Shown here piece by piece: positions 1 through 25,942 of a stretch of DNA of 25,942 nt. The notes below the pieces were generated by a model. That model saw only the letters and a program-made list of their open reading frames with translations. It was not told the origin of the DNA and did not search any database. The position numbers were made by a program, and so were the translations under genes. The stretch's first letter is position 1. Every line of letters starts with the position of its first letter. Location of the stretch: IMG/VR virus record IMGVR_UViG_3300010354_000559, positions 1-25,942 of that record. One strand, 5' to 3'. Source of the DNA: a virus.

Positions 1-1116
1 AGGGAGACCAAAGGACTCAGAAGTATCAGTAAGTTCAACATCAGAACTACCATAACCTGAACGAGTGGTCTGAGTAGCGGAGACAATCGGGACATTAAAC
101 TCAACTGCGAGTCCCCTAAGTTCCTCAGCAATTGCCTTGACAAATGTATAAGAATTGATATTGCTGTTTCCGCGATACCTACTGGAAGCACAAATATTAA
201 GGTAATCGATGAAAATAATATCAGGTCTAAATGACTTCTTAAGTGCAAGTTCATTAAGAAGTGACTTAAAGTGTCCAGCATGAGCAGACGCTGTAGGATA
301 TTCCTTAATTATAAGAGTGCCTTGCGTTTTCTTTGCCAGGTTATTCACTTTTGTTTCAAAGGTAGATTTCGGCAATTCACAAATGTCTTGAATAGGAACA
401 TTCAAAAGGTTTGCGTCAATTCTTTCAGCAATCCGTTCTTCTGCCATTTCCAACGTAATGTACAGAACGTTCCGTCCTTGGAGCAAGACGGAGCTAGCCA
501 CATGGCACATGAATAGAGATTTGCCGACACCCGTACCAGCAAGAGCGATGTTAAGAGTTTTGTTAGGGATCCCACCTTTCGTAATTTTATTAAAGAACTC
601 AAGATCAAATTCAATTTTTTCCTCCTTTTTGTGATACGATTCGTATCGTTGTTCATAATCTTCTAAGTAATCATGGCCAATGTGAGTATCAAAACTCACT
701 GCCAAAGCATCTGAAAGAATCGTCGGAATGGAATCACGATTTTTCTTTTCATCATTACCATCAGCAATGTGAATAGATTCCATCAATGCCAGATAAATGG
801 CACGATCACGACACCACTTTTCGGTTGTATTAATCAACCAATTTAATTCGACAGGAACATCTTCAAGGTGTTCAATCAGATGAACAATCTCCTTAAAAGA
901 TGTGTCGTTAATATCTTTCCTATTCTCAACTTCAATACAAAGAATCTCCTTCGTTGGAAGTTGATTATATTCCTGAATAAACTTTAAGACTTCTTGAAAT
1001 ATAATTTTCTGAGTTGTATCTTCAAAGTATTCATCTTTGATGAATGGAATAACTTTTCTTGTGTACTGTTCATTATGCAATAGGTTCCTAAGAATTAGAA
1101 ACTCAACTTTCTCCAT
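1..1116 (-). CDS. 41: gp41 replicative DNA helicase (C-terminus beyond window)
   Basis: Replicative 5'-3' DnaB-family helicase of the T4 replisome; it unwinds the fork ahead of gp43 and works with the primase. Translating the minus strand from ATG at 1116 gives 372 codons still open at base 1. Walker A AGTGVGKS is at residues 193-200, Walker B IIFIDYLN at 300-307, and a TQTTRSG segment follows near 349-355, as in DnaB/gp41 (RecA-like core). The N-terminal 170 residues form the helical domain. T4 gp41 is about 475 residues, so roughly 100 are missing at the window edge. The start lies inside the last codons of uvsX (14-base overlap), so translation is probably coupled to uvsX. High confidence in identity. 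Confidence 0.93.
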   Translation of the reverse strand, partial: MEKVEFLILRNLLHNEQYTRKVIPFIKDEYFEDTTQKIIFQEVLKFIQEYNQLPTKEILCIEVENRKDINDTSFKEIVHLIEHLEDVPVELNWLINTTEKWCRDRAIYLALMESIHIADGNDEKKNRDSIPTILSDALAVSFDTHIGHDYLEDYEQRYESYHKKEEKIEFDLEFFNKITKGGIPNKTLNIALAGTGVGKSLFMCHVASSVLLQGRNVLYITLEMAEERIAERIDANLLNVPIQDICELPKSTFETKVNNLAKKTQGTLIIKEYPTASAHAGHFKSLLNELALKKSFRPDIIFIDYLNICASSRYRGNSNINSYTFVKAIAEELRGLAVEFNVPIVSATQTTRSGYGSSDVELTDTSESFGLP

Positions 1117-2110
1117 AACTAAATTCCTTACGTGCGATTTCGTCTAATTGTTGCATCACTTCTTCAGTGAAATATTCTTCAGGGTTCGCAAGAATTTGCT
1201 TTGCATAAATTTTCTTACCATCCATCTCATAACGGCCCGCAACATTTTTCCAGAGTCCGCCGAGTTCCCCGAGTTCCAGAAGACCATAATAACGATCAAG
1301 ACCGCGCTCATCATAAAATAAACGGATTTCAACGTCCTTATTCTCCTTACTCAAACGCGATTTAGCAGTCTTAGCTTTGATAATATTGCCGACCACTTCT
1401 GTTCCATCTTTTTCTTTCTTTTTGCTGAGATAAATGATCGTACTTGCTGCGTATTTAAGTCCAGAACCTCCGCCCATTTCTTTTGTTGGTACATAAGCTC
1501 CGATGACATCGTATGTATGATTTGTGACAATGAGGGGAACATTTGCTTGTCCTAATTTAAGTGTGAGCATTCGGAATGCACCTTTGACCAATTGGGATTT
1601 GGTCATGTCACGAACTTGTTTGTCGTTCAGTGCATCAGTAATTTCTTTCTCGGTGGAAAGCATACCTAAAGAGTCTAACACAAACATACAGGGTTTGCGT
1701 TCTCCTTCAGGTTTTTTTAAGTATAAATCTACTGCTTTGAGCGCCTTACTACGAAACTCTTCTATGGTGACAACATTAACCACGACAAGACGTGATGTGT
1801 CGATGCCGCGTGACTCCACAAGGGATTTTGTAATGGCAGCTTCAGTATCAAAATAGAGGCAATAACCATCGGGATGAATATCGAGAAAATTCTTAACCAC
1901 AGCGAGAGAGAAGAAAGTCTTTCCAGTAGAAGACTCTCCAGCAATAGCAGTAATCTTATTCCCAGATACACCACCAAATACGCTACCTGAAACCAGTGCA
2001 TTAAAGATGAACGAACCTGTGTCAACATAAGTCTCAGTCTCATCAATGTCAGCAGCGAGTTTGGTATAATCATCGCCAATTTCTTTTACAATATCTTTAA
2101 GGAAATCCAT
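1103..2110 (-). CDS. uvsX: UvsX, RecA-like recombinase
   Basis: Strand-exchange recombinase that forms filaments on ssDNA and drives recombination-dependent replication and repair with UvsY and gp32. It has 335 residues; T4 UvsX is about 390. The RecA core shows Walker A GESSTGKT at 58-65 and Walker B FVLDS at 141-145, followed by a TNHTYD segment (about 196-201) and a glycine-rich loop EMGGGSGLKYAAS. The ATG shares one base with the gp43 stop codon, and the 3' end overlaps gp41, so 43-uvsX-41 is one translationally coupled unit. Its mediator UvsY is encoded far away, at 20490. Confidence 0.95.
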   Translation of the reverse strand: MDFLKDIVKEIGDDYTKLAADIDETETYVDTGSFIFNALVSGSVFGGVSGNKITAIAGESSTGKTFFSLAVVKNFLDIHPDGYCLYFDTEAAITKSLVESRGIDTSRLVVVNVVTIEEFRSKALKAVDLYLKKPEGERKPCMFVLDSLGMLSTEKEITDALNDKQVRDMTKSQLVKGAFRMLTLKLGQANVPLIVTNHTYDVIGAYVPTKEMGGGSGLKYAASTIIYLSKKKEKDGTEVVGNIIKAKTAKSRLSKENKDVEIRLFYDERGLDRYYGLLELGELGGLWKNVAGRYEMDGKKIYAKQILANPEEYFTEEVMQQLDEIARKEFSYGES

Positions 2111-4605
2111 TAGGTAAAAAATGAATCAAGGTTTACTGTTTTTTCTACATTCCATCCAATACAATCTAAAATTGTTTTCAATGGTTCTAAAAATGCTTTC
2201 TCAAATTGTAACTCATAATCAACATATTTGTCAAGACCAAGTTCTCTTGGAAAATCTTGAATGAAAGACATGATATTTTCTTGAATTGTATTAGGTTTTT
2301 TCAAATAAATGAACTTAACCTTTTCCCCATTGTTAATTAATGAATACTTATTGGTTAATTTTTTCTCTTTTATATAATGATTAAAAAGAAGTGCTCCACG
2401 AATATGAATTGGGGTTCCCTTCATATAAATGTCAGAATGCGAATAATACTTACGAACATCAGAAGCAGTTCTTGGAAAAGCGATGGATTCGGGAGGAAGT
2501 GTCCTGAATTCGCAACGACATTTTTCAATAAAATCAATTACATCATCTTCAGTCCCATTCATCATAATGTTGAAAGATTCTTTTAACATTTTACGGCAGG
2601 GAGCGGGAGTTGAAGATTTGATTGCTTCAATACCTTTGATTTTAAGTTTAGGTTCTTCATAACGAACACCTTCACTATCCCACACACTGAGAATGTATCT
2701 CTTCTTAGCAGTCCAAATTCCACGTTCAGCAATACATTCTCGCTTCATGATCATTTTCTGATCATACGCATTTACATATTTAGCCAGTTTTTGATAAGAA
2801 CTTTCAATATACTTTTCAAGTTCTACTTGGCATACCTTATCAAGGAACGTGACAATACCTTCAGTAGTTTTCTCTCTTCCCTTGAATATAGTTTCAACCA
2901 GAGGCCCCATATTGACGTAAAGAGAATCAGTATCTGAAGCGATAACATAATCAACATCTTCAGTCTTAAGAATTTTATTGAGATATGAATTCATATGATT
3001 CATAATCCACTGAATTGACACTTGTCCAGACAGAGTAATTGCTTCAGCGTTTGCCAATTTATAATAACGGAAATATTGATTGCCGATAGCACCATAGGCA
3101 GAGTTGAGTTGAATCTTTCTTGCCATCTGAATGTTATTGCAGCGGGCAATTTCTTTTTCCAACTCCTTAGTTTTCTTCTTTTCATACTCTTGCTCCGCAG
3201 CAAGCATTTTCTTTTTGAAGATTACACGTTCGTTGTAAATCTTCTCCATGAGTTCTGGAAGAAATCCACGCACGTCTTTACGATACATTGCACCATTTGC
3301 ACAAACTGCATAATCTTTATGCAACTCAAAATTAATTTCTTCGTTCAGAATCCTTTCAACATTTGCAGTGGGATGTCTTTCTTCCAGGAGTGTTTCTGGG
3401 GAGATGTTGTACTGCATAATAAGATGGGGATAAAGACTATTGAGGTCAAAGCTAACCACCCAATCATAAATCCCAGGAATCGGTTCTTTAACATATGCCC
3501 CCGCATATTTTTCATCCTTAGATGATTTATTCTTCGGGGGTATAACGATGTTGCGTTTCTTAAGATAATTGTAAATTATGCTATCCCACATTCTCACTTG
3601 GTAGAATACATCTACAAAGTTTGCCTTGGCATCATAGGCCATGGTGATTGCAAGTTCAATGAGTTTCATCTTGTCTTCTAATTGATCGACAAGTTCTACG
3701 TCAATGATATTGTATTCTACAAACTTCTGCCAACCATTCGTATAGAAATCCTTGAACGTATCAAACTCAGAGTGATCAAGTTTTTTACGGCCAAGTTCTA
3801 CTTCAGCAATGTGGTCAAGGCGATAAGACTCTTGTGCCTTATAAGTAAACTTTTTGTATAAGTTAATATAATCAAGTTGACTAATACCACCAACATCATA
3901 CGAAATTTGACTTCTACCATTTACGAAAACTTTATTTTCAGTCACAAGACCCCAAGGAGAAAAACGCTTCATGAGTTTTTCTCCAAGAATTCGATTCAAT
4001 CGACGACAAATATAAGGAACGTCATACAGTTCCACATTCCATCCAGTGATTACATCTGGAGTATTGTCCATCCACCAGTGAATAAAGTCATTGAGTAGAT
4101 CATACTCTGTAGAGAATGCGCGATAGTTGAGTTTAGGATTATTATGTTGAAATTTACCTAATCCCCAAGTTCGAATTGTTTTCGTAGCATAATCTTGAAT
4201 TGTAATCAATAGAATTTCTTCGGCAGCAGATTCTGTATCAGGAAATCCATTCTCAGAAGCTACCTCAATATCGATCGTTGCCAATCTAATCTTTGAGATG
4301 TCAAACTTGATCTCATCCTCAGGATACTTATCCGAAATATACTGATAGATATAGCGATCATTCCCGTAGATTTTGAATCCTTCTACGTTTTCATACTTAC
4401 TATAAAAATCACGACAATCCCTAACAGAACCAGGTTGAATTGGCTCTACGTTTTCACCTTCAAGAGTTTTATATTTTGATTGTTTTTTTGAAGGAACAAA
4501 GAGAGTGGGTGAATACTCTTCTTTGAACATGACATGTTTACCATTTTCATAACCACGAACGAGAAAGTTATTCCCGATCATCTGCACATTGGTATAAAAT
4601 TTCAT
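2110..4605 (-). CDS. 43: gp43 family B DNA polymerase
   Basis: Replicative DNA polymerase with 3'-5' proofreading exonuclease. It is intact at 831 residues, a little shorter than T4 gp43 (898), and I see no intein or split. The exonuclease motif has D112 and E114 (IDIEVAS). Polymerase motif A DLNSLYP is at 387-393, motif B RKIQLNSAYG at 496-505 and motif C SDTDSLYV at 557-564. The last residues NLDSFFT resemble the C-terminal clamp-binding peptide of T4 gp43, so docking on gp45 is likely. The start overlaps the upstream Sm-like gene as ATGA and the stop overlaps the uvsX start, indicating coupling. Transcription probably begins at the sigma70-type promoter at 5182-5210. Confidence 0.96.
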   Translation of the reverse strand: MKFYTNVQMIGNNFLVRGYENGKHVMFKEEYSPTLFVPSKKQSKYKTLEGENVEPIQPGSVRDCRDFYSKYENVEGFKIYGNDRYIYQYISDKYPEDEIKFDISKIRLATIDIEVASENGFPDTESAAEEILLITIQDYATKTIRTWGLGKFQHNNPKLNYRAFSTEYDLLNDFIHWWMDNTPDVITGWNVELYDVPYICRRLNRILGEKLMKRFSPWGLVTENKVFVNGRSQISYDVGGISQLDYINLYKKFTYKAQESYRLDHIAEVELGRKKLDHSEFDTFKDFYTNGWQKFVEYNIIDVELVDQLEDKMKLIELAITMAYDAKANFVDVFYQVRMWDSIIYNYLKKRNIVIPPKNKSSKDEKYAGAYVKEPIPGIYDWVVSFDLNSLYPHLIMQYNISPETLLEERHPTANVERILNEEINFELHKDYAVCANGAMYRKDVRGFLPELMEKIYNERVIFKKKMLAAEQEYEKKKTKELEKEIARCNNIQMARKIQLNSAYGAIGNQYFRYYKLANAEAITLSGQVSIQWIMNHMNSYLNKILKTEDVDYVIASDTDSLYVNMGPLVETIFKGREKTTEGIVTFLDKVCQVELEKYIESSYQKLAKYVNAYDQKMIMKRECIAERGIWTAKKRYILSVWDSEGVRYEEPKLKIKGIEAIKSSTPAPCRKMLKESFNIMMNGTEDDVIDFIEKCRCEFRTLPPESIAFPRTASDVRKYYSHSDIYMKGTPIHIRGALLFNHYIKEKKLTNKYSLINNGEKVKFIYLKKPNTIQENIMSFIQDFPRELGLDKYVDYELQFEKAFLEPLKTILDCIGWNVEKTVNLDSFFT

Positions 4606-4856
4606 TCTTTAATCAAGTCGTCGTATTTTTCACGAAGAGTGGGAGTTGGTTCTGTAAGAGTAATGATCTTGTCAGAACTAATCATGAACGTATCTTGTTT
4701 TGTGTAACCACAAAGAAATGGTTCTAAAGTTTGATCGTTTCTTACAACAAATGGTTTAATCAACCTACAGTCAGGTTCTCCAATATCAACACCCACCTCT
4801 TCAATCTGACTGATCAGAATCAGATTGTTCAACAGTGCTATGATCTTCACTAACAT
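4602..4856 (-). CDS. Sm-like small protein, copy C
   Basis: Protein of 84 residues just before DNA polymerase, with an ATGA overlap into gp43. No enzyme motif is visible. It shares an architecture with the proteins at 4801-5160 and 18636-19028: an N-terminal hydrophobic strand with a polar turn, a central ...LIKPF segment, then LEPFL, a short gap, D-F-I, DKIITL, and an EP..T..EKY tail. I read this as an Sm/LSm-like beta-barrel; I recall a published Sm-like structure of putative cyanophage origin. Its first 18 codons overlap the end of the upstream gene in another frame. A GTG at codon 3 or a later start is possible. RNA binding is inferred only from the fold guess. Confidence 0.75.
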   Translation of the reverse strand: MLVKIIALLNNLILISQIEEVGVDIGEPDCRLIKPFVVRNDQTLEPFLCGYTKQDTFMISSDKIITLTEPTPTLREKYDDLIKE

Positions 4857-5160
4857 TTTTCAATACGCTCCGTTCGTATAGTTCTTTAATTTCATCTTTT
4901 GGTTCAACAATTGTAGCAACATAATCTACAGCAATTGCAACCATTGTGTCCTTTGCATATCTTGGCCATACTTCCATATAGACCGAAAGTTCTTTCTCTC
5001 CTGCGCCATTTTCATAATTTGACACTTCTTGTAAAGAATCGCATATGATTTGACATGGATCATTTAAAAGATAAGTTACGACTTTATCTTCAATAACTCC
5101 TTCTTTTAGGTCAGAAATAATACTTTCACCAGATTTTAAAATTGCAACTTTGATTGTCAT
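4801..5160 (-). CDS. Sm-like small protein, copy B
   Basis: Protein of 119 residues and the first gene after the promoter at 5182-5210. It heads the gp43-uvsX-gp41 unit. The pattern is VAILKSGESIISDL (strand, polar turn with G, strand), a central NDPCQII, then YMEVWPRYAKDT, and DYVATIVEPKDEIKELY. This matches copy A (18636-19028) and copy C (4602-4856) in order and spacing and suggests an Sm-like barrel plus a helical C-terminus. The last ~17 residues are acidic and serine-rich and overlap copy C's reading frame by 56 bases. AGAGG about 10 bases before ATG is a modest ribosome site. The role is unknown; a part in post-transcriptional control or replication is speculation from context. Confidence 0.75.
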   Translation of the reverse strand: MTIKVAILKSGESIISDLKEGVIEDKVVTYLLNDPCQIICDSLQEVSNYENGAGEKELSVYMEVWPRYAKDTMVAIAVDYVATIVEPKDEIKELYERSVLKNVSEDHSTVEQSDSDQSD

Positions 5161-5181
5161 ACTACTATTTTACCTCTACCT

Positions 5182-5210
5182 ATTATAGCAAGAAAAAAGA
5201 GGGGCGTCAA
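5182..5210 (-). promoter_or_regulatory. Consensus sigma70-type promoter for the gp43 unit
   Basis: On the minus strand TTGACG (5210-5205) is followed by exactly 17 bases and TATAAT (5187-5182). Transcription would start near 5175, giving a leader of about 15 bases before the ATG at 5160. The -35 box lies inside the terminator hairpin of the upstream hsp20 unit. It fits an early promoter read by the host RNA polymerase. Confidence 0.8.
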
Positions 5211-5234
5211 CTGGATTTTGCCAGTTACCCCTCT
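5193..5234 (-). terminator. Intrinsic terminator after the hsp20 unit, interlocked with promoter
   Basis: Minus-strand RNA forms AGAGGGG/CCCCTCT (5234-5228 with 5204-5198) and an inner AACTGG/CCAGTT stem (5226-5221 with 5214-5209). An asymmetric internal loop separates them, the apical loop is CAAAAT, and a run of six U (5198-5193) follows. It ends the hsp20/54-aa transcript about 30 bases after the last stop codon. Confidence 0.85.
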
Positions 5235-5265
5235 ACGGCAAAGCGCCGACGATATTCAATTTTAT

Positions 5266-5430
5266 TTAGTCTCCACCAGCACTTGATGATGATCTTTTGG
5301 CACATGCGGTTCCACCTTTTGCCATCGTATACTTTGTACGCTTATAACACTTTGGTTTATAATCACTCCATTTTACATTAGCACCAGGATCACCTTTCAT
5401 TTCTAAAATAAAATTTTTAAATGATTTCAT
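5266..5430 (-). CDS. 54-aa small basic protein, unknown function
   Basis: ATG at 5430 overlaps the last 14 bases of hsp20 in another frame and gives 54 codons to TAA at 5268-5266. The N-terminus is MKSFKNFILEM. The middle holds a W and two cysteines (C28, C43) within a lysine/tyrosine-rich stretch, KCYKRTKYTM, and the end is AKRSSSSAGGD. I do not recognise a family. The overlap with hsp20 and the terminator starting 32 bases downstream argue that it is a real gene filling the gap. The two cysteines and many lysines could suit nucleic-acid or metal binding, but nothing proves it. The TAA is part of CTAAATAA, which resembles a cyanophage late promoter but is probably chance. Confidence 0.65.
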   Translation of the reverse strand: MKSFKNFILEMKGDPGANVKWSDYKPKCYKRTKYTMAKGGTACAKRSSSSAGGD

Positions 5431-5860
5431 AGATTCGTTTCTTTTGATGCTCTGGAATAACTCTATTTAGTTTGATAGTGAGTAATCCATCAACAAAAGC
5501 AACGTTTGCAACCTCTACATCATCAGAGAGTGTCCAGGTGCGAGTGAATGCTCTCTTGGCCAATCCTTGATGAATGTACTCATCAGTTTCTTCATTATTT
5601 TTAACTGCCTGGACGAAGAGTTTGTTCCACTCTGTAGTGACTTCAATGTCTTCTCTCTTGAATCCAGCAAGAGCTAATTCCAGTCTAAAGACCGTTTCAC
5701 TTTCTTTTACAAGATTGTATGGTGGATAATTTGTATGCGTCTCAAACGCAGTATCAAATCTCCTAAACCATTCATCTAAACCAATACTATTTCTTTGAAT
5801 TGTTGCTAAGTACTTTTCTGTTTCGGGTACAGATAAAGTAAGTGAATTTGGACCGAACAT
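5417..5860 (-). CDS. hsp20: Hsp20-type small heat-shock protein
   Basis: ATP-independent holdase chaperone, a signature gene of T4-like cyanophages. It has 147 residues. The alpha-crystallin domain runs from about residue 45 (YPPYNLVKESE) to 138, with a conserved LALAGF segment and the VAFVDGLLTIKL motif matching the family's A-x-x-x-n-G-v-L signature. It ends in a short tail containing IYEII, an I-x-I-like oligomerisation motif. The ribosome site is strong: AAGGAGGT six bases before ATG. It starts a new unit after the regA terminator, with an AT-rich late-promoter-like TTAAATA at 5920-5914. It probably protects or helps fold phage proteins; substrates cannot be read from the sequence. Confidence 0.93.
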   Translation of the reverse strand: MFGPNSLTLSVPETEKYLATIQRNSIGLDEWFRRFDTAFETHTNYPPYNLVKESETVFRLELALAGFKREDIEVTTEWNKLFVQAVKNNEETDEYIHQGLAKRAFTRTWTLSDDVEVANVAFVDGLLTIKLNRVIPEHQKKRIYEII

Positions 5861-5878
5861 AATAGACCTCCTTGAGCG

Positions 5879-5920
5879 TCTTAGTAGTGATGGATCCTTT
5901 CGGCATCCAATACTATTTAA
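5879..5920 (-). promoter_or_regulatory. hsp20 leader: late-promoter-like motif and GAAA hairpin
   Basis: TTAAATA (5920-5914) resembles the T4/cyanophage late -10 element. It is followed in the leader by GGATgCC-GAAA-GGATCC (5906-5890), a short stem with a GNRA tetraloop and one bulged G. The hairpin lies about 30 bases before the hsp20 start. It could set mRNA stability or bind a regulator; no function is shown. Confidence 0.35.
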
Positions 5921-5932
5921 CCATAAAACGAA

Positions 5933-5966
5933 AAAGAGAGGAACGGTAAGAACCGAACCTCTCTTT
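5933..5966 (-). terminator. Intrinsic terminator of the replisome operon (after regA)
   Basis: Minus-strand RNA pairs AAAGAGAGG (5966-5958) with CCTCTCTTT (5941-5933) and inner CGG with CCG across a small internal loop, then continues UUCGUUUUA. Together with the stem's own U's this gives a U-rich tail. A second smaller hairpin, GAGACC...GGTCTC, precedes it at about 6006-5985. Confidence 0.82.
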
Positions 5967-6014
5967 AGGGTGTTCCGACTTTTGTAGAGACCGCACGAAA
6001 GGTCTCAAGAATAT

Positions 6015-6455
6015 TTATTCGGTTTCCTGACCCTTACCTTTTTTGCCAATATTATACTTTTGTTCGAGAATCCAATCGCCTTTGTCTTTATAAGAAAGAA
6101 CTTTAATTTGATTCAAAGGAGCAATATCTGCAATTGCTTCTTGTTTAACGACAGTAATAAGGCCCCAATCAGCAAGCAAGCGTGTGATGCGGTTTCGGCG
6201 CTGCACATCATTGATTGTTAGATTTGCATGTTTACCATCCAGGGCAAACAGTTCCTTAAAGTGGACCAGGTAATATCTACCTTGTTTATGAAGAATATGG
6301 CAACTCTGATAGAGTTTTTTCTCCTTTCTTGATGCTACTCCGATACGAGTAAGAGTTTCACGGACCTTTAGAAAATCGTCAGGTTCGTTCAAAAGAACTT
6401 CCACCATCATATCGGGAGTCCAATGAACTTGTGGTTCAACAGTTTGAGTAGTCAT
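6015..6455 (-). CDS. regA: RegA translational repressor
   Basis: RNA-binding protein that represses translation of many early mRNAs by occluding their start regions; in T4 it acts on its own mRNA and on 44, 45 and 62. It has 146 residues against 122 in T4, the extra length mainly at the N- and C-termini. It aligns clearly to T4 RegA: PDDFLKVRETLTRIGVAS, LYQSCHILHKQGRYYLVHFK, then RLLADWGLI and ILEQKYNIGKK. Last gene of the replisome operon, with an ATGA overlap from gp62 and a terminator 50 bases after the stop. The 62-regA order is that of T4. Confidence 0.95.
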   Translation of the reverse strand: MTTQTVEPQVHWTPDMMVEVLLNEPDDFLKVRETLTRIGVASRKEKKLYQSCHILHKQGRYYLVHFKELFALDGKHANLTINDVQRRNRITRLLADWGLITVVKQEAIADIAPLNQIKVLSYKDKGDWILEQKYNIGKKGKGQETE

Positions 6456-6835
6456 TTTTTTCCGCCAGTTTCAAGTCGTTGTTTAATAAAGTTAATTTGT
6501 TCTTTTGATAAAATTTTCAGTGCTTGAGATGCTTTTTCGTTACTATAACCATAGTATTGTTTAACACACTCTAAGTCTGCTACCTTATCTTTTCGGATCC
6601 AGGGAGAAAATCTCTTCTTTTTCCTCAAACTATTTAGATAAAACGAATATTGCATGTCTTTATCTAAGAAATGATACTTATTCATTTCGTTTGCAAACAT
6701 GACACAATCAATATGGCCAGATAAACATCGATTAATAATATAGGGAGGGTAATCTTTTATTGTCGAAGAATCTTCGATTAGATCTTCTTTTGTAAAGTTA
6801 ATAGAGTTCAACCAATCTTTAAGTTCGTATGTCAT
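6452..6835 (-). CDS. 62: gp62 clamp-loader small subunit
   Basis: Small subunit of the gp44/gp62 clamp loader that opens the gp45 ring and places it on primer-template DNA. It has 127 residues, shorter than T4 gp62 (187) but typical for cyanophages. Seen in it: a basic LRKKKRFSPWIRKDK segment (about residues 70-84), then QYYGYSNEKASQALKILS and a C-terminal QRLETGGKK. Similarity to T4 gp62 is weak, so the call rests on these segments and on position before regA. In T4 gene 62 directly follows 44. Here two genes intervene. ATGA overlaps on both sides. Confidence 0.85.
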   Translation of the reverse strand: MTYELKDWLNSINFTKEDLIEDSSTIKDYPPYIINRCLSGHIDCVMFANEMNKYHFLDKDMQYSFYLNSLRKKKRFSPWIRKDKVADLECVKQYYGYSNEKASQALKILSKEQINFIKQRLETGGKK

Positions 6836-7947
6836 CGGATAATCTGAATCTCCTCATCATCTGTCCAAAGTTCAACCTTCGTTCTAAATCTATTTTCTTC
6901 TTTCAGTTTCTCATATCTTTTTGTTGCTTTCTTTTTCCACCAAGCAACAATATTTTCAAGATAAAACTTATCCCAGTTAGGTCCAGGAATAAGTTCATCT
7001 TGCTCACCAAGAATCACTTCACGAACATTTGAATAACCGTAATCAGAAATATAAAATCTTTTTTTCTGAGTCAAAGCAAATGCAGCATTGATTACATTAT
7101 TAAATTCTTCAAGTTTTTGCTTATCTTGAAGAGAGTTTCGAATAATCGAAATCATCTTTGTCTGACGTTTCATCTTTTTAGATGATGCTTTATTGTCGGT
7201 CAGTGGTGTATTATTGTTTAGTAAAGTAAAACGGTCATGGAGTTTATGAAAGACTTCATCGTGCAGAAGTGGCAAGAATTTACTTTCAGTCAAACCTTTA
7301 TATCTCATATAAGGTTTCAAACCATCATATTGAGACGCATCTGTGGTTGAACCATAGAGCGATGTAGTTTCAAACAAAGCAATATCTTTTTCAAAAACTT
7401 TATTCAAAGTCTCACGGGCAAAATGAGAACAGCACATAAGTGCAAGAAGTTTGCCGCCAAGATAGTTATAACCAAAAGGTTGTGATGGAACAATCACAAA
7501 TCCCATGGCCGCATGGCGATTAAAAATAGAAAGATCTGGTGCTTTTCCTAACCACTCATTTCTTGGTTTTGAATTGATTGTTGGAGATCCAAATCGAATA
7601 AATCCAAGAACTTTTTTGGTATTTTTTTCAAATATCATCCAACGCAATTCTCTTCCGGGAATATTTGACTCGTTGTTATGCGAGGAAACCACCCGCAGTA
7701 GATTTACATAATGTTCCTGTGGAACTGCATTCTGAAATCTTGCACCCACAAATTTAATTTCAAACTCCATATCCTCAGGATGAATATCTTCGTTGAAGAA
7801 CTCATCATGAAGAGGAACAAGAGAACTTGTTGACGCTATAACTTCTTTCTTTACAAATCTCAAATAGTCCTCAATATTAGACATATGAGAAAAGTATTCA
7901 ATAAACTCATCTGCGGCCCATACCGCATCTTCTTCAGATACAATCAT
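6832..7947 (-). CDS. DUF4338 (DruA-like) protein
   Basis: Protein of 371 residues lying between the clamp-loader subunits. The core (about 100-222) reads LRWMIF, VLGFIRFGSP, KPRNEWLG, FNRHAAMGFVIVP, YLGGKLLALM, FETTSLYG, SQYDGLKP and GLTES. I recognise this as the pattern of DUF4338, the family of DruA from the Druantia anti-phage system: an R-W start, a GF...S step, R-D/N-x-x-x-G, N, F-x-I/V-x-P, LLAL, then an ETF/T segment. The C-terminal 100 residues are basic and tryptophan-rich (AWWKKKATKRYEKLK), suggesting DNA contact. Function is unknown; it may be a DNA-acting enzyme. ATGA overlaps with the cupin gene and gp62 place it in the same coupled operon. The family call is from memory. Confidence 0.7.
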   Translation of the reverse strand: MIVSEEDAVWAADEFIEYFSHMSNIEDYLRFVKKEVIASTSSLVPLHDEFFNEDIHPEDMEFEIKFVGARFQNAVPQEHYVNLLRVVSSHNNESNIPGRELRWMIFEKNTKKVLGFIRFGSPTINSKPRNEWLGKAPDLSIFNRHAAMGFVIVPSQPFGYNYLGGKLLALMCCSHFARETLNKVFEKDIALFETTSLYGSTTDASQYDGLKPYMRYKGLTESKFLPLLHDEVFHKLHDRFTLLNNNTPLTDNKASSKKMKRQTKMISIIRNSLQDKQKLEEFNNVINAAFALTQKKRFYISDYGYSNVREVILGEQDELIPGPNWDKFYLENIVAWWKKKATKRYEKLKEENRFRTKVELWTDDEEIQIIR

Positions 7948-8489
7948 AATCTAACCATTGGGATACTAATACTCAATCTATCTGTAAGTGGTTCAAATAA
8001 GTGATATTGTTTTGCTGGAATATAAACGTTGTCACCAGGTTCAAGAATTTTTTGTTCTTTAATACTTAACCCACTATCAGAACTAATTACATCTGCAACA
8101 TAACCATATTCATTATATACAGTTACTCTGGATTTACCAATGCATTGAACAATCAAATTATCTGGGTTATCGCAATGGACAGAAAAAGATCGACTACCAA
8201 CTTTTCCAGCATAAATGTGTGATTGTGCATGAACGTTATTATCGCGTTCAACTTCCTCAATGAGATTTCTTACTGCAGGAGTTACAGTGCTACCGTGAAT
8301 GATAAAGGTATAGCATTGATTCCAAAGATACTTAAGTTTTGGAATATCAAAACGCATTTCCCAATTTGTGCGAATAATATATTCATTAGGATCTATTTTT
8401 TTGCCAGTATTTGGATCTATTAAAACTGCAACATTTTCAGTGACTGTCGTGGTTTCAATAAAATACCACATCTCATCAAAAGTAATCAT
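7944..8489 (-). CDS. JmjC/cupin-4-like protein, putative Fe(II)/2OG oxygenase
   Basis: Protein of 181 residues between gp44 and the DUF4338 gene. The cupin core shows H105-x-D107 (SVHCDNPDNLIVQCIGKSR), then LEPGDNVYIPAKQYH with H163, and a final strand RLSISIPM. HxD...H is the iron-binding facial triad. The wording HxDN.D..IvQ..G..R followed by PGD.vYiP...yH resembles JmjC/cupin-4 hydroxylases of the ribosomal-oxygenase type. The N-terminal ~85 residues carry no clear domain. The substrate is unknown; a protein of the replisome or of translation is one guess. ATGA overlaps on both sides show co-translation with gp44 and the DUF4338 gene. It could instead be a non-enzymatic cupin. Confidence 0.72.
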   Translation of the reverse strand: MITFDEMWYFIETTTVTENVAVLIDPNTGKKIDPNEYIIRTNWEMRFDIPKLKYLWNQCYTFIIHGSTVTPAVRNLIEEVERDNNVHAQSHIYAGKVGSRSFSVHCDNPDNLIVQCIGKSRVTVYNEYGYVADVISSDSGLSIKEQKILEPGDNVYIPAKQYHLFEPLTDRLSISIPMVRL

Positions 8490-9430
8490 ACAAATTCACA
8501 TTCACACATAATTTCAGTGAGTGCTGCTAAGAGGTTAATTTCTTGATCAGCCACAAACGCAACTTGGTATTGATACTTAGCAATAATAAGAACGGCAGCG
8601 GGGATAGTGGAGGGTACAAGATTACCATACATGGCGTCATAAACCCTGCGAAGAATGACAGAAGAATCGTTATCCAAGTTGGAGACCACCCACTTTCGTA
8701 CTTCTGCGAAGTTCTTGTCTTTGAGATATTTAATGAGATCATTTACTGAAACGTCTGAGAAAGATGCAAGAATTCCCGAGTCGATTTTTCCTCCTGTAGA
8801 ATACCTCTGACATTCGTTGAGGACTCGACGGAAATCTGGGAAATGTTTTGAAACAAGTTCTGCAACGACTTTTTGATCATACTCAATCTTTTCTTGATCC
8901 AAGATTGTTTGGAGTCGCTGAAAGAAATTGACTGCAAGTTGTTGTTTTTGCTTTCCTTTGATGGAGAAATCAATAACAGCACATCGGGAGTGCAGAGGTT
9001 CAATGATTTTGTTCTTGTAGTTGCAGGTGAAGATGAATCGGCAGTTGCTATAAAATGCCTCAATATTCGCCCGTAGAAGGAGTTGGACATCATTACCCGT
9101 ATTGTCTGCTTCGTCAATGATAATGACTTTGTGTTTAGAAGATCCCGTAAGTGAGACGGTCGAAGCAAAGTTCTTTGCCTGGTTCCGTACAGTATCCAGG
9201 AAACGCCCTTCGTCGGATCCATTGATGACATAATAGTCTGCTCCCAGTTCATTACATAGTGCCTTTGCAATTGTAGTTTTACCAATACCCGGAGGCCCAG
9301 CAAGAAGAAGATTAGGAATCTCTCCTTTCTCTACAAACTCTTTAAATGTTTTTTTAGTTTCATCAGGAAGAATACAATCATCAATTACTTGAGGACGGTA
9401 TTTTTCCGTGAGAAGAAATTCACTTGCCAT
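8486..9430 (-). CDS. 44: gp44 clamp-loader large subunit (AAA+)
   Basis: ATPase subunit of the sliding-clamp loader; four copies pair with gp62. It has 314 residues (T4: 319). Walker A GPPGIGKT is at 45-52, Walker B IIIDEAD at 103-109, sensor-1 near TCNY (135-138) and the SRC arginine-finger motif at 148-150. The start MASEFLLTEKYRP matches the family's conserved N-terminus (LWvEKYRP), which fixes the ATG at 9430. It begins five bases after the preceding stop and ends in an ATGA overlap with the cupin-like gene. Confidence 0.96.
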   Translation of the reverse strand: MASEFLLTEKYRPQVIDDCILPDETKKTFKEFVEKGEIPNLLLAGPPGIGKTTIAKALCNELGADYYVINGSDEGRFLDTVRNQAKNFASTVSLTGSSKHKVIIIDEADNTGNDVQLLLRANIEAFYSNCRFIFTCNYKNKIIEPLHSRCAVIDFSIKGKQKQQLAVNFFQRLQTILDQEKIEYDQKVVAELVSKHFPDFRRVLNECQRYSTGGKIDSGILASFSDVSVNDLIKYLKDKNFAEVRKWVVSNLDNDSSVILRRVYDAMYGNLVPSTIPAAVLIIAKYQYQVAFVADQEINLLAALTEIMCECEFV

Positions 9431-9433
9431 AAT

Positions 9434-9949
9434 TTAATTTATCCAAGAAGGTTTACGCTCAGGCATACGTAGATAGTTATCAGACACCCAAGGTTTCGAA
9501 GCAATATACATTTTGTAGGCAGTAAATGTATCAATGCTGTCATCAAGTTTATATTCGTCGGGCATTGCACGGGCAAATGGTGTTACTTCTGTAATTTTAC
9601 CTTTAGGAAACAAATAGTATGCTTGTAATAGAGTATTATAGCACGAATGTTGTTTTCCGTAACGAAGATGATATTCGTCTGCAAGATTCATACCATGTTT
9701 GATTAACCAATAGGCATTATGGATACTTTCCATTGCCCATTTGGTACAGGGATGATTGCGAAATGCTCCTTTCTCGGTTTTATAGGGGGTTCCATCTGCC
9801 TTAGGGAGAGTTCCGTATCCGTGTCCCCACTTGTCTGATGCCACAATAGAGAGCATCTGACAGCACTCTAGGGGCATCTTAACAACGTGTTTGTCGGGTA
9901 GACAAATAGCACTCTCAGCGGGCCAAGGGGAAGTGACAAAGATGTTCAT
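9434..9949 (-). CDS. Conserved phage protein with DKHVVKM motif, unknown function
   Basis: Protein of 171 residues between the clamp (gp45) and the clamp loader (gp44). Conserved-looking blocks: LPDKHVVKMPLECCQMLS (about 16-33), FRNHPCTKWAMES (about 63-75), the LADEYHLRYGKQHSCYNTLL region, then PFARAMPDEYKLDD and AYKMYIASKP. I recognise this as a widespread phage/marine-virus family, usually left as hypothetical, with no established activity. The invariant-looking His, Lys, Glu and Cys residues suggest an enzyme, but I cannot name it. The ATG at 9949 overlaps the gp45 stop codon; an upstream in-frame TTG is less likely. Location suggests a DNA-metabolism role. Confidence 0.8.
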   Translation of the reverse strand: MNIFVTSPWPAESAICLPDKHVVKMPLECCQMLSIVASDKWGHGYGTLPKADGTPYKTEKGAFRNHPCTKWAMESIHNAYWLIKHGMNLADEYHLRYGKQHSCYNTLLQAYYLFPKGKITEVTPFARAMPDEYKLDDSIDTFTAYKMYIASKPWVSDNYLRMPERKPSWIN

Positions 9950-10614
9950 CAACCAAAAGTAGAATCAGGCTCCAGAGCAATATGATAAGTCACATCAAAT
10001 CCAGTATTCTTGAATCGTGACAAAAGTTTACGAGAAATCACCACTTCATAAGAACCGGGCAGGATCTTGATGTTTTCTACTTTGAAGTTAAAGGTAAAGA
10101 CATCATCAGTCTCACCAACAATAACAGAAAAATCATTAGAAGTATCGTTCTTTTTATCACGAACAACCAGTTTCACCACACCTGCTTCACCAACTACAGA
10201 CAAATCTGGGAGTTGATAAACAGCAGCAGCCTTAAGCAGTTTATCCAATTCTTTTGTGTCAAGAAGGAAGCAAACGTCCTCACTTGGAAGATTAATATCT
10301 TTTTCTGGAGGAGTTACAATTACATTCGGATCCGCAAAGAAATATTTTGAACGTGATTTACCTTCTTTAATCATCACATAACCATCATTCTGAAAATCAA
10401 GTTCAGCATTCTGGTGAAGGTTCAGTCCATTAAGAAATTGATTCAAATCATAAATGCCAAAGTCCTTAGGAAGTTCTTCATCAATCTTTGCTTCTGCAAG
10501 AATATTTTTCATCACAGAAATAGTGCGAAGAGAACTACCCTGCTTAAACAGAATAGATTGATTAATCGAAGAGAAGTTCTTCAGAAGAGTCAGAGTTTTA
10601 TCAGAGAGTTTCAT
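9949..10614 (-). CDS. 45: gp45 sliding clamp
   Basis: Trimeric DNA-polymerase processivity clamp. In T4 it is also the mobile activator of late transcription through gp55 and gp33. Starting at ATG 10614 it is 221 residues (T4: 228) and begins MKLSDKTLTLLKNFSSIN, closely matching T4 gp45 (MKLSKDTTALLKNFATIN), which is why I prefer this start. Another ATG at 10635 adds seven residues; the two ATGs sit in a repeated ATGAAACTC nine-mer. No good ribosome site precedes either, so coupling to the preceding gene (stop at 10638) is likely. A two-domain clamp fold is expected; no catalytic residues apply. Confidence 0.93.
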   Translation of the reverse strand: MKLSDKTLTLLKNFSSINQSILFKQGSSLRTISVMKNILAEAKIDEELPKDFGIYDLNQFLNGLNLHQNAELDFQNDGYVMIKEGKSRSKYFFADPNVIVTPPEKDINLPSEDVCFLLDTKELDKLLKAAAVYQLPDLSVVGEAGVVKLVVRDKKNDTSNDFSVIVGETDDVFTFNFKVENIKILPGSYEVVISRKLLSRFKNTGFDVTYHIALEPDSTFG

Positions 10615-10637
10615 AGTTTGGGGTTTGAGTTTCATAA

Positions 10638-10991
10638 TCAACGGAATTCGGTAAGACCATTATCCTTACGCGAATAATGACCATCAAAGTGAAGAAGAAG
10701 CATAGCATAATGAATGACTTTCATCAAATCACGCTTGCTACGGCCGTCTTTATCACCATAACGAGAACCGTATTTAATAATGTTTGCTTGACAAAAATCA
10801 GAAGCAAGTTCTTTTGCTGCCATTAGATCAATCGTTTGGACATCTTTGTAATCTTGTTGATGTCCACAATAGTGACTTCCATAAGTGCTAGTCACATAGT
10901 CCTGAATGTCCTTCAGGATTTTATCTTCGTTATATTTCCAGAGATGATTTGTGTTTTCAGGCATATCAATAGTAAAGGTTGAATCACTCAT
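10638..10991 (-). CDS. DUF3310-like small protein
   Basis: Protein of 117 residues and first gene of the replisome operon. The core HYCGHQQDYKDVQTIDLMAA...QANIIKYGSRYGDKDGR followed by KRDLMKVIHYAMLLLHF resembles DUF3310, a phage family with conserved HY, N-ikY-RyG-K and DL-K-hY motifs often found near nucleotide-metabolism genes. MazG-like helical packing is another reading. The reading frame is open far upstream within cobS, but that extension is antisense-free overlap only; ATG 10991 after the cobS stop fits. A hairpin at 10995-11021 sits three bases before the start. Its stop lies three bases before the earlier possible gp45 ATG. Confidence 0.78.
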   Translation of the reverse strand: MSDSTFTIDMPENTNHLWKYNEDKILKDIQDYVTSTYGSHYCGHQQDYKDVQTIDLMAAKELASDFCQANIIKYGSRYGDKDGRSKRDLMKVIHYAMLLLHFDGHYSRKDNGLTEFR

Positions 10992-10994
10992 AAA

Positions 10995-11021
10995 GGGGAA
11001 GGCACTTTTTTTACCTTCCCC
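10995..11021 (-). promoter_or_regulatory. Start-site hairpin, formed only in read-through RNA
   Basis: GGGGAAGG (11021-11014) pairs with CCTTCCCC (11002-10995) around an 11-base loop, ending three bases before the ATG of the DUF3310-like gene. RNA made from the promoter at 11023-11051 would begin near 11016 and lose most of the 5' arm. RNA reading through from cobS would keep it. Only three U follow, so termination would be weak. Confidence 0.5.
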
Positions 11022-11022
11022 A

Positions 11023-11051
11023 ATTATATCAGAAAGGTGCCTTAGGCGCAA
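11023..11051 (-). promoter_or_regulatory. Sigma70-type promoter of the replisome operon
   Basis: Minus strand TTGCGC (11051-11046), 17 bases, TATAAT (11028-11023). The -10 is perfect and the -35 matches at its first three positions. It overlaps the last codons of cobS and would start RNA near 11016, 25 bases before the DUF3310-like gene. Confidence 0.65.
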
Positions 11052-12129
11052 CTTCTTGAGAAGGCATCTGGAAATCGACATCAATTTTGTCATAGAGTTC
11101 CAAGAACGACTGTTTGGTCTCATCATCAAATCGTGCAGTGCAAACATCAATTGCTTTTGCTTTGTTGCCGAAAATGCTGTAAGCACGAATAATGTGAACC
11201 AGGCGGCGAGTGCTGATGATTTCCTCAATACCACCATCATAGAAAGTTTTACGGATCACATCTGCCCAGTCCACCAGGCGCTTACAGAAGTCGCGGTCTT
11301 CCACACTCAAGTCCAAAGCGATACCTTCCAGGATCTTCTGCTCTGTTGCGGGAGCAGGATAGGACTGCTCAAAGGTCACAGGGAAACGCTCAAGGAATGC
11401 TTCGTTGAGAACATTGGTGCCGATGAAGCGGCCATCATCAGAACCCTTACCTTTGGTGTTGGCAGTGGCGATAACGTTGAATCCAATAGCAGGTTTCACC
11501 CACTTACCAATCTTCTTAAGAAAAACGCCCTTTCCTTCTAGAATGGACTGAAGGCAGAGGATTTTGTTAGAAGCGAGGTCGATCTCGTCAAGGAGAAGAA
11601 TAGCACCGCGCTCCAGGGCCTCAATCACAGGACCGTTGTGCCAAGCAGTATTTCCATCAACAAGACGGAAACCGCCGATAAGATCATCTTCATCCGTTTC
11701 AATCGTAATATTTACACGAATCAATTCGCGTTTAAGTTGAGCACACGCTTGCTCAACCGAGAACGTTTTACCGTTGCCCGAAAGACCCGTAATGAACGTT
11801 GGATAGAATAGACGGGACTCAATAATTTTTTTAACATCAGCAAAGTTACCAAACTTGACGAAGGTATCATCTTTTTCTGGGATAAGGTTCTGTTCTACAG
11901 GAGGAACTACTGCAGGAGCTTGATATGCTTGTTCCATCTTTCCAACTATAGTAGGAGTAACTTCCAAATTCCACTTGCCACGACCAGTTTTGAATTGATC
12001 GAGACGCTTTGTTACGGTTTGGTAGTTTGCATCATTCATACTACACCATGCACGAATATCTCCACTGGTAATATTATTACCATAAAGATTTTGAAGAGAA
12101 GTACGAATGTAGTCGGTGGAAAGTGCCAT
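11029..12129 (-). CDS. cobS: CobS/MoxR-type AAA+ ATPase
   Basis: AAA+ ATPase of the MoxR/CobS group, usually annotated in cyanophages as CobS, the ATPase of aerobic cobaltochelatase. It has 366 residues. An N-terminal domain (1-60) is followed by a proline-rich linker. Walker A GLSGNGKT is at 115-122, the MoxR/CobS segment DLIGGFRLVDGNTAWHNGP at about 149-167, Walker B LLLDEID at 178-184, sensor-1 ATANT at 221-225 and sensor-2 STRRL at 306-310. The motor looks intact. The CobT-like VWA gene lies upstream, so the two probably form one AAA+-VWA machine. The large chelatase subunit CobN is absent here, so the substrate is open. The start has no Shine-Dalgarno and a short leader after TATAAT at 12153. 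Confidence 0.92.
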   Translation of the reverse strand: MALSTDYIRTSLQNLYGNNITSGDIRAWCSMNDANYQTVTKRLDQFKTGRGKWNLEVTPTIVGKMEQAYQAPAVVPPVEQNLIPEKDDTFVKFGNFADVKKIIESRLFYPTFITGLSGNGKTFSVEQACAQLKRELIRVNITIETDEDDLIGGFRLVDGNTAWHNGPVIEALERGAILLLDEIDLASNKILCLQSILEGKGVFLKKIGKWVKPAIGFNVIATANTKGKGSDDGRFIGTNVLNEAFLERFPVTFEQSYPAPATEQKILEGIALDLSVEDRDFCKRLVDWADVIRKTFYDGGIEEIISTRRLVHIIRAYSIFGNKAKAIDVCTARFDDETKQSFLELYDKIDVDFQMPSQEVAPKAPF

Positions 12130-12152
12130 GTTTGTTTCGTTTCAACAAGGCT

Positions 12153-12158
12153 ATTATA
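12153..12158 (-). promoter_or_regulatory. -10-like TATAAT upstream of cobS
   Basis: TATAAT follows the terminator at 12162-12184 by three bases and lies 24 bases before the cobS ATG. No convincing -35 is seen at 15-18 bases (TTTTAA at best). It could be a weak or activated promoter, or simply AT-rich spacer. Confidence 0.35.
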
Positions 12159-12161
12159 CAG

Positions 12162-12184
12162 AAAAAGGAGGTCTTAAAACCTCC
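12162..12184 (-). terminator. Intrinsic terminator between the 47-aa gene and cobS
   Basis: GGAGGT (12184-12179) pairs with ACCTCC (12172-12167) around a six-base loop, followed by five U (12166-12162). It lies just after the 47-aa gene and separates the CobT-like unit from cobS. The stem is short, so termination may be partial. Confidence 0.7.
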
Positions 12185-12191
12185 CTAGTGG

Positions 12192-12335
12192 TCAGTTAGA
12201 AAACCGTCCATACTTAAATTTCATTGCTTGAAGAAACCACGCATCAGTCAAAGACTTTGGTCCATAAAGTAAAATTTGAATTTGTTTATCCTTTAGTGAT
12301 GGATCTGATAAAGCCAATTTTTTCCAATCTTTCAT
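12192..12335 (-). CDS. 47-aa small protein, unknown function
   Basis: ATG at 12335 overlaps the stop codon of the CobT-like gene by one base (TGATG) and gives 47 codons ending in TGA at 12194-12192. The protein begins MKDWKKLALSDPSLKDKQ, has one W in each half and no cysteines, and ends KFKYGRFSN. It looks like a small, helical, basic polypeptide; I recognise no family. The tight overlap with the gene before it and the terminator eight bases after its stop indicate a real, translationally coupled gene between cobT-like and cobS. It could be an adaptor for that module, which is inference from position only. Confidence 0.7.
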   Translation of the reverse strand: MKDWKKLALSDPSLKDKQIQILLYGPKSLTDAWFLQAMKFKYGRFSN

Positions 12336-14503
12336 CACACTACCAAAGAGATAAATTCACCCAATACTTTTTTATTTAGTTTCTTGGTCTTCAGAGACTT
12401 GACAAACGCAGATTTGATTTGAGACTTAGTGGCATCTTCAGCAACTTCAAACTCCGTATCTTGAGAAAGTGCAGTTGCAGATAATCCGAAGTATGCATCA
12501 TAACCAGAGTTAGTAATGGTAAAACTTTTCAGTTTCTTCCAATCGTTTTGAATTGCAATATAATTTTTGTCGCATTGTGGATGATACAAATGAATGAAAC
12601 GACCTACATTACGGCCTTCAAGGACACGAATTCCAATAAAATTAATTGACGGAAAATTCTCTTTCAAGTTCTTGACAAGAGTGTCAGTAAACTCATGATA
12701 CCCATATCCAAAGTTATAAGTAGTTCCGAGTTTGCGATCACGAAGAAAAGTTGTTGAAGGATTAACACCGCGACAACCAATATAAGGTTCAGATTCCCAA
12801 CCGCGCTTTACTTCAACATGAAAAGGAAGACTATTTGATTCACCATCAGTTAGAACAACACAGTGAACCTTCTGAAGTTTATTCTCTTTCTGGAACTTGG
12901 GAAGAATCTGATGAAGAGAAATCAATGCCTCATTCAAAGGAGTTCCAGAAAGAGAAAGACGACTTGGATATGTAAATGAAGTGTGATAAATGTCAGAGAA
13001 ACAAGAAGCAAGACGCCAGATATTGAGCATTTGATGCTCGAATTCTTTACCCGAAACTTTACTAGTGAGAATATTCATCATAGAGAATGTTTCATCAATT
13101 GCAAACACTCCTTCTTTTTTTTCATAATGAGGAGTGCGATCAACAGCAAGATGCTTACCAGTTTCATAATCATACTCTCCACGACGCCATTCATTTGTAA
13201 AAGCATACACTTCAAACGGAATCGCAACTTTCTTACAGAACCACACCAAATTAAACAATTGCTTACAGGTATCTGTAAGAACATGACTCATTGATCCAGA
13301 CCAATCTAGAACAAACACAAGGCCGTGATTTTTACCATCGGCAAGAGTGGTGACTTTTTTGAATAGGTCTTCATTATATTTGTAAGTATGAAGTTTGGAG
13401 CAGTCCAGAACACCAGTGCGAGCAGTGGTAGCACGGGCATAGGAGTCTGCCGCTTTCTTACACTCAAACTCCTTCACCAGATAGTTGACTTCCTTCTGTG
13501 CAGAGTTTTTGAAATTGAAGAATTCTACATCTGTTTTTTCAAAAAGATTTATCGGAGCAAATCCTTTTTCTTCAGCCATCTCATTATGAGATTTCTGTTG
13601 TTGGTTAAAACACGAATCAATATCAAAATGAATATCTTTATTCTTTGCAATAATTGTCTCAAGATTTACTTTGGTAACTTCAACATAATTATTTTCATAA
13701 CCATCCATGTTTACAAGATCACGAATCTTATCTTGAAGTGCATCTGCCGTTTTTACTTCTGGTTCTTCAGCAGATTGTCCACCAACAGTTGATGGTTGAT
13801 CATTTTTAGCAGTTCCGCCAGATGATTCTTTTTCTTGAGATTCTTCAGAATTATTTTCATCTTCTGGTTGATCGGAGAAGTCAGAAGCGGGTTGGTTAGA
13901 ACCTTCAGATTGAGACTCCAGATTATCCATGGGAGTTTTAGTTTCTTCCTGCTGCTTTTGCTTACAGAACTTATAGAGTTCTTCTGCGGCAATCAGAACA
14001 TCAGAAAAAGTCTCACACTCACCGATCATACGAACGATGGGCATCTCATCAAAATCATCAAAAGGAATTTCTACAAAATTTCCAATCTTGTAATACAGAT
14101 TGACCTTATCGGCAAGATTGTAAGTTGTAATATCATCATCACCCAGTTGGAAAAAATCTTCATCGGACAATTCCTTATAACCGTTATAGAAGGTCTTGGC
14201 AAGACCAGCATAACGACGCTTCATCAATTTCTCAATACGAGCATCCTCAACCACATTCACGAACTGTGGGGGAATCTTGTACTCTTTCAACCAATTCTCA
14301 TCAGGAGTATAAAGAGCGTGGCCCACCTCATGACCCACCAGAAGGTCATACACGGTGCTGTTTGCTCGCTCCCACATAGGCAGAGTTAGCACACGAGTGT
14401 GGACATTAAAGCAGGCAGTCTCTACCTTCTTGTGTTCTACTACAAGGTCTTCTGTAGCAAGAAGTTTAGCAAGTTGGGACTTGATTTCGTGATTGACTGC
14501 CAT
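12335..14503 (-). CDS. cobT: CobT-like VWA protein with HEVGH metallopeptidase-type motif
   Basis: Predicted partner of the CobS-type ATPase. From ATG 14503 it has 722 residues. The N-terminal domain holds H58-E-V-G-H62 and, 24 residues on, E86 in VVEDARIEKLMKRRYAGLAK, a HExxH...E pattern as in zinc peptidases. An acidic, low-complexity linker (about 190-250) follows. The C-terminal VWA domain has a complete MIDAS: D400-x-S402-x-S404, T521 and D553 (LTDGES). The segment TARTGVLDCSKLHTYKYN before the VWA domain and ARIEKLMKRRYAG in the N-domain match my memory of bacterial CobT. An in-frame ATG at 14635 would run through a terminator and another gene and is rejected. The start has no Shine-Dalgarno. 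Confidence 0.85.
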   Translation of the reverse strand: MAVNHEIKSQLAKLLATEDLVVEHKKVETACFNVHTRVLTLPMWERANSTVYDLLVGHEVGHALYTPDENWLKEYKIPPQFVNVVEDARIEKLMKRRYAGLAKTFYNGYKELSDEDFFQLGDDDITTYNLADKVNLYYKIGNFVEIPFDDFDEMPIVRMIGECETFSDVLIAAEELYKFCKQKQQEETKTPMDNLESQSEGSNQPASDFSDQPEDENNSEESQEKESSGGTAKNDQPSTVGGQSAEEPEVKTADALQDKIRDLVNMDGYENNYVEVTKVNLETIIAKNKDIHFDIDSCFNQQQKSHNEMAEEKGFAPINLFEKTDVEFFNFKNSAQKEVNYLVKEFECKKAADSYARATTARTGVLDCSKLHTYKYNEDLFKKVTTLADGKNHGLVFVLDWSGSMSHVLTDTCKQLFNLVWFCKKVAIPFEVYAFTNEWRRGEYDYETGKHLAVDRTPHYEKKEGVFAIDETFSMMNILTSKVSGKEFEHQMLNIWRLASCFSDIYHTSFTYPSRLSLSGTPLNEALISLHQILPKFQKENKLQKVHCVVLTDGESNSLPFHVEVKRGWESEPYIGCRGVNPSTTFLRDRKLGTTYNFGYGYHEFTDTLVKNLKENFPSINFIGIRVLEGRNVGRFIHLYHPQCDKNYIAIQNDWKKLKSFTITNSGYDAYFGLSATALSQDTEFEVAEDATKSQIKSAFVKSLKTKKLNKKVLGEFISLVV

Positions 14504-14524
14504 AGGTCTGTTGCGTATGTAGCC

Positions 14525-14530
14525 ATTATA
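14525..14530 (-). promoter_or_regulatory. -10-like TATAAT upstream of the CobT-like gene
   Basis: TATAAT directly abuts the U-tract of the terminator at 14531-14557 and lies 21 bases before the ATG at 14503. The -35 position falls in the hairpin (GTCCAA at 17 bases) and is poor. Same arrangement as upstream of cobS. Confidence 0.35.
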
Positions 14531-14557
14531 AAAAGAAAGGTCGCCCTTTGGACGACC
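14531..14557 (-). terminator. Intrinsic terminator after the twin-CX3C gene
   Basis: GGTCGTCC (14557-14550) pairs with GGCGACC (14545-14539 side) around an AAAG loop, with one mismatch or wobble, followed by UUUCUUUU. It lies 22 bases after the stop of the 55-aa gene and inside the 5' extension of the longer, rejected CobT-like reading frame. Confidence 0.78.
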
Positions 14558-14579
14558 AGTATGACGGTTTTTGAACTGA

Positions 14580-14747
14580 CTATGCCGCAAGGATCCTTCT
14601 ACATAATTTCCTACACGTCTGCGTATCCTCATCACATTCAGTCAAACACTCAAAGTATTCATTCATCAATTCATCTTCACCATCTTTATCACGATTTTTC
14701 ATATTATTCCAATAAGCAAGTTGATTAAAAGAAATAAGATTGTGCAT
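14580..14747 (-). CDS. 55-aa twin-CX3C protein
   Basis: ATG at 14747 preceded by a near-perfect ribosome site (GGAGGT, five bases before the ATG), 55 codons, stop TAG at 14582-14580. The first half is MHNLISFNQLAYWNNMKNR. The second half holds two CX3C motifs six residues apart, ECLTECDEDTQTCRKLCRR (C34, C38, C45, C49). This suggests a small helical hairpin held by two disulfides or one metal ion, reminiscent of, but shorter-spaced than, the twin-CX3C small-Tim fold. A terminator follows 22 bases later, so it is a separate short transcript just before the CobT-like gene. Function unknown; a metal or redox role beside a chelatase-like module is inference. Confidence 0.8.
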   Translation of the reverse strand: MHNLISFNQLAYWNNMKNRDKDGEDELMNEYFECLTECDEDTQTCRKLCRRILAA

Positions 14748-14829
14748 AATTACCTCCACGCACAGGGAACATCATAATAAAGATTGATTTTCTGTCATTG
14801 TATTCTCACTCCATTATTCTACTACTATC

Positions 14830-14869
14830 TAGGCATTTATGACGATTTCTTAACAAAAATTTATGCCTA
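14830..14869 (-). promoter_or_regulatory. Inverted repeat upstream of the twin-CX3C gene
   Basis: TAGGCAT (14869-14863) and ATGCCTA (14836-14830) form a 7-base inverted repeat 26 bases apart. The spacer is AT-rich and contains CATAAAT twice, similar to phage late -10 elements. The first TAG is the stop of the 48-aa ORF. This roughly 120-base gap (14748-14866) holds no gene I can support, so it likely contains the promoter of the twin-CX3C gene. Confidence 0.35.
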
Positions 14870-15013
14870 CGAGTATATACCTATAGAAGAAGCGCCCCCT
14901 GAGAGGCGCTTCTTGAGTGCTTGGCGACGTGCTTTTGCTTGTCGAAGTGCTTGCGGTTTAAGTTTTCGTTTTTGTTCCTTTTTAGAGTGATGTTGCCAGT
15001 TTGGAGTGTTCAT
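14867..15013 (-). CDS. 48-aa lysine/arginine-rich small protein
   Basis: ATG at 15013, 14 bases after the gp46 stop, with AAAGGA just upstream; 48 codons to TAG at 14869-14867. The sequence MNTPNWQHHSKKEQKRKL continues to a helix very rich in K, R, Q and A (residues 11-36) and a GGASS tail. There are no cysteines. It looks like a small nucleic-acid-binding or ribosome-associating peptide, but I recognise no family. The end of the frame overlaps a strong hairpin (14887-14914), so part of the C-terminus could be shaped by RNA structure. Position directly behind gp46 supports co-expression. Confidence 0.55.
   Translation of the reverse strand: MNTPNWQHHSKKEQKRKLKPQALRQAKARRQALKKRLSGGASSIGIYS
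14887..14914 (-). other. Strong RNA hairpin at the end of the gp46 unit
   Basis: AAGAAGCGCC (14914-14905) pairs perfectly with GGCGCTTCTT (14896-14887); two more pairs close a UCAG tetraloop, giving 12 base pairs. It lies within the 48-aa ORF and is followed by UCUAUAGG, not a U-run, so it is not a standard terminator. It could protect the 3' end of the gp46 message. Confidence 0.6.
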
Positions 15014-15027
15014 TGTCCTTTGTTTTA

Positions 15028-16740
15028 TCAGGCCATCATACGCGAGAAACCTTTGACTTTATCAAACCTTATGACACTTTCAAATTTGTCTTCCATCCCA
15101 GTCTTATGGGAGATAATGAAAATGTTGGCATCCTTAATTACATAACGGATAATTTTTAAAAATTCATCAGTGCCTTGACTATCCAGTGAACTGTCAAAGA
15201 CTTCATCCAAAATCATAAGATTTGTGGAAACAGAATTTTTATACTTTGCCACTTCTCTCCACGTAAACAGAAGTGCTAGATCGATACGTTGCTTTTCACC
15301 TTCACTAAACGATGCATAAGAAAAATCTTCATGAATTGGGGATTGAACGGTTTCGTTAAATTCTTCATCAAGAGTAAAGTTAATGTAAAAATCCATCATC
15401 TGAAGATAACGGTTTACTTGCTGATTAATAAGCGGAAGATACTTCTTGATGATTTTGGTTTTAACTCCACCGTCCTTAAGCAAACTGTACGAAAAATCAT
15501 AATAATTAACGGAGTTCTTTTTCTCTCCTAGATCAGAATATATGTTTTTTAAATTTTCTTTAAAGGATTCTAACTTTTCATGTTCAATATTTCGATTTTG
15601 TAATTGATCGGCAATTCTTTGAATTTCCGCTTCAAGATCTCTGATTTGTTTTTGGTTTCCAGAGATTCGAATATTGTTTTTAGAAATTTCATTTGTTAGG
15701 TTTGTAATCTCCTTTGAAAGACTATTGAATTGAAGCTCTCTAAGTTCTTCTTCTTTAATTGCCTCCTCTAGTTCCTTATAACCAGATTGCAACTCTTTTG
15801 CTTTATTTTGAGCTTCTCTAATTCTATTTAACCTAAACTCATCTTCAATTGTTTGTGTGCAGGTAGGACAAACCGTATTCTCTGTAAAGAACTTGTGCTC
15901 CTGCGTAATCGTTGATACTTTTTGAGAAATCTTTCCTTTAAGATTTCCTAACTTACGAAGTTTCTCCGCATATCCCATCAACTCATCTTGCTCTCGAATA
16001 TGTTCACGAAGAGGTTCTTCTAAAGATGAGTTCTTCTCCATGTAATCAACAACTTCATTATCCAACTTGGCAATTTTTTCTTTATTGGCATTAATATTGG
16101 CATTACCGCGACTCTCAAGTTCCTCAATAAAGTTTTTTTGCATCTCAACTTTATCTTTGAGCGTTTCTTTCTTTAGTTCTAAAGTTTTAATTTCATCTTT
16201 AACCTGCCTAATCTTATCCTTGATAATCACATTCATTGAAGAAAAGATTTTAATGTCCAAAAGATCTTCAATGACTTCGCGGCGATGAGCAGCAGGAAGT
16301 TGCATGAACGGAACAAAAGTGCTTGAACCCAGAATGACAATCTGAGTGAAAGACTTATAGTTCATTTTGAGAATTGTTTGTTCCAACCATTTCTGCTGAT
16401 CCAAAGCAGCTGATGATTGGTCCAAAAGAGAATCGTTTCGATAAATTTCAAACACTGCTGGTTTGATACCACGAACTACTTTCCAATTTGTATTGCCAAT
16501 TGAAAACTGAACTTCGACTCTACAGTCTTTCTCATTAACGCTATTGACAAGTTGTGGTTTGTTAATTTTGCGAAATGGTTTACCAAATAATGAAAATGTA
16601 AGGGCATCCAAAATGGTTGATTTTCCGGCACCATTTGTCCCAACAATCAATGTTGTTGTATTTTTTTGAAAATCTACTTCAATTGGTTGATTACCAGTTG
16701 ATAGAAAATTTTTCCAAGAAATTTTTTCAAATAAAATCAT
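15028..16740 (-). CDS. 46: gp46 recombination nuclease subunit (Rad50-like)
   Basis: SMC-like ATPase of the gp46/gp47 (Rad50/Mre11-type) complex, which resects DNA ends for recombination-dependent replication and helps degrade host DNA. It has 570 residues (T4: 560). Walker A GTNGAGKS is at 34-41. Two long coiled coils (about 170-285 and 300-405) flank the zinc hook CPTC at 291-294. Signature SFSEGEKQR is at 477-485 and Walker B LMILDEVFD at 508-516. The ATG overlaps the end of the DUF3110-like gene by 14 bases. In T4, 46 and 47 are also close neighbours. Confidence 0.96.
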   Translation of the reverse strand: MILFEKISWKNFLSTGNQPIEVDFQKNTTTLIVGTNGAGKSTILDALTFSLFGKPFRKINKPQLVNSVNEKDCRVEVQFSIGNTNWKVVRGIKPAVFEIYRNDSLLDQSSAALDQQKWLEQTILKMNYKSFTQIVILGSSTFVPFMQLPAAHRREVIEDLLDIKIFSSMNVIIKDKIRQVKDEIKTLELKKETLKDKVEMQKNFIEELESRGNANINANKEKIAKLDNEVVDYMEKNSSLEEPLREHIREQDELMGYAEKLRKLGNLKGKISQKVSTITQEHKFFTENTVCPTCTQTIEDEFRLNRIREAQNKAKELQSGYKELEEAIKEEELRELQFNSLSKEITNLTNEISKNNIRISGNQKQIRDLEAEIQRIADQLQNRNIEHEKLESFKENLKNIYSDLGEKKNSVNYYDFSYSLLKDGGVKTKIIKKYLPLINQQVNRYLQMMDFYINFTLDEEFNETVQSPIHEDFSYASFSEGEKQRIDLALLFTWREVAKYKNSVSTNLMILDEVFDSSLDSQGTDEFLKIIRYVIKDANIFIISHKTGMEDKFESVIRFDKVKGFSRMMA

Positions 16741-16996
16741 TGTCGTCGGGGGGAATCACAAGATCATCTTTAGTAATTATAGTATACTGATAATTGTGCA
16801 TTTCACATGTTCCAATCATCAACTCATCTTCAATTTCAATCACATGCATTTCAGGAAATCCATCTTCTTCCAACATGATAGCAAATCGAGTGGCATCATC
16901 TTCTTCTTCAAAGAGATAAAGAATTTGTTCTCCATCTTCATTTTGGACGGCATATGCACCTTCACTTTCTCGGCCATCAATTGTTAAAATATACAT
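16727..16996 (-). CDS. DUF3110-like acidic protein
   Basis: Acidic protein of 89 residues between gp47 and gp46. The pattern GAYAVQNEDGEQILYLFEEEDDATRF with AIMLEEDGFPEMHVIEIED resembles DUF3110, a family found mainly in cyanobacteria and plastids (EGIHtl...v.mFE.eDDAeRfa.lLea.gFp.p.v..id). No catalytic motif is visible and the role of the family is not known to me. It starts one base after the gp47 stop and overlaps gp46 by 14 bases, so it is made with the nuclease complex and may bind it. The alternative is a phage-specific protein with only general likeness to DUF3110. Confidence 0.78.
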   Translation of the reverse strand: MYILTIDGRESEGAYAVQNEDGEQILYLFEEEDDATRFAIMLEEDGFPEMHVIEIEDELMIGTCEMHNYQYTIITKDDLVIPPDDNDFI

Positions 16997-18037
16997 TTAC
17001 ACCATCTCACACGCTTCCTGATAAACATCTTGAATAATTTTTTGGATCATTGATTTATCCATTTCAACTTCTGCTTCTTCTATATATCGATTCAAAATAG
17101 ATAGAGTATCTTCATTTTCAAAAGCTTCAAACTCTTCAGACTCTTGAATCTGGAAGTTTTCAACAATTTTGAGTTCTGCAACATTGGATGAATAAAGTTT
17201 ATCAATAAATTGTTCAAACTTTTTGGGATCAGTTTTTTTGCGAACAATGACTTTTACTATTTTGTTTTGATATTCTGTAGGATCGAATGTTTGATGTGGC
17301 GTATCTTCGTAGTAGATATTATAAAAAAGTCTGTGAGGATTGTTGACTGGTGTGAGTTCTAATGTTTCGGTATCAAAAATATGAAATCCTCTTTGATCTC
17401 CAACATCAGTCCAAAACATTTCATAAGGATTTCCTAGGTAAAAAATCCTCCCATCAGTCGATCGAGTGTGATAGTGTCCCGAGAAGACATGACTGAACTT
17501 CTCAAATAACTTGCTTTCCACACCATGCTCCATGACGAGTTGTCGATTAACTCTAAATCCTTGGAGTTCAAGGTGCCCCATCGACACTGTGCAAGTTGTC
17601 TTTTGAATAGTTTTGAAAGTAATTTCTTCATTTTCTTGATTGATCCACGGTATAAAAAGGACTTTAAGATTTCCTACTTTAGTTTCGGTTGGTTTTGAAT
17701 AAACTGTCACATTATCATACTCTCGAAGAAGAAGATCTACGGCATTTACTTCATTAGTATTTTTATAATATGCAGTATGATTTCCAACAATAGTATGAAC
17801 TGCACATCCCAACTCTTTAAGAGGATCGTAATAATTGTTTTTTGCCCAAGCCAAGGCCGAAAAATCAATACCTTTACGACTATCAAACGTATCTCCCATA
17901 TCAATGATAGTAGTGATTCCCTCCGCTTTTAGCGTCGGAAAAAATACTTCATTATAAAACTTTAGAAAATAGTCATGAAAGAGTTTAGAGTTCTTTCTTG
18001 CCCCAAAATGTTGATCCGTAATAATAGCGACTTTCAT
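16997..18037 (-). CDS. 47: gp47 recombination nuclease subunit (Mre11-like)
   Basis: Metallophosphoesterase-type nuclease partner of gp46. It has 346 residues (T4: 339). Metal ligands appear in order: D8-x-H10 (TDQHFG), D49 in DMGDTFDSR, N86-H87 in VGNHTAYYKN, H155 in MGHLEL, and H188/H190 in SGHYHTRS. These match the five phosphoesterase motifs of the Mre11/SbcD family. It starts directly after the gp55 stop codon (TGA ATG) and shares the unit transcribed from the promoter at 18559-18587. Confidence 0.96.
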   Translation of the reverse strand: MKVAIITDQHFGARKNSKLFHDYFLKFYNEVFFPTLKAEGITTIIDMGDTFDSRKGIDFSALAWAKNNYYDPLKELGCAVHTIVGNHTAYYKNTNEVNAVDLLLREYDNVTVYSKPTETKVGNLKVLFIPWINQENEEITFKTIQKTTCTVSMGHLELQGFRVNRQLVMEHGVESKLFEKFSHVFSGHYHTRSTDGRIFYLGNPYEMFWTDVGDQRGFHIFDTETLELTPVNNPHRLFYNIYYEDTPHQTFDPTEYQNKIVKVIVRKKTDPKKFEQFIDKLYSSNVAELKIVENFQIQESEEFEAFENEDTLSILNRYIEEAEVEMDKSMIQKIIQDVYQEACEMV

Positions 18038-18514
18038 TCAATAGCGAAGTTTAGAATGGACAGCATCTTTGATGCTATTATAATCGGAATAGTTAGATCC
18101 GTCAACTGACCCATCTTCAAAGACTTGATCATATCCAGTTCTTTCAAGAATTTTATTTTTGATTTCCAGTTGCTTCTTTTCTTTTTGAATGCGTCTCAGA
18201 AATGCGTAGTGAATGATTTGAGTAAAGTAAGCAAAAGGATTTTGAGACTTTTCTGGATTGAAGTTATGAATATATTGAACACAATTTTCAATACCATCAC
18301 AAATCATGTCATCCTTAAACATATAATTGACAAAGTTTGGTTTAAAGGATAGATGAGTTGCAATCTTTAAAAAACACTCACCAATGTATCGTGGAATCTG
18401 TGGTTGTGGTTTTCCTTGAATCTTTGCAATCTCTCTATCTTCTTTATATCTAATAAGTGCTGCAAGAAACTCTTTGTTATTGACGTAATGTTCTGACCTT
18501 TTCCTTTTAGCCAT
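18038..18514 (-). CDS. 55: gp55 late-transcription sigma factor
   Basis: Phage sigma factor that directs host RNA polymerase to late promoters (TATAAATA-like). From ATG 18514 it is 158 residues, and MAKRKRSEHYVNNKEFLAAL aligns with T4 gp55 ([20 protein letters not shown]); an ATG at 18532 would add six residues. Further matches are KDDMICDGIENCVQYIHNF and NPFAYFTQIIHYAFLRRIQKEKK, the sigma region-2-like core. T4 gp55 (185 residues) ends in a clamp-binding peptide; here the end KDAVHSKLRY has none that I can see. Gene 47 follows immediately. Confidence 0.93.
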   Translation of the reverse strand: MAKRKRSEHYVNNKEFLAALIRYKEDREIAKIQGKPQPQIPRYIGECFLKIATHLSFKPNFVNYMFKDDMICDGIENCVQYIHNFNPEKSQNPFAYFTQIIHYAFLRRIQKEKKQLEIKNKILERTGYDQVFEDGSVDGSNYSDYNSIKDAVHSKLRY

Positions 18515-18558
18515 TACTGCTGTAGTTATCATAAGTCATTCTAATTTAATATGTAGGT

Positions 18559-18587
18559 ATTATAACATCTTTAAAAAGCCTTGACAA
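18559..18587 (-). promoter_or_regulatory. 55: Sigma70-type promoter of the gp55-47-46 unit
   Basis: Minus strand TTGTCA (18587-18582), 17 bases, TATAAT (18564-18559). The predicted start is near 18552, about 20 bases before ATG 18532. It shares its -35 DNA with a plus-strand promoter-like sequence. Confidence 0.8.
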
Positions 18588-18609
18588 GTATTTAAATTAT
18601 CAGTAGAAT
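18581..18609 (+). promoter_or_regulatory. Opposing sigma70-type promoter-like sequence
   Basis: Plus strand TTGACA (18581-18586), exactly 17 bases, TAGAAT (18604-18609): a full-consensus -35 and a five-of-six -10. RNA would start near 18616 and run antisense to the Sm-like gene and uvsW, where I see no plus-strand gene. It may make a short antisense RNA. Confidence 0.45.
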
Positions 18610-18635
18610 ACCTTTGTCCGGTTTGAAGATCAGGC

Positions 18636-19028
18636 TTAGCTACTTTTAAAGATCTTTTCTAAAATTTCTTTAGCATCATTGACATTCGCAATGTAACCCA
18701 TCTTTCGACTGATCTGCGATTGACTATTTTTAATTTTTTGATATTGACGAACATAAGATTGATACATTGAAATCATTTCAATATCAGAAGATTCGGACAT
18801 AGTAAGGATATCATCCATGTTCAGAATGAACATGTCTTCTGAAGTTGTTTTAAGCCATGGTTCTAATTTATAACCATAAATTCCCGTTCTTGTTTTAACT
18901 TCACTTATTGTAGCAGGATAAGATAGCAAAAGAATTGTTTTATCCTCAAGTTCTTCGGCAGATACTTTAGCGAAGATTTCCTCTCCCGTTTTTAATTTAA
19001 GTGTTGCATAAAAATCTTCTTCCATCAT
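18636..19028 (-). CDS. Sm-like small protein, copy A
   Basis: Protein of 130 residues behind uvsW (ATGA overlap). Residues 8-75 read as an Sm-like barrel: ATLKLKTGEEIFAKV, DKTILLLSYPATI, then YKLEPWLKTTSEDMFILNMD with DILTMSESSDIEMISMY. The LEPWL..T..D-F-I...D-I-T...E order is shared with copy C (4602-4856) and, more weakly, copy B (4801-5160). A basic helical C-terminus (about 85-130) extends it. I recognise it as a conserved cyanophage protein of unknown role; RNA binding or oligomeric ring formation is inferred from the fold guess. The gap downstream (18533-18635) holds two opposed promoters. Confidence 0.8.
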   Translation of the reverse strand: MMEEDFYATLKLKTGEEIFAKVSAEELEDKTILLLSYPATISEVKTRTGIYGYKLEPWLKTTSEDMFILNMDDILTMSESSDIEMISMYQSYVRQYQKIKNSQSQISRKMGYIANVNDAKEILEKIFKSS

Positions 19029-20497
19029 TTCTTTAACTGAATTGTAATTATTTCATAATTAAAATTTTCTTCGTTATAGATTTTAATTCTTTCAATAAGG
19101 TGATTGAGCGTATAGTTTTTTCTTGACTTGTATGTACAATCATCGGAGATATCATAAAGTATTGCTTTGGTTTTATTTTTTCCTTTTCTTAAAACTCTTC
19201 CAATTGATTGAAGATTTCGAATTCTTGATTTGCTTGGTGAAGCAAAAATAACATTGTGTAAATTTTTAATATTGATGCCAGTACTAAAAGTTCCGTAAGA
19301 TGCAACGATTACTGCATTATTTTCTTTTTCAGTAATTTCTCTTACAAGTTCTCTTTCTTCCGCATCCACTCCACCATGAACAAAAAATACTTTACGATCA
19401 TCTCGCTTATGTGTATTTATGAGATTAAATAAAGGCTCTCCATGTGTGGCAACCCGACTATAAAGAACTAATGTATTTCCTTTGAGATCTAACGTTAAAT
19501 TTGTGATAAATTTATTTCTTTTTTCGTGAGAGATAAGATATTGAATCTCATCTTCATAGGTTTCAAATTTTTGTGGTGGTTGTTTGAGAACAATGCAATT
19601 GATATCTAACGTTGACAGATGACCTTGTTCCATCAGTTCTGCAGTCTTAGTGACTTTATATGATGGGCCAAATAATCCTTCAAGAACCCACTTGTGTGTT
19701 TGTGTTCCGTCAAGAGTTCCAGTAAATCCAAAACGATATTTTGCATGATGCAATTTAGTCATGATAGATATAAGAGACTTACTTTTGAAAAGATGTGCCT
19801 CATCGCCTATGATGACGCTATAATCTTCAAAGAAAGAACGTTCCAATTTATAAACAGACTGCCAAGTTGTAATTGTTACAGGATGTTCATTTGTTTTTTC
19901 TTTTCCTGAATAGATACGGTGGCAATATGACTCAGCATCCCATCCATAATCCTGGAAATCTTTGTACATCTGCTCTACAAGAGATGTCGTTGGGACAACT
20001 AAAAGAATTTTTTGCCCTTTATCCACATAATATCGCACGAGGGCGTAAATCATCAGACTTTTACCTGACGCAGTGGGACTTATCAGTAACTTTCGATTAT
20101 GCCTTAGGGCATCATATACTCCCTCTATTTGATACTGACGTGGAGAATGGGAACAAATAGAGGCCATATAATCCTTTACACCTTCATATGAAATATTTTC
20201 ATTGATTTCAAATGGAAGGCCGTAAAATTTATTATCTTCGAACTTATAAGTATATCCATATTGATCGCAAAAACTAACAATCTTATCTAAAAGACCAACA
20301 TAGATTTGTTTGCTTCTTGTGTCAAATAAATGTATTTCCCCATTCCAATGTTTGTTTCTGTACTGAGGCATAAACTTCATATTTGGAACTTCGAACTTGA
20401 AATGATCTCTCAGTTCATACTCAATATGAGGTTCTGTCCGTATTTTCAGAAAAACTTCGTTTGACTTACTGATAACTAAGTTCGTATTATTAACCAT
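19025..20497 (-). CDS. uvsW: UvsW helicase
   Basis: SF2 RNA-DNA and DNA branch-migration helicase. In T4 it removes R-loops, shuts off origin initiation and drives the switch to recombination-dependent replication. It has 490 residues, near the T4 protein. An N-terminal DNA-contact domain (about 1-95) precedes Walker A SPTASGKS at 140-147, DEAH at 232-235, TGTL (motif III) at 259-262, and motif VI QSIGRVLRKGKNK near 430-445. It overlaps uvsY by eight bases upstream and copy A of the Sm-like genes downstream, forming a coupled tube protein-uvsY-uvsW-SmA chain. Confidence 0.95.
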   Translation of the reverse strand: MVNNTNLVISKSNEVFLKIRTEPHIEYELRDHFKFEVPNMKFMPQYRNKHWNGEIHLFDTRSKQIYVGLLDKIVSFCDQYGYTYKFEDNKFYGLPFEINENISYEGVKDYMASICSHSPRQYQIEGVYDALRHNRKLLISPTASGKSLMIYALVRYYVDKGQKILLVVPTTSLVEQMYKDFQDYGWDAESYCHRIYSGKEKTNEHPVTITTWQSVYKLERSFFEDYSVIIGDEAHLFKSKSLISIMTKLHHAKYRFGFTGTLDGTQTHKWVLEGLFGPSYKVTKTAELMEQGHLSTLDINCIVLKQPPQKFETYEDEIQYLISHEKRNKFITNLTLDLKGNTLVLYSRVATHGEPLFNLINTHKRDDRKVFFVHGGVDAEERELVREITEKENNAVIVASYGTFSTGINIKNLHNVIFASPSKSRIRNLQSIGRVLRKGKNKTKAILYDISDDCTYKSRKNYTLNHLIERIKIYNEENFNYEIITIQLKK

Positions 20498-20927
20498 AAC
20501 CTGCCTGGAATTTTACAAATTCAATCGCATTTTTAATTTGGTAAGTTCTATTTTGAATTACTTTAAGAATGCTCTCTAAGTAATTTAGCATAGTTTCAGA
20601 ATAGTCAATTTTGAGATTGACATTGGACAATTTTTCATCCGCATCCAAATATTTTTGCATCGTATCTTTATCCCTAATTTTTTTGGGAAAGGGATTTTCT
20701 ACATAAACATCAGGATCTGCTTTTCCGGCATAATATTCATACCTCTCGTGGCGAATATTCCTTTTCTGTTGCTCTGCCTTTTTCTTTAAAAGAACTAAGT
20801 TATTATAAAGATCAAAGTATTTTGCATGTAATGCGGGAATATTTAAAGACTCTGTGTGAAGATTATCAATATCAATTTTGGAATCTTTTTCCCACATACT
20901 TTGAATCATATCAAGGTCAATATTCAT
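20490..20927 (-). CDS. uvsY: UvsY recombination mediator
   Basis: Mediator that loads UvsX onto gp32-covered ssDNA. It has 145 residues (T4: 137). It aligns with T4 UvsY: KKKAEQQKRNIRHERYEYYAGKADPD corresponds to the AQKKVALKARLDYYSGRGDGDEF region, YLDADEKLSNVNLKIDYSETML to LSADKDVLKVDTSLQYWGILL, and the end IKNAIEFVKFQAG to IKHIQDMRAFEAG. It is largely helical, consistent with the family's oligomeric rings. ATGA overlap with the tube-fold gene before it and eight bases with uvsW after it. Confidence 0.9.
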   Translation of the reverse strand: MNIDLDMIQSMWEKDSKIDIDNLHTESLNIPALHAKYFDLYNNLVLLKKKAEQQKRNIRHERYEYYAGKADPDVYVENPFPKKIRDKDTMQKYLDADEKLSNVNLKIDYSETMLNYLESILKVIQNRTYQIKNAIEFVKFQAGYG

Positions 20928-21487
20928 AAGGGATCGCCATTTAAATCAACTATATTGTAGATAGTATACTTGAAAGATACATCTGCTGTAAAGTATTGAA
21001 CATCCGTATCTGTTGCATTAAATTCAAGTGTGGATAAAGAGTATGGCCACAAATCTTTGAATTTAATTTTAAAATTTGCATTTTGAGCACTTGTCAAAAC
21101 TTGCAAAGTTCCATCTGAATAGATGTTCATTAACTTTGATTGAGATGTATTTACGTTTGATTGTTGGTTCTGTAGATCATAAATTTCTTGCAAATCTTCT
21201 GGGTATCCAAGACCCCTCATCCAGTTTTGGATTTCCATGTAATTTTCAAGATTTTCATCTACAAGAAATCGAAGAGTAAAATCGTCGAAAACAATTTTAT
21301 CGCCAGGAGTATCAATATCCTTAAGATAAGATGGTTGAACTGCTACACCTAGAGTCATTCCTGGAATGTTGGCCGTATTACTCAGGAAAGCAACTTTCGG
21401 TGCCCTGTTCAACATAAATTTAAAACCAATCGGAGACAGAAAATTTCGATTCTGTACCTGATTACTAAATGCGTTACCGACTGCCAT
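20924..21487 (-). CDS. 3: Tail tube-fold protein, probably gp3 tail terminator
   Basis: Virion protein of 187 residues with the fold shared by T4 tube proteins (gp19, gp3, gp54). GDKIVFDDFTLRFLVDENLENY matches gp19's GDRTFDDWTVTVMNDEAHDA, and FKDLWPYSLSTLEFNATDTDVQYFTADVSFKY matches its KGLWPTNVGELQLDWDSNNEIQTFEVTLALDY. From memory, gp3 (tail completion and sheath stabiliser) follows gp23 in cyanophages, while gp19 sits with gp18, so gp3 is my first choice. A gp19 paralogue is the alternative. It begins after the gp23 terminator and couples to uvsY through ATGA, an odd join of a tail gene to recombination genes. Confidence 0.75.
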   Translation of the reverse strand: MAVGNAFSNQVQNRNFLSPIGFKFMLNRAPKVAFLSNTANIPGMTLGVAVQPSYLKDIDTPGDKIVFDDFTLRFLVDENLENYMEIQNWMRGLGYPEDLQEIYDLQNQQSNVNTSQSKLMNIYSDGTLQVLTSAQNANFKIKFKDLWPYSLSTLEFNATDTDVQYFTADVSFKYTIYNIVDLNGDPL

Positions 21488-21498
21488 CTTTTTCTAAT

Positions 21499-21506
21499 TA
21501 TTTATC
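21499..21506 (-). promoter_or_regulatory. Late-promoter-like GATAAATA
   Basis: GATAAATA resembles the T4 late -10 (TATAAATA) and lies between the gp23 terminator and the tube-fold gene. The predicted start is only about six bases before the ATG, an unusually short leader, so it may be chance. Confidence 0.35.
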
Positions 21507-21550
21507 TAATAGATCTTCAAGGATCGGACTATCGATAGCGTAACGGATAC

Positions 21551-21577
21551 AAAAAAAGAGGGTCCCGAAGGACCCTC
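21551..21577 (-). terminator. Strong intrinsic terminator after gp23
   Basis: GAGGGTCC (21577-21570) pairs perfectly with GGACCCTC (21565-21558) around a UUCG tetraloop, followed by seven U (21557-21551). It lies 24 bases after the gp23 stop and is the best terminator in the window, separating capsid from tail/recombination genes. Confidence 0.95.
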
Positions 21578-21600
21578 CAGTGAACTCTTGTGAGTATGGA

Positions 21601-23049
21601 TCACATGAGATTCTTAACGGCAACGCGACGATAGTAGCGGTTGCTGTTGACGCGAAGACGACCCAGACCTTGATCAGTACCTTCTGCAAATGGGTTTGCA
21701 ACGATACCGTAGCGGGTCTTAAAGCCGATCTTAGGCTGGAAGGTGTTCTCACCAACGGCACGAACCATTTGGAGAGGAACATATGGGCAATAGAACAGAC
21801 CAGCATCATAAGGGGAAGAACCCTTATAACCAACAACGTAGTATTGGTTGCTGCCTTGTGCCAGACCGCTGTTATCAGCAGCCAGGTTTGCCGAATAAGG
21901 ATCGATATATACGCGATACTTACCTTGGATTGTGCCAGCAAAGGTGTTGCCGGTGTCATCAACGTTCAGGTTAGCGTTGAGTGCAGGGGTGTAATCCAGA
22001 ACACCAGCCATGGTCAGTGCTGAAGCAACGTCAGCAGAACACATGATGATGTTACCCTTGCCGCGACGAGTTCTCTGAGCGATTCTGTTAGCATCTCTTT
22101 CGATTTGGAACAGAAGACCCTTGAACTTCTCAACGGACCAACGACCGTTGGAGTCGATGTCGAGGTCGAATACACCAGCGGTCGCGGTGTTTTCTACAGC
22201 ACCTTGTTCAGCAATCTTGTAGATGGTGCGGATAACTTCACGGTTAATCTCAGCAAGAATCTCAGTTGAGAGAATATTTGCGAGTTCCGCTTCAGCATTC
22301 AGACCATGGATTGCCTTGAGGTCTTGAGCAAGCTCAAGTGAGTACTCAGCCTTCAGAGCGCGTGACTTTGCAGTAACGGTAACTTTCTCGATTGAGAAAG
22401 CCATCTGGTTGAACTGATTACCATCGCCATTACCCAGGTTCTCAGAATCGCCAGTTGGCATACCTGAACCAACATTATATGCGGTTGAGGTTGCAGAACC
22501 AACGGGGTTAAGAATTGAAGGGTTGGTGCCGCTTTGAGCGGTTGTACCAATACCAGCAGCGGCATCAGCAAAACCACCTTCAACGTTGAAACCACTATCT
22601 TGACCTGAGAATGAAGTATCAACTTCATTGAAGAATGCTTCAGTTCCGCTCTGAGTGTTGTAGCGGGAGCGCATTGCGAAGATGAGACCAGTAGGACCGC
22701 TCATTGGTTGAACGCCAGCCAGGTCATAAGCGACCAGGTTAGGCATTGAACGACGGATCAGAGAGATCAGAACTGGGTCAAAACCTGCATTAGGACCAGC
22801 TGCGGGTGCAGTACCACCACCGGTACCACCACCGAAACCGCCATAAGCACCAGCAGCGTTAGCTGCGTTGGTTGGGGTCTCCATCAGGCTCATGCCGGAG
22901 GAGAATGCGGACTCCTCGCGGAGGAATCTTTCTTGGTTCTCTAACAGGACAGCGGTTACCGCTCTACGATGGGAATCTTTGATTGGATCAAGACCCTCAT
23001 AGTTGAGGAGTGGGGCCCACTTTTCCTGCAGATGTTCTGCGTGGAACAT
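21601..23049 (-). CDS. 23: gp23 major capsid protein precursor
   Basis: Precursor of the major head subunit, HK97 fold. It has 482 residues (T4: 521). The N-terminal delta region (about 1-60) is helical and charged. A glycine/alanine-rich stretch follows (about 62-88), then LISLIRRSMPNLVAYDLAGVQPMSGPTGLIFAMRSRY, which matches T4 gp23 (MVRRAIPNLIAFDICGVQPM). Gp21 should cleave after an (L/I)-x-E site; LME at 55-57 is the best placed, with LLE (35-37) and LRE (43-45) as others. AAAGG about eight bases before ATG serves as ribosome site. Codon use looks more GC-rich than neighbouring genes, as expected for a highly expressed gene. Confidence 0.97.
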   Translation of the reverse strand: MFHAEHLQEKWAPLLNYEGLDPIKDSHRRAVTAVLLENQERFLREESAFSSGMSLMETPTNAANAAGAYGGFGGGTGGGTAPAAGPNAGFDPVLISLIRRSMPNLVAYDLAGVQPMSGPTGLIFAMRSRYNTQSGTEAFFNEVDTSFSGQDSGFNVEGGFADAAAGIGTTAQSGTNPSILNPVGSATSTAYNVGSGMPTGDSENLGNGDGNQFNQMAFSIEKVTVTAKSRALKAEYSLELAQDLKAIHGLNAEAELANILSTEILAEINREVIRTIYKIAEQGAVENTATAGVFDLDIDSNGRWSVEKFKGLLFQIERDANRIAQRTRRGKGNIIMCSADVASALTMAGVLDYTPALNANLNVDDTGNTFAGTIQGKYRVYIDPYSANLAADNSGLAQGSNQYYVVGYKGSSPYDAGLFYCPYVPLQMVRAVGENTFQPKIGFKTRYGIVANPFAEGTDQGLGRLRVNSNRYYRRVAVKNLM

Positions 23050-23095
23050 TTGCGTTTACCTTTTGTGAATGTTTACGTTTGATTTAATCTTAAAT

Positions 23096-24208
23096 TCAGT
23101 TTTTGGCCACAGCCTGAAGGGTTCTGAGATATGCAGCCATTGTACCCGAAACTGATTCGGATGCCTGGTCTACACCTTCAGAAAGGGTTTCGGTGTGTGC
23201 CTTTGGAGTTTTACTTGCTGGGAAATATGATTCTCTCAGCATCTCCAGTTTTTCACGATATTCTTCCTCACTTTCAAACTCAACACTTTCGGAAAGTGAA
23301 GCGAGCTTCTCTTTCTGAGTAGCAGCAAGGCCCTCAGAAACTTGATCTAAGATCCCATCAGCAACCGACTCTGCGAGACGCTTGTTAAGGGAAATATTTT
23401 TCTCAATTTGCTCGTTGAGTTTTGTCTCCATTTCATCAAGTTTGTCTACCATGCTCTCGATAACATCATATTTATCTTCAGGAATTGTTACATAATGTTC
23501 TTCAAAAAGTCCCTTCATACCTGAAAGGAACGATTCAGTAAGCTCGGTCTTCAGACCGTGCTCAATAGCAAGTTCATTTTCGGTGAACCATTCTTCGGAA
23601 ACATATTCAAGATAAGAATCAACACGCTCAGCGAGTGCTTCTTTGATTTCTTGAATTTCTTCCATCATTTGCTGCTCATATTCAGCAGCAACTGCTTCTC
23701 TGATTTCATTAACTTTTGATTTCAGAGCAGCTTCAAAGATAATTTTTGCTTTTTCTTTGAAGTCTTCGGATAACTCTTCGCCACCGAGGAGAGCATTTAC
23801 ATCATCTTCGATTTGGAAAGATTCTTCCATTTCTGTTTCTTTCTTATTTTTTTTCTTACCTTCCTCTTCCTCGTCTTCGTCTTCCTCTTCCTTGGCTTCT
23901 AAGAGTTCTTCGTCTTCATCATATTCATGATCTTCTTTCATACCCTTCATAGGATCAGCAGCCTTAGCACCCTTATTGACAACATCTCTTACTTGCTTCA
24001 GAGTTGCGCCAGGTGTCTTCAGTTTTGCTGAATCATCATCGGAACGATAATTTTCTGGTGTTGGGCCTCCCAGATCCTCTACATGACCAAGTTGAGTACC
24101 TGGATCTGCCATATGAGGCATTGCCTCTGCTGCCTTAGCATTTGCATTAACGGCAGTTTTGGATTGCTTAGTGCCTACTTCCATTTCTTGTAAATCTCCA
24201 CGAGACAT
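23096..24208 (-). CDS. 22: gp22 prohead scaffold protein
   Basis: Internal scaffold of the prohead, later degraded by gp21. It has 370 residues, longer than T4 gp22 (269), due to an extra N-terminal part with low-complexity regions. Seen: an alanine-rich start, an extremely acidic stretch (about 94-125, runs of E and D), a KKKNKK patch, then a long helical, glutamate-rich coiled region to about 340. Several L-x-E triplets are possible gp21 cut sites. It ends MAAYLRTLQAVAKN. It stands between gp21 and gp23 as in T4 and has its own late-promoter-like sequence and a GGAG ribosome site. Confidence 0.93.
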   Translation of the reverse strand: MSRGDLQEMEVGTKQSKTAVNANAKAAEAMPHMADPGTQLGHVEDLGGPTPENYRSDDDSAKLKTPGATLKQVRDVVNKGAKAADPMKGMKEDHEYDEDEELLEAKEEEDEDEEEEGKKKNKKETEMEESFQIEDDVNALLGGEELSEDFKEKAKIIFEAALKSKVNEIREAVAAEYEQQMMEEIQEIKEALAERVDSYLEYVSEEWFTENELAIEHGLKTELTESFLSGMKGLFEEHYVTIPEDKYDVIESMVDKLDEMETKLNEQIEKNISLNKRLAESVADGILDQVSEGLAATQKEKLASLSESVEFESEEEYREKLEMLRESYFPASKTPKAHTETLSEGVDQASESVSGTMAAYLRTLQAVAKN

Positions 24209-24241
24209 TTGAACTCTCCGTTTAACCTTAGTTATAAACTA

Positions 24242-24253
24242 TATTTATTTATT
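24242..24253 (-). promoter_or_regulatory. Late promoter upstream of gp22
   Basis: AATAAATAAATA contains two overlapping AATAAATA octamers, one base off the T4 late -10 TATAAATA, in the gap between gp21 and gp22. The predicted start leaves about 28 bases of leader before the gp22 ATG with GGAG. It fits gp55-dependent transcription of 22 and 23. Confidence 0.7.
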
Positions 24254-24256
24254 AAA

Positions 24257-24907
24257 TTAAAGATTTGAAAGAAAATCATTGAACAGATTTAATTTTTGCT
24301 CATCAAGTTTCTTTTGATCCACAAGAGTATTGATTCTCTTATAAGTTTTGGTGGCATACTTTTCACGAAGAATGCCGCCATCCCATACCCATTCTTTACC
24401 TTCCATAATTCCCGAAACAAACGCATCAGGAGCTGAAGGATCTGCTACAATATCAGCAGCAGTTGCAAGCATGAAATCTTCACCAACTACATTATGTCCC
24501 TCTCTGGTCAGTTTCAAAGATCCAACACCACGAGAAGAAACGCCCAACTTAACTCCTTCGCCAATCAGAGATTCTGCGATCTTACCCATTGGGGTTGAGA
24601 GAATCTTTGCCTTGCCGATAAAGTTAGAACCGCTTTCACGCAGAGAAACAATTTTATGAGAAACACGATCCAGATTTACAGTTGGGCCATCTGGATGACC
24701 GAGTTCTCCAAGTGCTCTTCCTTGCTGAATATGATTCTCATTGTAGCGAGAAACTTCACGGCGAAGAGTTTCCATTGGATACATGCGACCATTGCGGTTG
24801 CAAATATCACCTTGAAGAAAAACTCCTTCAATATAAAGTGATTTTTTACCGTTGCGTTCTTCAACGATAAATTCGACTGATTCGATTTCTTCCCTAATGA
24901 GTTTCAT
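24257..24907 (-). CDS. 21: gp21 prohead core protease
   Basis: Serine protease that matures the prohead by cutting gp23, gp22 and other core proteins. It has 216 residues (T4: 212). Likely catalytic residues are H71 in GELGHPDGPT and S124 or S125 in LGVSSRGVGS, the herpesvirus/T4-type maturation protease arrangement. The N-terminus YIEGVFLQGDICNRNGRMYP is typical of the family. The ATG shares a base with the stop of the preceding structural gene, and gp22 follows after a late promoter. Confidence 0.95.
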   Translation of the reverse strand: MKLIREEIESVEFIVEERNGKKSLYIEGVFLQGDICNRNGRMYPMETLRREVSRYNENHIQQGRALGELGHPDGPTVNLDRVSHKIVSLRESGSNFIGKAKILSTPMGKIAESLIGEGVKLGVSSRGVGSLKLTREGHNVVGEDFMLATAADIVADPSAPDAFVSGIMEGKEWVWDGGILREKYATKTYKRINTLVDQKKLDEQKLNLFNDFLSNL

Positions 24908-25458
24908 TATGCTTGTCCTGAGATTTGAACTTGTTGTGTGTAAAGAACTCCGCTACCAGTATCGGTAATAGCAGCAACTTTAATTGAATTTCTTAAAAGT
25001 GTATCTGGATCTGAGAATGCGGTTACGATTCCAGCAGTATTAGTTGCAATTCCAATTCTTGTTGAAAAATATCCTTCATAGTTTGAAGTATTGAACACTT
25101 CAACAACTGGAGCATGAGTGAAATTATAATAAGTTTGATTTGCCGCAGTCAAACTTACATAATCACCAATACCAAAAGGTGATGTTTGTCCTTCAGGGAA
25201 ACTAATGTATGTTGTGGATCCAGTAGTAACTCCAACAACTCTTGCAGAACCGTTATCGATTGCAAGAGTTGCTGCAGTTCCAGAAGGAACACAATAATCA
25301 CTTAAGGTAGCCGTTGGTTCCGTTCCAATTGCTACAAAAGCATTAGCTCCAGTTGCAACAACACGAAGAGTGTTGCTTCTCCCAGAAAATGCATCTGATT
25401 TTGTTGTTGTGGATGTAATGGCAAAGGAAACGCCAGATCCAACTGGTCTATGAGTCAT
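24907..25458 (-). CDS. Virion structural protein, cyanophage-specific
   Basis: Protein of 183 residues rich in T, S, A, G and V with alternating beta-strand character (for example TLRVVATGANAFVAIG, ARVVGVTTGSTTYISF, YVSLTAANQTYYNF), no cysteine beyond one, and no enzymatic motif. It resembles the beta-rich structural proteins found in cyanomyoviruses next to gp20/gp21, perhaps a head-surface or collar component; the exact role is unknown to me. It has its own late promoter (TATAAATA at 25490-25483) and its stop overlaps the gp21 start, so it is made with the head genes. Confidence 0.8.
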   Translation of the reverse strand: MTHRPVGSGVSFAITSTTTKSDAFSGRSNTLRVVATGANAFVAIGTEPTATLSDYCVPSGTAATLAIDNGSARVVGVTTGSTTYISFPEGQTSPFGIGDYVSLTAANQTYYNFTHAPVVEVFNTSNYEGYFSTRIGIATNTAGIVTAFSDPDTLLRNSIKVAAITDTGSGVLYTQQVQISGQA

Positions 25459-25482
25459 TATTCTTATAATACATTTAATAGT

Positions 25483-25490
25483 TATTTATA
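25483..25490 (-). promoter_or_regulatory. Late promoter, exact TATAAATA
   Basis: TATAAATA on the minus strand is identical to the T4 late -10 consensus and lies 25 bases before the ATG of the structural gene at 25458, right after the stop of the preceding gene. It predicts gp55-dependent expression of this gene with gp21. Confidence 0.75.
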
Positions 25491-25500
25491 ATTTACAAAA

Positions 25501-25942
25501 CTATCTACTAATTTCTTCCCAGTCTATTGCAGCATAAACTTCTTCAGAACTTGATACCGGAGATGCTGCAATAGCAAGTGTAAGTTCGTAAGGAGTTCCA
25601 GTTAAACCATTTCTTTCTAACTGGAACTTAAATAGTGCTTCCTTAAGAATATCAACATTTGGAGAACCTTGATTCGCTGAATTGAAAAATCCAGCTGCCA
25701 ATATTCTACCTCCAGTTATACCAGTTCCATTCAGTTTATATTCAACAGCACTATCAGCACCAGCACTTGTCCAGGTTCCTCCCGTAGTAGTTCCCGATGC
25801 TCTTACCTGCCAATTATAACTGATACCATTATTAACTCCCATCAAAGAAATAGCTGTTAAAATTACAATAGCATCTAAACGATCTGGAGATGATTTCAAT
25901 CTTATACTAATTACTGGATAAAAAGTTCCAGCAGCACTAAGA
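25501..25942 (-). CDS. Virion structural protein, C-terminal part (start beyond window)
   Basis: The reading frame is open to the right edge of the window, so only the last 146 residues are seen; a TTG at 25899 is not needed as a start. The visible part contains YPVISIRLKSSPDRLDAIV, YNWQVRASGTTTGGTW, SAVEYKLNGTGITGG, ALFKFQLERNGLTG and AIDWEEISR. I recognise this as a domain that ends many large cyanomyovirus structural or fibre-like proteins: a beta-rich fold with a conserved L-x-R-N-G-L block and a closing (I/V)DW(Q/E)E. It lies upstream of head genes. The complete protein cannot be judged here. Confidence 0.82.
   Translation of the reverse strand, partial: LSAAGTFYPVISIRLKSSPDRLDAIVILTAISLMGVNNGISYNWQVRASGTTTGGTWTSAGADSAVEYKLNGTGITGGRILAAGFFNSANQGSPNVDILKEALFKFQLERNGLTGTPYELTLAIAASPVSSSEEVYAAIDWEEISR

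Follow-up and report, generated by a model that had tools for sequence, protein, structure and literature searches.

A DruA-family protein with a predicted GNAT fold alternates with a Dam-type methyltransferase in the clamp-loader operon of marine T4-like phages

What work could a relative of the antiphage defense protein DruA perform inside the replisome operon of a virus? The question arises from a gene at positions 6832-7947 (minus strand) of the window, the 25,942-nucleotide stretch of viral DNA analyzed here. A preliminary description of this locus recognized a DUF4338 (DruA-like) gene coupled to gp62 and offered two readings of it, namely, a defense-family enzyme working for replication or a decoy or antagonist of Druantia. 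DruA itself is listed only as "unknown function, DUF4338 domain" in the available text of PMC7251935. Our follow-up confirms the earlier observation and supports part of its interpretation. The product of the DruA-like gene probably serves to mark the DNA of the phage itself, and the replication-factor and decoy readings are the weaker ones.

The gene, its family, and its operon

The open reading frame at 6832-7947 begins with ATG and encodes 371 amino acids, and the plus strand over the same positions is rich in stop codons. The gene is real because dN/dS is low: relative to the window copy, the median is 0.048 and the maximum 0.084 over the 60 usable of 77 pairs, as expected under purifying selection. 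Its family membership is equally clear. The protein matches PF14236, the Pfam DruA family, over residues 61-197 (E = 7e-10; 39 bits versus a cut-off of 27), as do 100 of 100 diverse viral relatives at E ≤ 0.1; the PADLOC DruA1 model matches it at 2.7e-5; and profile-profile comparison (hhalign) with DUF4338 proteins of bacterial genomes and MAG contigs gave a probability of 100 (E = 5e-53, 248 columns). The family assignment made from the sequence in the preliminary description therefore holds. PHROG 19197, of unknown function, matches the protein over its entire length (1.4e-164).

The minus strand of the window reads gp45 (sliding clamp, 9949-10641), a denV-like gene, gp44 (AAA+ subunit of the clamp loader, 8486-9430), a gene for a cupin/JmjC-like protein (PF08007, 7944-8489), the DruA-like gene, gp62 (clamp-loader subunit, PF16790, 6452-6835), regA (translational repressor, PF01818, 6015-6455), and hsp20, and continues on to the polymerase gene gp43. 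gp44 forms the upstream border of the gp44-gp62 interval. The DruA-like gene is joined to both of its neighbors by 4-base ATGA overlaps, one combining the cupin-like stop with its own start and the other its stop with the gp62 start, which bears out the translational coupling to gp62 that had been claimed. The denV-like gene that separates gp45 from gp44 (9434-9952) encodes a pyrimidine-dimer glycosylase and belongs to this operon too. The cupin-like protein was considered as a functional partner and rejected on account of its rarity (10 ORFs over 337 sequences); it is an accessory gene that is not conserved. A scan of the nine proteins encoded at 5417-12129 of the 26-kb record found no DruE helicase or other dru gene product; the nine are the DruA-like protein together with products of phage replication and accessory genes.

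Relatives were drawn from a phage collection, from cellular genome contigs, and from viral contigs, the last through a first scan of at least 600 rows and three further scans from which the best 80 of 145, 121, and 114 relatives were taken. Thirty-one records of the phage collection carry the DruA-like gene (25 Synechococcus phages, one named cyanophage, three Pelagibacter phage records, and two single-cell marine virus records). The public names for the gene conflict, with "putative cytoplasmic protein", "iron-binding protein", "hypothetical protein", and, in one deposited record, "methylcarbamoylase mom" all in use. The place in the clamp-loader operon that had been described for the window recurs among its relatives: gp62 is the next downstream marker at 78 of 80 loci in the group nearest to the window, with a -4 or -1 overlap at 73 of them, and in the short group gp62 is next at 74 of 80, with a -4 or -1 overlap at 70 of the 75 measured. 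Pelagibacter-type members lie between gp43 and uvsX or near gp46, and the S-B68 gene lies upstream of gp47. A single pelagiphage-type genome can hold two DUF4338 proteins, as seen in the HTVC008M record (L002) and in the viral contig of L270.

Cellular genome contigs yielded 16 DUF4338 loci, among which L501-L503, L506, L507, L509, and L513 are evidently pieces of T4-like phages. At L509, a partial DruA-like ORF stands beside gp62, regA, and hsp20 on a 5.1-Mb MAG chromosome labeled "Thermoplasmata", which suggests phage contamination or misassembly. At L514 (1154-2911), on a marine proteobacterial single-cell contig, a ParB_N domain is fused to DUF4338. The N-terminus of this protein resembles the N-terminus of a "DNA modification methylase" from a Streptococcus phage (5e-5) and weakly matches a PADLOC type II methyltransferase model; judged from these sequence matches, it is as if DUF4338 stood in the place of a methyltransferase.

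Fold and conserved motifs

An AlphaFold2 model built with a 100-row alignment (pLDDT 87.6, pTM 0.84) predicts that the core of the protein, at about residues 57-305 (7033-7779), has the GNAT acyltransferase fold. The fold matches listed, that is, the best 50, are GNATs and related acyltransferases with Z scores of 9.1-9.8 over residues 57-336. The structure of Mom from phage Mu (8bv8) is among these listed matches with a Z score of 9.4 over 170 residues, tied with others. Foldseek against the PDB returned weak matches that were mostly GNATs, all with E above 0.001 and the best at 0.013, and sequence searches against solved structures gave no match for the protein or its 100-member profile and none that was meaningful for a bacterial member. 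In a viral fold library, proteins of giant viruses match best (E = 1.4e-15), with a Mom lower down at 7.6e-3. The best of these matches (BFVD A0A3G4ZXG3, A0A5K0UAJ3, and A0A3G4ZRA1) belong to the giant viruses Faunusvirus, Yasminevirus, and Dasosvirus, a resemblance between modeled folds that suggests the presence of DUF4338-like proteins in viruses of eukaryotes. The available text of PMC10853773 likewise calls DUF4338 a GNAT domain.

The beta4-alpha3 loop VPSQPFGYNYLGGKLL (residues 153-168; 7444-7491) is the candidate acyl-CoA-binding loop, and Q156, G159, G164, G165, and K166 within it are invariant in the alignment. The acyl-CoA-binding loop of GNATs has the motif R/Q-x-x-G-x-G/A. The corresponding stretch after beta4, Q156-P-F-G159-Y-N161, has the invariant Q and G but N in place of G/A at the last position, and it may bind CoA. 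A second conserved element is the beta5 motif FETTSLYG...SQYDG (residues 192-215; 7303-7374), with invariant S196, L197, and Y207. The well-preserved core that the preliminary description saw in one protein extends across the phage families, with QPxGxNxxGGK present in 282 of 284 full proteins and TTSLYG in all 284. Its "extra" basic, Trp-rich C-terminus, on the other hand, proves to be a family feature: the C-terminal basic helix WWKKKATKRYEKLK (6889-6939) is common to bacterial DUF4338 proteins, W337 is invariant in a nine-sequence alignment that includes bacterial members, and the profile match to bacterial DUF4338 extends to residue 342.

The family relationship to DruA invites the idea that the phage protein is a decoy or antagonist of Druantia or of another host defense based on DUF4338. 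However, the gene is under strong purifying selection with the motifs of the GNAT region intact, and among 61 genomes centered on a Pelagibacteraceae MAG, the only one with DUF4338 owes it to the MAG contig that had supplied the query. Nothing turned up that positively supports such a role, and we consider it highly improbable.

Exchange with a DNA adenine methyltransferase

In seven of eight fetched cyanophages without the DruA-like gene (S-RIM14, Sf-FR1, Syn1, S-WAM2, S-CAM1, Syn30, and S-H9-1), the gp44-gp62 interval contains a gene for a DNA adenine methyltransferase. In ACG-2014f, the eighth, Dam lies elsewhere, and the interval contains a small gene called glutaredoxin. The Dam of the interval is a D12 N6-adenine methyltransferase (PF02086, 108 bits), and all 106 long Dam ORFs contain DPPY. 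That the exclusion is an artefact of record choice was answered with a set of loci anchored on gp44, that is, selected without regard to either gene. Both gp44 and gp62 are present at 124 of the 160 anchored loci, and the interval contains Dam at 98, the DruA-like gene at 17, both at none, and neither at nine. Were the two genes independent, both would be expected at 13.4 of the 124 loci (hypergeometric P = 9e-15, a value that ignores relatedness). The 36 loci left out for missing gp44 or gp62 comprise 23 with neither gene visible, 11 with Dam, and two with the DruA-like gene. For the window-near half, with 66 anchored loci, the counts are 40 with Dam, 17 with the DruA-like gene, none with both, and nine with neither.

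The exclusion is not confined to the interval. A first set of 23 whole records (15 with the DruA-like gene and eight with Dam at E < 1e-50) and a further 33 (20 and 13, respectively) include none with both, making 56 whole records of which 35 have the DruA-like gene and 21 a close Dam homolog; they were picked for carrying either gene or, in eight cases, for having no DruA-like gene, and "neither" is unreadable in this set. Twenty of the 31 DruA-positive collection records were searched whole for Dam, the remaining 11 being seven RefSeq duplicates, three further isolates or close kin, and one short fragment. Exclusion also holds where the DruA-like gene sits elsewhere (HTVC008M, Mosig, and S-B68) and where Dam does (ACG-2014f). 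S-SCSM2R, which has the DruA-like gene, encodes a remote methyltransferase elsewhere (26% identity). Within the 26 kb of the window, no Dam was found at E ≤ 10. The Synechococcus, cyanophage, and Prochlorococcus records of the phage collection include 461 with gp43, 413 with Dam, and 26 with the DruA-like gene.

One way to account for this pattern is to regard the gp44-gp62 interval as a cassette hot-spot, in which Dam and the DruA-like gene are alternative cargo with unrelated functions and exclude each other by virtue of their shared site. The interval does hold varied small genes as well, and its content swaps often. However, exclusion operates genome-wide, even with one of the two genes elsewhere, and two large genes of the DNA-modification type dominate among otherwise small ones. 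In addition, -4 or -1 overlaps link the DruA-like gene to gp62 in almost all members of the window and short groups, whereas other inserts vary. We regard an exchange of unrelated cargo as unlikely.

The replacement of one gene by the other has happened more than once. Label changes between Dam and the DruA-like gene number 19 on a gp44 FastTree of 145 loci, 15 on the regA tree, and nine on the gp62 tree. A quick IQ-TREE of gp44 with 76 rows has 18 changes, at least three of which are forced by starred (well-supported) branches. The swap has recurred, with at least three changes and probably more; many forks are weak. This recurrence bears on the possibility that the GNAT protein aids replication, either by acylating a protein of the host or of the replication machinery or by binding to the clamp loader. 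Such a role would suit the translational coupling to gp62 and the replisome neighbors of most members, the gp43-uvsX or gp46-vwa surroundings of others, and the preference of most solved-structure GNATs among the listed fold matches for proteins or small molecules. However, the DruA-like gene is dispensable, its position varies among pelagiphages, and it has repeatedly been exchanged with a DNA methyltransferase. Because a Dam-type enzyme has replaced it time and again in the same interval, the idea of an enzyme working for replication fits poorly; repeated exchange with a methyltransferase makes a component of the replication machine unlikely and is what two DNA-modification systems would fit. 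We judge a protein-directed or clamp-loader role to be quite unlikely.

Avoidance of GGCC and other palindromes

Palindromes were counted in 20- or 40-kb samples of 55 of the 56 whole records, with G005 left out as a near-copy of G004. The median observed/expected ratio of GGCC is 0.14 in the 21 Dam records and 0.75 in the 34 DruA-like records, and values below 0.2 occur in 14 of the 21 Dam samples and in none of the 34 others. The window itself has 32 GGCC sites versus 25.4 expected. For 28 pairs matched by gp44 identity, the ratio is 0.74 in the DruA-like members versus 0.23, the DruA-like member has the larger value in 21 of the pairs (Wilcoxon p = 0.0022), and GGCC alone among 16 palindromes passes Bonferroni correction in these pairs; in the comparison that took no account of relatedness, AGCT, CCGG, TGCA, and TCGA differed as well. 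The seven pairs closest in gp44 give a mixed picture for GGCC, and the starred branches provide only four or five phylogenetically independent pairs, too few for such a comparison, with hosts mostly unknown. Palindromes besides GGCC that are strongly avoided stand at 1.15 in the DruA-like phages versus 1.62 (p = 0.12). Avoidance of GATC, taken as a readout of Dam, showed no difference (0.87 versus 0.84). A C5-methyltransferase as the source of relaxed GGCC avoidance was rejected, with PF00145 matching 0 of 28 phage records and the control positive. Taken together, the relaxed avoidance is suggestive of protection at GGCC in the DruA-like phages.

Several 40-kb samples lack a palindrome altogether: TTAA in S-RIM14 (0 of 139 expected; L570, L610), CTAG in S-SM2 (0 of 68.5; L559, L619), GTAC in Syn1 (0 of 132; L572, L612), and ACGT in Mosig (0 of 54; L557, L617). 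CCGG is missing from most Dam phage samples.

A proposed function

DUF4338 membership, the GNAT fold of the model, the conserved place in the operon, the exclusion from Dam, the repeated swaps, and purifying selection are established. With moderate confidence, we propose that the DruA-like gene encodes a DNA-modifying GNAT acyltransferase that stands in for Dam. The enzyme would modify the phage's own DNA during replication, with an acyl-CoA-like molecule as the probable donor, and would fill the slot held by a Dam-type adenine methyltransferase in most related cyanophages. The resulting mark may protect phage DNA from restriction or, like Dam methylation, may serve as a self-mark. The proposal draws on the exclusion of the two genes within the interval and genome-wide and on their repeated swapping, on the identity of the alternative as a D12 N6-adenine methyltransferase, on the collection counts of Dam, DruA-like, and gp43 records, and on the relaxed GGCC avoidance of DruA-like carriers. 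It also draws on the GNAT fold, whose superfamily includes the DNA-modifying enzyme Mom, and on the L514 protein, in which DUF4338 is joined to ParB_N and an N-terminus like that of a DNA modification methylase. Several observations weaken it: swapping through recombination between gp44 and gp62 would suffice to make two cassettes exclusive, the fold search shows no preference for Mom and no sequence relation of the protein to Mom was found, other palindromes are still avoided, the GGCC difference is mixed in the closest pairs, S-SCSM2R has its remote methyltransferase, and nine anchored loci have neither gene.

A bolder version of this proposal, which we advance only tentatively, would make DUF4338 a second family of GNATs, besides Mom, that acylates DNA bases and is interchangeable with Dam in T4-like marine phages. 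It would shield DNA at or around GGCC, and the group that it modifies would accordingly be, perhaps, an exocyclic amine on cytosine or guanine and not on adenine. By extension, DruA of Druantia might itself be an enzyme that marks DNA or handles such marks. The replacement of Dam by DUF4338 in abundant, culturable marine phages offers a direct handle on DUF4338 function, since DNA from S-SM2, S-T4, and S-PRM1 can be compared with that of Dam-bearing relatives. Should a new base be found, viruses that are very common in the ocean would contribute a further family of DNA hypermodification enzymes, and the finding would suggest what part DUF4338 plays in the defense of bacteria.

Relation to known systems

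DruA-like proteins of six Synechococcus phages, S-PRM1 included, are already reported in PMC12774648 (the Phold paper), and the novelty that the preliminary description expected is thus not supported. The S-PRM1 copy is 54% identical to the window protein, and we infer from the phage name and the family that it is the protein pictured there. The available text of that paper describes structural similarity only (TM 0.73), with Dam exchange, GNAT assignment, and operon analysis absent from that text. The exchange of Dam and the DruA-like gene was not found in the literature searched, most subscription papers aside, and their mutual exclusion in the gp44-gp62 interval appears to be new.

HMM and profile-profile comparisons place the phage protein in one domain family with DruA of type I Druantia (PF14236), and the similarity includes the C-terminal WWK region. 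Unlike the Druantia gene, the phage gene is a single one in a replisome operon, with no Druantia partner among the nine proteins scanned, and the QPxGxNxxGGK and TTSLYG motifs of the phage families contrast with the NNLASKLL and ETFGDSEQYNGTCYKA of the mixed DUF4338 consensus. Mom of phage Mu (PF25680) is also phage-encoded and also has a GNAT fold, but it differs in operon place and motifs and is without HMM or hhalign relation to the DruA-like protein. The Pfam Mom HMM matched none of 100 members at E ≤ 0.1, while Mu Mom scored 253 bits with the same library. Membership in the Mom family by sequence was rejected on this Pfam result and on hhalign, which gave no significant match to Mu Mom alone or to Mu Mom with 31 close relatives, a set too alike for a deep profile; the best result was P 0.037, for DUF4338 against Mom. 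Ser124 of Mom, mutated in the inactive 8bv8, falls on G164 when placed by eye, with no significant hhalign alignment. Cyanophage Dam (PF02086) belongs to an unrelated Pfam family, and yet it is Dam that occupies the same gp44-gp62 interval, in mutual exclusion with the DruA-like gene.

Follow-up and report, generated by a model that had tools for sequence, protein, structure and literature searches.

An invariant zinc-peptidase motif in the CobT-like protein of T4-like cyanophages points to a probable ATP-driven protease machine rather than a cobaltochelatase

In cyanophages, cobS belongs to the core genes and is generally classed among the auxiliary metabolic genes for vitamin B12 (PMC3037559, PMC10665884). 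What the product of this gene does with its CobT-like partner is the subject of two conflicting statements from 2021. According to one, the peptidase label of cyanophage cobT is an error, and viral CobST commandeers the CobN of the host (PMC8651126). The other proposes that, in group 2.2 jumbo phages, a MoxR-vWA pair whose VWA protein has an N-terminal metallopeptidase serves virion assembly; it assigns cyanophages, and phage OC with them, to group 2.1 (Iyer et al. 2021, PMC7824862). Here we ask which description fits the pair on one virus record of 25,942 bases (the window), which represents its genome only as a 26-kb fragment and carries genes typical of a T4-like cyanophage (polymerase, UvsX, gp46/47, clamp and major capsid). 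The evidence favours the peptidase annotation over the CobT reading of PMC8651126, and we consider it fairly likely that these two proteins form an ATP-driven machine for protein remodelling with a zinc metallopeptidase as its head, rather than a cobaltochelatase.

The CobT-like protein matches PHROG_459, a family named 'peptidase' (E=2e-260). The features from which an initial annotation had argued for a metallopeptidase, namely H58-E-V-G-H62, E86 and a complete MIDAS (D400/S402/S404, T521, D553), are all found at these residues of the window translation (Table 1). The protein thus carries HExxH with a downstream glutamate, the combination by which gluzincins and the N-terminal metallopeptidase of MoxR-vWA pairs are recognised.

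Table 1. Positions in the window of the CobT-like and AAA+ genes, their motifs and nearby signals
Feature	Position	Strand	Basis or remark
CobS/MoxR-type AAA+ ATPase, 366 aa, partner of the CobT-like protein	11029..12129	-	AAA_5 E=3e-17; PHROG_249 E=3e-136
Walker B ILLLDEID, aa 177-184, AAA+ protein	11578..11601	-	
Walker A GLSGNGKT, aa 115-122, AAA+ protein	11764..11787	-	
Terminator-like hairpin between CobT-like and AAA+ genes	12165..12186	-	Consensus match only
CobT-like protein, 722 aa, from ATG	12335..14503	-	Zincin-like N-domain, acidic linker, VWA domain
MIDAS D553	12845-12847	-	
MIDAS T521	12941-12943	-	
VWA-domain MIDAS DWSGS, aa 400-404 (D400/S402/S404)	13292..13306	-	
Low-complexity acidic linker, aa about 190-330, approximate limits	13514..13936	-	Sequence; gap-rich in alignment
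N-domain, aa 1-195, predicted gluzincin-like fold	13919..14503	-	AlphaFold2 and fold comparisons
NVVEDARIE, aa 83-91, contains E86	14231-14257	-	
E86, predicted third zinc ligand	14246..14248	-	Invariant; also kept in bacterial CobT
HEVGH, aa 58-62	14318..14332	-	Predicted: H58/H62 zinc ligands, E59 catalytic base
Terminator-like hairpin upstream of CobT-like ATG	14539..14557	-	Consensus match only

Conservation among phage homologues, one of the checks proposed with that annotation, bears the site out: every one of the 72 cyanophage-type clusters (<80% identity) has H58, E59, H62, N83, E86, D87 and R89, and the MIDAS residues are equally invariant. These clusters span 24-74% identity to the window protein, contain full N-domains only, and combine loci from pattern scans placed outside the motif, and hence blind to it, with seven annotated phage relatives. 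One further locus set was excluded from the count because its search patterns contained the motif. The eleven motif-less proteins in the motif-blind scans all start mid-protein, at a contig or open-frame edge. As a separate observation on naming, an S-CREM1 homologue with HEVGH (L088:3001-5142) is labelled 'RNA binding protein', another inconsistent label in this family.

The AlphaFold2 model of the cyanophage N-domain is confident (pLDDT 92.4, pTM 0.87) and comprises a helix, short strands, the HExxH helix (49-65) and the E86 helix (79-97). Comparison with gluzincin folds, a second proposed check, suggests that the modelled domain is gluzincin-like: its nearest solved folds are mostly zincins (ArdC, Z 7.0; ZMPSTE24, 6.2; abylysin, 6.2; also selecase, BlaR1, IrrE/PprI, Wss1 and M61), each match being non-significant on its own (best Foldseek match in the PDB E 0.046, best Z 7.0). 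Among viral models, the fold matches CobT-annotated proteins and HHTV-2. PF13203 (DUF2201_N putative metallopeptidase) gave no match for the window protein and is not among the 25 families listed for A5. Minigluzincins, IrrE/PprI, ArdC, Wss1/SprT and M48 peptidases have the core helix-sheet-helix-helix that is predicted for the phage N-domain and, in most, HExxH with a downstream Glu; to our knowledge none has a VWA domain or a dedicated MoxR-type partner.

HExxH folds can serve non-peptidase functions, and one such non-peptidase, 8s5f, is itself matched by the N-domain (Z 3.4). The pair could accordingly be a non-proteolytic assembly chaperone, whose HExxH+E metal would serve metallocentre assembly or structure while the AAA+ and VWA parts remodel a target in the way of NorQ-NorD or RavA-ViaA. 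Assembly chaperones are known among MoxR-vWA pairs (PMC7159879), and in the PDB the window AAA+ protein has matches to NorQ and CobS. Nonetheless E59, the general base, is conserved without exception, like the ligands, whereas a structural metal site needs no such base, and we regard a purely chaperone-like role as unlikely.

We also compared the phage N-domain with that of bacterial CobT, which the initial annotation described as lacking HExxH while keeping the block that follows. The alignment agrees: GLGDSMALR stands where the phage has HEVGHALY, VEQARVE keeps E86, and HExxH occurs in 0 of the 110 bacterial CobT N-domains checked. The bacterial CobT N-domain model (pLDDT 96.1) has the same order of secondary-structure elements as the phage domain; its fold list is led, weakly, by minigluzincins (Z 5.0-5.3) with TetR folds mixed in, and Foldseek alone returned mainly unrelated rows. 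Solved CobT N-domains are available as PDB entries 21vu and 9uka.

The proposed homology between the cyanophage and CobT N-domains rests on intermediates, the pJN-type N-domains, as read from profile comparisons. The cyanophage domain aligns with these in hhalign (probability 94%, E 1.4e-7), and pJN2-26 in turn matches PF06213 (E=2.6e-23) and CobT_C (E=5e-100). Directly, the cyanophage N-domain profile aligns with bacterial CobT over residues 85-102 only (E 0.19), and with a CobT profile built from Rhizobiales alone the phage proteins had no significant match. In a tree of 36 rows, unrooted, with motif columns removed and with long branches, true CobT and three CobT-like relatives form one supported group (100/100), and placing the motif-less proteins takes five changes, of which well-supported branches force at least four. 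Because repeated loss is likelier than several independent gains of the same site, we take the ancestor to have probably had the zinc site and true CobT to have lost it. This gives CobT a testable origin, in which its N-domain would be a dead peptidase; our literature search, which was not exhaustive, found no paper that sees a degenerate zincin in the CobT N-domain.

The same HExxH is found in distant viral CobT-like proteins: those of Ochrobactrum phage OC, Stenotrophomonas DLP_6, Klebsiella pJN2-26, Gordonia GodonK, Chelms, Katyusha and GMA3, Rhodococcus Reynauld, Vibrio Saratov-12, Rhizobium N1_15 and X66, Roseobacter CRP-810, T5S1, SSU5 and halovirus HHTV-2. Most of these relatives have E at the position of E86; Saratov-12 and Reynauld have V or D there. 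In HHTV-2 one gene encodes the zincin-like N-domain and another the VWA domain (L420:416-1483 and 1703-2989), which leaves the N-domain on its own. The pair persists in Pseudomonas phage phiK7B1 and Stenotrophomonas phage ANB28, with SEISK and REVST in place of HExxH (L090:2358-4439 and L424:1846-3831, respectively). Judged by their motifs, these two are natural dead-site versions for comparison, and since they lost the zinc site yet kept the pair, the AAA+/VWA part would have value without it.

The motif is not peculiar to cyanophages: most of the viral CobT-like proteins examined have it, and so do some from bacteria. Four proteobacterial genome proteins of CobT/VWA type (L384, L385, L386 and L388) carry HExxH and match PF06213, two with scores that exceed the cut-off; the short flanks of their contigs show no recognisable AAA+ gene. 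Bacterial proteins of 750-800 aa that match the phage profile and are without HExxH (L403-L412), probably CbbO/NorD-like, were left out of the family set. Single-protein scans of viral contigs with the OC and DLP_6 proteins, and of plasmids with the OC protein, gave no match.

The CobT-like gene comes with a constant partner. In 216 of 216 loci with a recognised AAA+ gene, some of them overlapping on one contig, this gene lies downstream of the CobT-like gene on the same strand, and among the collected loci with at least 2.5 kb of flank none is without it. Record counts by organism name are identical for the two genes (365/61/24), and the pair occurs in nearly all T4-like cyanobacterial viruses. 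In the window, too, the AAA+ gene adjoins a MIDAS-bearing VWA gene, as in the MoxR-vWA-metallopeptidase pair, and the AAA+ protein also has the sensor ATANT and LNEAFLERF. Its closest sequence match in the PDB is Midasin (Rea1; E 4e-44 summed over repeats), in which an AAA+ ring works with a MIDAS domain. Midasin differs from the phage pair in being one giant polypeptide with six AAA+ domains, and we know of no zinc peptidase domain in it.

In the machine that we favour, the CobS-like protein would assemble into an AAA+ ring. The substrate, a protein or a complex, would be gripped by the VWA MIDAS in the manner of Midasin and presented to the gluzincin-like N-domain, which would cleave the polypeptide through H58, H62, E86 and E59. 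Zinc would be bound at this site, proteolysis would be coupled to the ring, and the whole may act in the replication/recombination phase. In architecture and motif the window pair is like the group 2.2 pair of PMC7824862, an AAA+ gene with a VWA protein bearing an N-terminal metallopeptidase domain; the portions of that paper considered here name group 2.2, not cyanophages, and draw no link to CobT.

The competing proposal of PMC8651126 is that viral CobST replaces the host chelatase subunits, works with host CobN and raises cobalamin synthesis. Aerobic cobaltochelatase CobS/CobT indeed combines, as the phage pair does, an AAA+ protein with a VWA protein that has an N-domain, an acidic linker and a MIDAS, and the homology of N-domain and architecture through pJN2-26 fits this proposal as well. 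The CobN-family model PF02514 matches in the Synechococcus elongatus control genome, though this family also contains ChlH. In contrast to the aerobic cobaltochelatase, however, PF02514 has no match in the 11 complete genomes of pair-bearing phages that were checked, all from the wider family; the controls were positive. This extends to complete genomes the initial claim that CobN is missing, the window itself being a 26-kb fragment.

Similarity to the chelatase subunits is also far below family cut-offs. The AAA+ protein scores 65 bits against the CobS equivalog TIGR01650 (cut-off 558.55), the CobT-like protein 8.7 bits against PF06213 (cut-off 26.1), and PF11775 (CobT_C) has no match to the latter at E<=10. 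Finally, cobalt chelation leaves unexplained an invariant zinc site that is missing from all 110 true CobT N-domains. Taken together, we find a chelatase role very improbable. An ATPase-steered metallopeptidase is instead supported by the invariant site, the predicted fold, the AAA+ partner, the lack of CobN in those 11 genomes and the weak CobS/CobT similarity; the idea itself was published before, for another phage group. The suspicion that the pair is mislabelled as B12 synthesis was right for the AAA+ partner, which is the main bearer of the B12/porphyrin label, and wrong for the CobT-like gene, which is mostly labelled 'peptidase' already. Should the pair be a protease machine, ocean viromes are misread wherever these genes are taken as B12 metabolism.

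The neighbours of the pair are mostly replication, recombination and repair genes in S-PM2, OC, DLP_6, pJN2-26, SSU5, phiK7B1, ANB28 and T5S1. These surroundings bear on a further possibility, that the pair is a virion-assembly protease-chaperone processing structural proteins, as PMC7824862 proposes in its part on group 2.2 jumbo phages, where an archaeal virus whose tail assembly requires a MoxR-vWA pair is cited as precedent. Replication and repair neighbours in most lineages examined speak against it. So does the distribution of late-promoter-like ATAAATA in the window, which lies 18-40 nt upstream, on the coding strand, of three structural-region genes (gp22, 21487 and 25458; sites at 21499, 24242 and 25483) and before neither the CobT-like nor the AAA+ gene; the total count of ATAAATA is not above chance, so this timing argument is weak. 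We think a virion-assembly role has little chance of being correct.

More speculatively, the viral 'CobST' of cyanophages, haloviruses, actinophages and phage-plasmids could be one ancient ATP-driven zinc-protease family, Midasin-like in action and tied to replication or repair, from which bacterial cobaltochelatase CobT would descend by loss of the zinc site. We offer this as a tentative scenario, somewhat doubtful as a whole. Anti-phage defence models gave no match, and the transcriptome literature consulted does not mention the CobT-like and AAA+ genes by name. The hairpin upstream of the CobT-like ATG is followed by a TATAAT ending 21 nt before this ATG, a consensus match only. A small ORF of about 55 aa (MHNLISFNQLAYWNNMKNRDKDGEDELMNEYFECL...) lies on the minus strand at about 14580-14747 of the window, between gp46 and the CobT-like gene.
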